DNA of 64,000 nt from Haloplanus sp. CK5-1. Lineage in GTDB: Archaea > Halobacteriota > Halobacteria > Halobacteriales > Haloferacaceae. Made by a program: the position numbers and the translations under genes. How positions within the stretch are numbered: position 1 is the first letter of the stretch; every line of letters begins with the position of its first letter. The notes under the pieces are model-generated. The model made no database searches, was not told where the DNA came from, and worked only from the letters and a program-made list of their open reading frames with translations. The DNA lies in NCBI RefSeq assembly GCF_037201915.1, contig NZ_CP147505.1:2604001-2668000 (forward strand), written 5' to 3'. This document shows, one piece after another, positions 1-64,000 of the stretch.

Positions 1-2043
1 ATCGAATACGTCAGCATGCTCTTGAAGGAACTCTCGGAGATCATCATCGCCCTCCGTGCCTTCGACTAAGAGTGAGACGGTACCGGTGAGTAATTCCCGA
101 GCCGGGGTAGCCGCTGTCGCAACCGCGGGTTCGCTCTCGTCGCTTACAGCAAGCGTTTGGGCAAGAGTTCGAGCCCACTCGTTCGCAATCGCTCTGCTCG
201 CCTCCAAGGGATCCTCTGGTCCCACGAGAGCCTGAATGCGGTTAGACCAGTCTGCAGGAAACTGCTGATACGTCGTGAGGATCTCTGTCGCAGGAATTGG
301 GCGCAGCTCTGACTCAGCATGGTCCACTGATGAGGACTGTTCGAGTTGTCTTTGGATGGTGTGGTAGGCACTGTAGCCAGTGAGAATGTCAGCGTTCCAG
401 TGCAACAGTGTCTCGGCTGCCGACACCGGATTCGTTGAGGCTGTCGGGATACAATCGATCTCACGTAATCGCTCGAAGAGAGCTGTGTTGAACCACTGGA
501 GCAGTTCCGTCGGAGTCGATGGATCTGTGACCTCCACGTCCGGTTGCGAGGGGAGGAGAATCCAAGGATAGAGATCGCTGTAGTCGTTCGAGTTCTGGTG
601 TTGAGCTTCTGCTGTTTCTATCCCGACCGCTGAAATCAGATCGATGGCCTCTTCGAGGACAGCCTGATTATGATCTGAATTGTTTCGACTGAGATCCTTG
701 CGGTTGGTTTCGACCCTAAAGCGGCCGTGAAGACAGAAGGGGAAGGGGTTGTTTGACGTGTTTTGAATCGGATAGAAGAGGTACAACGGATAACTCTGAA
801 TCGGAGTTGTCTCGTGATCTTGGCTGTCCGGGAGTTTATTGACGAGTAGTCGGGTGCCGAAGTCACCCCCATCGTCGAACGCGAATTGATCAAATCCCCT
901 GACAGCGATCGGGTTTGAGTCGGACCCCTGATAGACAGCAACGCGAACGTCATCATGCGTCAGTTCGTCGTGAGTAACCGACTCCGATCGCTCACGGTCA
1001 ATCTCCCAATATTCGGCTGTTTCAACACCCCCGTTCCCACCGTGAATCCGTTCTAGGTGCAGTTCGTCGATATGACCGAGTTGAACCAGTGTTTCGGGCT
1101 GAAGCCCTGATTCATCATCAGCCGTTTGTGAGAGGTACTTCCAGATGCGTTCTGGCCGGGTTTCGATGTCGCCTTGATCTTCTTCCGGTTCCGGGATATC
1201 CCACGCCTCAAGCAGATCGCGCCAAGCATCGTCTCGATACCGAACGAAGACAGCTGTTCTGAATGGCTCCTCAACTGTGTGTCCGTATTCATCCGTCCCA
1301 ACATCCCGAAGGAGCGATGTCGCCCGTTGGACAATCGGGTCGGATTCCGTCTTTGACGCAGTCAGATCCACTGGAGCCGGGAAATTGAACAGCGGTAACT
1401 TTGAGAGGTCTTCACGAAGATCCGCGGACAGATCATTGGAGCCGGTCACCGATTGCTCCTGGAGGATGGCTGCGAGTTCTGTGTCTTTGATATCAGTGGT
1501 CAGCGTTTCGACATCGACATTATAGCCAAGACGAGTCAACAAGGACGCAATAAGATACGAGCGACTCAAACGAACCCCGAGAATATCCTCGGAATCCTCC
1601 TCTGGTCGGGTGTAGATCTCGAACGAATCGCCAGTAGCGAGAATCGATTTCAGCCCAACACCTTTGTGACCGATAGATTGATCATCATCTTCGTCGCCCT
1701 TCCCTGTCTCGCCAATCATCGTTACTGCGTTCTCGACCTGTGGATCAAAGAAATCGAATCGGCTGCCGGTGTTCGCCACCAACACCCCCTCGTCGTACAC
1801 CCCCACGTAGACTCGCCCGCTATCACGGTCACCCTCGCGGATCGCGTCACGGGCATTCTGCAGCAGCTCAAGGATCTCTCGTCCTTCGTGCCCGCCTGCT
1901 ATCTTGCGCTCAGCGTTACCGATGATGACCTTGTCACGAAGCGCATCGGCAACACGATCATCACCAGCCGCTTCATCAACATCTTCCAGAAAATCTCCCC
2001 ATCGGTTCCGCCAACGTTCGTAGAGATCGGATTCCGAAAGCAT
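1..2043 (-). CDS. Sacsin-like GHKL/HSP90-type ATPase (C-terminus cut by window edge)
   Basis: About 681 codons are visible, open all the way to base 1, so the protein is larger than seen. The N-terminus carries a Bergerat-fold ATP site: N-box EILELLQNARDA (E56, N63, D66), a G1-like DEG...VANTG (residues 84-93) and G2 box SIGHKGVGLKSIL (123-135). The spacing and wording match the prokaryotic 'sacsin N-terminal ATP-binding-like' family rather than histidine kinases: there is no HisKA upstream and a very long C-terminal part follows. The ATG at 2043 is chosen because an in-frame TGA lies 12 codons upstream with no other start. Known for the family: ATP-driven conformational change, often in large defence-associated proteins. 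Inferred: an ATP-dependent sensor or scaffold working with the divergent nuclease-helicase operon 270 bp away. The function of the C-terminal part is not recognisable. Confidence 0.8.
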   Translation of the reverse strand, partial: MLSESDLYERWRNRWGDFLEDVDEAAGDDRVADALRDKVIIGNAERKIAGGHEGREILELLQNARDAIREGDRDSGRVYVGVYDEGVLVANTGSRFDFFDPQVENAVTMIGETGKGDEDDDQSIGHKGVGLKSILATGDSFEIYTRPEEDSEDILGVRLSRSYLIASLLTRLGYNVDVETLTTDIKDTELAAILQEQSVTGSNDLSADLREDLSKLPLFNFPAPVDLTASKTESDPIVQRATSLLRDVGTDEYGHTVEEPFRTAVFVRYRDDAWRDLLEAWDIPEPEEDQGDIETRPERIWKYLSQTADDESGLQPETLVQLGHIDELHLERIHGGNGGVETAEYWEIDRERSESVTHDELTHDDVRVAVYQGSDSNPIAVRGFDQFAFDDGGDFGTRLLVNKLPDSQDHETTPIQSYPLYLFYPIQNTSNNPFPFCLHGRFRVETNRKDLSRNNSDHNQAVLEEAIDLISAVGIETAEAQHQNSNDYSDLYPWILLPSQPDVEVTDPSTPTELLQWFNTALFERLREIDCIPTASTNPVSAAETLLHWNADILTGYSAYHTIQRQLEQSSSVDHAESELRPIPATEILTTYQQFPADWSNRIQALVGPEDPLEASRAIANEWARTLAQTLAVSDESEPAVATAATPARELLTGTVSLLVEGTEGDDDLREFLQEHADVFD

Positions 2044-2312
2044 CAGTTTCGCTCCGTCTTCCTCGACGATACACTCTCAGAATGATACATAAGCCACGAC
2101 TACTCCCGCCACCTAGAAAAGTATTCTTGAGGGTGAGTCGTCTGTAATCTGCTGCCTATTTATTGAACTACGGTCTCCGTTTTTCGTCCTTATCTTTACG
2201 TGGCGAGGGGGAAACTTATGATGTATTCCGAGATATATTCGACTAATGACGACCGCTGGACTCTCTTCAAAGATAGAACGTCCGGTGGGATCCAGTGTCT
2301 GGAGAGGACCAA
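2044..2312. promoter_or_regulatory. Divergent intergenic region, bidirectional promoters expected
   Basis: This gap lies between the divergent GHKL ATPase (minus) and the helicase-nuclease operon (plus). It is AT-richer than the genes and contains several TATA-like strings, for example CTATTTATTG near 2156 and AAACTTATG near 2213. Which one serves which direction cannot be settled by eye. A shared control region would allow co-expression of both arms. Confidence 0.4.
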
Positions 2313-4376
2313 ATGACTGACTGGCGTTCCTTTGATGGCACACTACTCGAAGTCCCCTTCGGGTCAGAAACCGTTCAGTCGGTCGCTGTTGAACAGTACC
2401 GCGACATCCTCGTAGACCACGACCACGAGGACGTACTCGTCCTCACAGGCTCACCGACGAGTATGACGACGTTCAGGGAGGTGCTCGGCGACGAGTGTCC
2501 GGGCGCTGCGGTCCCGTATGTGACCTCGGTGATCGTCCACGCGACGGACGTTATCAACCGTACGGACGACCGGGCGATCCTCTCGGACGCGATGCGGCGG
2601 GAAATCATCCACAGGTTCCTGGCGGACCAGGAGTGGGACCACGAGTACTTTCAGCAGGCATCGGAACAAGAGTCCTTCATTAGTGATATTGCCGACTTGC
2701 TGGAGACCGCGACCTGGCAGAACGTCACGTTCGACACGACACCCGAACTCCTAGAAGTCGCCACAGTGCGTGACGAGTTCCATGCCTGGCTGGACGCCAA
2801 CGACCATTTAGAGCGTGGACAGATGGTCACGAAGGCGACTGAAATCCTCGCTGACCCGGACGAAGATGTGCTTGATGTTGATGCGGTGCTTGCCATCGAA
2901 TTCGAGGAATTCGTTGAGTCCGATCGTCGCTATCTACAGAACCTGGCCGACGGTCGAGACCTCGTCTGTATTGCGGAAACCGACGCCAGCATCAGGCGCA
3001 CGTGGACCGAGACAGGCCCGGTAACCGACCACGTCTCGTTTACCGACCATGAGACGGTTGACGCAACACCGCCGGCGACGCGCCCGGCAGCCACAGCCGC
3101 GTATTTCGCCCGGGATGAGGTACCTACTGACCCCGACACCGGGGACGTGCAGGTTCTCGTTGCGGAGACGGCTGATGACGAACTGGAGCGCATCGCCGAT
3201 GAGATCGAGCAGATCCGCGAGCAGCAGGACGTCGCATACGAGGACATCGCGGTCGCGTTGAAGTACAGTGGCGAGGCCGTCATCGAGGCGATGCAGGCGC
3301 TTGAACAGGCCGGCATCCCGACCGAATCGGCGACTGTCATCGGGTTCGGTGACGATCCAGCGATTCGTGAACTTCTTCAGGTGGTCTATACACTTGCGAG
3401 CGAAACCGAGCTGGACGCCGAAGATGCAGTAACGGTCGAGGATCCTGACCTCACAGACGAACTCCGGACAGCACTCGCCGAGATGGACCACCTCGGGGAA
3501 GCGGTTCGCAGATGGGCAAGTGAATCGGGGCTGAAAGAACGGGTCGCAGCTGATACGGCACCGCTCACCGCCCGCACCCGATTTTCGAACGTCCGCCGTG
3601 CGTTCAACATGGCTGATTTCCTCGAAGACACGGCGTTCATGGACGCGACGTGGGCCTCGCTCGCGGAGATGCTGACACGAGCCCACGAGTATGCACCCCA
3701 ACAGAACCAGACCAGTGCGATTGAGCGCGATGGCGGCGTCCGCGTGGACCACGTCCGAGCGCTCAAGAACGGCTCGTTCCGCGTCGTGTTCATTCCGCAG
3801 GTGACCGACGAACGGTACCCCGGCCAACCACAACTCAGCAGTCTGTTCCCGCAGGAACGGGTCACGCGTATGCCGGACTATCCCGGGGTCTCGCAGGTCG
3901 AGGCCGATGCTGTCACGGCCACGTTCACAACGGATTCGACAGCATCGAGCCGCCCGGTACGCCAGTATCACGCCGAGCACGCACGTAGGTTGCTCGCGGT
4001 CGGAGCCGCAAGTGCGACAGAACGCCTCTATGTGAGTCTGCACACCCACGAGGATACGGCACTCGACGAACGGGTCCAGCCGTCACGTTTCCTCGCGGAT
4101 GCGTACCGAGAGTGTCCATGGCTGACAGACGCAGACGAGGCACCGATCAACTCAGAACTCGCAGCCGAGAAGTTCCTCCTCTCACGGGTTGACAAGGCCC
4201 TCGCAGATGTCCGTCGTGCGAACAGTCAGGACGTGACTATCTCGCTCGATGATGTTGAAACCGACTTCGCCGAAATCCAGGCGTTACTCGCCGATAGTGG
4301 CGAGCGCGGTGAGCAACTTCGGGAGGCACTGCATGCACGGCTCGATTTCGCTGCCGGGAGGGTTCACCGTGAGTAA
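2313..4376 (+). CDS. AddB-like inactivated UvrD-family helicase subunit
   Basis: About 687 aa. There is no Walker A motif near the N-terminus, but the C-terminal half keeps UvrD/AddB-type signatures. GVRVDHVRALKNGSFRVVFI followed by TDERYPGQ corresponds to the 'V.V..h..KG..F..VfV...ERFP' region of motif V. HARRLLAVGAASATERLYVS corresponds to a motif VI region. This pattern fits a structural, non-hydrolysing helicase paralogue such as AddB or RexB, although the nuclease module is encoded separately downstream. ATG 2313 is preferred over GTG 2295 because it restores a typical MTDWRSF start. Its stop overlaps the next gene's GTG by 8 nt, so the two are translationally coupled. Inferred role: the scanning or DNA-holding partner of the active helicase encoded at 5289. 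The sequence is divergent, so the family name is moderately sure. Confidence 0.65.
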   Translation: MTDWRSFDGTLLEVPFGSETVQSVAVEQYRDILVDHDHEDVLVLTGSPTSMTTFREVLGDECPGAAVPYVTSVIVHATDVINRTDDRAILSDAMRREIIHRFLADQEWDHEYFQQASEQESFISDIADLLETATWQNVTFDTTPELLEVATVRDEFHAWLDANDHLERGQMVTKATEILADPDEDVLDVDAVLAIEFEEFVESDRRYLQNLADGRDLVCIAETDASIRRTWTETGPVTDHVSFTDHETVDATPPATRPAATAAYFARDEVPTDPDTGDVQVLVAETADDELERIADEIEQIREQQDVAYEDIAVALKYSGEAVIEAMQALEQAGIPTESATVIGFGDDPAIRELLQVVYTLASETELDAEDAVTVEDPDLTDELRTALAEMDHLGEAVRRWASESGLKERVAADTAPLTARTRFSNVRRAFNMADFLEDTAFMDATWASLAEMLTRAHEYAPQQNQTSAIERDGGVRVDHVRALKNGSFRVVFIPQVTDERYPGQPQLSSLFPQERVTRMPDYPGVSQVEADAVTATFTTDSTASSRPVRQYHAEHARRLLAVGAASATERLYVSLHTHEDTALDERVQPSRFLADAYRECPWLTDADEAPINSELAAEKFLLSRVDKALADVRRANSQDVTISLDDVETDFAEIQALLADSGERGEQLREALHARLDFAAGRVHRE

Positions 4377-5292
4377 CACCAACGACGATGGCACCGTGTA
4401 CTTGTCGCCATCACGGCTGGCGACGTATGCGGACTGTCAGCGGAAGTTCGACCACGACTACGTGAAAGACGTCTCGACGCCCGACCAGAATCGCCTCTAT
4501 CTCAATCAGGGGCTGGCGTATCATGAGACAATCGAGGCCGTCTGCGAGGCGACCGATCCTGACGACGATGCTGACGTGATTTATCGCCGCGCCATGGACG
4601 CTTTCGACGAGAAGTGGGAGGCCAACCTCGACCCCGATGAATACGAGACACGCGCCCACCAGGACTACCAACGTGCGGAGAACTGTGCGGCGATCGAGGC
4701 GTTCTTTGATCCTGAGGGTGGGGACGGGATTCGGCACGCTCGACGGTCAGTTGCTACCGAGAAATGGCTTGAATCCATCCATGATGGTCTCGGGCTGCAC
4801 GGGTACGCAGACAACGTCCTTCGGACTGAGGATGGCCTCCACATAATCGACTACAAACGCCGACTCAGCGGTATCATCACGTCCTACACGGCGAAATACC
4901 TCGAAGAACACCTGAATGGAGAAACGCACGAACCGGGACGGGTGAAGAATGCGTTCCAGACGGCCACCTACATCGAGGGCGTCAAGCAATCCAACCTGTA
5001 CGAGGAGGGGATGGACGTTCGGTTCACCTTCTACGCGCTGTTCTACGAGACGACCGCTGAGAGTACGCCAGATGGGTTCGAAATATCGGTTCGTGGACGG
5101 CCGCGAGAAACAACTGGTGTGTACGACGAATACTACGACACGATTTGGGGCCTCATCGAAACAGCCCACGAGGGTATCACGAGCGGTGCTCACGCGCCAG
5201 AGCCCTTCGAGTTGATCAACGAGGAAGCGTGTTCTGATTGTGACTACCGGGAGATGTGCCCTGAGTATCTCGCCGAGGAGGTGCGACGATGA
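4369..5292 (+). CDS. PD-(D/E)XK nuclease with Cas4/AddB-type Fe-S cysteines
   Basis: 307 aa from GTG 4369, which lies in an 8-nt overlap with the previous stop (GTGAGTAA). The start fits because the conserved fold begins at residue 10 with VYLSPSRLATYADCQRKF. A single cysteine at 23 plus C288, C291 and C297 (CSDCDYREMC) reproduce the C...CxxCx5C iron-sulfur staple of AddB and Cas4 nucleases. The catalytic core is visible as LHIIDYKRR with D161 and K163. Known for the family: metal-dependent DNA end resection. The domain normally forms the C-terminus of AddB; here it is a separate protein directly downstream of the AddB-like helicase, so the two probably act as one split subunit. ATGA overlap with the helicase gene behind it. 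Confidence 0.82.
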   Translation: MSNTNDDGTVYLSPSRLATYADCQRKFDHDYVKDVSTPDQNRLYLNQGLAYHETIEAVCEATDPDDDADVIYRRAMDAFDEKWEANLDPDEYETRAHQDYQRAENCAAIEAFFDPEGGDGIRHARRSVATEKWLESIHDGLGLHGYADNVLRTEDGLHIIDYKRRLSGIITSYTAKYLEEHLNGETHEPGRVKNAFQTATYIEGVKQSNLYEEGMDVRFTFYALFYETTAESTPDGFEISVRGRPRETTGVYDEYYDTIWGLIETAHEGITSGAHAPEPFELINEEACSDCDYREMCPEYLAEEVRR

Positions 5293-8200
5293 CTGACGAC
5301 GCGCCTGACTGGTTGCCGACCGTTGAGGACGAGGTCGATCCGGAGGATCAGCAAGAGGCTATCATCGATTCCGACGCGTACCCGATGCGCGTCCTCGCGG
5401 GGGCCGGGACTGGCAAGACGTTCACAATGGTCCGGAAGATTGAGCACCTGATCGACGAGCAGGGTGTGTCACCGGACCGGATCCTGGCGCTCACGTTCAC
5501 GAACAACGCTGCCGGGTCGATGCGAGAGAAACTCAACGCGAAACTCGGCACGGCAGGCTATGATATCGACGCGTATACCTATCACTCGATCTGTAACGAA
5601 CTCCTGACTGACTACGCCTATGAAGCCGGGATCGACCCGGACTTCGAGGTCGTCAGCGACGCCGAAAAGTACGCGATTGTTCTTGATGTCCTCGATAAAA
5701 TCGAGTACCGATGGGTGAAGCCCAACGTGTACGGCCCGGAGTTCCGTGGTAGCGGGGCGGCGTCGAAACTCCTGTCGTTCATCGGGACGATGAAACGCAG
5801 CGGTATCAGGCCCGACGAGATCGATGCGTTCCTCGGCCCGGCTGAGAAGCTCTATGAACTTGAAGACCTGCCGGGACGGATCGAAACAATAGCGAGCGAC
5901 CACTTGGGCGGCCGCTCGGTATCGTCGGTACTTGACGGGCTGCGAGACGTGCGAGCCGAGATTGCAGCTGAACGTGACGATCTTGGCGACAGCGAGGTCG
6001 AAGCCGCAGTCGTGGACTTTCTCGATCGGCTGGTCGCAGTGTGTGACGCATTCATCGCAGCCTTCGAGGCACACGAGGCGGGTGATCGGTCGCTGCCTGA
6101 AGATGCGCACAAGCTGCCAAAGTACCTGCTCGGGGGATACAGCAGCGGTGCACCGTCAGGGATTCCGAAGCTGAAGATGGAGTTGCCAGCGCATCTCGAC
6201 TCCTTCATCGATGAGTGCCTCACAGCACGCGATCTGGTTGCTGGCTACGCCGGCTACGAGCGCGAACTCGACGACCGGAATCTGATCGATTTTGATGGGC
6301 TCGTCGTGAAAACGGTCGATTTACTCACGGGCGAGGTTGGTGACGAGGTCGCCGACAGATGGGAGTACGTGTTCTGTGACGAGTTCCAGGATACTGACCG
6401 GCTCCAGTTCGACTTGGTCACGTCACTTGTCTCCGATGACCGGCTGTTCGTCGTCGGTGACGACGACCAAGCGATTTACGAGTGGCGCGGCGCTCGCGTT
6501 GCGAACATCACCACGGAGCTGACCGATGAGTTCGGCCCGTCGCTCACGGACAAACCGCTTGAAGAGAATTTCCGGTCACGCCAGCCGATCCTCGACCTCG
6601 CAAACGACCTGCTGACCCGGCTCGAAGAGCGCACCGATGGGAAGACGCTGACGCGCATCGACGAACCAGACTACGATGGGGACACAGTCGCAGTTATCGA
6701 CGAGGCCGAGGAGGAAGACGACCGGGCGCAGCAACTCGTGACAGTCACGCAGAATCTCCTGGCGGGGGCAGCCGATGAACTGGACAAGACCTACGACCGG
6801 GGTGACATCGCCGTGCTCGTCAGGAAAAATGACCATGCCGCGCCGCTGCTCGATGCCTTCGACCGGGCTGGCATCCCGTATCAGGTTGTCGGCGACCTAG
6901 CGACGGAATCGATCGGTGTTGGCACCGTCGTCGCCTACCTGAAGGCGCTGGCCCGGCCCGAAGAGGATGAGGTTAGCTGGAACCGTGTCCTGACGATGCG
7001 CTACCGGCTTACGGACGCTGATCTCCGTCGGCTCAACGACCACGATGACGATGAGGGTAGCCTGATTGAGGAGCTCCGCGAGGCCCCACTCTCGGAGTTC
7101 GAAGAGCCTGAACGTGTTCAAGAGGCGCGTCGGCACGCGACGCAGTTGCTGGAGATTCGGGACAGAGCCTCGCTTTCGCACCTGTTCAGCGAACTCAAGG
7201 ACGTAACGAATATCGAGTGGTATCTGAGCGAGCAAGAACGGCGTGACCTCGAACAACTCGATGAGGTTATCGACCAATATGGGCACACAGCCGTGCAGCC
7301 GCCGCTGACGAGCGAGTTCATCGAGTCACTCCAGCATTACGAGTCGCTGTTCGCCGAGAGCGGGTCATCACCGACCGACCAACCTGAGCTGGCCGACGAC
7401 GCCGTCAACGTCATGACCGTTCACAAAAGCAAAGGGCTGGATTTCCCGGTCGTGCTTATGCCGCGGCTCACGGCCGATGAGTGGGAACCGGGGTCGCGGA
7501 CGTACGACACATTGGAAGCCGGGCTCTCGGATGGCCCTACGGCTGCCTTCGATGAAGACTTCATCGCGCGAGACGCCGCGGAAACCCGTCGTGTACTCCA
7601 CGTCGGGGTTACCCGTGCTGAAGACATTCTCGTCCTCCAGGGTAGCCATGACGACGAAGAGGAAGACGGCGACGACGATTCGTCCGACACCCATCCGATC
7701 GCTACAACTGTCGATGACCTGTTGCCAACGCGTGTCCCGTGGCGACCCGGGAGAAACCACCTCCCGATCTGGCAGGATATCCACGACTGCCTTCCGCCCA
7801 AAGCATCGGACTGGACTGAGACGCTAGCCAACGAGCAGATTGGACAGGTCGGGGGTGCAGTCGAGTATCAGGACAACGATCTCTCGCCCGCAACTGCCCG
7901 CGAGCGCGTGCTTGAGTTCGCCTCGTCATCAGTCGATGGTCGCCTTTCTCCTGTAGGCGAACGACTGACCATCCAGGTCGAATCCCTTACGGGCCCGACG
8001 ACGGCAACGCCAGCTCTCTCACATAGCTACACGTCGCTGCAATCGTACGAAGAGTGTCCACGACAGCACTATCTCGACTACGTCGTCAACGCATATCCGG
8101 ACTATCGTGCCACTGGTGAGGACGACTCCGATGGCATCTCTCAGCGTGACATCGGGCTGCTGTTTCACGACACGGCAGAACAGGCGGCCAACGAAGGGAC

Positions 8201-8744
8201 AGTGGACCGAGAAGACTGGTACGAGATATGCGAGCGCCTTGCCAGTCAGCGCCGCGCCGATGATGCCCTCGACCCGGCGAAACAGTGTATCGACCGGTAT
8301 TTCAAACTGGAATTGAGTGCCTACGACATCATCGACGCGGAGCGGGAATTCGAACTGGATATCGACGGTCACGAACTCATCGGGTTCATCGACGCCGTCT
8401 ACCGGACGCCGGATGACGACTTACTGGTTATCGATTACAAGGCGACCGAGCGATACCGCGATCTTGGGGACGACAAGCAACTGCCGATCTATCTGTTAGC
8501 TTGCCGTGATTTGTACGATGAGCCGGTGAGGCAGGCGGGCTATGCCTACGTCGGCGATATCGGCCCTACAGTCGAGACGCGCACGTTCAGCGAGACAGAG
8601 TTGCAGGCTGTCAAAGACGACGTCACGACGGCGATGAACCGGATTGTTGAGTTCTCGTTCAGCGAGTATTCGGCCGGCGATCATTGTCGGTGGTGTCAGC
8701 ACAATCAGCTGCCGTGTGCACCTGATAACTTGCAGATCGACTGA
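5289..8744 (+). CDS. AddA-like UvrD/PcrA helicase with C-terminal PD-(D/E)XK Fe-S nuclease
   Basis: 1151 aa, SF1A helicase with every core motif: Walker A AGAGTGKT (37-44), motif II DEFQD (364-368), motif III VGDDDQAIYEWRGA (from 389), motif IV EENFRSR, motif V VNVMTVHKSKGLDF (from 706) and motif VI ETRRVLHVGVTRAED (from 765). A nuclease domain starts near residue 913 (SYTSLQSYEECPRQ, C923), with catalytic VIDYKATE (D1049, K1051) and closing cysteines C1133, C1136 and C1143 of an AddB/Cas4-type 4Fe-4S cluster. Known role of AddAB-type machines: ATP-driven unwinding and degradation of DNA ends. In bacterial AddA the nuclease lacks the Fe-S cluster, so a cluster-bearing module here is notable. 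It overlaps the upstream nuclease gene by ATGA, completing a three-gene operon. Expected to act in the cytoplasm on double-strand ends or foreign DNA. Confidence 0.9.
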   Translation: MTDDAPDWLPTVEDEVDPEDQQEAIIDSDAYPMRVLAGAGTGKTFTMVRKIEHLIDEQGVSPDRILALTFTNNAAGSMREKLNAKLGTAGYDIDAYTYHSICNELLTDYAYEAGIDPDFEVVSDAEKYAIVLDVLDKIEYRWVKPNVYGPEFRGSGAASKLLSFIGTMKRSGIRPDEIDAFLGPAEKLYELEDLPGRIETIASDHLGGRSVSSVLDGLRDVRAEIAAERDDLGDSEVEAAVVDFLDRLVAVCDAFIAAFEAHEAGDRSLPEDAHKLPKYLLGGYSSGAPSGIPKLKMELPAHLDSFIDECLTARDLVAGYAGYERELDDRNLIDFDGLVVKTVDLLTGEVGDEVADRWEYVFCDEFQDTDRLQFDLVTSLVSDDRLFVVGDDDQAIYEWRGARVANITTELTDEFGPSLTDKPLEENFRSRQPILDLANDLLTRLEERTDGKTLTRIDEPDYDGDTVAVIDEAEEEDDRAQQLVTVTQNLLAGAADELDKTYDRGDIAVLVRKNDHAAPLLDAFDRAGIPYQVVGDLATESIGVGTVVAYLKALARPEEDEVSWNRVLTMRYRLTDADLRRLNDHDDDEGSLIEELREAPLSEFEEPERVQEARRHATQLLEIRDRASLSHLFSELKDVTNIEWYLSEQERRDLEQLDEVIDQYGHTAVQPPLTSEFIESLQHYESLFAESGSSPTDQPELADDAVNVMTVHKSKGLDFPVVLMPRLTADEWEPGSRTYDTLEAGLSDGPTAAFDEDFIARDAAETRRVLHVGVTRAEDILVLQGSHDDEEEDGDDDSSDTHPIATTVDDLLPTRVPWRPGRNHLPIWQDIHDCLPPKASDWTETLANEQIGQVGGAVEYQDNDLSPATARERVLEFASSSVDGRLSPVGERLTIQVESLTGPTTATPALSHSYTSLQSYEECPRQHYLDYVVNAYPDYRATGEDDSDGISQRDIGLLFHDTAEQAANEGTVDREDWYEICERLASQRRADDALDPAKQCIDRYFKLELSAYDIIDAEREFELDIDGHELIGFIDAVYRTPDDDLLVIDYKATERYRDLGDDKQLPIYLLACRDLYDEPVRQAGYAYVGDIGPTVETRTFSETELQAVKDDVTTAMNRIVEFSFSEYSAGDHCRWCQHNQLPCAPDNLQID

Positions 8745-8767
8745 CAGGGAATCGGATCTGGTCGCCC

Positions 8768-9805
8768 TCACTCACCTTTCAGTTCCTCGTACGATTCGAC
8801 GATCGAGAGATCTCCCTCCAACTTCGGTTTGAGTTTCGGGCTGCGCGCATCGAGTTTGAGGCGCTCGTGTTGCCAGTCGAGTTCGTCTTTCCCGCGCCAG
8901 ACACCGTAGACGGTTACACTCGGCACTTCGATGATGCCGAACACGACCGCCAGCATGTAGAGGAGGATCTCGATCTCTCGCCAGCTTGCTGTCGCCGTGT
9001 CCGGGAATTCCGCGGGGAAATCGACCCGCTGGCCAAGCATCCGGTGGGCTTGTGCCCGCTCAACGAAGTTCCGGTCGTTGCTGAAAAGGAGGATGTCACT
9101 CCGGTACTCGCGGTCGTACTCGTCGTACGCATCGATGATCGCCTCATCTCCCTCCGCACTCTGAATCTCGATTGCCTGCTCGATGTCTCGAATCCGTCGG
9201 TAGGTGAGCAGGCCGAGCCGACCGAGACGAGCAGAGCCGAGTGGCTGGTTCCAGTATTCCTGGTAGACATCACCGAAGGCATCGACGAACGGATCCGTTT
9301 CGTGGCACTTGTAGTCCCAATCCAACTCGTCACGGACCCCCGTTGCAAGTACGAACCCGTTGACATAGCCGATCCCGCTGTCGGGATCGTGGAGACCGAG
9401 GACGCGGTCGATTCGCCACGGTAGAAGGTTCGTATCGAAGCCGGCAAACACCGGGGGGTGTCCAGCCATGAGGTCGGGATCGCCGTACCGATCCAGAAAC
9501 GTCTCGATTTCGTCTTGGTTGGCGGGTTCGAGAATTCCGCTTGCCAGCACTGCCTTACGAAACGCATCTGCATCGGGGAGGTCCTCGAAGACACGCTCGG
9601 GATACTGTCGCCCGATATCCTGCCGTGTAGCGGTATAGTCGTCGAGCTCCGTCAGGAATCGGATCGTACACCCATCGTATTCGTCGAGTTCGACCCGTAG
9701 TAGTTCCCCGATTTCACTAGACGGATGTTCCACGACGAATTCTTCATCACCGCGATCGTACAACCGATTCAGCAGGACCGTCAGGTGCTGGCGTTGGATT
9801 CGCAT
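8768..9805 (-). CDS. PIN-like nuclease, CARF-gene partner
   Basis: 345 aa. After a roughly 115-residue N-terminal domain of unknown fold, a PIN-like acidic core appears: VFAGFDTNLLPW (D124), an acidic pair in VRDELDW (D159/E160), D237 in RSDILLFSNDRNF and D244 of the SNDRNF motif that resembles the VapC 'TnDrdF' end. This is an RNase-type metal site; the substrate is unknown. The ATG shares one base with the stop of the upstream CARF gene (TAATG), so the pair should be made together. It ends only 23 bp from the convergent AddA-like gene. Inferred: an effector switched by the CARF protein. The PIN assignment rests on motif spacing and has not been checked by structure. Confidence 0.6.
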   Translation of the reverse strand: MRIQRQHLTVLLNRLYDRGDEEFVVEHPSSEIGELLRVELDEYDGCTIRFLTELDDYTATRQDIGRQYPERVFEDLPDADAFRKAVLASGILEPANQDEIETFLDRYGDPDLMAGHPPVFAGFDTNLLPWRIDRVLGLHDPDSGIGYVNGFVLATGVRDELDWDYKCHETDPFVDAFGDVYQEYWNQPLGSARLGRLGLLTYRRIRDIEQAIEIQSAEGDEAIIDAYDEYDREYRSDILLFSNDRNFVERAQAHRMLGQRVDFPAEFPDTATASWREIEILLYMLAVVFGIIEVPSVTVYGVWRGKDELDWQHERLKLDARSPKLKPKLEGDLSIVESYEELKGE

Positions 9806-10278
9806 TAGATCACCTCGGTGAAGTCGATGAGATTGATCGCCGTCCGCGGAATGGTGGGATACGTCTCCCCGAAGTACGCCTCGGTCTCAACGTGCGAGTA
9901 ATAGAGGTGATCGACATTGCGTTTGATACCGGCCTGGAAACTGATTACTGACCAAAACCGCCGCCCCGGAGAAATATCGACCGCGATGTCGGCGTTCGCG
10001 TCATCACCAGTCTCAATTGCCGACTGGAGGTACGCGATGATTGCCTCGAAATCGGTCTCCTCCTCGATTGTTTCGACGGTGATCGACGGTTCCTCGCCAC
10101 CCTGTGAAGTGACAACCGTCTTCATCAGCGATGTCGCAGCGTCCGTGACGTCATCGATAATCGGGTTATTGAGGACATAGATGTCAGTTGGAACATAGCC
10201 GTCGTGACACGCAGCGATGAGCGGATTAACGACTGGAGGGATGCTTGTCGATCCGTTCGTAATCCAGACCCGGTCCAT
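9805..10278 (-). CDS. Single-domain CARF-like protein (cyclic oligoadenylate sensor type)
   Basis: 157 aa Rossmann-like protein with the two CARF hallmarks. The first strand-loop is ITNGSTSIPPVVNPLIAAC (residues 6-24). A second loop, AVDISPGRRFWSVISFQAG (99-117), is followed by VDHLYYSHV, the form seen in Csm6/Csx1-type and related CARF sensors. Known for the family: binding of cyclic or linear oligoadenylates and control of a linked effector. No HTH or HEPN domain is present, so the effector must be another protein. The coupled PIN-like gene immediately downstream is the obvious candidate. No cas10, csm/cmr gene or CRISPR array lies in this window, so the source of any signal is unknown. Confidence 0.7.
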   Translation of the reverse strand: MDRVWITNGSTSIPPVVNPLIAACHDGYVPTDIYVLNNPIIDDVTDAATSLMKTVVTSQGGEEPSITVETIEEETDFEAIIAYLQSAIETGDDANADIAVDISPGRRFWSVISFQAGIKRNVDHLYYSHVETEAYFGETYPTIPRTAINLIDFTEVI

Positions 10279-10662
10279 AGTATGTTCTCAACCCATTAGC
10301 GTATCAACGTAATGGGGACTTTCCGCGGACAATTTCATACGCTGCGGCGGCAGTTCACGACGGCTGACCGTGTGGCTGGATTCGTGCGGTTCGTCACCGA
10401 TGGATTGGGTCTCGATTGGGGATCGTTTCAGAACGGAGTCAAACTTCTCTGGTTCTACCTCATGATCTGTTAGCTCCAAGGCTTTCGTGCAGTTTCTCCT
10501 CAAACTGATTTTCAGCAATCGTGACAGAGTGTGTTAGTAGTTATCGTTACCCCGAAAAAGTAGTTGCTTTAGCGTCTGAGATGCCGGCTAATTGCGGACA
10601 CCCCCCGTCCCCCCACCAGAGTATCCAGCGATCGAGCGGTTTGGTCGGTGTGTGGGAGTTCA
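10279..10662. other. Gap of about 380 bp without a convincing gene
   Basis: Upstream of the CARF gene. It holds one 76-codon minus-strand reading frame (10288-10518), but the product is not acidic and shows no domain, so I do not call it. The promoter of the CARF/PIN pair should lie at its left end. Confidence 0.4.
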
Positions 10663-11028
10663 CTACTCTGGTCGCACGGATGAGACACCGGGATTCGACC
10701 AATCATCTGCATCATGCTCCTCCCACGGTATGAGATAGACTCCCTTCTCAGCGCGTGCCTGACAGTCCATCTCTTCCATCAGATTGTTCCAGCGATCTTC
10801 AATCTTCTCACCAGGTTGCTTGTGCAGAGATTCGTCAAGGTCGTCAATCAATTGTCCTGTGAGGCGACGATGGCGGTCGGTATCGTGTGGCCCCAACACG
10901 TCTTCGTATCCCTCCCCACTGACGAAGTACCGGACGAGTGTCGTGAGGCGCAACGCGCGGTCATCACAGATATCGAACCGCTCCTCCAGCGTTAGACACA
11001 TGCGCCCGGCCCAATCGGAAGCACCCAT
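10663..11028 (-). CDS. Hypothetical acidic protein
   Basis: 121 aa from the ATG at 11028 (MGASDWAG); an alternative ATG lies two codons earlier at 11034. The product is acidic and leucine/arginine rich in the haloarchaeal manner (for example GQLIDDLDESLHKQPGEKIE), with no motif I recognise. It lies between the CARF/PIN pair and a broken ADP-ribosylglycohydrolase, same strand as both. Coding status rests on composition only. Confidence 0.5.
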   Translation of the reverse strand: MGASDWAGRMCLTLEERFDICDDRALRLTTLVRYFVSGEGYEDVLGPHDTDRHRRLTGQLIDDLDESLHKQPGEKIEDRWNNLMEEMDCQARAEKGVYLIPWEEHDADDWSNPGVSSVRPE

Positions 11029-11189
11029 ACACATCCTGTGTCACGCCAGCGTAATAGAAGCTCCCTGGAGAATTTAACCAGCGTAGGGATCACCCTCGTT
11101 ACAGAGAACGGCGATGAAGCGGGCCGATTGGAACGCATCAGGGATCCCTCTGTCTGTGAGAGCAAGTTCCTGATACGGTATAGAACCGG

Positions 11190-11406
11190 TCACATTCCTA
11201 CGTTGATCTCCGTGGTTGCCAGTGCGTGCGCGAGGAGTTTGAGGTCCTCACGATAGTCGATCGTACCGAGCCACTGGTCGGGCAGCGAATCGCTTGTCGA
11301 AGCGCCCGCCGGCGAGCGCGCCCGTGACCGCGCCAATCGTGTCCGTATCGCCGCCACGATTGACGACTCGGAAAATCGAGTGAAAGACTGCCGCTAGCTG
11401 GTGATT
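11190..11406 (-). pseudogene. C-terminal remnant of an ADP-ribosylglycohydrolase (DraG family), frameshifted
   Basis: On the minus strand NRGGDTDTIGAVTGALAG, the signature metal-binding strand of the ADP-ribosylglycohydrolase family, is followed by a shift of frame. The adjoining frame continues as SLPDQWLGTIDYREDLKLL and ends at 11190, which is the expected C-terminal tail of the same protein. One base must have been lost between the two segments near 11290. The upstream three quarters of the enzyme are missing: the longer reading frame that runs up to 11787 has no resemblance to the family before the signature. A dead fragment, probably left by recombination in the island. Confidence 0.8.
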
Positions 11407-11785
11407 ATACAACTTCCATTGGCCAAGTGACTTCTTGCGTGCTGGCGCGCACAGGAGATCGGCGCGTGCCAGCGATAACGCCCGAATCCGGCTCACTGTA
11501 AATCTACAATGGAACGTTTGAAACTCGGCCATGGCACGGTGTTTTCCCAAAATACAGAATTGAAAGCAGAAGGCTTCTGAATCCATTCTATCCCGTTTTA
11601 GCACCGTGAGAGTACAGAGGTTTTTAACTACCGAATAAAAACGAGGTTTGCTGGTCGAATATGACAGAGAGCACATCTTCGAGGTCCTATGACGCGATGA
11701 CTCGGCGGAATGTCCCGTTGTCACGGCCCCTTGGATGTGCTGAAACGTTGCTGTCGTTCGGACAGCCAGTCTAGGTGAAAACGAC
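11407..11785. other. Non-coding gap of about 380 bp
   Basis: AT-richer than the flanks. It contains the non-homologous 5' extension of the frame carrying the broken ADP-ribosylglycohydrolase and the promoter region of the next plus-strand gene. No gene supported. Confidence 0.4.
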
Positions 11786-12733
11786 ATGATACCTACTACC
11801 GAAGAGAAATCGACGACCCCCCGAGACGAATTGAACCGGATTGTGAGTCAGTCGGCGACCGAAGAGTCGTCGATAGCAGAGAACTCGCTGGAGACTGTTC
11901 TCCACGCCAGCGAGACAGTAGACGAGGCGGTTCGCCCCCGGATTGAGACATTCGCTACGGATACACCGCTTAGCTCAATAGAAGCCGAAATTTGGGTGCT
12001 GCGAAGCACCGTCGATTCGCGGGGAACCCGTCTTAATTATGGAGCAATCGCGCTTGCTATGAGAGCGCATGACAGTCCGTTTGGAAGGAATTGGGAACCA
12101 GATGGAGGGTCCAGTTACATGGAGTGGCCGACTGAGGCGATGGTCAAAGACATTCACATGGATTCCAAAGAAAAATTCGAAGAAGCCAGAGATTTCGTGG
12201 GTGCCAGTACCTTCTACAACCGCGAAGAAGTACTAGAGTCTCCTGCGATCGTATGGCTCGGCCGAGACACGATTGATCGACTTGAGAGCCAGAGTCTAGG
12301 ACAACCTGCTGATACCACACTGGATGACGTAGTAACCCAACTATTGGCAGAGACCGAATCCCGGCTTACCCTGGAAGAGTTGACTCACGCGTATCTCACC
12401 GCTCGTGGTGACGAGAACATCGCGCAGATCGTTCTGCACGAGGGGACATCTGGCTCCACACTCTGGTTCAGAGCCTACGGCAATGTGGATGATGAACTCC
12501 CGGACGTCATCGCCAAGACAGATGCCATCGAAGTCGGAGGTCAGCGGTATGACTTCTACTTCGATGAGGATCCTTATTGGCCAGATGATCGAGGTGGCAT
12601 AGTCACGCTCTATGCAGCTGAAGGACTGAACGAAACCGAGCCAATCTCACCAGAACATGGCATTGAGGCCGTCCGCGAACGAGTCACCGAAGCCTCCGAG
12701 CAGGAAGGATTCGACGGCCTAGCAGAACAGTAG
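11786..12733 (+). CDS. Hypothetical acidic protein
   Basis: 315 aa, start ATG 11786. Not recognised. Visible parts are an acidic Ser/Thr-rich N-terminus, a middle region with NYGAIALAMRAHDSPFGRNW, a short TTLDDVVTQLLAE helix (residues 178-190) that recalls antitoxin-like helices, and an aromatic C-terminal segment with RYDFYFDEDPYWPDD. Codon use is less GC-rich than the core genes to the right. It sits alone between a pseudogene and a tRNA fragment, typical island cargo. No function can be proposed. Confidence 0.7.
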   Translation: MIPTTEEKSTTPRDELNRIVSQSATEESSIAENSLETVLHASETVDEAVRPRIETFATDTPLSSIEAEIWVLRSTVDSRGTRLNYGAIALAMRAHDSPFGRNWEPDGGSSYMEWPTEAMVKDIHMDSKEKFEEARDFVGASTFYNREEVLESPAIVWLGRDTIDRLESQSLGQPADTTLDDVVTQLLAETESRLTLEELTHAYLTARGDENIAQIVLHEGTSGSTLWFRAYGNVDDELPDVIAKTDAIEVGGQRYDFYFDEDPYWPDDRGGIVTLYAAEGLNETEPISPEHGIEAVRERVTEASEQEGFDGLAEQ

Positions 12734-12807
12734 GCGAATGCGTCCCGAGGGAAACTTCTGGACCAATCACACCGCTCCAGCTCGACAGGCGCTCCCCGCG
12801 GCAGGGC

Positions 12808-12832
12808 CCGGGTTCGACTCCCGGGCGGGCCA
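12808..12832 (+). other. tRNA 3'-end fragment (T-arm plus acceptor), possible att remnant
   Basis: CCGGG-TTCGACT-CCCGG is a perfect T-arm with the invariant TTCRA loop. It is followed by a seven-base acceptor half and an A discriminator (GCGGGCC A). No matching D-arm, anticodon arm or 5' acceptor half is seen upstream, so only the 3' end is present. tRNA 3' ends are copied when tyrosine integrases insert elements, which suggests an old attachment site inside the island. The parent tRNA is not in this window. Confidence 0.45.
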
Positions 12833-12865
12833 TCAGGCCGGCGGAGATCCCGGCTCAAAACAACT

Positions 12866-13213
12866 ATGAAACGAGCAGACAGCAGCGGAACAAGCACAGA
12901 CAAAGACAACGGTGACACGGTACTCACCGAGACAGAGTTTGAGAACATGGGATGGCCGACTGACATAGAGCGCGTAGATTCTGGAATAGACCGTGTCTAC
13001 ATGATCGCAAGCTCACTCGGTAACACGAGGATGCTTGATACCAAAGAGGCTCAGGTGCTCGCATTCCGCGCGATCGCGGACGTTGGACGAGAGCGAACAG
13101 CTGAGGAGACAGGTATGTACACGTCAGAAGTGGACCGTGAGCTCAGGTCCGCGCGGCGAAAAGCAACCGGCGCTCGGGAATTAGTCGAAATTCTCGACGA
13201 CTGCGGGTACTGA
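12866..13213 (+). CDS. Small HTH protein with sigma-region-4-like C-terminus
   Basis: 115 aa. The N-terminal 40 residues are polar and disordered-looking. The second half, LDTKEAQVLAFRAIADVGRE followed by TAEETGMYTSEVDRELRSAR, has the length and pattern of a sigma-70 region 4 or LuxR-like helix-turn-helix as found in many small haloarchaeal regulators. Presumably DNA binding; target unknown. Located between the tRNA fragment and the tRNA-Arg gene, next to another small gene. Confidence 0.6.
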   Translation: MKRADSSGTSTDKDNGDTVLTETEFENMGWPTDIERVDSGIDRVYMIASSLGNTRMLDTKEAQVLAFRAIADVGRERTAEETGMYTSEVDRELRSARRKATGARELVEILDDCGY

Positions 13214-13330
13214 GCTAGGGCAGCACCTTCTTTCCCTGAGATTCGGACTGGCATACCGAGACACTCCTGAGGACACATTTGGCCTGAACGGCCCCACCCA
13301 CTCAAATACGACTGACACGAATCTCAAGAT

Positions 13331-13519
13331 ATGACTGATGACGAACCCATCGACCCCTCGGAACTTGACACTCACACGCTCAAGCAAATCAAACGCGTTG
13401 TCGAAGCGTACCCGGTAGTATCGGAAGATCCATCGCAGATCAGTGAGTACAGAGCAGGGAAACATGCTGCGTACACCACTGTTGCTGCGACGCTCTCAGA
13501 GTGGATCGATAAATCCTGA
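13331..13519 (+). CDS. Small hypothetical protein
   Basis: 62 aa, acidic N-terminus (MTDDEPIDPSELDTHTLKQI), then a helical basic segment ending in SEWIDKS. Composition fits a haloarchaeal protein. No domain recognised. It may be co-transcribed with the HTH gene about 120 bp upstream. Confidence 0.5.
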   Translation: MTDDEPIDPSELDTHTLKQIKRVVEAYPVVSEDPSQISEYRAGKHAAYTTVAATLSEWIDKS

Positions 13520-13800
13520 TTTCCGGAACTAACTGGTCAACGAGATCCTGAAGAAGATTTTCTCGGACAGTATTGGACAAGCGGGGACGAGGTGGCAACT
13601 ACTGTCGATCGAGATTGAGATACTGTTCTCCCACTGTGGCCCACACTATTATGTACCCATACTATCAATTAAATGTTGGCGAATCGCATGACACCGGCGA
13701 CCCCCATCACGAAACGTGATGAAATCAAAACGGCCGAAGAGGGGTTCCTTTATAAACGTCGTACCGCCGTCTGCCAAATGTTGCCCGTCACGCAGAATGA

Positions 13801-13875
13801 TGGGCGCTGCAGGATTTGAACCCGCGACAATCTGGTCCGAAGCCAGACACTCTGTCCAGGCTGAGCTAAGCGCCC
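13801..13875 (-). tRNA. tRNA-Arg (anticodon UCG)
   Basis: Reading the minus strand gives a full 75-nt cloverleaf: acceptor GGGCGCT, D-arm, anticodon stem TCTGG with loop CTTCGGA (anticodon TCG, for CGA codons), T-arm with TTCAAAT loop, acceptor return ending in discriminator A; CCA is not encoded. No intron. Its 3' end points left toward the accessory region (1-13.8 kb), while conserved chromosomal genes begin about 240 bp to its right, so it is the natural boundary and likely integration site of the island. Confidence 0.95.
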
Positions 13876-14115
13876 CTCCGTCCGAACACAGTCGAGCGGG
13901 CATGTTAAATGACGCGGTTCGGCGTCGGACGTGTATCAATTCCGAACAGTGAGCGGCGGTTTCCATGCGTCGACGCTTCATCCTTCGATTATCGAACAAT
14001 CAAAAAGAATATTACTGGCACACCGTATTCTCGTACTACCTCATGATTTCCGGCGAGCAGTATTGTCCATTGGGCGAGGGTTCTCTCTTCCTCGAGATTC
14101 ACGCGAGGGTTCGAA

Positions 14116-14724
14116 ATGTATGATCTTGGCCCGCCGCTGAACGCCGAGGTCGACGAGGGAACCAACCTGTTGCTCTCCGGCCCCGCGCTCTCCGGCAAGA
14201 CCGAACTCGCCTTCGACATCCTCGCCACCGGCGTCAGCAACGGCGAGGGGGCCATCGTCGTCAGCAACACCGACGGTGCGAAGCGTGTCTTTGAGGATCT
14301 CTCCAAGCGATTCGACTACGCGGACAACCCGGTCGCGGTCGTCGACTGTGTCACCCGCCAGCAGGGGGTCAACGAGGCCCGAGACGACTCGCAGGTCCGG
14401 TACACGTCGTCGCCCGTCGACATGACCGGCGTCGGGATCAAGTTCTCCGAACTCCTCGAGGAGTTCTACGAGACCCAAGGAATCCAGCGCAACCGAGTCG
14501 TGTTGGACTCGCTGTCGACGTTGCTCATGTACTCGGATCTCCAGACCGTCTTTCGGTTCCTCCACGTCTTCACCGGACGGGTCCAGAGCGTCGACGGGCT
14601 CGGTCTGTACGCCATCGACTCGGGGGCACACGACGACAAGACGATGAACACGCTCAAGCAGTTGTTCGACGGCGTCATCGAGACCCACGAGGACGGAGAG
14701 CCGACAGCGAACCTCCCCCGATAG
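14116..14724 (+). CDS. RecA/KaiC-like ATPase of haloarchaeal type
   Basis: 202 aa, a single RecA-fold domain. P-loop LLLSGPALSGKTEL (residues 16-29) and a Walker B region QRNRVVLDSLSTLLMY (near 125-140), as in the Rad55/KaiC/GvpD-like ATPases that are numerous in halophiles. The family is linked to signal transduction or regulation rather than recombination; here there is no second domain and no partner gene to sharpen the call. First clearly core gene right of tRNA-Arg(UCG). Confidence 0.75.
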   Translation: MYDLGPPLNAEVDEGTNLLLSGPALSGKTELAFDILATGVSNGEGAIVVSNTDGAKRVFEDLSKRFDYADNPVAVVDCVTRQQGVNEARDDSQVRYTSSPVDMTGVGIKFSELLEEFYETQGIQRNRVVLDSLSTLLMYSDLQTVFRFLHVFTGRVQSVDGLGLYAIDSGAHDDKTMNTLKQLFDGVIETHEDGEPTANLPR

Positions 14725-14778
14725 GGTGAAGATGCAGGTGCGTGTGATTCATTCCTCGCCGTCGCGTAGTGGACGTCG

Positions 14779-15198
14779 ATGACCGACTCGACCGACGCCG
14801 ACGTCGACGACCTGCTGGACGCGGAGACGATCGCCGTCGTCGGCTGTTCGACCACGCCGGGCAAGGCTGCCCACGACGTACCGGCGTATCTCGATCGACA
14901 CGGATACGAAATCGTCCCGATCAACCCGAACCACGACGAGGTGTTGGGTCGGCAGGCCTACGACAGCCTCGCCGAGGTGCCGGTAGAGGTGGACTTGGTC
15001 GACGTGTTCCGTCCGAGCGAGGAAGTGAGCGACATCACGGACGCGGTGGTCGAACGCGCGACGACTCGGGGCGACGTGTGGGGAATCTGGCTGCAACTCG
15101 GGATCCGCGACGACGACGCGGCGGCCCGCGCCCGAGACGCCGGCCTGATAGTCGTCCAAGACCGGTGTCTCAAGGTCGCTCACGGCGAGTTCGGGTAG
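14779..15198 (+). CDS. CoA-binding domain protein (CoA_binding_2, YccU-like)
   Basis: 139 aa Rossmann protein. The N-terminal nucleotide loop IAVVGCSTTPGKAAHDVPAY and the PINPNHDEVLG segment match stand-alone CoA-binding domains related to succinyl-CoA synthetase alpha. RCLKVAHGEF closes the fold. Biological role in the family is not established. Its stop abuts the stop of the convergent DUF5798 gene. Confidence 0.85.
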   Translation: MTDSTDADVDDLLDAETIAVVGCSTTPGKAAHDVPAYLDRHGYEIVPINPNHDEVLGRQAYDSLAEVPVEVDLVDVFRPSEEVSDITDAVVERATTRGDVWGIWLQLGIRDDDAAARARDAGLIVVQDRCLKVAHGEFG

Positions 15199-15498
15199 TC
15201 AGGCGTCGGTCGAATCCTCGCCGTTGCCGTCTTCGTCGCTCGCGACCGCTTCGGCGTCGGCGACGTGGACGTCGGCGGTGATGGCCGCCACGTCGATCCC
15301 CTCCTTCTCGGCGAGCGCCTCAACGATGGCTCGCTGTTCGGCCAGTTCGCGGTTCAGGTCGTTGACCTGATCACGCGTCTCGACGACGGTCTGTTGCATC
15401 TCGTGGACCTGTTCGCGGAGTTGGTTCAGCCGTCCGTACACGTCTTCGGCCATGTCGGCGACCTGTTGGAGCTTCTTCGCCGTGCTTCCGAGACCCAT
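15199..15498 (-). CDS. DUF5798 family coiled-coil protein
   Basis: 99 aa. A long heptad-rich helix (roughly residues 10-70, with VYGRLNQLREQVHEMQQTVV) follows MGLGSTAKKLQQ; the C-terminal 25 residues are acidic. This matches the small haloarchaeal DUF5798 family, of unknown function. Probably cytoplasmic and oligomeric. Confidence 0.8.
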   Translation of the reverse strand: MGLGSTAKKLQQVADMAEDVYGRLNQLREQVHEMQQTVVETRDQVNDLNRELAEQRAIVEALAEKEGIDVAAITADVHVADAEAVASDEDGNGEDSTDA

Positions 15499-15540
15499 AC
15501 ACCCATCTTAGTCGCAGGGTTTGAGTGTGTTTCGGGGCCG

Positions 15541-16587
15541 TCACCCCGACACGTCGACGTGGGGGACCGCCAGTCGGAGCAGGAGGTAACTGCCACCGCC
15601 GAGGGCGACGTAGCCGGCGACGACGAGCGGGTACGTCGGGCCGACGCTGTCGACGGCGAGTCGGGCGACGGTCGTGACCGGGTTCGTGGGCAGGAGCGTC
15701 GTCCCGCCGAAGGCAGCGAGGACGCCGACGGAGTAGAGGAACTGTGCGGCACGGCGGTCGGGGGCCAACAGCGCGATGGTCGCACCCAGCGTGACGACCA
15801 CCAGCGCGAGCGCGGCCACGACGACGAGGACGGCGACGGGATGGCGGACGGTCGTCCCGTTTGCCCCCAGGAGTCCGATCCACAGCGCGGTCTGGGCGGG
15901 GGCGAGCACCCCTGCGGCCCACACCTTGCCGTCGACGATGTCGACCATCGAGATGGGTGCGGCCCGGAGGAGTTCAAGCGTCCCCCGGTCGAACTCCTCG
16001 GTCAGCGAGTCGACGGTCATGGACCCGCTGATGAACACCGGGAGGAAACACAGCAGCGGGAGCAACACGGTGTAGGTAAACCCGTAGTAGGGTGGCGAAC
16101 TGACCCGCGGCGGGAGGTCGAGTGGCGTCGACGACAGCGACGACGACCGGTCTGCCCGCTCACTCCGCTCGAAGGCGGACAGAGCGTCGCGCAACTGGAC
16201 GACGATCACGGTCGTTCGGACGTTGCCGTCGGGTGCCGTCGCCGTCACGAACACCCGCCCGTCCCGCCGATCCGCGAGGAGGATGGCGTCGACGGTACCC
16301 GTCTCGAAGGCGCGCTGCGCCGCCGACTGGGTGTCGTACCCCACCCCCGTCATCGACGGCTGTTCGTCGACGACCCGCAGGAGGTCGTCCCGGGCGTCAC
16401 CGGTGACGCCGACGGTCGTCTCGAAGCCGTCGGCGCTGCCGGGGTCGTACAGCGAGACGAGGCCGACGACCAGGAAAGAGGAGAACGCGGCGATGAACAG
16501 TTGGATGAGCAGAGCGAGGACGATGGTCTTCTCCGAGCGCAGGGTTCGAAGCTCTCGACGCGCGACGACCAGACGTGGGTCACGCAA
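15541..16587 (-). CDS. ABC-2 type transporter permease
   Basis: 348 aa: a cytoplasmic start (RDPRLVVARRELRTL), one membrane helix near 25-45, an external domain of about 130 residues, then five hydrophobic segments containing SLTEEFDRGTLELLRAAPIS, typical of the coupling region of ABC-2/NatB-like exporters. It is the third gene of an operon with an ABC ATPase and an ABC-PrsW fusion; its ATG overlaps the upstream stop by 8 nt. Likely exports an unknown substrate (NatAB-like, drug or lipid). Confidence 0.85.
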   Translation of the reverse strand: MRDPRLVVARRELRTLRSEKTIVLALLIQLFIAAFSSFLVVGLVSLYDPGSADGFETTVGVTGDARDDLLRVVDEQPSMTGVGYDTQSAAQRAFETGTVDAILLADRRDGRVFVTATAPDGNVRTTVIVVQLRDALSAFERSERADRSSSLSSTPLDLPPRVSSPPYYGFTYTVLLPLLCFLPVFISGSMTVDSLTEEFDRGTLELLRAAPISMVDIVDGKVWAAGVLAPAQTALWIGLLGANGTTVRHPVAVLVVVAALALVVVTLGATIALLAPDRRAAQFLYSVGVLAAFGGTTLLPTNPVTTVARLAVDSVGPTYPLVVAGYVALGGGSYLLLRLAVPHVDVSG

Positions 16588-18454
16588 GGGTGGTCACCAC
16601 CGCGAAGTTGTACGCCGCGTGGATTCCAATAGCGGGGAGCAGCGCCGCCAGGTAGGCGTACCGGCCGCGACGCGCCCCCAGTGCCGCGACGCTCGTCGTC
16701 GTCGCGTGGAGGGCGAGCGGTGCGAGCAACAGGGCGAGGCCGACGGCGAGCGTCGGGCCGTCGCCGACGGAGGCGAAGGCCGCCCGACCGAGTTCGAGGT
16801 CCGGCAGCCCGACGAACTGGACGATGGCGGTGAACTTCTCGCCGACGAAGAAGCCGAGTCCGGAGAGCGCCCCGAGGAGGAGGGCGACCCCGTCGGTCCG
16901 CCGGCCGGCGAACGGGCCACGGAAGGCGGCGTAGACGTGGACGCTCTTCGCCACCTCCTCGACTGCCGCGACGACGACCAAGAGCAGAGGGACGGAGACG
17001 TTCCCGGGGAGCACGAACAGGACGGCGATGGCGAGCAGTTCCGCGATGAAGACGAAGGGAATGGAGAGCGCACTCAGGAGGGCCACGGATCGGGGGCGGG
17101 TGATTCGGCTGTTGAGCGCGTCGAGGAACTTCAGGGGCACCGGCCGCTGGGTGAACATGTCCTCCTCGCGGTAGACGCCGACGCCGAGGGCGAAGAGGAC
17201 GGCCGAGCCGACGTAGAAGGGGCCAGTCGAGAAGAGGTACTCCGCGGCCGTGACGCCGACGCCTTGCAGGTCGCGGACGACGAGCGTCAGCGGCGAGATG
17301 AGCGCGATGGGCGTGACGTTCGTGAAGATGGCGGGCACGAACGCGTAGGAGGTGAGGAAGACGGAGACGAAGACGGTGACGAACGTGAGTTCCTTGAACG
17401 AGCGGGCGAACATGGCCCCGACGAACGTGGCGGCGAGAAAGAGGGCCGCGACGGGGGCGACAGCCGCGACGCTCGTCACGCCGCCGCCGATGGCGAGCGT
17501 GATGAGCGCGGTTACCGAGACGAGCAAGCCGAGGTAGGGGAATGTCTTGCCCGCGACGATGGCCGACGGAGAGACGGGCGCGACCAACAGGAGTTCGCCC
17601 CGTCGGTTGATCCGCTCGTTGAGAATCGTGCTCCCGTAGGGCTGGATGACGAAGTTCATCGGGACGAAAAAGACGAACGCGAGGACGAGCGACGCGAAGG
17701 GGAACGGCGGGGAGATGTCGGCGGGTGATCCGGACGTGCCGCCACCCAGAAGCCCGTCGACGGCACCGATCGAGGGGACACCGACCGGGCCGTCCCGCGT
17801 CGCGCCGTCGGCGTCGAGTCCGCCGTCACCGGTCGGGTCGGTCGCGCCGCCGTCGGCGTCCGATGGCGTGCCGGCGTCGCCCCCGTCGTCGCTCGGCGCC
17901 GTGTCACCCGTGTCGTCGGTACCGCCGGCCTCACCCCCAGCCGTCACCGCCCCGCCGCCCCGGTCGTCGTAGCGCAGCGTCACCACGACCGGGAACGCGG
18001 CCGAGACGTTCTCCTCGGACGCCATTCGGTCGATGTTCCGTCCCTGGACCGCGTCGCGAAGCGTCGACATCGCGGCCCGTGCCTTCCCCGAGTCGGCGAC
18101 GTAGAACCGGCCGTCGCGGATCACCACCTCGACGCCGCGGCCGAGTTGCCCCAGGTCGGGGGGCCGCGTGGCCAGTGCCGGACTCTCGACGACCACGTCG
18201 TGGTAGGGACTGTCGGGAGCGACGCCGACGCGGTAGACGTCGCGGTCGAGGGCGACGCCGCCGCTCGCGAGCGCCGCGCCGCCGACGGCTCCCGCCAACA
18301 GGAGTGCGAGGACGCCGAGGACTGCCGTCCGCCGGTCGAGGACGCCGACGCTCCGGCGTGTCTCCCAGCGGGAGATGCGGGCGACCGATCGCGCGGTGTC
18401 GCGGGTGCTCTTGGCGGCCGACCGGAGTCGCTCCACAGGCGATCGGTCGCTCAC
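16580..18454 (-). CDS. ABC-2 permease fused to PrsW-type intramembrane protease domain
   Basis: 624 aa. The N-terminal part is an ABC-2 permease: one helix near 45-65, an external Gly/Asp/Thr-rich linker, and several helices containing YGSTILNERINRRGELLLVA. From about residue 430 a second membrane unit follows with the PrsW/CAAX-protease-like signature: AAVEEVAKS (tandem Glu), FFVGEKF, LALHATTTS and GIHAAYNF (paired His). Those residues form the presumed active site in PrsW-type proteases. Known PrsW role: site-1 cleavage of membrane regulators; whether this copy cuts anything is unknown. It overlaps the ATPase gene upstream by ATGA. Confidence 0.8.
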   Translation of the reverse strand: MSDRSPVERLRSAAKSTRDTARSVARISRWETRRSVGVLDRRTAVLGVLALLLAGAVGGAALASGGVALDRDVYRVGVAPDSPYHDVVVESPALATRPPDLGQLGRGVEVVIRDGRFYVADSGKARAAMSTLRDAVQGRNIDRMASEENVSAAFPVVVTLRYDDRGGGAVTAGGEAGGTDDTGDTAPSDDGGDAGTPSDADGGATDPTGDGGLDADGATRDGPVGVPSIGAVDGLLGGGTSGSPADISPPFPFASLVLAFVFFVPMNFVIQPYGSTILNERINRRGELLLVAPVSPSAIVAGKTFPYLGLLVSVTALITLAIGGGVTSVAAVAPVAALFLAATFVGAMFARSFKELTFVTVFVSVFLTSYAFVPAIFTNVTPIALISPLTLVVRDLQGVGVTAAEYLFSTGPFYVGSAVLFALGVGVYREEDMFTQRPVPLKFLDALNSRITRPRSVALLSALSIPFVFIAELLAIAVLFVLPGNVSVPLLLVVVAAVEEVAKSVHVYAAFRGPFAGRRTDGVALLLGALSGLGFFVGEKFTAIVQFVGLPDLELGRAAFASVGDGPTLAVGLALLLAPLALHATTTSVAALGARRGRYAYLAALLPAIGIHAAYNFAVVTTLA

Positions 18455-19344
18455 CGTTCCCCTCGGGGGCCGTCGGTCTCGGCCGCCAGATCCAGAAAGA
18501 TCTCTTCGAGGCTCGGTTCACGGGTGCGAATGTCGACCACCTCGGTCCCGGCATCGGCCGCTCGCTCCCGAACCCGCTCGACGGCCGCCATGTCCTCGAC
18601 GGTGACGACGTGGCGGTCGCCCGCCGGTTCCGTGCCGGCATCGGGGAGAGGGTGGGTGGTGAACACGCGGTACTCCGTGGTCCCGTACCGCTCTCGGATC
18701 TCGGGAACGGTTCCGCGCGCGACGATTTCGCCTTGGTTCATGATCGCGACGCGATCACAGACACTCTCCACGTGGTAGAGGTTGTGGGCGCTGAACAGGA
18801 CGGTCTTTCCCGCGTCGCTGAGGTCCCGGACGAACTCCAGGACGTAGTTGGTGGTCAACGGGTCCAGCCCGCTCGCGGGTTCGTCGTACACGAGGACGTC
18901 GGGGTCGTTCACCAGCGACCGCGCGATGGCGACCTTGCGTTTCATGCCCTTGGACACGTCGCCGAGGCGACGGTCGCGGTGTTCGAGTTCGAGTCGATCC
19001 AGGTTCCGCTCGATCCGTTCGGTCGCGACGTCTCGGGGCACGTCGTAGAGGTCCGCGAAGAAGCGGAGGTACGACCGCGCGGTCATGTCCTCGTACAGCG
19101 GCGACTCCTCGGGGAGGAAGCCGAGCGACCGGCGCATCTCGGGGTCGGCGGCGTCGAAGCCCGCGACGGTCGCGGAGCCGTCCGTCGGGTCGACGAGACC
19201 GGCGATCATCTTCAGCGTGGTCGTCTTGCCCGCACCGTTGGGGCCGACGATCCCGAAGATTTCGCCCCGATCCACCTCGAACGTGCTCCCGACGACCGCG
19301 GGGAAGTCGCCGTAGGTCTTGCGGAGCGCTTCGGCCTCGATCAT
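18451..19344 (-). CDS. ABC transporter ATP-binding protein (NatA-like)
   Basis: 297 aa from ATG 19344 (MIEAEALRKTYGDF); the open frame extends upstream but that part is arginine-rich and non-coding in style. Walker A GPNGAGKTTT, Q-loop region SLGFLPEESPLYEDM, a degenerate signature DVSKGMKRKVAIAR in place of LSGGQ, Walker B DVLVYDEPASGLDP and switch His in LFSAHNLYHVE. First gene of the three-gene exporter operon. Confidence 0.92.
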   Translation of the reverse strand: MIEAEALRKTYGDFPAVVGSTFEVDRGEIFGIVGPNGAGKTTTLKMIAGLVDPTDGSATVAGFDAADPEMRRSLGFLPEESPLYEDMTARSYLRFFADLYDVPRDVATERIERNLDRLELEHRDRRLGDVSKGMKRKVAIARSLVNDPDVLVYDEPASGLDPLTTNYVLEFVRDLSDAGKTVLFSAHNLYHVESVCDRVAIMNQGEIVARGTVPEIRERYGTTEYRVFTTHPLPDAGTEPAGDRHVVTVEDMAAVERVRERAADAGTEVVDIRTREPSLEEIFLDLAAETDGPRGER

Positions 19345-19406
19345 CGCCCGGAGGGACGGACGGCGGGGGGTTAAACGCACGGCTCGCAGAATCAGTCGTG
19401 ATACGG

Positions 19407-20195
19407 CTACGGTCCGGCGACGACGTCGACCCGGTCGCGGAGCCACGCGGTCGCCTCGTCGACGGCCGCGGCGTCGATTCCCGTCAGTTTCAGACGGTTT
19501 CGTCCCTCCGTGCTCGGATAGCTCCCGACCGTCACGTCGAAGCGGTCACGGACGCCGGCGAGGGCCTCGACCATCGACCCCTCGGGCTGAGGGTGTACAG
19601 GGTTCGCGAGACGGTGTCGCCGCCGAACTCGGCCGCCACGAGGTCGAACAGCGCGCGCATCTCCGCCGGCACGCCCGGGAAGGCGTAGACGTTCTCGACG
19701 ACACAGCCGGGACACAGCCCCTCGGGGTTGAGCAGCGGGCGACTCCCCTCGGGGAGGGCCGCCCACGCGTCCACGTCTATGTCGAGGTCGTGGGCCTCGA
19801 CCAGATCCGGATTGCGCTCCCGGTAGGCAGCCACCGTCTCGATCACGTCCTCGCGGACCGTGGGGTCGACGACGAGTCACGACCGAACGCGTCGGCGACG
19901 GCGTCGGCGGTCACGTAGTCATCAGAAATCACAGATTTCTGATTGGCTGCACGAGAGCTACGCTCTCGTGAACGTCGTGGGTACCGCCGAGACCACCGGT
20001 GACGACGACGGCGTCGAAGGCCTCGCGCCACTCGCGGACCGCGGCCGCGATGGCGTCGCAGTCGTCCGGCAGGGTGAGGATGCGCGCGACCGTCGCGCCG
20101 GTGTCGGTGAGTCGGCCGGCGAGCCACGTCGCGTTCGTGTTCTCGGTGTCGCCCGCCAGTACCTCGTCGCCGACGGTGAGGATGCCGACTTCCAT
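19407..20195 (-). pseudogene. CinA/MoaB-like molybdopterin-binding protein, disrupted
   Basis: The N-terminus (MEVGILTVGDEVLAGDTENT ... VVVTGGLGGT) is the MoCF/CinA nucleotide-binding fold. After GGLGGT about 60 bp holding two perfect hairpins is inserted, and the frame stops. The remainder is still readable beyond it (VTADAVADAFGRD), then needs a one-base shift to read VVDPTVREDVIETVAAYRER, and a second one-base shift near 19590 to read PQPEGSMVEALAGVRDRF and the end VDVVAGP. The three lesions together indicate an inactive gene; sequencing error could explain the single-base shifts but not the insertion. The intact homologue would be about 240 aa. Confidence 0.85.
19921..19970. repeat. Double-hairpin short insert inside the CinA-like gene
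   Basis: Two perfect inverted repeats lie side by side: a 10-bp stem ATCAGAAATC with ACA loop (19921-19943) and a 9-bp stem CACGAGAGC with TAC loop (19950-19970). The gene reads normally up to and after them, so they arrived as an insertion of about 60 bp. Size and structure resemble REP-like or transposon-derived palindromic units; no transposase is attached. Confidence 0.7.
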
Positions 20196-20346
20196 CGGGT
20201 GGACCGAGGTGTAGCGCGGTCAAAAACCGACTGGATCCACGTTCGACACCGATACCGGTGGGCTGTGAGTTCCCAACCGGACCGAACGCGGCGGCCTACC
20301 GCCGATGCAGTTCCGTTACCCGAGCGATGCGGTCGTCGAGGCGTAC

Positions 20347-20355
20347 CTTTAAGAT
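20347..20355 (+). promoter_or_regulatory. Probable TATA element for the tyrosinase operon
   Basis: CTTTAAGAT lies 23-31 nt upstream of the ATG at 20378, the distance expected of a haloarchaeal promoter producing a leaderless or nearly leaderless transcript. Confidence 0.45.
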
Positions 20356-20377
20356 AGTTCGATTGACATTTGGTGGC

Positions 20378-20587
20378 ATGGCGCGAACAGAAGAGACGTA
20401 CGAGGGGCACTCCATCGTGGTCGAAGACGGTGACGGGTTGGTGCTGACGGTCGACGGGAACGAGGTGGCAGTGAACGTCGACGACCACGGGCCCAAGACG
20501 CTGTATCGTCACCGCGACAGCTACCGCAGTTTCGAGGACGCGGTCGAACTCGCTCGTGCACTCGTCGACGAGGGGGTGGTGCCGTGA
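20378..20587 (+). CDS. MelC1-like tyrosinase copper-chaperone domain protein
   Basis: 69 aa from ATG 20378 (MARTEETYEGHSI). The pattern 'eTYEG..I.V.DGD...LTVDGNEV...YRHRDSYRSFEDAVELARALVDE' follows the core of Streptomyces MelC1 proteins, which load copper into tyrosinase. Unlike bacterial MelC1 it has no signal peptide and lacks the N-terminal His-rich segment. It lies 33 bp upstream of tyrosinase on the same strand, which strongly supports the pairing. Moderately sure on family, less on copper delivery. Confidence 0.65.
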   Translation: MARTEETYEGHSIVVEDGDGLVLTVDGNEVAVNVDDHGPKTLYRHRDSYRSFEDAVELARALVDEGVVP

Positions 20588-20620
20588 CACCGATAGCGCC
20601 CGCGTCGAGGGGGTGGCTGT

Positions 20621-21688
20621 ATGTCCAGTAACACGTACCTCCGTCAGGACGCGGCCGAACTGAGCGACGAGGCGGTCACGCGGCTCACCGACGCGATGAT
20701 CGAGTTGCAGACGACGATGCGGGAGGGTGCCGAGGTGAGTATCTACGAGGAGTTCGTGGCGGTGCACTGGGCGGTCACGCGCTTGGATACGGACGGCGCA
20801 CACGGTGGACCGGCCTTCCTGCCGTGGCACCGCGAGTTCCTCTACCGGTTCGAGCAGGAACTCAGAGCGGTCGACAGCAGCGTGGCGCTACCGTACTGGA
20901 ACTGGAGCGGCATCGATGAGACGACGACGGAGGGCGATGTGGAGTTCGACGATGGCTGGTCGCCGGGGAGTATCTTCGACGCGATATTCACCGACGACTA
21001 CCTGGGCGGTGCCGGCGGCGCCGACAGCGGCGGCGAAGTGACGAACGGCTTCCACACCCGGATGGACGAGGACTGGTCGATGCCACAGCGTTTCGCGGAC
21101 CAGCGCTTCGGACTCGGTACGACGTTCGAACGGAACACTTCGTTGGACGAGTCGGAGTGGGTCGACTGGCAGACCGAAGTCGAGGAGGGTGGCGTCCAGG
21201 CAGCGGGTGGCTTCGAGAACGGAATCATCGAGGAGACGGCCTATCCGGACTTCCGCCAGCACCTCGAACGGTATCCACACGGCCCCGGACACACCTGGAT
21301 CGGGGGACAGATGCGGACGATGTTCTCCCCGTTCGATCCGGTCTTCTGGCACCACCACGCGGAGGTCGACCGAGTGTGGTTACACTGGCAAAAGGAGGTC
21401 GTGGCGGACGACAACTGGGCCGACACCTTCCAGAGCGGGAACAACCCCGGGCACCGCATCGACGACCAGATGTGGCCCTGGAACGACGACGGTCGCTCCC
21501 CGGACATTCCCGGGTCCATCGACGACGCGCTTCCCGACGTGCCGCCCGGCGATACGGTCCGCGTGCGTGACGCCCTCGACCCGTACGAGTACGACTACAT
21601 CTACGACAGCGACACGCAGGCGGGGGCGGCCGCCGTGACGGGTGCGATCTGTAGTTCGATCTGTGGCAGCGGCGGGAGTAGCAACTGA
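20621..21688 (+). CDS. Tyrosinase (type 3 copper monooxygenase)
   Basis: 355 aa. CuA histidines in EFVAVHW (H49), DGAHGG (H61) and FLPWHREFL (H70); CuB histidines in YPHGPGHTW (H220, H224) and VFWHHHAEVDRVW (H246), with the 4- and 22-residue spacings of Streptomyces tyrosinase. It oxidises mono- and diphenols to quinones. No Sec or Tat signal is visible, so the enzyme appears cytoplasmic. The C-terminal tail is small-residue rich with two cysteines (AICSSICGSGGSS), possibly a lid or processing tail. Downstream of a MelC1-like gene; role in halophiles (pigment or phenol metabolism) unknown. Confidence 0.9.
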   Translation: MSSNTYLRQDAAELSDEAVTRLTDAMIELQTTMREGAEVSIYEEFVAVHWAVTRLDTDGAHGGPAFLPWHREFLYRFEQELRAVDSSVALPYWNWSGIDETTTEGDVEFDDGWSPGSIFDAIFTDDYLGGAGGADSGGEVTNGFHTRMDEDWSMPQRFADQRFGLGTTFERNTSLDESEWVDWQTEVEEGGVQAAGGFENGIIEETAYPDFRQHLERYPHGPGHTWIGGQMRTMFSPFDPVFWHHHAEVDRVWLHWQKEVVADDNWADTFQSGNNPGHRIDDQMWPWNDDGRSPDIPGSIDDALPDVPPGDTVRVRDALDPYEYDYIYDSDTQAGAAAVTGAICSSICGSGGSSN

Positions 21689-21698
21689 GTGAGAGGGG

Positions 21699-22181
21699 AT
21701 GAGCAGGCTCGACGCGTTCCGGTCCTGCCGGCACGACCACAACGTCGGCCTCCCCGGCACCGACTACGCCGTCTGCGCCCGCTGTGCCGGACTCTACGGC
21801 GGAGTCGTCTGCTGGGCTACCGTGGCCGCCGCCTGTGGGGACTGCCGGGCCGCGGTACGAGGCCTGCCGGCGGTCCACGGATTCGCCCTCTCGTTCGGGC
21901 TGACGCTCCCGCTCGTCGCGGACTGGTGGGCACAGTGTCGTGGCCTCCGGCACAGCACGAACCGCGCGCGTCTAGTGACGGGCATACTGCTCGCTCTCGG
22001 GGCCGTCACGCTCGTCGTTCAGTACGGTCGGCTCCCCGCCTTCGGCCCGGTCGCCGTGGGGTGGGCCGTCGTCGTCGTCAAGGTCGGCACGTACTGGCGG
22101 GCGCGGCGGCCCCCCTACTGGGGCTGTGACGCCTGCGAACTCGGTTCGATCGGGGAGTACTTCCAGCGGCGTCGGGGGTGA
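21699..22181 (+). CDS. DUF2085 family membrane protein
   Basis: 160 aa with about four hydrophobic segments. The opening CRHDHNVGLPGTDYAVCARC followed by AGLYGG is the cysteine signature of DUF2085 ('CH....R.......CARCtGiY'), and a CDACELG pair sits near the end. The family is of unknown function; paired cysteines suggest metal or redox chemistry. Starts 10 bp after the tyrosinase stop, so probably co-transcribed; its cysteines could conceivably serve copper handling, which is inference. Confidence 0.75.
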   Translation: MSRLDAFRSCRHDHNVGLPGTDYAVCARCAGLYGGVVCWATVAAACGDCRAAVRGLPAVHGFALSFGLTLPLVADWWAQCRGLRHSTNRARLVTGILLALGAVTLVVQYGRLPAFGPVAVGWAVVVVKVGTYWRARRPPYWGCDACELGSIGEYFQRRRG

Positions 22182-22248
22182 CGGTCGACACCGAGTCCGG
22201 TCGGGAGCGACGCCGAACGGTGGGGCGTGCTGTCGGCTCCGGGAGCCG

Positions 22249-23109
22249 TCAGTCGTACTCGTAGAAGCCCCGGCCCGTCTTCCGGCCGAGGTCGCCGGCG
22301 TCGACCTTCCGCTTGAGAAGGTAGGGTGGTTTGTACCGGTCGCCCAGTTCCTCCGCCAAGGTCTGGCTGGCGTCGAGACAGACGTCGAGGCCGATGTGGT
22401 CGGCGAGTTCGAGCGGCCCCATCGGGACGTTCGTGCCGAGTTTCAGGCCGGCATCCATGTCGGCCTTGCTTGCGACGCCCTCGTCGTAGGCGCGGATGCC
22501 CTCGTTGATCCACGGCATCAGCACCCGGTTGACGACGAACCCGGGCTTGTCGTCCGCCTCCCACGTCCTCTTGCCGAGGTCCTCGGCGAACTCGTGCGAG
22601 AGGGCGACGGTTTCTTGGCTCGTGCGCTCGCCGACGACGAGTTCGAGTCCCTCCATGATCGGCGCGGGGTTCATGAAGTGGAGGCCGGCGACGAGTTCGG
22701 GGCGGTCGGTCGCCGAGGCGATAGTGGTGATCGAGAGCGTCGACGTGTTGGTCGCGAGCACCACGTCGTCGTCGACGACGTCGTCGAGGTCGGCGAAGAT
22801 GTCCTGCTTGATGTCCATGTTCTCGATGGCGGCCTCGATCACGTAGTCACAGTCGGCCAGGTCGTCGAGGTCGGTCGTGCCGGTGACGCGGTCGACGGCC
22901 GCGTCGGCCTCGGAGCGCGACAACTGCTCTTTCTCGACGAACCGCGAGAGGCTGTCGTCGATACGGTCGAACCCCTCGTCGATCAGCGGCTGCTCGATGT
23001 CCCGCATCACCACGTCGTACCCCACGGTGGCGGCGACCTGTGCGATGCCGCTGCCCATCGTCCCCGCACCGACGACGCCGACGGTGTCGATGTCCTGTAG
23101 GTCACGCAT
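22249..23109 (-). CDS. 3-hydroxyacyl-CoA dehydrogenase (NAD-dependent)
   Basis: 286 aa from ATG 23109. Rossmann loop VGVVGAGTMGSGIAQVAA (residues 9-26), NTSTLSITTIAS and the catalytic HFMNPAP motif, with C-terminal domain GFVVNRVLMPWINE. It oxidises (S)-3-hydroxyacyl-CoA or 3-hydroxybutyryl-CoA in beta-oxidation or PHA-type metabolism. Single-domain length, without a fused hydratase. The upstream frame extension is not needed. Confidence 0.93.
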   Translation of the reverse strand: MRDLQDIDTVGVVGAGTMGSGIAQVAATVGYDVVMRDIEQPLIDEGFDRIDDSLSRFVEKEQLSRSEADAAVDRVTGTTDLDDLADCDYVIEAAIENMDIKQDIFADLDDVVDDDVVLATNTSTLSITTIASATDRPELVAGLHFMNPAPIMEGLELVVGERTSQETVALSHEFAEDLGKRTWEADDKPGFVVNRVLMPWINEGIRAYDEGVASKADMDAGLKLGTNVPMGPLELADHIGLDVCLDASQTLAEELGDRYKPPYLLKRKVDAGDLGRKTGRGFYEYD

Positions 23110-23199
23110 GGTCGGCCCTCCGCGTGGCAGGGTTGTAAGGGTAGCGACCTCGTCACTGGCCCCAGAACCGATAAACCGCTCCGGACGCTCGACACGCCC

Positions 23200-23661
23200 G
23201 TGACGGACGCCTTCGACGGCTTCGACCACGCGTCGCACATGCGGTCGGCGTTCGAGTGTGCCCGTGCAGCCGCCGCCCGCGGTGACGAACCGTTCGGCTC
23301 CGTCCTCGTCCGCGACGACGCCGTCGTCGTGGCCGAGTCGAACCGCGTCAACACGGAGTCGGACCTCCGACGCCACCCGGAACTCCACCTCGCCCACCGC
23401 GCGTGTCGGGCGTACGACCCCGACGAGCGCGCCGAGATGGTGATGTACACCAGCACCGAACCGTGCCCCATGTGCGCGGGCGGGATGCGGACCGCCGGTT
23501 TCGGGCGGGTCGTCTACAGCGTGAGCGGCGACGAGGTAGCGGCCTTTACCGGCCGCGGGACGACCGTTCGCTCGGCGGCGATTCTCGACGGTGTGACCGG
23601 CGCCGTCGGCCCGGTGCTGCCCGACGAGGGGCTGGCGATCCACCGCGCGTTCGACTGGTGA
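23200..23661 (+). CDS. Cytidine/guanine-type nucleoside deaminase
   Basis: 153 aa from GTG 23200. Zinc site: RRHPELHLAHRA replaces the usual HAE with H-P-E, a variant seen in some nucleoside deaminases, and the second half TSTEPCPMCAGGMRTAGF supplies the PCxxC ligands. The substrate base cannot be fixed from sequence; tRNA adenosine deaminases normally keep HAE, so a free nucleoside or base deaminase is more likely. Confidence 0.85.
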   Translation: MTDAFDGFDHASHMRSAFECARAAAARGDEPFGSVLVRDDAVVVAESNRVNTESDLRRHPELHLAHRACRAYDPDERAEMVMYTSTEPCPMCAGGMRTAGFGRVVYSVSGDEVAAFTGRGTTVRSAAILDGVTGAVGPVLPDEGLAIHRAFDW

Positions 23662-23695
23662 CGCGTCGTCGAAGGGGTCCGCCGCCGACCACACG

Positions 23696-23704
23696 CTTTA
23701 TGTG
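23696..23704 (+). promoter_or_regulatory. Probable TATA element for the aldolase-FBPase operon
   Basis: CTTTATGTG lies 25-33 nt upstream of the aldolase ATG at 23729, with no room for a longer leader; typical haloarchaeal layout. Confidence 0.5.
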
Positions 23705-23728
23705 TGATTTCGTCGGAACAACACGTAC

Positions 23729-24541
23729 ATGATCCCCGGTGCTGACTCAGCGATCACCCGCGACGGCAAAGCGCTGATCCTCGCGTACGACCACGGCCTC
23801 GAGCACGGCCCGGTCGACTTCGACCCGGTCCCCGAGACGACCGATCCGGCGACCGTCTTCGACGTCGGCACCCACGACGCCGTGACGGCCGTCGCCGTCC
23901 AGAAGGGCGTCGCCGAGGCGTACTACCCGTCCTACGAGGACGACGTGACGCTCCTAGCGAAGCTCAACGGCACGAGCAACCTCTGGATGGGCGAACCCGA
24001 CTCGGCGGTCAACTGGTCGGCCGACTACGCCGCGGAGCTCGGCGCCGACGCCATCGGCTTCACGCTGTACGGTGGCTCCAACCACGAGGTGGAGATGGCC
24101 GAAGAATTCCGCGACGCCCAAGAGGCCGCCCGTGAGCACGACATGGGCGTCGTGATGTGGTCGTACCCGCGCGGACAGGGGCTGAAAGACGACACGAGCC
24201 CCGAGACCATCGCCTACGCGACCCGTCTCGGACTGGAACTCGGCGCGGACATCGCGAAGGTGAAGTACCCCGGCTCCGCCGACGCGATGGAGTGGGCCGT
24301 CGACAACGCGGGGAACATGAAGGTCGTCATGAGCGGCGGGTCGAAGACCAGCGACGAGGCGTTCCTCTCGACGGTCGCCGAGGCGGTCGAGGCCGGTGCG
24401 TCGGGGCTCGCCGTGGGCCGCAACGTGTTCCAGCGGGAGAACCCTGAGGCCATCCTCGACGGCCTCGAAGCCGTCATCTTCGAGGAGGCGTCCGTCGACG
24501 AGGCGCTGGCGACGAACGACGCCCTCACGGCCGACGACTGA
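23729..24541 (+). CDS. fba: Class I fructose-1,6-bisphosphate aldolase (archaeal DhnA type)
   Basis: 270 aa TIM barrel. The N-terminal [12 protein letters not shown] and the Schiff-base lysine in [10 protein letters not shown] (near residue 178) are those of archaeal class I aldolases of the DeoC/LacD/DhnA group; the phosphate-binding end SGGSK...[13 protein letters not shown] is present. It interconverts fructose-1,6-bisphosphate and triose phosphates. Its TGA shares one base with the FBPase ATG, so this is a gluconeogenic pair. A 2-amino-3,7-dideoxy-hept-6-ulosonate synthase is the main alternative, less likely given the partner. Confidence 0.88.
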
Positions 24542-25389
24542 TGGTTCGATCCGACACGGTCGCGGCGATCCGCGAGACGTTGGCCGCGGCGACACCCGAG
24601 ATCCGGGCCGGGCTTCCCGGCCGCCGCGAGAAGGGCGACGAGGAGAACCCCTCCGGCGACCGTCGGTTAGCCGCCGACGAGTACGCGGACGACCTGCTCG
24701 AAGAGCGCCTCGGCGGACTCGACGGCGTCGGCGAGTACGCCAGCGAGGAGCAACGCGACGCCGTCGACGTCGGCGGGGGACTCTCCGTCGCCGTCGACCC
24801 CCTCGACGGCTCCTCGAACCTCAAACCCAACAACGTCATGGGGACAATCGTCGGCGTCTACGACGCACCCCTCCCGGCCCGTGGCCGGGACCTGGTCGCC
24901 GCGGGCTACGTCCTCTACGGGCCGATCACTACCATGGCCTTCGCCCACGACGGGTCGGTCACGGAGTACTTGGTCGAGGAGGGGTCGACGACGCCCCTCC
25001 GCGAGGACGTGACCATCCCCGACGAGCCGACGGTGTACGGCTTCGGCGGGCACGTCCCCGACTGGCCCGACGACTTCACGGCCTACGTCGAGGAGGTCGA
25101 ATCGGAACTCAAACTCCGCTACAGCGGGGCGATGATCGGTGACGTGAACCAGGTGCTCACCTACGGCGGGGTGTTCGCCTATCCCGCCCTGAAGTCGACA
25201 CCCTCGGGCAAACTCCGCCTCCAGTTCGAGGGTAACCCCGTCGGATACGTCGTCGAGTCGGCCGGCGGCCGAGCTTCCGACGGGACGGGGTCGGTCCTCG
25301 ACGTCGACCCAGACGGACTCCACGACCGCACGCCGGTGTACATGGGCAACGCGTCGCTGGTCGACCGGGTGGAGTCGGCGCTCGACTAG
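24541..25389 (+). CDS. fbp: Class I fructose-1,6-bisphosphatase
   Basis: 282 aa of the Li+-sensitive phosphatase fold. Metal sites EYASEEQRD and [12 protein letters not shown], then [20 protein letters not shown] and [19 protein letters not shown], all as in FBPase class I. It hydrolyses fructose-1,6-bisphosphate to fructose-6-phosphate, the committed gluconeogenic step. Immediately coupled to the aldolase that produces its substrate (one-base stop/start overlap). Confidence 0.92.
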
Positions 25390-25480
25390 AACCACAACGA
25401 CCCGTTGACCCGCGGAAACGAGTCATTTCCCCGGCGTAAGCGGCGTATACTCACGTGGGTTGTGTGTCACTCGTCGTCGT

Positions 25481-25873
25481 ATGGCAACGAGCGACTCCAC
25501 CCCCGAGGAGCCGGCGACGGTCGGTCCGGCGGTCGGCGGCGCGTGGCTCTCCCGCCTCGCCGCCCTGACGACGGCCCACGCCGCCCGGCTCTGGGTCGCC
25601 GTGATCGTCGGTCTCGTTCTCGACGCCGCGCTCACCGTCTACGGCATCCGCCTCGGACTGACCGAGAGCAACCCCGTCGCCGCGGACCTCATCGCGAGGG
25701 TCGGCGTCGTCCCTGCACTCGCGCTCCTGAAGGGGGCATCCCTCGCCGTCGCCGTCGGCGGATGGTTCCTGCTCCCCGAACGCTATCGTGGACTCGTCCC
25801 CGCCGGACTGGCGATCCCCTGGATCGGCGCGGCAGCCGTGAACGTCCTGGCGGTCGGCGTCGTACTGGTGTGA
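25481..25873 (+). CDS. DUF5658 family membrane protein
   Basis: 130 aa from ATG 25481. A short polar N-terminus is followed by three hydrophobic segments; [20 protein letters not shown] (D and N within helix ends) matches the DUF5658 'D...T......g..E.NP' pattern. Function unknown. The upstream in-frame extension is not needed. Confidence 0.75.
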
Positions 25874-25958
25874 ACGAGGTCGGACGCGTCCGGCGAGGGC
25901 GCGTGACGTTCATGGCGGTCGAAAGGACTGTATTGGCGGAGGTCGAATCGGGGGCCGG

Positions 25959-27212
25959 ATGGCGGACATCAATCCGTTCGAGAGCCTCAAAGAACAGATC
26001 GACGACGCGGCCGCCTACGTCGACGCCGACGCCGACGTGATCGACCGACTCAAACACCCCGAACGCGTCCTGTCGACGACGCTCTCGGTCGACATGGACG
26101 ACGGATCGGTCGAGCGGTTCGACGCCTACCGGGTACAGTTCAACGGCGACCGCGGGCCGTACAAGGGCGGAATCCGCTACCACCCGAACGTCACCGAAGA
26201 CGAGGTGCGGGCGCTCGCCGGGTGGATGACGTACAAGTGTGCCGTGGTGGACATCCCGTACGGCGGCGCGAAGGGTGGCATCGCGTTCGACCCTCGGGAG
26301 TACTCCGCGAGCGAACTCGAACGGATCACGCGCGCCTTCGCTGTCGAACTCCGACCGCTCATCGGCGTGGACCGGGACATCCCCGCGCCCGACGTGAACA
26401 CGGGCCAACGGGAGATGAACTGGATCAAGGACACCTACGAGACCTTGGAGCGGACGACCGAACCCGGCGTCGTCACGGGGAAGGCCCCCTCCTCGGGGGG
26501 GAGCGCCGGGCGCGTGGAGGCGACGGGCCGGTCGACGATGCTCACCGCCCGGGAAGCCTTCGACTACCTCGGCCGGGGCATCGAAGGGGCGACGGTCGCC
26601 GTACAGGGGTACGGGAACGCGGGATCGGTCGCCGCCGAACTGCTTGACGAGGCCGGCGCGACGGTCGTCGCTGTCAGCGACTCGCGGGGCGGCATCCAGG
26701 CTGCAGACGGACTGGACACCGAGGCAGTGACGGCACACAAGCGGGAGACCGGCGTCGTCGGTGGCTTTCCCGGGGCGGACCGCGAACTGTCGAACGAGGA
26801 ACTGCTCGCCGCCGACGTCGACCTCTTGGTACCGGCGGCCCTGGAGAACGCCGTCGACGCCGACGTCGCCCGCGACGTGCGGGCCGACGTCGTCGTCGAG
26901 GCGGCGAACGGCCCGTTGACCCCCGACGCCGACGACGTCCTCACCGACCACGACGTCTACGTCTTCCCGGATATCCTCGCCAACGCCGGCGGCGTGACCG
27001 TCTCCTACTTCGAGTGGGTGCAGAACCGACAGCGATTCTCGTGGACCGAGGAACGCGTCAACGACGAACTCGAACGGATCGTCACCGAGGCGTTCGACCG
27101 ATTGGTCGACGCCTACGAGTCCTACGACGTGCCGAACATCCGGACTGCGGCGTACGTCCTCGCCCTCGAACGGGTGATCGACGCCTTCGACGACGCGGGC
27201 AACTGGCCCTGA
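25959..27212 (+). CDS. gdhA: Glu/Leu/Phe/Val dehydrogenase (glutamate dehydrogenase)
   Basis: 417 aa. Substrate domain with [13 protein letters not shown] and the catalytic lysine in [20 protein letters not shown], then a Rossmann domain with [16 protein letters not shown]-terminal [15 protein letters not shown] is diagnostic. It interconverts glutamate and 2-oxoglutarate with ammonia; the cofactor cannot be assigned by eye. Full length for the archaeal enzyme; haloarchaea usually carry several paralogues. Confidence 0.94.
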
Positions 27213-27267
27213 GTCCGGGCGAGTCGTCCCGGGGGATTCAAGACGCCGCGGGTGGCTCACACAGGTA

Positions 27268-28194
27268 ATGTTGGAGGACCACCTCATCAGCGCGGCCCAC
27301 CTCTCCCGGGCGGACATCGAGACGGTGCTCGACCGCGCCGAGTCGGTCGATTCCGCGGGGGAGGCCGGCCACGGGAGTCACGACGGTCGCGTCCTCGCGC
27401 TCTGTTTTTTCGAGCCGAGCACCCGAACGAAGATGAGCTTCGAGTCGGCGATGAAGCGCCTCGGCGGCGAGACGATCGACATGGGGTCGGTCGAGTCGTC
27501 GTCGGTGAAGAAAGGCGAGAGCCTCGCCGACACCGTCCGCGTGATCGAAGGGTACGCCGACGCGATCGTGCTCCGCCACCCCAGCGAGGGATCGGCGAAA
27601 CTCGCCTCGCAGTTCGTCGACGTGCCGCTGGTGAACGCGGGCGACGGGGCCGGCCAACACCCGAGTCAGACGCTCCTCGATCTCTACACGATCCGCGAGA
27701 ACGCCGGTCTCGACGACATCACCGTGGGCATCATGGGCGACCTGAAGTACGGCCGGACCGTCCACTCGCTGGCCCACGCGCTGACCAACTTCGACGTGCG
27801 CCAACACTTCGTCAGCCCGGAGAGTCTGCGCCTCCCCCGTAACGTCCGCTACGACCTCCACGAGGCCGGCGCGCAGGTCCGCGAACACACCGACCTCGAC
27901 GAGGTGCTCCCGGAACTCGACGTGTTGTACGTTACGCGCATCCAGCGCGAGCGCTTCCCCGAGGAACGGGAGTACCGCGCCGTCGCCGGCGAGTACCGCA
28001 TCGACAACGAGACGCTGTCGGACGCCCGCGACGACCTGACGGTGATGCACCCGCTCCCTCGGGTCGACGAGATTGCGCCGGCGGTCGACGAGACGGCGCG
28101 TGCGAAGTACTTCGAACAGGCACACAACGGCGTCCCCGTCCGGATGGCGTTGCTCGACATCCTCCTCGGGGACGAGGGGGGTGACCGACGATGA
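27268..28194 (+). CDS. pyrB: Aspartate carbamoyltransferase, catalytic subunit
   Basis: 308 aa. Carbamoyl-phosphate motif [13 protein letters not shown] (from residue 50), ALRHPS-like segment [28 protein letters not shown] and the C-terminal [10 protein letters not shown] with the aspartate site. Catalyses the first committed step of pyrimidine synthesis. Stop overlaps the pyrI ATG by 4 nt. Confidence 0.96.
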
Positions 28195-28682
28195 GCGACA
28201 CGGAGAAGGAACTCCGCGTCAGCAAGATCCGCGACGGCACCGTCATCGACCACGTCACCGGCGGGCAGGCGTTGAACGTCCTCGCCATCCTCGGCATCGA
28301 CGGAAACGGCGGCGAGACGGTCAGCATCGGCATGAACGTCCCGAGTGACAAGTTGGGTCGCAAGGACGTGGTGAAAGTGGAGGGGCGCGAACTCAGCCAG
28401 TCGGAGGTGGACGTCCTCTCGTTGATCGCCCCCGAAGCGACCATCAACATCATCCGCGACTTCGAGGTGATTGATAAGAACCGGGTCGAGCGCACGGCCT
28501 CGGTAACCGGCATCCTGGTCTGTCCGAACCACAACTGCATCACGAACGCCGACGAACCCGTCCGGACCGAGTTCGAGGTGTTCGACGACGGCGTCCGGTG
28601 TTCGTACTGTGGCACCATCGTCCGCGAGGGCGACGTGGCCGAACACATCGACGCCCGAGGCTCGGGCGAAACCGCTTTGTGA
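28191..28682 (+). CDS. pyrI: Aspartate carbamoyltransferase, regulatory subunit
   Basis: 163 aa. N-terminal allosteric domain ([20 protein letters not shown]) and C-terminal zinc domain with ligands in CPNHNCITN and CSYCGTIV. It binds nucleotide effectors and holds the PyrB trimers together. Coupled to pyrB by ATGA, the classical archaeal arrangement. Confidence 0.96.
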
Positions 28683-28703
28683 CCGGTGGCCCAACGTTGT
28701 GGT

Positions 28704-28808
28704 ATGTCCGGTAAGACGAAGTTCATCCTCGTGCTGGCACTGATCGCGATCGGCTACGTCCTCCTCTCGGGCGACAAGAACCCCGTGGAAGTCGACGTCG
28801 ACGAGTAA
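28704..28808 (+). CDS. 34-residue single-span membrane peptide
   Basis: Reads MSGKTKFILVLALIAIGYVL and ends in an acidic tail NPVEVDVDE. One transmembrane helix (about residues 6-21), basic residues inside, acidic tail outside or cytosolic depending on orientation. It begins 21 bp after the pyrI stop. Clean codon use and halophilic acidic tail support a true small gene. Function unknown. Confidence 0.6.
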   Translation: MSGKTKFILVLALIAIGYVLLSGDKNPVEVDVDE

Positions 28809-28889
28809 CGCGTCCACGGGTCGTTTTTCGGGTGCGGATCACCCACCGCGCCATTTACCCACCACGCCCTCGTACCGTCGGGTATCCGC

Positions 28890-29744
28890 ATGTACGGGGT
28901 CGTCACGCGAAACGCCGAGGAACTGGAGTGGTCGACGTTCGACACCGGCTTCTACGAGGTGAAAGACGTCACCGGCCGGGCGGCAGCCCCGCTCTCGACG
29001 GGCGTCAACATGGTGTCGACGTTCGGCGACAACGCCGCGGTCGGCGACGACCCCGACTTGGCCGCCGTCGACGCCGAGGGGCGATCGGCGACCCGCGAAC
29101 GACCCTACTTCGACTGGTCGTACGTCTGCCCGACCCACGACCGCTACCGCGAGGGCGTCCTCGAAATCGTCGACGATTGCGTAGCCGAGTCCCCCGACCT
29201 CCGACTCGACGACGTGGGGTTCCCCCGCGATGGCTACTGTCGATGCGAGCGCTGTGACCGCCGCTTCGCCGACAGCGACTTCGACGACCGCGAGGACTGG
29301 CGCGCCTCGGTCGTCACCGACTTCGTCGCCGCGGTCCGGGACCGCGTCCCCGGCGACCTCTATCTCACCTGCTACCCCGACCCCTACCCCGGCCATCTCC
29401 GGGCGCGAAGCGGCCTCGATATCGAGGCACTCTCCCCGCACGTCGAGGAGTTCGTCGTCCCCATCTACGACACCGCCTACGGGACGACCTACTGGCTCGA
29501 GACCATCGCGAAGGGGTTCGAGAGCCGACTCGCCGGCCTCGACGTCGACCTGGGCGTCGAACTGTACGCCGTCGAGGTGGACGTCGACGCCCTCGTCGAC
29601 GCGACGACGGTCGCCGAGGCGTACGCCGACGCCGTCTACTTCGGCTACGACGCCTCGAACGCCGCGGCTGCGATCCGGCGACTCCGGGCCGACCGTCGCG
29701 AGAGCGTCACGCACGGCAACGTCGGCGGAGACGACGACGCGTGA
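28890..29744 (+). CDS. Conserved haloarchaeal-type hypothetical protein, TIM-barrel-like
   Basis: 284 aa. N-terminal MYGVVTRNAEELEWSTFDTG, a central cysteine cluster YCRCERCDRRF and a segment LYLTCYPDPYPGH. The alternation of short strands and helices and motifs such as EEFVVPIYDTAYGTTYW suggest a glycosidase-like or TIM-barrel fold, but catalytic residues cannot be named. No signal peptide. Function not recognised. Confidence 0.7.
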   Translation: MYGVVTRNAEELEWSTFDTGFYEVKDVTGRAAAPLSTGVNMVSTFGDNAAVGDDPDLAAVDAEGRSATRERPYFDWSYVCPTHDRYREGVLEIVDDCVAESPDLRLDDVGFPRDGYCRCERCDRRFADSDFDDREDWRASVVTDFVAAVRDRVPGDLYLTCYPDPYPGHLRARSGLDIEALSPHVEEFVVPIYDTAYGTTYWLETIAKGFESRLAGLDVDLGVELYAVEVDVDALVDATTVAEAYADAVYFGYDASNAAAAIRRLRADRRESVTHGNVGGDDDA

Positions 29745-29745
29745 G

Positions 29746-29847
29746 TTACAGCGGCCCGTAGGAGAGTGCCCAGACGACCACGATGCCGAGCGTGAACACG
29801 AGTATAGCGAACAGCGCGAGCACGTAGAGCAGACGACCGGTCGTCAT
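29746..29847 (-). CDS. 33-residue single-span membrane peptide
   Basis: Minus-strand MTTGRLLYVLALFAILVFTL continues to SYGPL and stops at 29746. One long hydrophobic helix with almost no loops, ending almost at the stop of the convergent gene. Real small membrane proteins of this type are common in halophiles, but there is no direct support beyond the clean frame. Confidence 0.5.
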   Translation of the reverse strand: MTTGRLLYVLALFAILVFTLGIVVVWALSYGPL

Positions 29848-29946
29848 GGTGGCTGTAGGGACGCAGACCGTGATATATCATGCGCCATCGACGCCGTCGG
29901 TGTGGCGGGCGCACGGATCGGACGGAGTGACGCGACCACTGTGGCG

Positions 29947-30627
29947 TCAGTTCTCGAGCGCCTCGATGGCGGCATCGAACGCGTCCGTCGTCGCGTCGTC
30001 CAGCGGTTCGTCGGGGTACTTCGCTTCGAGGGCGGGGAGCGCACTGTCGTCGCCGAGGACGCGAAGTGCGTCCGCTGCCCACGACGGATAGCCGTTGCCC
30101 CGCCCACGGTCGAGGTACGAACAGAGTTCCGCCACGAGTCGCTCCTCGGGCACCGCGTTCGTATGTCCGTACACGTAGCCCGCGATGAACGCGTAGTACG
30201 CCGGAACGGACTCGTCGCCGAACACGGCGTCTTCCAGCCAGTCGAGGTGCGGTTCGAACACCGACGGCCGGGCCTGTGCGACCCGGGCCAACGAATCGGC
30301 GACGTACACCGTCGCCCGGAGTTCATCCGAAGCCATCACCTGCTGTGGTGACGGGATTCCGTCCACGTCGTCCGGGTAGTGCGCCCCCGTCTGGAGGAGC
30401 GTCGACACGTGTGGCTCGAACAGATCCGGGCGGTCGTAGAGGTTCTGTAACGCCTCCGCGCCCCGCAACCGCTCGTCGACGTCGTCCGCGTTCACTAGCG
30501 CGACGATGCGTGACATCTCCTCCGGGGTGATGGCCTCCGGGTCGTCGACGGCCCGAGAGACCAACTCTTCCCGGTCGACTGCGTCGGTGCCGTCCCGCTC
30601 TGACGTGTTCGGGGAGTCGTCGGTCAT
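29947..30627 (-). CDS. HEAT-repeat-like acidic hypothetical protein
   Basis: 226 aa from ATG 30627. Helical pairs such as RLRGAEALQNLYDRPDLFEP and SWAADALRVLGDDSALPALE suggest HEAT/ARM-type repeats, a protein-interaction scaffold. The ATG overlaps the stop of the upstream gene by 4 nt (ATGA), so the two are co-expressed. Function unknown. Confidence 0.7.
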   Translation of the reverse strand: MTDDSPNTSERDGTDAVDREELVSRAVDDPEAITPEEMSRIVALVNADDVDERLRGAEALQNLYDRPDLFEPHVSTLLQTGAHYPDDVDGIPSPQQVMASDELRATVYVADSLARVAQARPSVFEPHLDWLEDAVFGDESVPAYYAFIAGYVYGHTNAVPEERLVAELCSYLDRGRGNGYPSWAADALRVLGDDSALPALEAKYPDEPLDDATTDAFDAAIEALEN

Positions 30628-31109
30628 GCTCTCAGATCGACGTCGAGGTTCAGGTCGGTGAATACGTGGTAGTACACATGTCGCTTGGGCATCCCGGTCG
30701 TTTCGCAGAGTTCGTCGATGTCGCTCGCGGTGAACTCTCCGCCGAGTTCCGACAGCAGATCGTAGTACGACGACGAGTATCGCGGGCGGTCTTCGTCGGT
30801 TCGAGCGACGATCCCTCGCCGGACGGCCGCGTCGAGTGCCGCCTGGAACTCGTCTTCCGTACCGGGAGCGGCCGGCCGTTCGACCCACTCCGACCGTTCG
30901 AACTGGTGGTAGTGGTCCGGACCGGTCCGGATGGGATGCTCGTCTCCTGATTCGAAGAACTCGCGGACGAGCCGTTCTCGATCCGTGAGTTCGTCCGCAT
31001 CCGGCTCCAGTGTCACGTCGCCGTAGCGAGCGAGGAGTGCTTCGACCACCGCCGGATCGATGTCGTACTGGTCGACCACGCCGGCAGCAGATCGGGTCAC
31101 GTCACGCAC
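30624..31109 (-). CDS. Hypothetical helical protein
   Basis: 161 aa. Mostly helical; the C-terminal half (DLLSELGGEFTASDIDELCE ... RHVYYHVFTDLNLDVDL) looks like a winged-helix or helix-hairpin domain but no family is evident. First gene of a two-gene unit with the HEAT-like protein. An IS6-type element sits 40 bp upstream of its start and could have altered its promoter. Confidence 0.65.
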   Translation of the reverse strand: MRDVTRSAAGVVDQYDIDPAVVEALLARYGDVTLEPDADELTDRERLVREFFESGDEHPIRTGPDHYHQFERSEWVERPAAPGTEDEFQAALDAAVRRGIVARTDEDRPRYSSSYYDLLSELGGEFTASDIDELCETTGMPKRHVYYHVFTDLNLDVDLRA

Positions 31110-31148
31110 GAATCACTACCCGCTGTTAAAAGTACCCCCGCCCGTTCC

Positions 31149-31839
31149 GGTCGCGTTAAGTTAGAGGATGAGGCGGACGAGTTCTGAGTGCTTATGCTAG
31201 AATTCGACCGCCTCAACGGATGTATCGAGTGGATCGACTTGTCGTTTGTGGAGCGAAAGCGGACTCCCGAGTGGGCGATTCAAGTGGGCATCCGGTGTCA
31301 TCTCGCAGGTATGTCAACAAGGGATGCCAGTCAGTTTCTCGATGAGTTGGGAGTCAAACGTAGTCACGTCGCGGTTCACAACTGGGTGCACAAGGCCGAT
31401 CTACAGCCGATGTCGACGGTGAGTGCGGATCAACTTGCGGTTGACGAGAAAGTGATCCGCATCAACGGCGACGACTACTGGCTGTACGGTGCCGTCGATC
31501 CTCAAACAAACGAAATCCTGCAGTTCAGGCTGTTTCCAGCGACAACGAAACAGACGACGCGATGGTTTCTGACCGAACTTCATCGACGATATCGGCTAGA
31601 TGGCGTCGAATTTCTCGTCGATGACGCCGATTATCTAGTGAACGTCCTCGACGAAGACGGGTACCGATTCCAGATGATTTCACACGGGAATCGGAATGCC
31701 ATCGAACGTGTCTTTTGGGAGATAGAACGACGAACCTCATCGTTCGCAACTAGTTTCAGCCATGTCGAACCGCAGACAGCAGAATCGTGGCTCAAAGCCC
31801 TCGCCGTCCGGCACAACTCACGCCAAAGTTAACGCGACC
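31149..31839 (+). mobile_element. IS6-type insertion sequence with intact ends and target duplication
   Basis: 691 bp. Terminal inverted repeats GGTCGCGTTAA at 31149-31159 and its complement at 31829-31839, flanked by a perfect 8-bp target duplication CCCGTTCC (31141-31148 and 31840-31847), the duplication length typical of IS6. One transposase gene fills it. Intact ends and identical duplication mean a recent insertion. It lies between the minus-strand pair at 29.9-31.1 kb and the menC stop. Confidence 0.93.
31194..31832 (+). CDS. IS6 family DDE transposase
   Basis: 212 aa from ATG 31194 (GTG 31188 also possible). HTH-like N-terminus (GMSTRDASQFLDELGVKRSH), then the RNase-H-fold catalytic residues in LAVDEKVIRINGDDYWLYGA (first D), VEFLVDDADYLVNVL (second D) and GNRNAIERVFWEIERRTSSF (E). 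Length is that of small haloarchaeal IS6-type transposases; appears full length and functional. Confidence 0.92.
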   Translation: MLEFDRLNGCIEWIDLSFVERKRTPEWAIQVGIRCHLAGMSTRDASQFLDELGVKRSHVAVHNWVHKADLQPMSTVSADQLAVDEKVIRINGDDYWLYGAVDPQTNEILQFRLFPATTKQTTRWFLTELHRRYRLDGVEFLVDDADYLVNVLDEDGYRFQMISHGNRNAIERVFWEIERRTSSFATSFSHVEPQTAESWLKALAVRHNSRQS

Positions 31840-31856
31840 CCCGTTCCGGTGACCGG

Positions 31857-32942
31857 TTACGGCCCGCGTCCGATCAGGTCGTCGAAGGCGTCGCCAGCGA
31901 CGCCCGGACCGTCGGGCACGGCCACCGTCCCCGCCTCGACGGGCACCGGATCGGGGGCCAGATCGGTTTCGAGGGCGTCGCCGGTCGCCAGCCCACAGGG
32001 ACGCACGTCCGGAATCGTGGCGGCGACGTGGACCGCCGCCGTCCGTGCGGGTGCGGCGTCGACGGTGGTCGTCACGACGGGGTCGACGCCCGCGCCGAGT
32101 GTGTCGCGTGCGACCCCGACGGCGCGGGCGGGGCCGCCGAGCGCCATCGGCTTCACCACCAGTACGTCCGCGGCGTCGGCGGCCAGTACGTCGGCCACCG
32201 TCGCCGCGGTCAGCGACTCGTCGAGCGCGATATCGACCCCCCGACCCCGGAGACCGGCGTGGCCCGACAGATCGGCGGCAGGGAGGGGTTGTTCGACGTA
32301 GGACAGATCGAGCGACGAGAGGGCTTCGACGGCCTCCTCGGCCGTTTCGCGGTCCCACGCGCCGTTGGCGTCGGCCCGGAGCGTCACGTCCGAGCCGACG
32401 GCGGCCCTGACGGTCCGGAGTCGCGTCACGTCCCGGTCCAGGTCGCCGACGCCGACCTTGACTTTCAGACAGTCGAACCCGGCGTCGACGGCGTCGAGCG
32501 CGGCCGCCACCGTCTCCTCGGGTGACGCGTCGCCGAGCGTCGCGTTGACGGGGACGCTGGGTGCGGGCGCGTCGGCGAGCAACGACGCGAGCGGCCGGCC
32601 CTCGAGTCGCCCGAGGGCGTCGAGCGCGGCGGATTCGACCGCGTGGCGGGCGGCGGGCGTGTCGTCTAACGGAGCGGTCACGACCGGCGGTGCCGTGGAC
32701 AGGGGTTCGAGCGGTGTCGCGGCCGCTGCCTCGAGGAGCGTCCCGTCGGCGTCCGCCACCGCGTCGAGTGCCGCCCGGCAGTCGTCGAGCGACTCGGTCC
32801 ACCCCGGGAGCGGCGTCGCCTCGCCGACCCCCGTCACGCCTGCCGACCCGATCCGGACGATATCCCCCTCGCGCCGGTCGATCGTCCCGGCAGCCGTTCC
32901 GAGCGAGCGATCGAGGTCGAGTGCGAACGGGCGTCGATTCAT
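31857..32942 (-). CDS. menC: o-Succinylbenzoate synthase
   Basis: 361 aa enolase-superfamily enzyme from ATG 32942. Catalytic KxK in CLKVKVGVGD, metal ligands in LRADANGAWD, YVEQPL and ALDES, and the second lysine in LVVKPMALGG. It dehydrates SHCHC to o-succinylbenzoate in menaquinone synthesis. ATG overlaps the menA stop (ATGA). The dipeptide-epimerase alternative is ruled unlikely by the men neighbourhood. Confidence 0.92.
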   Translation of the reverse strand: MNRRPFALDLDRSLGTAAGTIDRREGDIVRIGSAGVTGVGEATPLPGWTESLDDCRAALDAVADADGTLLEAAAATPLEPLSTAPPVVTAPLDDTPAARHAVESAALDALGRLEGRPLASLLADAPAPSVPVNATLGDASPEETVAAALDAVDAGFDCLKVKVGVGDLDRDVTRLRTVRAAVGSDVTLRADANGAWDRETAEEAVEALSSLDLSYVEQPLPAADLSGHAGLRGRGVDIALDESLTAATVADVLAADAADVLVVKPMALGGPARAVGVARDTLGAGVDPVVTTTVDAAPARTAAVHVAATIPDVRPCGLATGDALETDLAPDPVPVEAGTVAVPDGPGVAGDAFDDLIGRGP

Positions 32943-33880
32943 AAACCCAAGGCGAGACCGACCGCGAACAGGCCGGCGTGTGCAGCGAGCAGTTTGCCGG
33001 TGCGTTCCAGCGCGGGGTTGAGCGCGCCGCCGGACGTTCGCGTACAGACGGTGCGGGCGACGGCGGCGGCGAGTGGGATGGTGAGGAGTGGGAGACAGAC
33101 GAGGACCGACCCCGGACCGGCGAGCCACACGCCGACCGGGACGAGATAGGAGAGCACCAGCAGGCCGACGTACTGGACGCGACTCCAGCGGTAGCCGATC
33201 CGGACGGCCAGCGTCCGCTTGCCCGTCTCGGCGTCGGTCTCCATGTCCCGGACGTTGTTCACGACGAGGATGGCCGTCGACAGCGCGGCGACGGGGAGGC
33301 TGGCGACGACCGCGATCGGGGGTACCGTCTCCGGGGGGACGGTGAGCGGGAGCGGGGGCGCCAGTACGGCCGCGGCTTGGACGTAGTACGTGCCGGTGAC
33401 TGCGACGAGGCCGAAGAAGACGAAGACGAAGACGTCGCCGAGGCCGTGGTAGCCCAGCGGGTAGGGACCGCCGGTGTAGGCGAGACCGGCGGCGACGGAG
33501 ACCAAGCCGACGATCAGGATCGGGAGGCCGCCGACGTAGACCAGCGTCGCACCGACGAGGATCGCCGCCGCGAACGTGAGATACGTGGCCCGCTTGACCT
33601 CTTCGGGGGCGATGAGCCCCGACTGTGTCACCCGCGTGAATCCCTCGCGGTCGTCGGTGTCCGCGCCCTTGACGGCGTCGTAGTAGTCGTTGGCGAAGTT
33701 GGTGCCGATCTGTATCAACGCGGCCCCCACGAGCGCGGCGAGCGCGGCGAGGGGATGGGCGACGTCCCGTCCGACCGCCAGCCCGACGCCGACGGCGACC
33801 GGAGCCGCGGCCGCCGGGAGCGTCTGTGGCCGTGCGGCCATCACCCACGCCCGTCGTCGTCCGACCTCCTCCGTACTCAT
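32939..33880 (-). CDS. menA: 1,4-dihydroxy-2-naphthoate polyprenyltransferase
   Basis: 313 aa UbiA-family integral membrane enzyme with about eight helices. First Asp-rich motif NFANDYYDAVKGADTD, second DMETDAETGKRTLAVR. It attaches the isoprenoid tail to DHNA. Start ATG 33880 (MSTEEVGRRRAWVMAARP). Coupled to menC downstream. Confidence 0.93.
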   Translation of the reverse strand: MSTEEVGRRRAWVMAARPQTLPAAAAPVAVGVGLAVGRDVAHPLAALAALVGAALIQIGTNFANDYYDAVKGADTDDREGFTRVTQSGLIAPEEVKRATYLTFAAAILVGATLVYVGGLPILIVGLVSVAAGLAYTGGPYPLGYHGLGDVFVFVFFGLVAVTGTYYVQAAAVLAPPLPLTVPPETVPPIAVVASLPVAALSTAILVVNNVRDMETDAETGKRTLAVRIGYRWSRVQYVGLLVLSYLVPVGVWLAGPGSVLVCLPLLTIPLAAAVARTVCTRTSGGALNPALERTGKLLAAHAGLFAVGLALGL

Positions 33881-33932
33881 CGTCCGGTCGTGGGAACGCC
33901 AGCGGCGTAAAGCCTCCCGGTTCGGGAGCGTG

Positions 33933-35108
33933 TTACCACCAGAACCGGAACAAGACGTAGAACGTCGCGTACGCGCCGACAGTCGAGAGGATGGGAACCA
34001 CGTTCTGCATGAGGACGACCCGCCCCGTCGTCTCGGGGTTGAACAGTTCGGCCGCACTCGGCGTGTCGGCGGGGTCTTCCTCGCCGATGTCCGGGGACTC
34101 CTCGCCCGGTTCCTCGGCCGTCAGCGCGCCGACCGAGACGTTGGGCTTCTTCTCGCCGCGGACCCCCTCAGAGACGGTGATCGACCGTGTCGCCCGACCC
34201 CAGCCCAGGCCGACGATGGACATCGTGGCGATGATGACGAAGGAAGCGGGGATGCCAATGGCCGAGAGACCGATGACGATGCCGGAGGAGATGACGGCGA
34301 CGACGATGGCCGCCGTCAGTGGCAGGTCGGTGATGTCGTTGCCCAGCGTGTCGAGGGTCCGGCGGGCGATGGTGAGCGCACCGATCGTGACCGCGCCACA
34401 GCCGAGCAGGATCAGGAGGTTCATGTCGACGCCCGCGCCGTACAGCGGCGCGATGGCGTTGGCGATGTTCGAGGTGCCCGAGGAGAAGGCCATCAGACAG
34501 CCGATGGCGACGACCACCACGACGCCGACGATCTCCCGGCGGGTGGTGTTCGGCCCCGACGTCGGGATCGGGACCGCACCGGACCGGTCGACGGTCAGGA
34601 GGTCCCCGTCGCTCCCGTCGATGGCGATCCAGCGGTTGATCGTCGGGTAGAAGTATCGGCCGACGACGCCGGAGACCCAGAAGCCGAGCAGCGGGGCGAC
34701 GATCCACCAGACGGCGATCTCGCCCATCACAGCCCAGTTGAGTTCGCCCGCGGCGACGCCCAGGCCGGCGATGGCTCCGACGGCAGTCATCGACGTCGAC
34801 GCGGGGACGCCGGCGTAGTTGCCGACGAACAGCGCGCCGCCGATGAAAAACAGGACGACGATGCTGGTCTCGATGGTGAAGATGCCGGGGTCGTACACCA
34901 GATCCCGGCCGAGCGTGTTCACGACCCGCCGACCGAGCGTCCACGCGCCGACGAAGAAAAAGGTCGCCATCAGCGCGCCGGCCATCAGTTTCGAGATGAC
35001 GCCCGCGCCGACAGCGGGGCCGAAGGCCGGGCCGGTCGTCGCGCCGCCGATGTTGAATCCGACGAACAGCGAGACGGCGAAGCCGACGAGCAAGAGCGCG
35101 CCGATCAT
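33933..35108 (-). CDS. Inorganic phosphate transporter, PiT family
   Basis: 391 aa, about ten membrane helices with the duplicated PiT signature: FVGFNIGGATTGPAFG near the start and AFSSGTSNIANAIAPLYG in the second half, and a cytoplasmic acidic loop (EEPGEESPDIGEEDPADT) before the last helix. Low-affinity Pi symport with H+ or Na+. Preceded by a coiled-coil membrane gene 31 bp upstream on the same strand; both are inserted between menA and menB. Confidence 0.92.
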   Translation of the reverse strand: MIGALLLVGFAVSLFVGFNIGGATTGPAFGPAVGAGVISKLMAGALMATFFFVGAWTLGRRVVNTLGRDLVYDPGIFTIETSIVVLFFIGGALFVGNYAGVPASTSMTAVGAIAGLGVAAGELNWAVMGEIAVWWIVAPLLGFWVSGVVGRYFYPTINRWIAIDGSDGDLLTVDRSGAVPIPTSGPNTTRREIVGVVVVVAIGCLMAFSSGTSNIANAIAPLYGAGVDMNLLILLGCGAVTIGALTIARRTLDTLGNDITDLPLTAAIVVAVISSGIVIGLSAIGIPASFVIIATMSIVGLGWGRATRSITVSEGVRGEKKPNVSVGALTAEEPGEESPDIGEEDPADTPSAAELFNPETTGRVVLMQNVVPILSTVGAYATFYVLFRFWW

Positions 35109-35139
35109 GCGTGGCCGTCGGATTCCAGTCGGACAGTGG

Positions 35140-35631
35140 TCATCGCTTCGCCTCCGGTTCGTCGCCGCCGTCCTCGTCGGTTCCGTCGTCGATTTCGTCG
35201 GCCCTGGGCCGTCGGTCGACGCGTTCGTTCACCTGCTCTAGCTGCTCGATGATGTCGTCCATCTCCTCGGAGACCGTCCGTTCGACGTTTTCGGTGACGG
35301 TCCGTTCGACCTCCTCGGTCACCCCCTCGGTGATCGTCTCCTCGACGTTCTCTGCGACCTCCTCGGTGATCGTCTCTTCGACGTTCTCGGCGACCTCCTC
35401 GGACACTTCCTCGGTGATCGTCTCCTCGACTTTCTGTGTCACCTCTCGTGTCATCCACTCGGGATCGAACCGCGCCATCTTCCAGACGACGTGGATCACG
35501 TACGAGACGATCGCACCGATCCCGAAGGCGACGCCGACGCCGGTACCGACGAGGAGGATGAGTGCCGCCGCGAGGAGAATGACTGCACCGTACGCCAGGT
35601 CGACGAAAAAATCAACACGGTTCGGATTCAT
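35140..35631 (-). CDS. Membrane-anchored repeat coiled-coil protein next to PiT
   Basis: 163 aa. Two hydrophobic helices (residues 10-50) are followed by a repeated coiled-coil: units resembling EEVAENVEETIT recur about four times between 65 and 120, then a charged tail. The repeat is visible in DNA as near-identical 36-bp units around 35310-35430. Probably cytoplasmic coiled-coil tethered to the membrane; position suggests a PiT accessory protein (a PhoU-like role is speculation). Confidence 0.75.
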   Translation of the reverse strand: MNPNRVDFFVDLAYGAVILLAAALILLVGTGVGVAFGIGAIVSYVIHVVWKMARFDPEWMTREVTQKVEETITEEVSEEVAENVEETITEEVAENVEETITEGVTEEVERTVTENVERTVSEEMDDIIEQLEQVNERVDRRPRADEIDDGTDEDGGDEPEAKR

Positions 35632-35708
35632 CGGTCACCATATACGTCGAGTTTGGTGTGCAAGCATATACTATCTGCCTTTCGCCGGGCGGTCGTTCCC
35701 GGCCGTGC

Positions 35709-36641
35709 TCAGTAGTGCCACGGCACGTCCGAGAAGTCCGGTTCCCGCCCCTCGAGGAAGGCGTCCCGGCCCTCGGCGGCCTCGTCGGTCATGTACGCCA
35801 GCCGCGTCGCCTCGCCCGAGAAGACCTGCTGGCCGACCATCCCGTCGTCCGCGAGGTTGAACGCGTACTTCAGCATCCGCATGGCGGTCGGACTCTTGCC
35901 GGTCATCGTCTCGGCCCACGAAAGCGCCACCTCCTCCAACTCCTCGTGGGGGACCGCCTCGTTGACCATCCCCATGTCGGCCGCTTCGTCGGCGTCGTAG
36001 GTCTTCCCGAGGAAGAACACCTCGCGAGCCTTCTTCTGGCCGATCTGTCGGGCGAGGTAGGCGGAGCCGAAGCCGCCGTCGAAGGAGGCCACGTCCGGAT
36101 CCGTCTGGAGGAACTTCGCGTGGTCCGCGCTCGCGAGGGTGAGGTCACAGATCACGTGCAGGGAGTGGCCGCCGCCGACAGCCCACCCAGGGACCACGGC
36201 GACGACGGGTTTGGGCATGAATCGGATCAGCCGCTGGACCTCGAGGACGTGCAGGCGGCCGACGGTCGACGTGTCGGTGTCGAGGGTGGTGTCCTCGGTG
36301 TCGGCGTCGGTCTCTGCCGCCGGCGCGTCGTCCTCGCGGTACTCGTACCCCGACTCCCCCCGTATCGACTGGTCGCCGCCGGCCGAGAACGCCCAGCCAC
36401 CGTCCGTCGGCGAGGGGCCGTTGCCCGTCAGGAGGACACAGCCAACGTCGGCCTGTTTGCGGGCGTGATCCAGCGCCGCGTACAGTTCGTCGACGGTCCG
36501 CGGGCGGAAGGCGTTGCGGACCTCGGGACGGTCGATGGCGACGCGAACCGCGGGCACGTCGTCCGCGCGGTGGTAGGTCACGTCCTCGAACTCGTCGGTG
36601 ACGGCCGTCCAGCGGTCGGGATCGAAGAGGTCGGAAACCAT
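35709..36641 (-). CDS. menB: 1,4-dihydroxy-2-naphthoyl-CoA synthase
   Basis: 310 aa crotonase-fold enzyme from ATG 36641. Oxyanion-hole segments FSAGGDQSIRG and GWAVGGGHSLHVICDLTLAS, substrate loop DVASFDGGFGSAYLARQIGQ, and C-terminal FSDVPWHY typical of MenB. An acidic insertion (DDAPAAETDADTEDTTLDTD) after residue 105 is a halophilic elaboration of the flexible A-loop. Ring closure of OSB-CoA. Confidence 0.94.
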   Translation of the reverse strand: MVSDLFDPDRWTAVTDEFEDVTYHRADDVPAVRVAIDRPEVRNAFRPRTVDELYAALDHARKQADVGCVLLTGNGPSPTDGGWAFSAGGDQSIRGESGYEYREDDAPAAETDADTEDTTLDTDTSTVGRLHVLEVQRLIRFMPKPVVAVVPGWAVGGGHSLHVICDLTLASADHAKFLQTDPDVASFDGGFGSAYLARQIGQKKAREVFFLGKTYDADEAADMGMVNEAVPHEELEEVALSWAETMTGKSPTAMRMLKYAFNLADDGMVGQQVFSGEATRLAYMTDEAAEGRDAFLEGREPDFSDVPWHY

Positions 36642-36685
36642 ACCCGAGGGCGGGGCGGCGCGCGCAAAAAGGTGCAGGTCGCCGG

Positions 36686-37027
36686 TCACGCCCGCCGGTC
36701 GAGCCACTGCGCTACGGGTCCAAAGGGGCTGGTGAGCCACGCGGCGACGACGACGGTCAGCGCGACGACGAGGCCGAGGAGGATGTTCGCCACGATGAGC
36801 ACGGCGTACGCCAGAACTGCGAGAACGACCGCGCCGGTCGCGAGGGTTCGCGCCCGCGTCATATCGTCGAGCGGAGTCCCCGGCGACAGTCGGTCGATCA
36901 GCCAGCCGACGGTGTAGACGACGGCACCGATGAAGGCACCGAGCAGGACACGCTGTGCGACGACGGCGGCGACGACGACGACGGCCGTGACGGCGAGGAG
37001 CGTCGTCTGGCGGGTCGCGGAGGGCAT
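36686..37027 (-). CDS. Small membrane protein inside the men cluster
   Basis: 113 aa from ATG 37027 (one codon into the open frame). Four hydrophobic segments in two pairs, separated by a polar SPGTPLDDMTRART loop. No family recognised. Same strand as, and between, menD and menB, so likely co-transcribed; function unknown. Confidence 0.65.
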   Translation of the reverse strand: MPSATRQTTLLAVTAVVVVAAVVAQRVLLGAFIGAVVYTVGWLIDRLSPGTPLDDMTRARTLATGAVVLAVLAYAVLIVANILLGLVVALTVVVAAWLTSPFGPVAQWLDRRA

Positions 37028-37064
37028 CACGCCCGGCTGGGACGTCCGGCGATATAAAACCCGA

Positions 37065-38876
37065 TCAGTCGGTCAGCTCGTCGACGGTCGCCTCAAGCAG
37101 TCGTTCCCGCGTCCGCTGGCTGGCCTCGGCGTCCGTCCGCACCTCGATCACGTCCGTCCCGTCGCTCGCGACCGACTCGGCGTAGGCGTCGCAAAACGAC
37201 GCCCGGTCGGAGACGGCGACGTGGTCGAGGTCGTAGAGGTCGGCCACCGGGTCGAACTCCATCCCGTGTGGCGTCTTGAACGACTCGGTGAAGGGGGGGT
37301 CGAACGACTCGATGGGGAGGCGGTGGAAGATGCCGCCGCCGTCGTTGTTGATCACCACGATCGTCGCGTCGACGCCACACCGCAACGCCGACAGCAGGCC
37401 GTTGCCGTCGTGGTAGAGGGCTAGGTCGCCGATCACGAGCGTCAGGTGGTCGGTCGTTGCGCTGCCCGCCCCCAACGCCGTGGAGACGACGCCGTCGATG
37501 CCCGACGCGCCGCGGTTCCCAAGGACGGTATAGCCCGCTGCCGTCGGCTCGACGTACCGGTCGGCGTCGCGGACGGGCGACGAGTTCGAGACGACGAGCG
37601 TCGCGGGTTCGGGTGCGAGGTCGGCCACGTCTGCGAGGATCGCCCCTTCGAAGTAGCCACCCGCCCCGTCGTCGGCTTGCAGCCGATTGCTCGTGGAGCC
37701 GTGCTCCACGCCGTCGTCGGTCGCCTCGCCCACAACCTCGCGGTGGGTGCGGTCGGCGGCCGCCCAGCGCTCGCGCCACTCGGGGGCGTCCGGGCCACTG
37801 ACCGTCTCCGCGAGGGTGCCGAGGAGACGCGAGGGGTCGGCGATCACGAGGTCGGTTGCCCGGAACTCCGCCTCCCGCCACGCACCCGCAGGATCGACGA
37901 CGAACTGGCGAGCGTCGGTGCGGGCGAGGTACTTCCGGAGTCGCTTCGAGGTGGGGGAGGCTCCGATCCGCAGGACGACCTCCGGGTCGGGCCAGTCGGC
38001 CGCCACTCCGGGGTCGAGGTAGCCGTCGTAGCCGCCGAGGGTCGTCGTCACGCGGGTGTGGCCGCCGAAGCGCAGGCCCGAGAGCGGGTCCGCGAGGATC
38101 GGGAACCCGGTCGCGTGGGCCAGCGCCGTCACCGCCTGGGGATCGACGCCCGGCGGGTCCGTCGGCCCCGCGACGATCAGCCCTCGGCCGACCGACAGCG
38201 CCTCGGCGAGGCGGCGGCGCTCGGTGCGGTCCAGGCGCGGGACGCCGGCCGTCGTCGACACGAACGGCCGGTCGTCGTCGCGGCCGGCCGCCGCGAGGGG
38301 GTCGAGGTCGGCGGGCACGTCGCCCTCGACGTGTGTGGGTTCGAGGGGCTTGCGAAACGGGCAGTTCAGGTGGACCGGTCCCGAGGGCGTCCCCGTCGCC
38401 TCGGCGAGTGCCCGGCCGACCGTCGTCCGGAGCGATCGGAGTTTGCGGGCGTCGGCCTCGGGTTCGGGCAGGTCCTTGTACCACCTGACTGCGTCGCCGT
38501 ACAGTTTCTCCTGGTCCACCGTCTGGTTCGCGCCGCTCTCACGGAGTTCCGGGGGGCGGTCCGCGGTGAGGAGGAGCAGGGGCACCCGGCCCTCGTCGGC
38601 CTCGACGACTGCCGGGTGGTAGTTGGCGGCCGCGGTACCGGAGGTACAGATCAGGGGCGTCACCTCGCCGGTTCGGCGGGCGCGGCCGAGCGCGAAGTAG
38701 GCGGCCGAGCGTTCGTCGAGGACCGAGTAGGCGGTCAGATCCTCGTGCTCGTCGACGGCGGCGACGAGCGGTGTCGACCGACTCCCCGGCGAGACGACGG
38801 CGGCGTCGACGCCGGCCCGGACGAGTTCGTCCACGAGTGCCCGCGCCCAGAGGACGTTGCGGTTTGGTGCGCTCAT
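37065..38876 (-). CDS. menD: SEPHCHC synthase (MenD)
   Basis: 603 aa thiamine-diphosphate enzyme from ATG 38876. N-terminal SPGSRSTPLVAAVDEHEDL, ICTSGTAAANYHPAVVEADE, GNRGASGIDGVVSTALGA and the ThDP/Mg motif GDLALYHDGNGLLS ... NNDGGGIFH. Adds 2-oxoglutarate-derived succinic semialdehyde to isochorismate. Its ATG overlaps the menF stop (ATGA). Confidence 0.95.
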   Translation of the reverse strand: MSAPNRNVLWARALVDELVRAGVDAAVVSPGSRSTPLVAAVDEHEDLTAYSVLDERSAAYFALGRARRTGEVTPLICTSGTAAANYHPAVVEADEGRVPLLLLTADRPPELRESGANQTVDQEKLYGDAVRWYKDLPEPEADARKLRSLRTTVGRALAEATGTPSGPVHLNCPFRKPLEPTHVEGDVPADLDPLAAAGRDDDRPFVSTTAGVPRLDRTERRRLAEALSVGRGLIVAGPTDPPGVDPQAVTALAHATGFPILADPLSGLRFGGHTRVTTTLGGYDGYLDPGVAADWPDPEVVLRIGASPTSKRLRKYLARTDARQFVVDPAGAWREAEFRATDLVIADPSRLLGTLAETVSGPDAPEWRERWAAADRTHREVVGEATDDGVEHGSTSNRLQADDGAGGYFEGAILADVADLAPEPATLVVSNSSPVRDADRYVEPTAAGYTVLGNRGASGIDGVVSTALGAGSATTDHLTLVIGDLALYHDGNGLLSALRCGVDATIVVINNDGGGIFHRLPIESFDPPFTESFKTPHGMEFDPVADLYDLDHVAVSDRASFCDAYAESVASDGTDVIEVRTDAEASQRTRERLLEATVDELTD

Positions 38877-40210
38877 TCCAGTTCGTCGAGGATCGGCCGG
38901 TACTTGAGTTGCACTTCGTCCCACTCGCGGTCGGGATCCGAGTCGTCGACGACCCCGACACCCGCGAAGAGCGTGGTCTCGGTGCCCCGGGCGAGTGCCG
39001 AACGGATGGCGACCGCGAAGGTGCCGTTGCCGGCGGCGTCGACCCAGCCCACGGGGGCGGCGTACCACCCGCGGTCGAACGGCTCCGTCTCGCGGATGGT
39101 GGCGAGCGCGCGCTCCGGGGGCAGTCCCCCGACCGCCGGCGTGGGGTGGAGCGCCTCCACCAGATCGAGGACGTGCGTATCGTGGTCGAGCGTCGCGGTG
39201 ATGGGGGTGAAGAGGTGTTGGACGGTCTCCAGTCGGCGGACCCGGCGCCCGCCGGCGGTGACCGACGACGCGAACGGGGAGAGCTGTTCTCGGATGGTTT
39301 CGGCGACCAGGTCGTGTTCGTGGCTGTTCTTCTCGTCGTCGAGGAGTTCGGCAGCCAGCCAGTCGTCCTCGGTCGGCGTGTCGCCCCGGCCGGTCGTGCC
39401 CGCGAGCGCGCCGGTCGTGACCGTCCGCCCGTGACGGCTGACCAGTCGCTCGGGCGTCGCGCCGAAGAAACTCGGGCGGTCCGGGTCGGCGGTCGGTTCG
39501 ACGAGGAAGCGGTAACAGTCGGGGTACGTCTCGCCGAGGTTCGCGAGCACGTCCGACACCGACAGGGGGTCGTCGAGCGTCACGGCGAGCGCCTGCGCGA
39601 GGACGACCTTCCGGAGGTCACCGGCGTCGATCCGATCGATGGTCGCCTCGACCGACTCCCGCCACGTCTCGCGGGGCGTCGTGCGCGTCCGCGAGACGAT
39701 GCTCGGCCCGCGGTGGGGGTCGGCATCTTCGGCCGAGGTGAGTCGCTCGCACGCCTCGTCGAGCCGTCGCTCGACGGCGTCGGCCGTCGCGTCCGGGCCG
39801 ACGGCGTTGACCGTCACCCAGGTGCCGCGGTCGGTGTCGGTGACCTGTACCCGCGGGAGGACGAACCGTGCTCCGGGGAAGTCGGCCCACGTGTCGTCGC
39901 CGTCGCTCGCCTCGTCGTGGAAGGCGAAGCCACCAAACAGCCGGGGGCAGGCAGCTTCGGTCCCGGCGTGGACGTCGCCGGAGCGGAGCAGTCGGTCGAT
40001 GCTATCGCGGACCGACGCGAACCGGTCGCGACCCTCCGCGGTGACGGCCGCGGCGACGCCGCCGGCGACGACCGTCGCCTCGTCCGGGGCGGTCCAGAAC
40101 GTCCGCGGTGCCGGCATGGCGTCGAGGGCGGCACGGAGCGACGGCACCGATCCCCGTACCGACCGACTGACGAGACCGGTCTCCGTCTCGTCGCTTTGGG
40201 GGACTCCCAT
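38873..40210 (-). CDS. menF: Isochorismate synthase
   Basis: 445 aa chorismate-utilising enzyme. KVVLAQALAVTL, FFGATPERLVSRHGR, catalytic-site segments HEHDLVAETIREQL and ALHPTPAVGGLP, and the closing YAAPVGWVDAAGNGTFAVAI. Converts chorismate to isochorismate for menaquinone. First gene of the men set; start ATG 40210. Confidence 0.93.
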   Translation of the reverse strand: MGVPQSDETETGLVSRSVRGSVPSLRAALDAMPAPRTFWTAPDEATVVAGGVAAAVTAEGRDRFASVRDSIDRLLRSGDVHAGTEAACPRLFGGFAFHDEASDGDDTWADFPGARFVLPRVQVTDTDRGTWVTVNAVGPDATADAVERRLDEACERLTSAEDADPHRGPSIVSRTRTTPRETWRESVEATIDRIDAGDLRKVVLAQALAVTLDDPLSVSDVLANLGETYPDCYRFLVEPTADPDRPSFFGATPERLVSRHGRTVTTGALAGTTGRGDTPTEDDWLAAELLDDEKNSHEHDLVAETIREQLSPFASSVTAGGRRVRRLETVQHLFTPITATLDHDTHVLDLVEALHPTPAVGGLPPERALATIRETEPFDRGWYAAPVGWVDAAGNGTFAVAIRSALARGTETTLFAGVGVVDDSDPDREWDEVQLKYRPILDELE

Positions 40211-40242
40211 TATAAAGTCCTGCGTACGCCGTACCCTTTTAC

Positions 40243-40842
40243 CTAACTATCGCTGTAGCGCTCCTCGGCCCACGGGTCGGCGGTGACCGAGTACCCCCGC
40301 TGCTCCCAGAACCCGCGTCGGGGCTCGGTGCAGAACTCGACGCCCGTCACCCACTTCGCGCCCTTGTAGGCGTACCGGTGGGGTGTGACCACACGCACGG
40401 GGCCGCCGTGATCGCGTGGCAAGGGCTCGCCGTCGAACTCGAAGGCAAAGAGCGTCTCCGGGCGCAGGCAGGCGTCCAGTGGGAGGTCGGTCGTGTAGTC
40501 GTCCGCGGCGTGAAAGAGGACGTGGACGGCGTCCGAACCGACGCCGACGTGGTCGGCCAGCGTCGTGAACGGCAGACCGGTAAAGTCGCAGTCGAACCGG
40601 CTCCAGCCGGTGACACAGTGGAAGTCCTGGCGCTGTGTCTCGACGCCCAGCGACGTGAACGCGTCCCAGTCGAGGGTGACCGGGTCCTCCACCGCGCCAC
40701 TCACCGAGAGCGTCCACTCCTCGCGTGTGACCCGCGGGGTCGACCCCTTCGAGAGCACCGGAAAGGAGTCGGTACGGTGCTGTCCGGGCGGAAGACGCTC
40801 GTCGCCGAACTCGCGGTAGATGTCGGTGGCGTCCCGATCCAT
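40243..40842 (-). CDS. Sulfite-oxidase-like molybdopterin oxidoreductase
   Basis: 199 aa from ATG 40842 (MDRDATDIYREFG); an ATG eight codons earlier is an alternative. The Moco-binding domain of the sulfite oxidase/YedY family: the Mo-ligating cysteine is in DFHCVTGWSRFD, followed by DFTGLPFTTLADHV, PRDHGGPVRVVTPHRYAYKG and AKWVTGVEF. No Tat signal, so probably cytoplasmic; substrate unknown. Confidence 0.88.
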   Translation of the reverse strand: MDRDATDIYREFGDERLPPGQHRTDSFPVLSKGSTPRVTREEWTLSVSGAVEDPVTLDWDAFTSLGVETQRQDFHCVTGWSRFDCDFTGLPFTTLADHVGVGSDAVHVLFHAADDYTTDLPLDACLRPETLFAFEFDGEPLPRDHGGPVRVVTPHRYAYKGAKWVTGVEFCTEPRRGFWEQRGYSVTADPWAEERYSDS

Positions 40843-40976
40843 ACCGGTCCTGTGGTGCCGACTCACCTATGCGTGTCGGTCGGGTACTCGATTCGTTAAT
40901 TCGATTTTACGATCTGCGTGAAATTACTCGTTCGTCGGTGTGTGGTGTTCGTGAACCCCGAAGCAACCCCACAGAA

Positions 40977-40985
40977 TTTAAATAC
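40977..40985 (+). promoter_or_regulatory. TATA element of the RHH gene
   Basis: TTTAAATAC lies 28-36 nt upstream of the ATG at 41013, a textbook haloarchaeal TATA position for a short or absent leader. Confidence 0.6.
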
Positions 40986-41012
40986 GCCCCTCGCAAACCG
41001 TCGACCGTCCAA

Positions 41013-41225
41013 ATGCCGAACGTGGAAATAACCGTCCCCGAACATCTGGAGATGCAGATCGCTCAGTTGGTCGAACAGGGGGAGTTCGTCAACAGGGAGG
41101 AGGCCATTCAGGAACTGCTCTCGACCGGTCTCAGAGCCTACAAGACGAGTGGCCCGATGGAAGATGAGGAGCCCAGCTTCGAGGAGGAGGGCATGATGGG
41201 CCACGAAGACGAGTACGTCTTCTGA
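41013..41225 (+). CDS. Ribbon-helix-helix (CopG-like) protein
   Basis: 70 aa from ATG 41013, chosen because a TATA box sits 28 nt upstream. VEITVPEHLEMQIAQLVEQG followed by EFVNREEAIQELLSTGLRAY is a complete RHH fold; the acidic tail (EEPSFEEEGMMGHEDEYVF) may be regulatory. Predicted DNA-binding dimer, targets unknown; widespread small haloarchaeal family. Confidence 0.8.
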   Translation: MPNVEITVPEHLEMQIAQLVEQGEFVNREEAIQELLSTGLRAYKTSGPMEDEEPSFEEEGMMGHEDEYVF

Positions 41226-41279
41226 TCGTGGGAACCTACCGCAACAATCCTTAACCCGTCTACGGTCGTACGGGCGAAC

Positions 41280-41558
41280 ATGCACAAGGAAGAACTCCTC
41301 GAACTGCACGAACAGATGGTGACGATCATGAACTACTTCCGTAGCCAGGAGTCGGTCGACGAGAGCATCTTCGATCCCTACGAGTCGCTGAGCGTCGACC
41401 CCTCGCACGTCCACAAATCGAAAAGCGAGCACAAACACGCCGTGTTCGTGTTGGGCAATGCCCTGGCGACGGCGATGACCGAAGACGAGTTCTCCGACGC
41501 CGGTCGGGTCGGCAAGCGCATGGCCGAACTCGCCGAGGACGCCGAGAGCAAACTGTAA
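41280..41558 (+). CDS. UPF0058 family protein
   Basis: 92 aa: MHKEELLELHEQMVTIMNYF ... KSKSEHKHAVFVLGNALATA. The helix-rich pattern and HKSEHKHAVFxLG segment are those of archaeal UPF0058. Function uncharacterised. Just 54 bp downstream of the RHH gene on the same strand. Confidence 0.85.
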   Translation: MHKEELLELHEQMVTIMNYFRSQESVDESIFDPYESLSVDPSHVHKSKSEHKHAVFVLGNALATAMTEDEFSDAGRVGKRMAELAEDAESKL

Positions 41559-41630
41559 CTCTCGAACGACGCGCGACCGGATCGACACGCCCCCGTCGGA
41601 TTCATTACCGACCGGCCGAGAACGGGGGAC

Positions 41631-43295
41631 ATGCTCGGCCTCCCGGAGGCGGCGACCCTCTTCAGGCTGGCGCTGGGTCTCGCTCTCCTCCTCTCGGTTC
41701 TCGTCGTCGTCGCCCTCGACCGGCCGAGGGGTCGGTGGGGTGCACACCTCCGATCCCGATTCCTCGCCGGCGTCCCCTGGGGGACGCTGATCACGGCTGG
41801 ATTCGTCCTCGCGGTGTACCTCTTCGTCCAGGGTGGGTGGTCGAACTGGTACGCTCCCGTCACCATCCCCTTTCGGGCGTGGTCGTACTTCTACCCGGTG
41901 GGCGTCGCGACGGCGGCGTTCGCCCACTTCGGTCCCGCACACCTGATCGGCAACCTCGTCGGGACGCTCGCACTCGCCCCGATCGTCGAGTACACGTGGG
42001 GTCACTACCCGCGGGAGCGTGGCACCCAGACGTTCACCTCGCCGCCGACCAACCCCTACGTGCGGGCGCTCGTCGTCGTCCCGGTCGCCGTCCTCGGCGT
42101 CGGCCTGTTCACCGCGCTGTTCGCGGTCGGGCCGGTGATCGGGTTCTCGGGCGTCGTGTTCGCGTTCGCGGGCTTTGCACTCGTCCACTACCCGATCACG
42201 ACCGTCGTCGCACTCTCGGCGAGCAATGGGATTCGGACGCTGTACCGGGCGTTCCAGCAGCCGACGTTGACCGCGAGCGCCGGGCCGTCGTACTCGTCGC
42301 CGTGGTGGGCCGACGTCGCGATCCAGGGCCACGCCATCGGTCTCCTCGCGGGCGTCCTCCTCGGGGTGTGGCTGGCCCGTGCTCGCGGCGACGACCGGCC
42401 GTCGGCCGCGCGCGTCGCCGTCGGCGTCGCCCTGTTCGGCGTCGCACAGGCGCTGTGGGCGGTGTACTGGTTCCGCGGCGGCGAGACGTACGTTCTCTAC
42501 CGGGCGGCCGGACTCGCACTCGTCGTCCTGTTGGCGACGCTGGTGGCGGCGACCGTTGTGGCGTCGGCGCGCCCGCTCCTGTCGAGGGCCGGGGAGGGGG
42601 ACGGGGGCGCCCTCCGATCGCTCCCCCGGTGGCAGGTCGGTGCGACCGCCCTGGTGCTGTGTACGGCCGCCATCGCCGGCCCCGCGGTGCCAGTCAACCT
42701 GACGACGCCGGCCGAGGGCGACCTGCCCGCCGACCCGGTGACGGTGCGCGGGTACGAGGTGACCTACGCCGAGGATGTCCCCAACGGGATGGTGTCGGTC
42801 GTCGACGTGGAGGCGTTCGGCGAGACGACGCAGGTCAACACCTCGGGAGTGATCGTCAGGAACCGCGAGCGCGGCATCTGGATGACCGCCGTCCCCGCCG
42901 GTCGACTGGCGTTTACCGGGACGACCCGCGTCAGGGTCGGTGGCGTCGGCTGGCGCGACTCGGTTCGCGTCCAGCGACGGGGGTGGAGCGCCATCGGCGG
43001 CGGCACGACCTACCGGGTACAACTCTCCTACCGGGACGAGAACGTGACGGCGTACACCGCGCCGCCGGCCCGCGCCGAGCCCGTGATCGCCGGCCGGAAC
43101 GTCTCCGTCGTCAGCGGCTCCGAGGAGTTCCGACTCGACGTCTCCGTCGGCAATCGGTCGGCCACCACGCCCGTCCCCGGGGTCAACGAGACGGTGTCGG
43201 CCGGCGGGCTGGATTTCATCAACGTCGGCGGACGGATCTACGCTGTCGACGGATCGACGCGGGTCCGCGTCGCTCGGCGCGAGACCTACGAGTGA
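41631..43295 (+). CDS. Rhomboid-family intramembrane serine protease
   Basis: 554 aa. After one N-terminal helix come the rhomboid helices: TAAFAHFGPAHLIGNLVGTL (HxxxN type), catalytic serine in GFSGVVFAFAG and catalytic histidine in GHAIGLLAGVLLG. A further pair of helices precedes a roughly 210-residue extracytoplasmic C-terminal domain (beta-rich, ending KIYAVD-like GGRIYAVDGSTRVRVA). Larger than typical rhomboids; the extra domain may present substrates. Cleaves membrane proteins; substrates unknown. Confidence 0.88.
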   Translation: MLGLPEAATLFRLALGLALLLSVLVVVALDRPRGRWGAHLRSRFLAGVPWGTLITAGFVLAVYLFVQGGWSNWYAPVTIPFRAWSYFYPVGVATAAFAHFGPAHLIGNLVGTLALAPIVEYTWGHYPRERGTQTFTSPPTNPYVRALVVVPVAVLGVGLFTALFAVGPVIGFSGVVFAFAGFALVHYPITTVVALSASNGIRTLYRAFQQPTLTASAGPSYSSPWWADVAIQGHAIGLLAGVLLGVWLARARGDDRPSAARVAVGVALFGVAQALWAVYWFRGGETYVLYRAAGLALVVLLATLVAATVVASARPLLSRAGEGDGGALRSLPRWQVGATALVLCTAAIAGPAVPVNLTTPAEGDLPADPVTVRGYEVTYAEDVPNGMVSVVDVEAFGETTQVNTSGVIVRNRERGIWMTAVPAGRLAFTGTTRVRVGGVGWRDSVRVQRRGWSAIGGGTTYRVQLSYRDENVTAYTAPPARAEPVIAGRNVSVVSGSEEFRLDVSVGNRSATTPVPGVNETVSAGGLDFINVGGRIYAVDGSTRVRVARRETYE

Positions 43296-43322
43296 GGCGT
43301 CGGGTGTGACGGGGTCGCCCGG

Positions 43323-43955
43323 CTACCCCGACCGCCACTCGATCCGGAACACCTCGGTGTCAATCTCCGTTCGGGCGGCGGCGTGGTGGTCGAACTGTCT
43401 GTCGAGGTCGAACTCCGCGGCGAAGGCGTGTGTCACCTCGCCGGCGTTGTCGGCGGCGAACGCCTCCACGAACTCCCGGCTCCCGGCGTTGTGGACCGAG
43501 TAGGAGACGTCGGACACCTCGGCCGCGGTCGACAGGAACGCGCGATCGGCGTGTTCGTTGCCGTCCTGCGCGCCGAACGGCGGATTCATCACGACCGTCG
43601 TGGGACCGTCCGGACGGATCGGCGCGCGGGTGGCGTCGGCGTTGACCCAGTGAATCTCCGTCCGAGAACCGACCCGTCGTCGGTTCTCGCGGGCGATCAG
43701 GAGCGCGTCGCGGTCGATCTCGACGCCCACCGCTCGCGTCGGGCCACGGAGCGCCGCGCCGAGCGTGAACATCCCCGTCCCCGCGCCCAAGTCGACGACT
43801 GTCCGTCCCTCGATGTCGTCGTTCAGGTCGGCGATGTGGATCACGTGGGCCGCGAGTTCCGGCGGCGTCGGGTACTGTTCGAGGGCAGCTTGCGGGTTCT
43901 CGAACCCGGCGACCACCGCCAACTGTCCCGCGAGACCGGCCTTGGTCGCCGTCAT
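43323..43955 (-). CDS. METTL5-like N6-adenine RNA methyltransferase
   Basis: 210 aa from ATG 43955. SAM loop VVDLGAGTGMFTLGA, acidic VGVEIDRDALLIA and catalytic NPPFGAQ (N6-amino methylation). The opening QYPTPPELAAHVIHIADLND and single-domain size match archaeal METTL5-type methylases, which act on small-subunit rRNA in eukaryotes; target here inferred. Confidence 0.85.
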   Translation of the reverse strand: MTATKAGLAGQLAVVAGFENPQAALEQYPTPPELAAHVIHIADLNDDIEGRTVVDLGAGTGMFTLGAALRGPTRAVGVEIDRDALLIARENRRRVGSRTEIHWVNADATRAPIRPDGPTTVVMNPPFGAQDGNEHADRAFLSTAAEVSDVSYSVHNAGSREFVEAFAADNAGEVTHAFAAEFDLDRQFDHHAAARTEIDTEVFRIEWRSG

Positions 43956-44188
43956 CGCTCCACCGCCGCGCCGACCCACGCCGTCCGTCCGCCCGCCACC
44001 TCGACCTTGCGGACTCCTGTGGGTGTCATACTCACCACCACATATTTTTTGGTAATACTAAAGTCTTCGTAAATGCTCTATAGTAATTATCGGGGTGTAT
44101 AATTTCCTAGACAGTAATGTGGGGAGAGCCCGTACGGTAGCCGGGGGTCACACGCTCCAACACCCCCATTCCCCTGCTGTCCGCGGCG

Positions 44189-44755
44189 TCACCCCGCTGC
44201 ACACGACCAGACGCCGCGTCCGTTTTCGCGCGCCTCGGCTTCGAGCGACGCGTACCGGTCGCGTTCGCGGAAGGTCGAATCGTAGAGGCGGGCGTGGCCG
44301 CGTTCGAGCAGCGCCGCGTTGAACGAGCGGCCGTCGACGACGACGTACGCGAGGAGGCGGTCGTAGCCGCCCCGCCGCCCCGCCGCGGCGTCGAAGCGGA
44401 GCGTCACCTCGCGGCCGGCGAGCCTCTCCTCGGCGTAGGCGCTCGCTCGCTCCCCGTGACGCCGCAGACAGTCGCGACCCGCTTCGGTGTCCGCCACGTT
44501 CTCGAACTCCGTCGGGTCGGTTTCGGCGTGGACTTCCGGCGTGTCGACGCCCAGAAGTCGGACCGTGTCCTCGCGGCCGTCGGCGAAGCGGACGTCGACC
44601 GTGTCGCCGTCGACCACGTGGGTCACGTAAACGGTGGCCGTTCCTTCGGGAGTCGCCGTCGTGGACGGATCCGGCGTCACGCCGACACAACCGGCGGTCA
44701 CGAACAGGAAGAGGACGGGCAGGAGGCGTCCCCAGTCGCGTCGGATCACGGACAT
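44189..44755 (-). CDS. Staphylococcal-nuclease-like lipoprotein
   Basis: 188 aa from ATG 44755. Lipobox LFVTAGCVG near residue 25 marks an exported, lipid-anchored protein. SNase core: HVVDGDTVDVRF, TVRLLGVDTPE and YDRLLAYVVVDG, with the catalytic Arg-Glu pattern present. Extracellular Ca2+-dependent nuclease, likely for DNA use or nutrient scavenging. Confidence 0.87.
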   Translation of the reverse strand: MSVIRRDWGRLLPVLFLFVTAGCVGVTPDPSTTATPEGTATVYVTHVVDGDTVDVRFADGREDTVRLLGVDTPEVHAETDPTEFENVADTEAGRDCLRRHGERASAYAEERLAGREVTLRFDAAAGRRGGYDRLLAYVVVDGRSFNAALLERGHARLYDSTFRERDRYASLEAEARENGRGVWSCAAG

Positions 44756-44783
44756 CCGGTCGGTCCGTGGGGGCATAAGCCCT

Positions 44784-46682
44784 CTACATCTCCGCGAGGG
44801 TGTCGATACCCAGGAGTCCGAGGCCGTTCTCGAACACCTGCGCGGTGGCCGCGGTCAGGGCGAGGCGCTCCGCGGCCGCCGACTCCGCGTCGAGGACGCG
44901 GTTCTTGTGGTAGAAGGAGTTGAAGACGTGTGCCAGATCCAGCAGGTAGCGCGCGAGGGAGGCGGCGTCGTACCGCTCCTCGCACAGGTCGAGGACGAGG
45001 GGGTAGCGACCGAGGTGGTAGATCAACTGGTGGTCGGTGTCGTTGAACGCCGTGGGATCGATGGCGTCCACGTCCGGCACCGCCTCGGCGTCGTCGAGGA
45101 TGCTGTACGCCCGGGTCGTGGCGTACTGGACGTACGGGCCCGTATCGCCCTCGAGCGACACCGCCTCGTCGATGTCGAAGGTGATGTCCTTCCCACGGTT
45201 CGAGGCGACCATCCCGTATTTCACCGTCGCGAGCGCTATCTTCGCGGCGATGGCGTCGACCTCGTCGTCGGCGACGCCACGGCCCTTCTCCTCGACGATG
45301 TCGCGGGCGCGCTCCCGGGCGGCGTCGAGTACCTCGCGCACGGTGACGATCTGGCCGCCGCGGGTCGACATGCTCCCCTCTGGGAGGCTGATCATCCCGT
45401 AGTTGATGTGACGTAAGCGCACGTCGGTAAAGCCCATCTTGCGGGCGGCGACGAACAACTGCTTGAAGTAGTGATCCTGTTCGCTGGCGACGACGTACAC
45501 CGACTGGTCGGCGTCGAACTCCTCGGTGCGGTAGGCGATGGTTGCCAGATCACGGGTGCCGTAGACGGTCGAGCCGTCCGACTTGACGATGTAGAAGGGG
45601 TCGAAGTCGGCGTCCTCGACGCTCCCGGCCTCCGCGAGGGTCTCCCGGGCGCGGTCGGGCGAGGGGTCGATGTCGGCCCGCGCCGGGTCGCCCGCGCCCT
45701 CGTACTCGTCGGGGTAGATGGGGACGAACACCGACCCGTCATCGGCGCGTATCGCCACGTCCGCTTCGAGGGCCCGGTCGACGATCCGGTCGTTCCACCC
45801 CTCGCGGGCGTAGAAACTCTCACCGATCCAGAGATCGAAGTCGACGCCGAGTTCCTCGTAGATGGCCTCGAACCGTTCGATGCTGGCCTCGCGGAACTGC
45901 TCCCAGCGCTCGACTGCCGCCTCGTCGTCCTCCTCGAGGCGGGCGAACCACTCCTTGCCCGCGTCGGTGTGGTACTCGCGCTCCGCCTCGACGCTGTCCT
46001 CGAACGAGTCGGTGAGTGCCCCGAACTCCTCGACGTCCTCGAGCATCGAGTCGCGCCGTTCGAACTGCTGATAGAGGTCGAGGAGGTGGGCGATAGGGTC
46101 GTCCTCGAAGGCGTCCTCGTCGCCGAACTCGACGTACTCGTGGAGTAGGTTTCCGAACTGCACCCCCCAGTCGCCGAGGTGATTGTCCCGAGTGACGTCG
46201 TGACCCAACGCCTCCAAGACGTTCATGAGGGCGTCGCTGAGGATCGTGTTCCGGAGGTGGCCGACGTGGAGTGGTTTGGCGATGTTCGGCGAGGAGACGT
46301 CCGCGACGATGGTATCGGGATCGGTGCGGTCCCGGGAGCCGTACGAGTCCGCCTCGCCGTCGATGGTCGAGAGCGTCCGCCGGGCCATCGTCTCGACGTC
46401 GAGGTGGTAGTTGATGTGGCCGTTCTCGACGGTGACGGCACCGATTCCCTCGGGGAGTCCGGCGGCTTCGTGGGCGTCGGCGATGGCCGCCGCGACCGCC
46501 ATCGGGTTTGCCCCCTCGTCGGCTGCGATGGCAAAGGAGATCGCAGAGGAGAACTCACCTTTCTCGTCGTCGTCGAAGTCCTCGAGTTCGAGCGCCGAGG
46601 CGTCGACGGCGCGGTCGTGCCCCGCGTCCGCGACGGCTCCGGACAACCCGTCGATCAACTCGCGTTCGATAGATCGAAGCAT
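44784..46682 (-). CDS. argS: Arginyl-tRNA synthetase
   Basis: 632 aa class I synthetase. N-terminal tRNA-binding domain, SSPNIAKPLHVGHLRN (HIGH), YGTRDLATIAYR, the KMSKS-equivalent region SLPEGSMSTRGGQIV, and C-terminal anticodon domain with HVFNSFYHKNRVL. Charges tRNA-Arg. It lies beside tRNA-Arg(CCG) with its start toward that gene. Confidence 0.97.
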   Translation of the reverse strand: MLRSIERELIDGLSGAVADAGHDRAVDASALELEDFDDDEKGEFSSAISFAIAADEGANPMAVAAAIADAHEAAGLPEGIGAVTVENGHINYHLDVETMARRTLSTIDGEADSYGSRDRTDPDTIVADVSSPNIAKPLHVGHLRNTILSDALMNVLEALGHDVTRDNHLGDWGVQFGNLLHEYVEFGDEDAFEDDPIAHLLDLYQQFERRDSMLEDVEEFGALTDSFEDSVEAEREYHTDAGKEWFARLEEDDEAAVERWEQFREASIERFEAIYEELGVDFDLWIGESFYAREGWNDRIVDRALEADVAIRADDGSVFVPIYPDEYEGAGDPARADIDPSPDRARETLAEAGSVEDADFDPFYIVKSDGSTVYGTRDLATIAYRTEEFDADQSVYVVASEQDHYFKQLFVAARKMGFTDVRLRHINYGMISLPEGSMSTRGGQIVTVREVLDAARERARDIVEEKGRGVADDEVDAIAAKIALATVKYGMVASNRGKDITFDIDEAVSLEGDTGPYVQYATTRAYSILDDAEAVPDVDAIDPTAFNDTDHQLIYHLGRYPLVLDLCEERYDAASLARYLLDLAHVFNSFYHKNRVLDAESAAAERLALTAATAQVFENGLGLLGIDTLAEM

Positions 46683-46996
46683 TCCTTGGCTGTGGTCGCC
46701 TCCACACCCCGATAAATCTCACTACATGGTCCGCTCCGACCGCTCCGCTCGACGGCGCACTGTCGACAGGAACGTCCCGACGTCGACTCGCTTCGCTCCT
46801 TGGCGGGACGTGAACGGCGCGAGACGGCTGTCTCGCGTGCGGCCGGTCAACAGCGTCGACCGGCGACTGAAGTGAGCGTCCCGACGGCGATTTGAACTCA
46901 CTCACGTCGCTTCGCTCGTTCGCTGCTCAAATCGCCGTGCATCCGTTTCTGCCGACGGCCGACTCGCTCCGCTCGTCGGCGTAGTGTCGGCAGAAA
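46683..46996. repeat. argS-tRNA-Arg intergenic region with partial tRNA copy and inverted repeats
   Basis: No gene. A 21-bp stretch (46877-46897) is identical to the 3' end of the adjacent tRNA-Arg(CCG) gene at 46997-47017. CGGCGATTTGA (46885-46895) pairs with TCAAATCGCCG (46927-46937), and TTTCTGCCGAC near 46947 pairs with GTCGGCAGAAA just before the tRNA end. The duplicated tRNA end is what an integration-excision event leaves behind. Confidence 0.7.
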
Positions 46997-47069
46997 CGTC
47001 CCGACGGCGATTTGAACGCCGGTCCCTGGCTCCGGAAGCCAAGAGGATAGTCCACTACCCTATCGGGAC
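46997..47069 (-). tRNA. tRNA-Arg (anticodon CCG)
   Basis: Minus-strand cloverleaf of 73 nt: acceptor GTCCCGA, D-arm with GGGTAG/CTATCC, anticodon loop TTCCGGA (anticodon CCG), T-arm CGGCG-TTCAAAT-CGCCG, acceptor return TCGGGAC and discriminator G. No intron, CCA not encoded. Its 3' end faces argS and the duplicated tail. Confidence 0.95.
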
Positions 47070-47214
47070 TCGGTCGCGAGCGGACGTTCGCCGGAATCAC
47101 GTATATATGTATTGATCGGGGATCGTTCGCTTGGTGCGGTGTCGATACTGCGACCGGCGAAAGCGCCGGGGGATCCGACCACAGGGTTATCCGCGTCGCC
47201 GCCGTAGTTCCTGT

Positions 47215-47814
47215 ATGGCAGACGACAAGAGCGGCCGAGACAAGCAAGCACACGACGCCGAGGACCGGCAGCAGACGCGCGCCCTCGTCGAGGAACTGGA
47301 GCGAATGGACGAGACCGAACCGCCGGTTGAGGCGGACGATCTCGGCGAGTTCGAGGCCGAACTCGGCGCGTTGACGTTCCCGGTGACGGGGACCGACGTC
47401 GTCGCCTCGGTCGGCGACTACCGGGTCGAGACGGCGGACGGAACCTACACCGTCGCGGACCTGGTACCCGAGACGGCCGACGAGACGTTCGACTCTCCCA
47501 CGGCCCTCGGCGCGCGGGTCCAGCGGCCGACGGTCGCGTCGGCGATGAAACGGATCGTGGAGGCCGCCGAGACCCTCCCGAACGAGACCCTCGGCCGGTC
47601 ACAGCGCGAGGCCTACGAGAAGACGTTTCGCGAACTGGGAGCGATCGACGCCGTCGACGAGGACGGGGGGATCGAGGTCGTCACCGACTGGATCGTCGAC
47701 CGAATCCACGAGAAGGAGTCACTCCCGGGGTCCCGAGGCGTTCGCCGGCAGGCGGCGAAGTTCTGCCGGGCGAACGGGTACGAGATCAGAAACGACGAGT
47801 GGCTGGGCGTGTAG
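47215..47814 (+). CDS. DUF5789 family protein
   Basis: 199 aa from ATG 47215. Acidic start, then LTFPVTGTDVVASVGDYRVE and a helical C-terminal domain (RPTVASAMKRIVEAAETLPN). Matches the haloarchaeal DUF5789 family of unknown function. Upstream in-frame codons are arginine-rich and non-coding in style. Confidence 0.75.
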   Translation: MADDKSGRDKQAHDAEDRQQTRALVEELERMDETEPPVEADDLGEFEAELGALTFPVTGTDVVASVGDYRVETADGTYTVADLVPETADETFDSPTALGARVQRPTVASAMKRIVEAAETLPNETLGRSQREAYEKTFRELGAIDAVDEDGGIEVVTDWIVDRIHEKESLPGSRGVRRQAAKFCRANGYEIRNDEWLGV

Positions 47815-47924
47815 CACGCCGGATACGCGGCCCCGTCGCGGCGACTGTACAGTCGGTTGACGGCCACCGCAGCCGTCCCGTTTAAGTTGGCCCCCGCAGA
47901 CACAGGGGTATCGAGGGTAGATCC

Positions 47925-50129
47925 ATGACGATCACCGACGAAGAGGTGCACGTCCTCCACGTCGACGACGACGAGGCGTTCGCCGACATGGCCGCGACGT
48001 TTCTCGAACGGGAGGACGAGCGCATCGACGTCCGGACCGCGACGAGCGCGGACGAGGCGGAGGCGATCCTGGCCCGCGACGACGGTGAGGTGGACTGCAT
48101 TGTCTCGGACCACGACATGCCGGGACGCACCGGCGTCGAGTTGCTGGAGGCCGTCCGGACGGACCGTCCGGACCTCCCCTTCGTGCTCTACACCGGAAAG
48201 GGGTCGGAAGCCATCGCGAGCGACGCCATCTCGGCGGGTGTGACCGACTACCTGCAAAAGAAAAGCGGCACCGACCAGTACACCGTGCTGGCCAACCGGA
48301 TCACGAACGCCGTCGAGTCGTACCGGTCACAGCGGGCCCTCGCGGAGCGCAACCGGGAACTCATGCAGTACGAGCGGATGATCAACTCGATGGGGGAGGC
48401 GGCCTGCATCTACGACGCGGACGGCCGCTACGTGATCGTCAACGAGCATCTGGCGGAGTGGTACGGCGAGACGCGGGCGGCACTGGAGGGACGGACCAGC
48501 AACCTCATCCCGGTGATCGAGGCGCAGTCGGACGCCGACGACCCGTACCGGGCGCTGTTCGACGGTCGATGCGAGCGACTCGACGGTGAGGTCGAGTCCG
48601 AGTTCCCCGGACACGGGCACGCGGTTCTGGAGTATCGACTGACGCCCTTGACCGTCGACGGGGTCGTGGAGGGAGTCGTCGGCGTCGCCCGCGACATCAC
48701 CGACCGCAAGGAGCGCAAGCGGGAACTCGAACGCTACGAGGCGTACCTACAGGAGTCGACGGACATCATCACAGTCCTCGACGAGTCGGGAACGATCGAG
48801 TACGGGAGTCCCTCCATCACACGGATTCTCGGCTACGAACCGGGCGAAATCGTCGGAGAGAACGGGTTCGAGTTCATCCACCCGGACGACGTCGACGACC
48901 TCTACGCGAAGTTTTCCGCCCTCATCACGGATCCCGGTGCGACGGTCACCGCCGAGTGCCGGTTCCGCACCGCGGACGACGAGTGGTGTTGGCTCGAAGT
49001 CCGTGGGACGAACCAACTCGACCACGACGCCATCGGCAGTATCGTGACGAACAACCGCGACATCACCGACCGCAAGGAGCGCGAACGCGAACTCGAGCGG
49101 CGGACAGAGGAGTTGCAGGCGCTGGCGACGGAACTCGAAGAGCAGTACGAGTATCTCTTCGAGGAGGCACCAGTCATGGCGGTCGTCACGCGCGCCGAAG
49201 ACGGTGAGCCGATAATCGAGGACTGCAACCAGTTGTTCGTCGGGACGCTGGGCTACGAGAAGTCGGACGTTATCGGACGGAACCTCGGCGAGTTCTACAC
49301 GGATGACTCCCGTCGAGCGATGACGGAGGGCGGCTACGAGCGCGCGCTCGAAGGGGAGTTCATGCGGGAGGACAGGGACTTGGTGACCGCCGGCGGCGAC
49401 GTCGTCGCGTCCCTGTTGCGAGCCGTCCCTCGCTACGACGGCCGAGACGAAGCCACCGGCACACTCGCTCTGTACGTCGACATCAGCGCGCGACGGGACC
49501 TAGAGCGTCAGAAATCCCGGCTCGAAGAGTTCACCAGTGTCGTCTCACACGACCTCCGGAACCCGTTGAACGTGGCGCAGAACCGCGTGGAACTGGCCCG
49601 TGAAGAGTGTGACAGCGAGCATCTCGACGCCGTCCTGAAGGCACACGAGCGGATGTCGACCCTGATCGAGGACCTCCTCTCGCTGGCACGGAGCGGCACG
49701 GACGTGGGCGAGACGGAAGCGGTCGGGCTACCCCCACTCGCGGACCGCTGTTGGCGGACCGTCGCGACGGGCGAGGCGTCGCTGTCGGTCACGGTCGACC
49801 GGCCGATCCGTGCCGACCGAAACCGTCTCCGACAACTCCTGGAGAACCTGATGCGGAACAGTATCGAACACGGCGGAGACGACGTGACGGTTACCCTCGG
49901 CCCGCTTCCCGACGGGTTCTACGTCGAGGACGACGGCGTCGGGATCCCCGCAGCCGAGCGCGAGGCGGTCTTCGACGTGGGCTACTCGTCCGACTCCGAG
50001 GGGACGGGGTTCGGGCTGAGCATCGTCGAGCGAATCGCCCAAGCCCACGGCTGGACCGTCCGCGTCACCGACGGACCCGACGGCGGTGCGCGCTTCGAGT
50101 TTACCGACGTCGGCCTCGTCGAGGACTGA
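47925..50129 (+). CDS. Hybrid sensor histidine kinase (receiver-PAS-PAS-PAS-HisKA-HATPase)
   Basis: 734 aa. Receiver domain 1-120 with phosphoacceptor D62 in CIVSDHDMPGRTG; three PAS domains (about 140-265, 265-390, 400-525), each closed by a DITDRKER-type linker or similar; HisKA with FTSVVSHDLRNPLNVAQ; HATPase with NLMRNSIEHGG, DDGVGIPAAERE and GTGFGLSIVERIAQAHG. No membrane helices, so a cytoplasmic sensor. Receiver-first architecture is common in halophiles; the signal is unknown. Confidence 0.92.
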   Translation: MTITDEEVHVLHVDDDEAFADMAATFLEREDERIDVRTATSADEAEAILARDDGEVDCIVSDHDMPGRTGVELLEAVRTDRPDLPFVLYTGKGSEAIASDAISAGVTDYLQKKSGTDQYTVLANRITNAVESYRSQRALAERNRELMQYERMINSMGEAACIYDADGRYVIVNEHLAEWYGETRAALEGRTSNLIPVIEAQSDADDPYRALFDGRCERLDGEVESEFPGHGHAVLEYRLTPLTVDGVVEGVVGVARDITDRKERKRELERYEAYLQESTDIITVLDESGTIEYGSPSITRILGYEPGEIVGENGFEFIHPDDVDDLYAKFSALITDPGATVTAECRFRTADDEWCWLEVRGTNQLDHDAIGSIVTNNRDITDRKERERELERRTEELQALATELEEQYEYLFEEAPVMAVVTRAEDGEPIIEDCNQLFVGTLGYEKSDVIGRNLGEFYTDDSRRAMTEGGYERALEGEFMREDRDLVTAGGDVVASLLRAVPRYDGRDEATGTLALYVDISARRDLERQKSRLEEFTSVVSHDLRNPLNVAQNRVELAREECDSEHLDAVLKAHERMSTLIEDLLSLARSGTDVGETEAVGLPPLADRCWRTVATGEASLSVTVDRPIRADRNRLRQLLENLMRNSIEHGGDDVTVTLGPLPDGFYVEDDGVGIPAAEREAVFDVGYSSDSEGTGFGLSIVERIAQAHGWTVRVTDGPDGGARFEFTDVGLVED

Positions 50130-50215
50130 TTCGTACGACCTCTCGATTCGGGGAGCAGTCCGGCGGTATCGCCGTGGCTGTCACTCACTCGTGAAAAATG
50201 TTTAATTTTTGAGTT

Positions 50216-50226
50216 ATTTTTAAATA
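50216..50226 (+). promoter_or_regulatory. TATA element of the DUF1508 repeat gene
   Basis: TTTTTAAATAA lies 22-32 nt before the ATG at 50248 inside an AT-rich stretch. Confidence 0.55.
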
Positions 50227-50247
50227 ATGTGTCTGTGATTACACGGT

Positions 50248-51804
50248 ATGGCAACGGAGACAAACGACGGCGTACTGGCGAGGATCTATCGAGAGCGGGT
50301 CGGACGCCCGACGACACACGACGAGGTGCGTGGCTACTGGGTCTTTCTGACGGGGTTGGTGCTCGGGACGCTCGGTATCGTCCTCTTCCTGCCGAGCACG
50401 TCCGCGACCGGCGCGTCGGCGCTCACGCTCCGCGAGGTGAGTATCTTCATCGCGGCGGTCGGGTTGGCGATGCTCGTCGCTGGACCGGTGATCCGACTCC
50501 CGCTCCAGTCGTGGGCCAACTACGCGGCGTATCTCGGACAGGCGATCTGTTTCGTCGCCGCAGTCTGGTTCGTCCTGGTGTTCCCTGCGGAGTGGAGCGT
50601 CCAGACCGGGAGCCAACCGGTGATACTGCTGTACGCGGTCGGGCTGGCGATCCTCATGATCGGCGGCGCGGTCGTCCCGCTCGTGGCCGGCGTGACCCGA
50701 GAGGATCTGGAGGCGAGCGAGGACCGGGCCACACGACTCGAAACCGAGGTGGCAGACCTCGAAGCGGAACTCGACGCGGAGCGTGACCGACACGAATCCG
50801 AACTCGACGCCGCACGAGGCGAGACGGCTGCTGGCGAAGCCGACCGAGCGGACCTGCAGGCGATCATCGACTCGATGCGCGCCAGTCAGGCGACGTTCGA
50901 ACTCTACGAGGACCGTGCGGACGAGTGGCGGTGGCGGCTCCGCCACCGGAACGGAAACATCATCGCCGACGGCGGCGAGGGCTACACCCGCAAGCACAAC
51001 GCCCAGAAGGGGATGGTGAGCGTCCGTCGAAACGCCCTCGGTGCGACGACGCTCCTGTTCGAGCGAGAGGCGGAACTCCCCGAGGACCAAGAGAGCATCG
51101 ACCCCGTCGAGGAACGGGAGAGTCGAGCGACGTTCGAACTCTACGAGGACAACGCAGGCGAGTACCGTTTCCGACTCCGCCACGACAACGGAAACATCAT
51201 CGGCGACGGCGGCGAGGGGTACGCGTCGCGGAGCAACGCGAAGCGTGCGATCGGTCGGCTCAAGGAGTACGTCGGCCCGGCGGACTACCTCTGGTTCGAC
51301 CCGACCGGCTTCGAGGTCTACCTCGACGGGGCGGGCGAGTGGCGGTGGCGACTCGTCCACCGGAACGGGAACATCCTCGGTGACGGCGGCGAGGGGTACA
51401 CCCGACGCCACGACGCCAACCGAGCGGTCGACCGGATTCGCAACCGCGCCGCCGACCTCGACGCCGAAGTGTACGAGGACAACGCGGGCGAGTACCGCTG
51501 GCGGCTCCTCGGCGGCGACGGGAGTATCGTCGCCGACAGCGGCGAAGGCTACGACTCGAAGAGCGGCGCGGAGGATGCACTCTCCAGCGTCCGCGAGTAC
51601 GCCCCCGACGCGGACGTCCTCGACATCGGCCGGGCCGCGTTCGAACTCTACGAGGACCGGGGTGGCGACCACCGCTGGCGGCTCCGCCACCGTAACGGTA
51701 ACATACTGATAGACAGTGGACAGGGCTACGCGGACCGCAGCGGTGCCCGCGACGGAATCGAGAGCGTCAAGCGGAACGCACCCGGTGCCGAGACGGACGC
51801 GTAA
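50248..51804 (+). CDS. Membrane protein with five tandem DUF1508 (YegP/HVO_2922-type) repeats
   Basis: 518 aa. Four hydrophobic helices (residues 30-155), a coiled-coil (about 160-210), then five repeats of about 50-60 residues, each of the form 'FELYED..GEWRWRLRHRNGNIIADGGEGY.....A...I..V'. Repeats start near 216, 297, 353, 408 and 466. Cytoplasmic DUF1508 proteins usually hold one or two copies; five on a membrane anchor is unusual. YegP-type domains have no firmly known function. A good TATA lies upstream. Confidence 0.85.
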   Translation: MATETNDGVLARIYRERVGRPTTHDEVRGYWVFLTGLVLGTLGIVLFLPSTSATGASALTLREVSIFIAAVGLAMLVAGPVIRLPLQSWANYAAYLGQAICFVAAVWFVLVFPAEWSVQTGSQPVILLYAVGLAILMIGGAVVPLVAGVTREDLEASEDRATRLETEVADLEAELDAERDRHESELDAARGETAAGEADRADLQAIIDSMRASQATFELYEDRADEWRWRLRHRNGNIIADGGEGYTRKHNAQKGMVSVRRNALGATTLLFEREAELPEDQESIDPVEERESRATFELYEDNAGEYRFRLRHDNGNIIGDGGEGYASRSNAKRAIGRLKEYVGPADYLWFDPTGFEVYLDGAGEWRWRLVHRNGNILGDGGEGYTRRHDANRAVDRIRNRAADLDAEVYEDNAGEYRWRLLGGDGSIVADSGEGYDSKSGAEDALSSVREYAPDADVLDIGRAAFELYEDRGGDHRWRLRHRNGNILIDSGQGYADRSGARDGIESVKRNAPGAETDA

Positions 51805-51832
51805 CGCGACCGTCGCACCGTACGGTGATCGA

Positions 51833-51841
51833 CTTTATGTT
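51833..51841 (+). promoter_or_regulatory. TATA element of the regulator/K+ channel operon
   Basis: CTTTATGTT sits 23-31 nt upstream of ATG 51864 and selects that start over the in-frame ATG at 51825, which would begin before the promoter. Confidence 0.5.
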
Positions 51842-51863
51842 GGCGTCCGTCGAACACCGGACG

Positions 51864-52181
51864 ATGGGAGACGCAACCGAGCGGGACCTCACGGCGGACG
51901 GCCTGTACGACGAGATGGAGGTCCTCGAACCGTACACGACCGGGGAACTCGCATCGACGATGGAGGCGTCACGGGCACAGGTTCGTGACCTCCTCGAACG
52001 GCTCGCGACGTCGGCACGCGTTCGAAAGAAAACCACCGACTCCGAGCGTGCCATCTGGCTCCGGACGCCGTCGACCCACGAGTGTGGCAACTGCGGGTAC
52101 ACTTACGAGGTCACGTTCCTCCACCCGGTGCTCTCGGCCGTCCGGTTCTGTCCCCGGTGTGGCACTCGAGTAGAGTCATGA
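51864..52181 (+). CDS. HTH and zinc-ribbon regulator
   Basis: 105 aa. N-terminal winged-helix-like segment (TTGELASTMEASRAQVRDLL) and C-terminal zinc ribbon CGNCGYTY ... CPRCGTRVES. Resembles small archaeal transcriptional regulators. Its TGA overlaps the ATG of a 33-residue gene (ATGA), which in turn overlaps the K+ channel gene. Confidence 0.75.
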   Translation: MGDATERDLTADGLYDEMEVLEPYTTGELASTMEASRAQVRDLLERLATSARVRKKTTDSERAIWLRTPSTHECGNCGYTYEVTFLHPVLSAVRFCPRCGTRVES

Positions 52182-52279
52182 CGGGTCCCGGCTCGGACGA
52201 GGCCCCCGACCGAACCGTCGGGGAAGAGACGGACATCGAAGTCGTTACCGACCCCGATACCGAGTCCACGGACAGATGA
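52178..52279 (+). CDS. 33-residue acidic protein coupled on both sides
   Basis: MTGPGSDEAPDRTVGEETDI ... ESTDR, entirely polar and acidic. ATGA overlaps at both ends (with the regulator upstream and the channel downstream) argue that ribosomes pass through it, so it is a genuine coupled small gene rather than a gap. Function unknown; possibly a leader that keeps the operon translated. Confidence 0.6.
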   Translation: MTGPGSDEAPDRTVGEETDIEVVTDPDTESTDR

Positions 52280-53454
52280 GTACGTCGCTACTGGCCCGCC
52301 TGCGGAATCGCTGGATCGGCTGGCACGCGCTGGGGATCCGGCTGACAGTCGCGCTCACCGTCGTCATCGCGTTGCTCTCCGTCGCGACCGGTATCGCGAA
52401 CATCAGCGCACAGACGGTGGTCGGCCCCCTCGCCGAGTTCATCCCGCGTGCCATCCAGCGGACTGCAGGGTTCACCGGGACACTGACCGGCTTCCTCATG
52501 ATCGCGAGCGCGTACGGCCTCCGCCGTCGGCTCCGCGCCGCGTGGTACTCGACTGTCGTGTTGTTACCCGTCACGGCGCTCCAGGGTGTGTTGCAGTCGA
52601 GTCCGCTCTCGCTCCCGCTGATCGTGCTGTCGGTCGTGGCGCTGCCGAAAGTGCTGTACAATCGGGGGCAGTTCGACCGAACGGTCGAGTTGACGACGGC
52701 ACAACTCGCCGCCGGCGTGGCCATCGTCGGGGCACAGATCTACGGCACCGTCGGCACCTATGCGCTCCGCGAGGACTTCACGAACGTCTCCACGCTCGTC
52801 GACGCGTTCTACTACACGCTCGTCACCGCGAGCACGGTCGGCTACGGCGACGCGACGCCGACCTCGCAGGTCGGGCGGCTGTTCGGCATGTCGGTCGTCG
52901 TCATTGGGACGGCCAGTTTCGCCATCGCGCTCGGAACACTCTTGGGGCCAGTCATTCAAGCCCGGTTCGCGAAGGCACTTGGACGCATGTCAGAAGGCGA
53001 CCTCGACCTCCTCGACGACCACGTGCTCGTCCTCGGGTACAGCGACATCGTCGCCGCCGTCCTCGACGAGAAGCCGGGGTCGGACGTGCTGGTCGTCACT
53101 CCCGACAGGGACGTGGTTCGGAGTCTCACGGACCGGGGCGTCAACGCTCTCACCGCCGACCCGGACGACGAGGCGTCGCTCCGCGAGGCCGGCGTCGACC
53201 GCGCTCGATTGGCCATCGTCGCGACGAACGACGACGCGGCCGACGCGCTGACGATCCTGACCGTCCGACAACTCAACCCCGACGTCGAGATCCGCGCCGT
53301 CGCGACCAACCGCGAGAACATGCGAAAACTGGAACACGCCGGCGCGACGTCGGTCATCAGCCCGATCGTGATCGCGGCCCAACAGCTCCTCGAATCGTCG
53401 CCCGACGGCGACGTGGACCTCCTCGCCGACGACTTCGACGGCGGCGACGCCTGA
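52276..53454 (+). CDS. Potassium channel with TrkA-N/RCK domain
   Basis: 392 aa. About four hydrophobic segments with a pore loop carrying selectivity filter TASTVGYGDATPTS (about 192-205), then an RCK/TrkA-N domain: VLVLGYSDIVAAVL, LVVTPDRDVVRSL and IVATNDDAADALTILTVRQL. The usual GxGxxG is altered (GYSDIV), so NAD binding is uncertain. Two extra N-terminal helices precede the pore pair. Gated K+ flux, ligand unknown. Third gene of its operon. Confidence 0.88.
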   Translation: MSTSLLARLRNRWIGWHALGIRLTVALTVVIALLSVATGIANISAQTVVGPLAEFIPRAIQRTAGFTGTLTGFLMIASAYGLRRRLRAAWYSTVVLLPVTALQGVLQSSPLSLPLIVLSVVALPKVLYNRGQFDRTVELTTAQLAAGVAIVGAQIYGTVGTYALREDFTNVSTLVDAFYYTLVTASTVGYGDATPTSQVGRLFGMSVVVIGTASFAIALGTLLGPVIQARFAKALGRMSEGDLDLLDDHVLVLGYSDIVAAVLDEKPGSDVLVVTPDRDVVRSLTDRGVNALTADPDDEASLREAGVDRARLAIVATNDDAADALTILTVRQLNPDVEIRAVATNRENMRKLEHAGATSVISPIVIAAQQLLESSPDGDVDLLADDFDGGDA

Positions 53455-53512
53455 CCCGCGGCGAACCGACGGGCCGACTCCACGGTCTCTCTCGCTGCAA
53501 CGCTCCGGACGG

Positions 53513-53520
53513 TTTTTATC
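53513..53520 (+). promoter_or_regulatory. TATA element of the interrupted DUF5684-like gene
   Basis: TTTTTATC lies 23-30 nt upstream of ATG 53543. Confidence 0.5.
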
Positions 53521-53542
53521 CGTCGCCGTGGAGTGGTGTCGT

Positions 53543-53999
53543 ATGGTCCAACCGAGTGGCGCTGTGACCGTCCTCCAGACCGGCGACGGCAGCCTCGTCG
53601 TCGTGGCCGTTCAACTCGTCATCGCACTCGCACAGTTGGCGGGGATGTGGGCGGTGTTCGAAAAGGCGGATCGTGCGGGATGGGCGGCCATCGTCCCGAT
53701 ATACAACCTCTATGTCATGCTGAAGATCGGCGACAACGCCTGGTGGTGGCTGCTATAGTAGCCTTTGTAAGTCATCACACACCTGATCGCATGACTGCGT
53801 TCGATCAGGTGTGCGGACAGTTACAAACGCTACTATAGTCCTCATCGTTCCACTGGTGAACCTCTACGCGTTGTACAGGATTCACGTCGGCGTCGCCCGC
53901 GCCTTCGGCAAGGGGGTCGGCTTCGGTCTCGGCCTGACTTTCCTCGCGCCCGTTTTCTTCCCCTTGCTCGGATTCGGCGACTACCGATACACCGGGTGA
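53543..53999 (+). pseudogene. DUF5684-like membrane protein interrupted by a MITE
   Basis: First part (from ATG 53543): QLVIALAQLAGMWAVFEKAD ... AIVPIYNLYVMLKIG ending at WWWLL, then a stop created by the inserted element at 53753-53838. The rest resumes directly after it as IVLIVPLVNLYALYRIHVGV and ends YRYTG at 53999. Joined, the two halves give a normal small membrane protein (about 120 aa) with the DUF5684 'GkpGW..iiPiyN' style. Ends of the gene are intact, so inactivation looks recent. Confidence 0.85.
53753..53838. mobile_element. 86-bp MITE-like element with terminal inverted repeats
   Basis: Left end CTATAGTAGCCTTTGTAA (53753-53770) is mirrored by TTACAAACGCTACTATAG (53821-53838), 17 of 18 matching. 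A second inner inverted pair, ACACCTGATCG (from 53779) and CGATCAGGTGT (from 53811), makes the element nearly palindromic. No coding capacity; to move it would need a transposase in trans. Confidence 0.85.
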
Positions 54000-54213
54000 G
54001 GGCGTGGCGGTCGGTTGGCCGCTGCGGCATCGTCGCTTCCGGATCAAGGTACCACACGGTCGTTATCAAATATCAAAAATTTGTGGTTTTGGTATGATGC
54101 CGTAGACTGTTTCGGCGTATTCACCCATGCTTCGGCTTCGTCTTTCGATACCAACTGACGACAGACTCAGAAATACCACAAAAATTTTATGTTAAATTCA
54201 AACATGATCCTCC

Positions 54214-54726
54214 ATGCGCGGAATTATTAGCAACATCAAGGATGCGATCACCGGAGATACAGGAGATGGGCTCCCCAAACATGGTCGAAAGGAGGACTTT
54301 TCTCCGGAGAGAGTGAGATCGGAAGTCGATCGATTGTTCGAACAGGACTCCCTGAGCGAAGACGATTTTAATGATTCACGGGAAGAGGTGTTATCCAAAA
54401 TCGAAGACAGTGCGGAAAAATTGGAAGAGATAGAACCGAAGATTGAACGATATCCGAGCATAGGTAGGGACCTTGATAGAAAATCCGAAATCGAGAAGGA
54501 ACAGTCGGATTGGCGAGAGAAATACGCGACCTCGGAACTGATCGAAACGATCGAAAGTATCTCGTCTATCACAGGCCGGATAGTCGCTCATGGGTTCGAG
54601 TCATCCGAATCTCAGCAACTACGTCGAGAGTTACGGGAGTATCCAGCACTCGATGATATGTGGTTGATGATTCTCAGCGCAAGGTCGGCCGTTGACGAAG
54701 ATGAACTGGAGGACATATTCACGTAA
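54214..54726 (+). CDS. Hypothetical coiled-coil protein, AT-rich
   Basis: 170 aa. Charged helices dominate (EEVLSKIEDSAEKLEEIEPK), with predicted coiled-coil between residues 40 and 110. No family recognised. Base composition is clearly lower in GC than the core genes, indicating recent acquisition. A TATA-like ATTTTATGTT lies about 25 nt upstream of the ATG. Confidence 0.65.
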   Translation: MRGIISNIKDAITGDTGDGLPKHGRKEDFSPERVRSEVDRLFEQDSLSEDDFNDSREEVLSKIEDSAEKLEEIEPKIERYPSIGRDLDRKSEIEKEQSDWREKYATSELIETIESISSITGRIVAHGFESSESQQLRRELREYPALDDMWLMILSARSAVDEDELEDIFT

Positions 54727-55024
54727 CGGAGGCCGCACGGACGACTACCCTCATTTTCGAAGTGACGTTCCACACCCCAACGGAACTGGTGATCGTACTG
54801 AGGGGCTCCGCTGACGCGGTTCCGCTGGTAGTTTTCGACATCGCTCGGGTCGTCCCGAAAACGGGTGTGGCGGTCGACCGCGAACGAGAACGAGGCGTCC
54901 ACCCAGAACGCGTTCCACCCCGTCGGCGTCCGAATCCGCGGACGCGGAACTGCAGGTCGTCGGCAGCAGCGGAGAAGGCACGGATGGACACCGTGAGAGC
55001 AGTCACTCGGTATAGAACGACCCG
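54727..55024 (-). other. Possible coding remnant, otherwise no gene
   Basis: A minus-strand frame reads TGWNAFWVDASFSFAVDRHT and DVENYQRNRVSGAPQYDHQF before running out near 54722, looking like a decayed haloarchaeal protein, but no start, family or intact frame is evident. It joins abruptly to the sensor-kinase remnant at about 55025. Confidence 0.25.
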
Positions 55025-55286
55025 AAGCGGTTGCGGACGAGCGACGGCCAGAGGATCACCTGTGAATGGCACAATCGTGTCGTGACCGACGAGGACGACG
55101 GGGTCGTCAGTATCTTCTCTCAGTTTCAGGACGTCACTGAACGTACAACTCGGCAACGGGAGTTGGAAGCACAGGTGACAGCGATGGAAGCAGCGTCGGA
55201 TGGCATCGCTATCCTCGACCACGACGGGGAGTTCGTCTACACGAACCCGAGTCACGCGGCCATCTATGGGTTCGATAATCCGGACG

Positions 55287-56355
55287 GAGGGTGTCATAGA
55301 ACTCTTCTCACACCGTGATGATTGTGCTTCCCGGATTGTCTCCGCGTTCGTAGTTGGTGATTGCGACGACGAGGCGCAGACACAACGCGAGGAACACCTG
55401 CGCTCGTGCATGGACGCGGCCTCGGGCGTGCGTTCGCCCGAGGCCGCAGCCCTTGACTGATTCGTTGGTTCGTTCGACGCCACTCCGGCGGTTGTACGTC
55501 TCGTCTAGCGTTGATTGCTTCAGCTGAACGTCGTTGCTGTGTTTTTCAATGCGGTCTTCTACCCTGTACTCGATATCTTTCGGGTCGTCGGTGTTTCGTG
55601 GATTGTACGGAGCGACTGGCACGACCCCTGCGGCCAGCAGGTGGTCGTGCCAGTCGAGCGTGTCGTAGGCACTGTCTCCAAGCATCCACATCGGTTTCCC
55701 GACGGCGAGCGCGTCACGCGTGACGCGCATCGCCGTCTCTTCTGGTGCTTGTTTGCTCTCGGTGAACTCGGCTGCAATCGGGATCTTTTGCCCGGTTGAG
55801 ACGATCGTGCAGCCGTAGCCGTAGTAGTACTCGTCATCGGTTGGATCATAGCACTTCGATGCGTCTGGATCGGCGGGCATCGCTCTCACGTCGGTTGAAT
55901 CGATAGAATACGTCAAGTCGAGCAGGCCCCGCAAGGCGGCCTGCTCGACGAGATGGTCGAAGACCCGGTCAACAACGTGCTCAAGATCAGTGAGGAATCG
56001 ATCGACCGCGTCTCTCGACGGCGGTCGATCGAAGCTACAGCTGAGCCAGACAACGGTGTTGTTCAGTTCTCGTGCAACCGGACGGATACCGTAGATGTTC
56101 TTGTAATAGCAATGGAGAAAGCCACGCATCATCTCGGGCGGCTCAAGATCTCGTGTTCGCCCCGTCTCCGCCGGGGCGAACACGTCGAACCCTTCAAGAA
56201 ACTCGAAGGAGAGGTGCTCGAACAACGCCAACGTCTCCGTTTCCACGGCATTGAAGAACGATTCTACCGAAGGATCATCTTGCAGGGTCGCTGAACGCAT
56301 TCCACCTCAGCGTTCACCCTGCTCTTTGGTATGCGAACTGTTCTATGACACCCTC
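55287..56355 (-). mobile_element. Insertion sequence of IS4/IS5-superfamily type inside the sensor kinase
   Basis: 1069 bp. Terminal inverted repeats GAGGGTGTCATAGAAC at both ends (55287-55302; complement 56340-56355), flanked by the 6-bp direct repeat CGGACG (55281-55286 and 56356-56361). Contains one complete transposase. The kinase frame is restored by removing it together with one target copy, which proves the boundaries. Confidence 0.92.
55308..56300 (-). CDS. DDE transposase (IS4/IS5 superfamily)
   Basis: 330 aa. DDE residues in YSIDSTDVRAMP (D), WMLGDSAYDTLDW (D) and NRRSGVERTNESVKG (E, in the Y-(2)-R-(3)-E-(6)-K pattern). N-terminal DNA-binding part contains PPEMMRGFLHCYYKNIYGIR. The frame fills the element and is intact. 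Group assignment within haloarchaeal IS families needs comparison. Confidence 0.88.
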   Translation of the reverse strand: MRSATLQDDPSVESFFNAVETETLALFEHLSFEFLEGFDVFAPAETGRTRDLEPPEMMRGFLHCYYKNIYGIRPVARELNNTVVWLSCSFDRPPSRDAVDRFLTDLEHVVDRVFDHLVEQAALRGLLDLTYSIDSTDVRAMPADPDASKCYDPTDDEYYYGYGCTIVSTGQKIPIAAEFTESKQAPEETAMRVTRDALAVGKPMWMLGDSAYDTLDWHDHLLAAGVVPVAPYNPRNTDDPKDIEYRVEDRIEKHSNDVQLKQSTLDETYNRRSGVERTNESVKGCGLGRTHARGRVHARAQVFLALCLRLVVAITNYERGDNPGSTIITV

Positions 56356-57689
56356 CGGACGATCTACTGGGCAAGACGTGGCGGTCCTGTTACGACGAGG
56401 CTGCAATCCCCCGATTCGAGGACGAGATCCTGCCGGTGTTGGGTGAGGAGGGAAAGTGGCAAGGTGAAATGACTGTCACAACCGCCGCAGGCCGGGTCCT
56501 CCGTCAAGAATTGACGCTCACACAGTTAGACGACGGGCGAGCCGTCTGTGTCGTTCGGGATATCACCGACCGGGCGAATCTCGAAAGCGAACTGACAGAC
56601 ACCGTTGAACGGTACGAGACACTCGTAGAGAACTTCCCCGAAGGCGGTGTCTTCCTCTACAACGAAGGTCACGAGTGCATTCTTGCAGGAGGGGCTGGGC
56701 TCTCCAGTCACGGGTTGTCCACTGACGAGGTCGTCGGTTCCCGGCCGAGTGACCGCTACCCACCGGAGATTGTTGAAGAGCTTGAAGGTCACATTCGGGA
56801 TGCCTTCGAGGGGGCACACAGCAGGTTCGAGCAGGCGTACGGCGACCAGTACTACCGGATCTGGACGCTACCGGTCGGAGACGATGAGGCCCCCGATCAC
56901 GTAATGGCGGTCTCGCAAGAGATCACCGACCGCAAGGAACGCGAGCAGGCGATCGAGGACTTGCACGGTACCGCTCGGTCGTTTATACAAGCTGAGACGT
57001 CCGAGGAGATTGCGGACATTACTGTCAACGCAGCTCGAGACATCCTCGATCTGCCAGCCAGTTCAGTACACCTCTACGACGAGGAGAGCGACAATCTGCC
57101 ACCAGCTGCATGGACTGATCGGTTCGACGCGATCATCGGAAAACCTCCGACGTTCTCCGATGGCGAAAGCCTCGGATGGGAGGTGTTCGAATCGGGTGAG
57201 CCACACGTCTACAATGACGTTTCGGCCGCCCCCGGACGTTTGAACCCGGACGCGGACGTTGGCAGCCGGATCATCCTTCCGCTCGGCGATCACGGAGTCT
57301 TCCTGATCGGATCGGAATCGACCGACGCGTTCGATGAGACGGATGAGTCGCTCGCACGTACGCTTGCGACCCACGCGACGAGCGCATTCACCCGGATCAG
57401 GCAAGAACAAAAACTCCGTGAAGAGCGAATCTTCATCGACCAGGCCCTCGATACACTCGCGGATCTCTTCTACGTCATCGAACCGGATGGTACGTTACGT
57501 AAGTGGAACGACCGGTTTTCGGAAGCCGTGGGCTACACAGACGAACAAATCGGCGACATGCGGGCAGTCGACTTCTTCCCCGAGGATGACCGTGAGCGGG
57601 TAGCCGACACGATCGAGGAGGCAGTGACTACCGGTTGTCCGTCAACGACCACCGTATGTGTGCGACGTATCCGTGACACGACGACATAG

Positions 57690-58082
57690 AGCCAGTAGTT
57701 GAACAGTCCTAACGGTCGGATAGACCAAGGCGGACGCTCGTTCCGTGTCCCACATCTTTCGCTGAAGGGTCAGCGGCCGAGACATCGACCGTCATCGCAC
57801 AGGACGACCTACGACGCGGGTGACATCGACGACTGGACGGGGATCCTATCCCTCCCCCTCACGGGATGGGTTCGACGAATCGCTGCGCGTGAACACCATG
57901 CGCCCCGATACGGGTTCGAATCCCGGTAACCGTTTTCGTCCTCGCTTCGCTCGGACGGAAAACGGGCGTGGCGGGATTCGAACCTTGCGTCGGGCCTGAC
58001 GGCCCGACTAACCACCGCTCGCTTCGCTCGCGGTGGCGCGGTCGAGAGGTTAGGAACCGCTGGTGTTCGACGGGATCAGACC
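57690..58082. repeat. Integrase upstream region with T-arm-like fragments and stacked hairpins
   Basis: No gene. Two T-arm-like pieces occur in opposite directions: ACGGGTTCGAATCCCGG (57910-57926, plus) and GGTTCGAATCCCGCCACGCC read on the minus strand (57965-57984). Between them CCGTTTTCGTCC and GGACGGAAAACGG form a hairpin (57930-57965); two more hairpins follow (CGGGCC pair near 57991, CCACCGC pair near 58011). Neither T-arm belongs to a full tRNA. Consistent with an attachment site beside the integrase. Confidence 0.5.
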
Positions 58083-59093
58083 ATGTCCGACGAACTCGAA
58101 CCCATCGACCCCGACGAAGCCGTACAGATGTACCTGCACGAGCGTCGACCCGAAGTCGCCTCATCGACGCTCCAGTCCCACGAGTACCGCCTCAAGCACC
58201 TCATCCGATGGTGCGAGCAGGAAGGCGTCGACAACCTCAACGAACTGTCTGGGCGTGACCTGCACCGCTACAAGCTCTGGCGGCAGGAAGACGGTGACCT
58301 GACCAAGGCGAGCCTGAAGACCCAGATGGACACAGTGCGGGTGTTCATCAGTTTCTGCGAATCGATCGACGCCGTCGTGCCCCAACTCCACGAGAAGGTA
58401 CTGTCGCCGACGCTCTCGGGAAGCGACAACCAGCGGGACGTGATGCTCGAAAGCGAGCGAGCCGACGAGATCCTCGGCCACCTGCGACGCTTCGAGTACG
58501 CCTCACTGGAACACGTCCTTCTCTGCCTCCTCTGGCGCACGGGTGTCAGAGCAGGCGGCGTTCGAGCGCTCGATGTCGACGACTACGACCCCAATGAGGA
58601 GCGTCTGAAGGTTCAGCACAGGGACGAGACGCCTCTGAAGAACAAGGAGGACGGCGAGCGATACATCGCGCTGACCACCGAGACCTGCACTGTCGTCGAG
58701 GATTGGATCGCGTATGAACGTCCAGACGTTGTCGACGACGAGGGTCGAGAGCCGCTACTGGCGACCAAGCAAGGCCGACCCCACATCTCGACGGTTCGGG
58801 ACATCGTGTACCGCTGGACGCGACCCTGTCAGTACGGGAGCGGCTGTCCCCACGACCGCGATCCCGACGAATGCGAAGCGGGGAAGCACGGGCACGCCAG
58901 CAAGTGTCCGTCGTCCGTCTCTTCGCACGCCGTCCGTCGCGGGGCAATCACGCACTTCCTGACCGAGGATGTCCCGGAGAAGGTCGTCAGTGATCGCATG
59001 AACGTCAGCCAGGAGGTACTGGATGAGCACTACGACAGACGGAGCGAGGAGGTGAAGGTCGAACAGCGACGGGAATATCTCGACGGGATGTAG
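58083..59093 (+). CDS. Tyrosine recombinase/integrase
   Basis: 336 aa. SAM-like core-binding domain (SSTLQSHEYRLKHLIRWCEQ), then catalytic domain with Arg in WRTGVRAGGVRALDVDDYD, HxxR in SSHAVRRGAITHF and the nucleophile Tyr in LDEHYDRRSEEV. An extra zinc-finger-like insert (CQYGSGCPHDRDPDEC ... HASKC) sits before HxxR, as in some haloarchaeal provirus integrases. Probably drives insertion of the region to its right. Confidence 0.9.
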   Translation: MSDELEPIDPDEAVQMYLHERRPEVASSTLQSHEYRLKHLIRWCEQEGVDNLNELSGRDLHRYKLWRQEDGDLTKASLKTQMDTVRVFISFCESIDAVVPQLHEKVLSPTLSGSDNQRDVMLESERADEILGHLRRFEYASLEHVLLCLLWRTGVRAGGVRALDVDDYDPNEERLKVQHRDETPLKNKEDGERYIALTTETCTVVEDWIAYERPDVVDDEGREPLLATKQGRPHISTVRDIVYRWTRPCQYGSGCPHDRDPDECEAGKHGHASKCPSSVSSHAVRRGAITHFLTEDVPEKVVSDRMNVSQEVLDEHYDRRSEEVKVEQRREYLDGM

Positions 59094-59218
59094 TCAGGAA
59101 GGCCCGTCATCGGCCTTCTGCGAACTCTGGAGTAGACTTGGATGATTACCTCTCGTGTCTCGGGGCACGTCTCGCAAACTGTCCTGAGCACGGTTTCTCA
59201 GACATTACAGAGCAAAGC

Positions 59219-59470
59219 ATGGACACGGGGATGATCAGTCGTCGCAAGAAGCGCCCCGGCTCACCACCCGACAGTGCAGACGGATACGACGATTGGCTCG
59301 CAGGATGGAAGCGGCCACCAGATCCTGACGATCTAGACGAGGGCCAATTGCTGGAGGTTCAGACGGATGATCGAGATCCGGAATCGGCCATCGTAACGGG
59401 CACATCCGACGACGGCATCAGCATCCGCACTGAGCATCTCCCCTGGAGGAGGATGGGCTATCCATCTTAG
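59219..59470 (+). CDS. Small hypothetical protein
   Basis: 83 aa from ATG 59219; an earlier ATG at 59138 in the same frame is possible. Acidic middle (DGYDDWLAGWKRPPDPDDLD) followed by a beta-rich end. No family. Lies 125 bp behind the integrase on the same strand. Confidence 0.5.
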   Translation: MDTGMISRRKKRPGSPPDSADGYDDWLAGWKRPPDPDDLDEGQLLEVQTDDRDPESAIVTGTSDDGISIRTEHLPWRRMGYPS

Positions 59471-59933
59471 CGGTCGAAGACGAGAATTTCTCTGCTATGC
59501 TTGATTTTCCGGACTGGGTAGAGTCGTAACGAGACGGCTGAAGGTTCAGACAGGCGATCGAGTCCGGCAATTCGACCGACAGAACCGAAACCCGAAACTT
59601 CCCACCTTTGCGACCCGGATACCTTTCCCGTAGAACGCGATCACATTTTTCGTGGATAAACCGAGTGTCCTTCGCTTATTTGAACATTCAGCGCGCATCG
59701 AACATCTGTCCCCAAGTGTGGTTTTCACGAACTGCCGTGCTACATCAAGTTCTCAGGATGGTTCTCTTGGAGCCTTCGGCGGCTGATGTGATTAGTTTGC
59801 TGAATACAGAGGATATATTCGGCACGATTCCGACAATCTGTCGGGAGTAGAGCGTTCAACAAAGGTAGAATGCACAGCATGAACAGATACTTACCGGTGC
59901 CGCAAGCAAGTAAGTCTCGACGTAGAGGTGACA
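59471..59933. other. Gap of about 460 bp without gene
   Basis: AT-rich compared with the rest of the window. Short frames on both strands lack acidic composition. It should contain the promoter for the next plus-strand gene; nothing else recognised. Confidence 0.4.
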
Positions 59934-60968
59934 ATGGATAGTAACACCCTCGTACCGCTTATTTTTCTGTATACCAATAATCGTGCCTCTATTGACGGCG
60001 CAACGCGGTTCCAGAAGCTCGTGTTTCTTGCACAGGAGGAGGATGATATCCCCGATGCATACGATGATTTTCGACCAGATAGGTTCGGGCCATTCTCAAA
60101 GTCACTCCACCATGATCTTGAGGTCTTCCGGCAAAAGGGCTACATTGAGCGGAACGTGGTCACCAATGAGTACGGCCAAGAGAAACATATCTACTCACTA
60201 TCCGAGCGCGGTATCCGTATCACAAAGGAACTTATTGATGATTACAAGCCGTTTTTCGATGTTGCGGAATCAATCAAAGGCAGATATAACAGCCAACCGC
60301 TGCCAGATCTCTTGAAATACGTTTATAGGAAATATGAGGGCTACCGAACAGCAACTGAGATCGACACTGCGAGTTTGTTTGATCCAGATGCTAAATCTGA
60401 ATTTGAACACGCATCGTCAATCGGTGGCGAGCCAAAGCCGGTCGCCGAGTTACTTCAACCGACTCCACATACTCTGTATCAGCTTCCGAAGCGCGATACA
60501 AACGCGTATATCTACTACTTCACAGACTCTACCTATAGCCAGCCGAATAGTAAGTACAAACAGCTGGACGATCAGTTAACACTGTTAGGTCGCCATCGAC
60601 AGCAACTTGAGGTTGTGATCATTGATCGAGACCGGACAGACCCTACTCTGTGGAAGATTCTTATGAATGGTCTCGATATTGATGACTATCCCGCAATCGT
60701 TGTTGCCGGACGTGAACTCGGTGTTGGTGATGTCACTATTGCGGATTCTATGTTTACGCCAACACCAACCGACTACGCAACTCTTGAAAACGGTATGCTC
60801 TTAGACGACATACTACGAGACGTTGATGAGACGCGGGACTTCCTAAACGGCTTGTATGATGCCGCACTCACCAATTCGATACAGTCAGGAATGAGGAAAG
60901 AAAAAGTTATACAAGGATTAAGTATTGGAAAAGACCAGATTGAGAAGATACTCACTATTTCCACCTAA
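59934..60968 (+). CDS. Hypothetical protein with Panacea/YwgA-like N-terminal domain
   Basis: 344 aa from ATG 59934 (GTG 59928 also in frame). The N-terminus has NRASIDGATRFQKLVFLAQE followed by FGPFSKSLHHDLEVFRQKGY and IYSLSERGIRITKEL, the pattern of winged-helix-like Panacea (DUF4065)/YwgA domains found in toxin-antitoxin and defence proteins. The C-terminal 200 residues are unrecognised. Low GC and rare haloarchaeal codons mark it as foreign. Cargo of the integrase-linked region. Confidence 0.55.
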   Translation: MDSNTLVPLIFLYTNNRASIDGATRFQKLVFLAQEEDDIPDAYDDFRPDRFGPFSKSLHHDLEVFRQKGYIERNVVTNEYGQEKHIYSLSERGIRITKELIDDYKPFFDVAESIKGRYNSQPLPDLLKYVYRKYEGYRTATEIDTASLFDPDAKSEFEHASSIGGEPKPVAELLQPTPHTLYQLPKRDTNAYIYYFTDSTYSQPNSKYKQLDDQLTLLGRHRQQLEVVIIDRDRTDPTLWKILMNGLDIDDYPAIVVAGRELGVGDVTIADSMFTPTPTDYATLENGMLLDDILRDVDETRDFLNGLYDAALTNSIQSGMRKEKVIQGLSIGKDQIEKILTIST

Positions 60969-61211
60969 GCAATCTAATTGCCTTCTGAGTAATATCTGAT
61001 GGATCAGACTGGCTAGAATCCTCAATAATCCTGTCCGAGGTACGTGTCCTTTGCAAGCTTAACCAAGACCGCAGTCAGAGAATAGCCGCTAACATCACGG
61101 AAAGTCTACTGTATCCAGTCCCTCGAACCTGAAGCACGCACCGAGTGATTTCCATCCTCTCAATGGTGAGGTGCTGCAAGGGTGCAGAGCGATCCATCTC
61201 TCCCACTGCGA
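60969..61211. other. AT-rich spacer between convergent genes
   Basis: No gene. The plus-strand gene ends at its left side and the minus-strand pair ends at its right, so transcription from both sides should stop here; no clear hairpin or long T-run is visible. Confidence 0.35.
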
Positions 61212-61610
61212 CTACGTCTGAACGTTGAACTCGCCGGCGTACCACCCGACACCCTCTTGATCGATACTCCCCCCGAAGATCGTCATGAGTCGGATGTCTG
61301 TATCGTCGATCGGGAGTACCCCTCCCTTCCAAGACTCAACGTCGTCGACGACGAACTGGATCACCGATCCCTGATTCATGATGAAATTGACTCGGTCGAG
61401 GAGCATATCGTGGACACTCTCGGCGGCATCCTCGGGATCGTCCGTAGTCGCGAGGTAGTCGTCGAGTCCGGTGACGGTCACGTCAAGGGGGAGTTCCTCC
61501 CGTTGATCGACCCGCCGGAGGAACTCGACGATACTCAGTTCGTCGTCGTAGACGCCGTGCTTCGCGGCGGCGTCCTGCGACATAACGTGATAGCGGATTT
61601 CCAGCGTCAT
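61212..61610 (-). CDS. Hypothetical protein downstream of the DUF1156 methyltransferase
   Basis: 132 aa: MTLEIRYHVMSQDAAAKHGV, then VESWKGGVLPIDDTDIRLMT and a C-terminal FGGSIDQEGVGWYAGEF. Acidic and well formed but unrecognised. It starts 49 bp after the methyltransferase stop on the same strand, so it may be an accessory gene of that defence cluster. Confidence 0.65.
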   Translation of the reverse strand: MTLEIRYHVMSQDAAAKHGVYDDELSIVEFLRRVDQREELPLDVTVTGLDDYLATTDDPEDAAESVHDMLLDRVNFIMNQGSVIQFVVDDVESWKGGVLPIDDTDIRLMTIFGGSIDQEGVGWYAGEFNVQT

Positions 61611-61659
61611 CGATCAGTTGGCTGATACTGTGTCGGTTTGGTTCATAAACCTGTGGCGC

Positions 61660-64000
61660 TCAGAAGTCGTCGAGGTCGAGCTGTTCGTCGGTACGCTCCT
61701 CGACGTAGTCGGCGATGTCCGCGTAGTCTTCGTCGTTCTCGATCTCTGCGAGTCGTCGCAGGGCTGCGATCGACTCGGTGTCGCTCCACTTTCCGAACTC
61801 CTGAGCGAGGCGGTCGGCCTCGTAGAGGTATCGGAGGTAGTGCGCCCGATCGATCGCCAGCGGGTCGCGTTTGCCCTCGATGGCTTCGGCTCGCTTCTCG
61901 GGAGAGAGCACGGCCAACTGATCCCCTTCTTGCTGGAGCAGGCGCTCCGTGACGAGTTCGGCGACATCCACGCCCCGCGTCCGGAGATCCTTGTTGAGCG
62001 AGTTGTAGGAGACGGTGTCGCCCCGACCGAGCACGTAGGTCAGGTAGACGGCGCTGAGGGCGTCCATTTCGTCGCTGAGGGTCTGGATACGCTCTTCCAT
62101 CAGCTGCTCGTCGACGATGTCGCGGATCGTCCCCACTGCGTCGTCGACCGACATCTCGCTCTCCTCGTGGGTGACGTTCGGGAAGTGACGGGAGTACACT
62201 TCGAGGCACTTGCCCATCGTCACGGCGAAGATGTCCCCTTGCGTGAGCCGCGAGCCGCTCTCTTCGAGGCGATTGATTTCCTCCTCGGCGCGGAAGTAGA
62301 TCTCGTCTTCCAGCGAGCGCCAACTGACCGTTTCGGGGTCTTCCGCTCGCTTCCGACACACCACAATCATGTCGTACTCGATGTTGGCCTTCTCATGAAT
62401 ATGGGTCGAGCCACGCATCTCCCCGCGGATGGGGTACAGGGAGGTGACGTAGAATCCTGCGTTGAGCACCGACTTGAGTACCGAACTCCAACCTTCCGTG
62501 TCCTTATGATGGAACGTGAAGGCCATGATTCCATCATCCTTCAGCTTGTCGTGGGACTCCGAGAAGACGTTCGTCAGGGTCTCGATGAAATGGCCCTCGT
62601 CTCGGAACGTCTCCACGTTGTCCTCTCCCTTACGATCGACGACCGCCTCGCTCGCCTTCGGTGTGAGTTCAGCGGTGAAGTGGTCGTACTCCTCTTCGAG
62701 CACCTGCTTGAGCCAGACGTAGTAGAAGTCCGCCACTTCCGCGTACATGACGTTGTCAAAGTACGGTGGGTCAGTGACAACGGCGTCCACGCTCTCGTCC
62801 TCGACCGGGAGGTACTCTGAGGTCCCACAGCGGAGGTGGATATTGTAGGTCGCGTCTTCTAGACCTTCGACGGGGTCGCCGATGCGGTCGGGGTCGTCAG
62901 TCACGAAGCCTTCTATCTTCCCGACGCCGTCGCGCTGTTTTGTCTCACCGTTTTCGACGTACTTCTCGTAGGGGTTCTGGCAGAATTCCTTGCCTGCTCT
63001 CATCTTGTCGAATTCACCGGAGAATGTTCCTCGCCCATACTCTGTCCCCCAGACGTTATTCTCAACGGGGGTGTGGCGAGCGGTAATCGTGTGCCGCTTA
63101 TAGATCCCAGTGAGCTTATTATATGGCTTATCGTACTCGCAGAACATATTATTGTACGCCAGAGAGCTTGAAAACGCCAATAAGAGGAGTTCCTTGATGT
63201 TTTGATCTTCTATATTGTCGATCTCGCTGAGAATTTTTGAGAGACCGAGTAGCTGTCGAGTGTTAAACATCTGATCGTACCGCTCGTAGCCGTGCTTCCG
63301 AGCGAAGTCAGACGTACCGACGTACCGCTCTGTTTCAGGGATTGGTAGCTCTGATCGCTTTTCTTCAAATTCCGACTCTGCTTCCGCAAACAGTTCTCGG
63401 TCGAACTCCGTCGCAGGTTTGTATCCCTTCTCGTCCGTCTCAGGACAGTAGTATTCGACGGCGTAGAGCGACTCCTCGGGCTTACCGAATCGCTCGACGC
63501 TCTCGATGATCGACATCTCGGGATGCTCGTCACAGTGCGGGCAGGTGTAGTTCTTCCGCGTGACGTGCCCCGCGTCTTTCGGGACGTACTCACAGGAACA
63601 CTCGGGGCAAGTCGTCTCACTACGATAATCGTCCGTCTCGAAGATGTGCCAGCAGTCGGGACAGATAACGTTGTAGTGGTCGTCCTTCGATGACCGAGCA
63701 TTCGAGAGCCGATAGTCCTTGAACAGGGGCACGTTCTCCCCACAGTTCCGACACGGCAACTCCTTCACCCAGAAGTAGTACATCGCGTCGGCGTGCTCGT
63801 CACAGTGCGGACACTCCGTTCGATAGTAGTCCTGAATCTCCTCGCCGACGCTCGCTTCGAGTTCCTCGAACGCGGCGTCGAGTTCGTCTAGTTCGACCGG
63901 CTCGACTTCCTTCTTGACGACGAACCACGCGACGGGGTTCAGTTCGCTCCCGATGGCGTTACACCCCAAGCGGAGCGACTCGACGATGCTCGTCCCGCCG
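61660..64000 (-). CDS. DUF1156-type adenine-specific DNA methyltransferase (N-terminus beyond window)
   Basis: At least 780 codons are visible and the frame stays open to base 64000: the last bases read GGTSIVESLRLG, which is the SAM-binding motif I, so the true start is outside. Motif IV DAVVTDPPYFDNVMYAEV assigns N6-adenine (or N4-cytosine) methylation. Between them four or five zinc-ribbon pairs occur (CPHCDEH, CRNCGEN, CPDCWH, CPECSCEY, CPHCDEH). DUF1156 methylases usually sit with DUF499 ATPase and helicase genes in large anti-phage clusters; those partners would be to the right of the window. Confidence 0.88.
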   Translation of the reverse strand, partial: GGTSIVESLRLGCNAIGSELNPVAWFVVKKEVEPVELDELDAAFEELEASVGEEIQDYYRTECPHCDEHADAMYYFWVKELPCRNCGENVPLFKDYRLSNARSSKDDHYNVICPDCWHIFETDDYRSETTCPECSCEYVPKDAGHVTRKNYTCPHCDEHPEMSIIESVERFGKPEESLYAVEYYCPETDEKGYKPATEFDRELFAEAESEFEEKRSELPIPETERYVGTSDFARKHGYERYDQMFNTRQLLGLSKILSEIDNIEDQNIKELLLLAFSSSLAYNNMFCEYDKPYNKLTGIYKRHTITARHTPVENNVWGTEYGRGTFSGEFDKMRAGKEFCQNPYEKYVENGETKQRDGVGKIEGFVTDDPDRIGDPVEGLEDATYNIHLRCGTSEYLPVEDESVDAVVTDPPYFDNVMYAEVADFYYVWLKQVLEEEYDHFTAELTPKASEAVVDRKGEDNVETFRDEGHFIETLTNVFSESHDKLKDDGIMAFTFHHKDTEGWSSVLKSVLNAGFYVTSLYPIRGEMRGSTHIHEKANIEYDMIVVCRKRAEDPETVSWRSLEDEIYFRAEEEINRLEESGSRLTQGDIFAVTMGKCLEVYSRHFPNVTHEESEMSVDDAVGTIRDIVDEQLMEERIQTLSDEMDALSAVYLTYVLGRGDTVSYNSLNKDLRTRGVDVAELVTERLLQQEGDQLAVLSPEKRAEAIEGKRDPLAIDRAHYLRYLYEADRLAQEFGKWSDTESIAALRRLAEIENDEDYADIADYVEERTDEQLDLDDF

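Follow-up and report, generated by a model that had tools for sequence, protein, structure and literature searches.

Do three overlapping genes on a haloarchaeal chromosome encode a single DNA-end-processing machine, and would such a machine serve repair or defence? The question arises from a 64,000-nucleotide stretch (the window), part of a 3.24-Mb haloarchaeal chromosome, in which the genes here called B, N and A follow one another on one strand. To our knowledge, long-distance resection and degradation of DNA ends in archaea remain poorly known outside HerA-NurA. The initial annotation of the locus proposed an AddAB-like complex split into three genes with two Fe-S nuclease modules. From motifs, structure models, trees and genomic context we argue, with a probability of about 0.6 for the reading as a whole, that the trio forms a DNA-end helicase-nuclease that acts as a haloarchaeal defence module in one of its two clades (clade I, to which the window belongs) and in repair in the other (clade II).

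Architecture of the three-gene set

The proposed coordinates of the three genes and of their 8- and 4-nt overlaps were confirmed:

2313..4376, plus strand: B, AddB/RecC-like SF1 helicase-fold subunit, 687 aa, without a nuclease
2448..2471, plus strand: lost Walker A site of B (GSPTSMTT, residues 46-53, no Lys)
4369..4376, plus strand: B/N overlap, 8 nt
4369..5292, plus strand: N, free AddB-type PD-(D/E)XK nuclease, 307 aa, GTG start
5289..5292, plus strand: N/A overlap, 4 nt (ATGA)
5289..8744, plus strand: A, UvrD-family SF1A motor with a C-terminal predicted Fe-S PD-(D/E)XK nuclease, 1151 aa
5397..5420, plus strand: intact Walker A of A (AGAGTGKT, residues 37-44)
8055..8057, plus strand: A cluster cysteine C923
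8685-8717, plus strand: A cluster cysteines C1133, C1136 and C1143

Against Pfam, B gives a UvrD_C match (1.1e-6), a weak ADDB_N match and no nuclease domain, and it scores 15.4 bits on the NCBIfam addB equivalog (cut-off 903.7). The top Foldseek match of its AlphaFold model (pLDDT 82) is AddB (4cei_B, E 1.1e-22). In VIA-align the model aligns with AddB at Z 25.8 over 611 residues and with AdnA at Z 24.0 over 562; UvrD chains score above both (Z 32) but over 496 residues, and the AddB and AdnA alignments reach model residue 680-687, thus taking in the C-terminal part. The model supports a fold nearest to AddB, UvrD and AdnA, that is, an AddB-type subunit with a predicted SF1 helicase fold, as had been expected of this product. 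The initial annotation called it an AddB-like helicase without a nuclease; the fold and the absence of a nuclease hold up, but the Walker A lysine is missing in B of the window and of all relatives examined, so B is probably helicase-like yet no working helicase. Among relatives it is kept full-length despite the absent Walker A.

N matches Pfam PDDEXK_1 (3.5e-20) and has the catalytic residues H52, D148, D161 and K163 in the window. Its cluster cysteines C288, C291 and C297 are kept in 40 of 40 alignment rows and C23 in 39, the remaining row coming from a truncated gene call that leaves this position empty. The N profile found no match among PDB sequences, which made a fold comparison necessary: the model (pLDDT 93) is closest to AdnA and AddB nuclease domains, ahead of Cas4 and Exo5. 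Four-cysteine pattern and modelled fold together support an AddB/AdnA-type nuclease with a predicted Fe-S cluster. A solo Cas4 was ruled out by fold and by a Cas4 score of 21 bits (cut-off 65); among the scanned neighbours of the window trio, CARF families were matched and cas1 and cas2 were not. On one and the same AddB profile, B covers columns 21-654 and N columns 712-1029, so together they make up an AddB in two pieces. The AddB-type nuclease is a separate overlapping gene, unfused, in every locus with enough DNA.

The Pfam domains recognised in A are UvrD-helicase, UvrD_C and PDDEXK_1. All its helicase motifs are intact, including AGAGTGKT and DEFQDTD, as are the nuclease residues H960, D1035, D1049 and K1051, and its four cluster cysteines are invariant in 38 of 38 alignment rows; the eight cysteines that had been named in N and A are thus all present and invariant in the alignments. 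On the NCBIfam addA equivalog A scores 141 bits (cut-off 707.65), a weak test given that canonical archaeal AddA also falls below at about 300 bits. Searching PDB by sequence with the A nuclease domain alone gave nothing useful. Gabija GajB was considered and rejected: the PADLOC GajB matches reflect the common UvrD motor, and no GajA was seen among the scanned proteins.

The order B-N-A recurs in every locus that is long enough to show it, the genes as a rule overlapping by 4 or 8 nt. Over 68 loci, the protein distances of the three gene products show correlations of 0.97-0.99 (the highest values after shuffling are 0.16 across all loci and 0.78 inside a clade), hence the trio is inherited as one unit. 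Chance or spurious open reading frames were ruled out by the fixed order, the recurrent overlaps, the invariant cysteines and these correlations. The overlaps had been taken to point to stoichiometric production; translational coupling fits them, but stoichiometry is not something that overlaps show.

The three proteins might still act separately, A as an ordinary UvrD-Cas4-like repair helicase, N as a solo Cas4-like nuclease and B as a decayed pseudo-helicase. A alone does have every motor and nuclease motif, and UvrD-Cas4 fusions elsewhere occur without B- or N-type partners, to judge from the part of Hudaiberdiev et al. 2017 (PMC5704561) used here, in which no AddB-like partner is described for the fusions of the pfam12705 branch. 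However, the overlaps and co-inheritance of the trio, the retention of B at full length although it lacks Walker A and the end-to-end span of one AddB by B plus N make separate action very unlikely. That B and N fit adjoining parts of AddB suggests instead that the set would work like AddAB, and we regard an AddAB-like machine as highly probable.

Descent and relation to known machines

In the tree of A, a 98/98 branch parts AddA and RecB from trio A, UvrD, UvrD-Cas4 and AdnAB; this tree holds three UvrD-Cas4 fusions, all from methanogens, and its AdnAB node is weakly placed. A smaller tree with fewer rows again sets AddA and RecB apart from trio A (97/98), and trio A forms a single clade (100/100). 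B-N shares a side with AddB (SH-aLRT 99) in a quick tree with long branches and dead motors. The phylogenetic check that the initial annotation had called for supports it in part: B plus N falls with AddB, but A lies outside AddA plus RecB. This ancestry of A counts against our main reading, as does the fit of the B and N profiles, which the methanogen UvrD-Cas4 fusions match as well as or slightly above AddB (144 versus 131 for B, 92 versus 84 for N). The trio may descend either from an AddAB whose AddB was split and whose motor was replaced or from a UvrD-Cas4 protein that was duplicated independently.

Canonical AddAB also occurs in haloarchaea (36 of 195 genomes) and in methanogens, a two-gene archaeal example being OE_RS12980/OE_RS12975 on Halobacterium salinarum pHS3. 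The trio shares with it an SF1 motor-nuclease, a helicase-like subunit with a predicted Fe-S nuclease and a B gene that precedes A. It differs in that AddB is two genes, that A falls outside the AddA plus RecB clade and that A bears the cluster motif, which AddA of methanogens and Halobacterium lacks. Judged by motifs and trees, the trio is therefore AddAB-like in build but strictly no AddAB, given the position of A and the unfused AddB nuclease. AddB had also been named as the only cluster-bearing subunit of bacterial AddAB. This does not hold universally, since on a Deinococcus plasmid, with BREX and McrC genes nearby, both AddA and AddB carry the motif; by this motif, two such nucleases in one set are not unique to the trio.

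AdnAB resembles the trio in that the N model is nearest to the AdnA nuclease and trio A lies on the UvrD side with AdnAB. In Nocardia, however, AdnA and AdnB both have Walker A and fused nucleases, whereas B has neither, and the cluster motif of the Nocardia pair is confined to AdnA. With the UvrD-Cas4 fusions A shares the domain order, a UvrD motor followed by a predicted Fe-S PDDEXK_1 nuclease, and a slightly higher profile similarity (663 versus 641 for AddA), but A is a clade of its own and has B and N as partners in every complete locus. The Walker-less B recalls RecC of RecBCD; unlike RecBCD, the trio operon has no RecD-like second motor, and RecB and RecC lack the Fe-S motif.

Two clades and their genomic surroundings

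The trio recurs in about 100 haloarchaeal loci. Counted by B and over both clades, it is present in 58 of 195 sampled Halobacteriales genomes; among named genomes, 94 stretches were confirmed, all haloarchaeal, and 79 loci were taken into the analysis. Sixteen plasmid records carry it, again all haloarchaeal. A virus-borne module was ruled out, B having no match in 50,697 phage records.

The two clades differ in N. Clade I keeps H52, D148, D161 and K163 in 19 of 19 sequences, whereas clade II has lost H52, D161 and K163 in 18 of 18 and keeps D148 and the four cysteines in all. By these residues the clade II nuclease is dead with its cysteines retained, reminiscent of the RecC nuclease domain, which is inactive according to the part of PMC1185551 used here. 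The two Fe-S nuclease modules originally proposed for the complex accordingly apply to clade I, but not in full to clade II. The clades also differ in distribution. Clade I is patchy: it lies on plasmids and islands, and most genomes in its families do without it. In Natrialbaceae clade II is near-core, B of either clade being found in 98 of 111 good genomes (almost all clade II by length and score; the family name is inferred). Some genomes hold both clades.

The genomic context most telling on function lies outside positions 2313-8744, to which the initial annotation was confined. Of the 41 named clade I loci, 12 have an Argonaute beside the trio and 17 an AgaP-like PLD protein. The Argonaute match to the PADLOC pAgo profile has E = 0. 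In the tightest loci Argonaute, PLD, B, N and A follow one another on the same strand, and the PLD-B gap has a median of 9 bp. The long Argonaute and the PLD protein encoded upstream of many clade I trios look like APAP systems, which Cheng et al. 2024 (PMC11442185) defined as a two-gene haloarchaeal pairing of Argonaute and AgaP. Other clade I neighbours are TmtA, a type IV Mrr endonuclease, an N6-methylase, a PDC-S27 ATPase, BREX-5 with an E1-like protein, CARF-PIN and restriction genes. Clade II loci have housekeeping genes as neighbours, namely UvrA (16 of 35) and genes for a CBS-domain protein, a folate-type protein and prolyl-tRNA synthetase, and their recurrent neighbours include no Argonaute. 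One plasmid trio adjoins genes annotated as a DNA repair exonuclease and an AAA ATPase.

That the trio adjoins antiviral genes (Argonaute, CARF-PIN, BREX) in many genomes suggests that it is probably a common DNA-degrading defence engine, and we consider a defence role probable. Island genes may, however, co-locate without joint function, and repair alone might account for the enzyme. Under a pure repair reading, both clades would resect double-strand breaks, supplying the long-range resection motor that haloarchaea seem to lack, and the island location of clade I would reflect plasmid carriage only. The near-core status of clade II and its proximity to uvrA agree with this, as does the plasmid trio beside the annotated repair exonuclease and ATPase; for resection, a review of Haloferax volcanii names Mre11-Rad50 alone, AddAB going unmentioned (PMC7776575). 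But clade I is missing from most genomes of its families, it recurs beside Argonaute-AgaP, CARF-PIN, TmtA, BREX-5, Mrr and methyltransferase genes, and several genomes carry both clades. Hence we find repair as the sole function of both clades rather unlikely.

At the other extreme, the trio could be a dedicated accessory of Argonaute-AgaP that would unwind invader DNA and shred it to make guides or to clear Argonaute products, trio loci without an Argonaute being remnants after its loss. The Argonaute and PLD counts and the close PLD spacing favour this, and Cheng et al. noted a helicase-encoding gene near some ago-agaP operons, with nothing further on it (PMC11442185). Links between such enzymes and Argonautes are also on record: RecBCD shapes Argonaute guide DNAs in E. 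coli, and AddAB co-precipitates with TtAgo (PMC10269773). The genome of the window itself holds a second trio (B 58% identical) with an intact PLD gene and a broken Argonaute. However, Argonaute is missing from most clade I loci, from the recurrent neighbours of clade II and, together with an AgaP PLD, from the 39 kb around the window locus, and we hold a purely Argonaute-bound role to be quite unlikely.

The CARF-PIN pair and a proposed mechanism

The window trio sits in a gene-poor, low-GC island (53-63% versus about 68% G+C for the chromosome), whose other features are:

1..426, minus strand: TmtA-like defence gene, 5' end, leaving the window leftward
8768..9805, minus strand: CARF-PIN protein, 345 aa (PADLOC CARF_m1--CARF_PIN, 1.9e-38)
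9805..10278, minus strand: stand-alone CARF protein, 157 aa (PADLOC CARF_m1--CARF, 1.4e-58)
13801..13875, minus strand: tRNA-Arg(TCG), island/chromosome boundary on one side

No direct repeat of the tRNA-Arg end (att site) was found within 83 kb. Upstream of the trio lie the TmtA-like gene, an HNH nuclease gene and a transposase; the TmtA-like protein has 1462 aa and misses about 428 N-terminal profile positions. Downstream, the CARF-PIN gene is tail to tail with A, 23 nt separating the stop codons, and shares a start-stop overlap with the CARF gene.

The PIN partner has 22 solid matches in the 195 genomes. Five lie no more than 10 kb from a trio, and eight others, each confirmed in the sequence, have a canonical two-gene AddAB at a distance of up to about 12 kb. 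This linkage in 13 of 22 occurrences, set against a chance proximity of about 1% per match (our own estimate, from few AddAB-type loci per 3.4-Mb genome), indicates that CARF-PIN accompanies AddAB-type enzymes of either gene architecture. We found no statement of such an association in the literature searched, which left many journals outside its coverage. Type III CRISPR was rejected as the source of a CARF-PIN signal: no Cas10 in the window genome is above cut-off, with no Cmr2 match and a Csm1 match of 19 bits at most, so cyclic oligoadenylate made by type III CRISPR is an unlikely signal, if there is a signal at all.

In the mechanism that we propose by analogy with AddAB, AdnAB and RecBCD, B, N and A would form one DNA-end-dependent helicase-nuclease of AddAB/AdnAB type. 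A would be the sole ATP-driven motor, with the 3'-5' polarity of SF1A, and its nuclease would cut the tracked strand. B, ATPase-dead and RecC/AddB-like, would act as the scaffold on which the duplex is split and channelled, and N, the AddB nuclease as a chain of its own, would dock on B and cut the other strand. Occupied by Fe-S, the cysteine clusters would staple the nuclease folds. Clade I would degrade linear or broken invader DNA as the common engine of islands whose partner genes vary (Argonaute-AgaP, CARF/CARF-PIN, BREX, TmtA, restriction enzymes) and, judging from context, may supply Argonaute guides. In clade II, N would keep the structural cluster only and the machine would probably resect DNA ends for repair.

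Retrons are known to kill or stall the cell when a virus blocks RecBCD. In a similar way, the trio might be the common engine of a modular immunity in which its ssDNA fragments arm Argonaute and CARF/CARF-PIN guards the engine, an idea that we regard as speculative and unlikely. If true, the CARF pair would kill or stall the cell upon viral block of the engine and would function without type III CRISPR.

On our main reading, a CARF-PIN pair, apparently CRISPR-independent, is tied to RecBCD-type enzymes, and Argonaute-PLD systems would gain a candidate unwinding and guide-making partner. Clade II would repeat, as a split gene, the RecC-like loss of a nuclease with its structure kept. Being near-core in one haloarchaeal family and probably a mobile defence module elsewhere, the split AddAB-like enzyme would make these questions testable in genetically tractable haloarchaea.

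CARF and CARF-PIN gene pairs

In the 195-genome sample, 13 of the 22 genomic occurrences of a CARF + CARF-PIN pair adjoin AddAB-type loci, some of which are built of three genes and others of two. The pairs next to AddAB-type loci include the following (L-numbers denote individual genomic loci).

Window 8768-10278 (-): CARF-PIN gene (8768-9805) and stand-alone CARF gene (9805-10278), downstream of A
L186-L193: CARF + CARF-PIN pairs
L037, L040, L056: CARF + CARF-PIN pairs

A second pair in the Haloplanus sp. CK5-1 genome (L198, chromosome C1:1584569-1585591) has no link to any AddAB-type locus. Weak AddA-like matches near the CARF-PIN pairs at L194 and L197 perhaps represent a further divergent helicase-nuclease type.

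Other AddAB-type loci

The second trio copy of Haloplanus sp. CK5-1 (L032, C1:2374000-2392500) is accompanied by an intact AgaP-like PLD, a broken Argonaute and a PDC-S27-type ATPase. Trios also occur on plasmids: in Halorarius halobius (L179) the trio adjoins BREX-5 genes and an E1-like/ThiF cluster, and in Natrinema zhouii (L180) it directly follows genes whose annotations read DNA repair exonuclease and AAA ATPase (Mre11/Rad50-like, going by those annotations), and a SIR2 gene lies close by. The two-gene AddAB on a Deinococcus sp. NW-56 plasmid (L177) carries Fe-S motifs in each of its two subunits and has WYL, McrC and BrxL genes in its vicinity.

Island surroundings of the trio

Just upstream of the trio lies a TmtA-like defence gene (L072:15039-19427 and window 1-426), which lacks the N-terminus of its profile and is apparently truncated or frameshifted. 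Within the island, GGTTCGACTCCCGGGCGGGCCA (window about 12805-12834) resembles a tRNA 3' end; ARAGORN called no tRNA at this position, and the sequence is possibly an integration scar.
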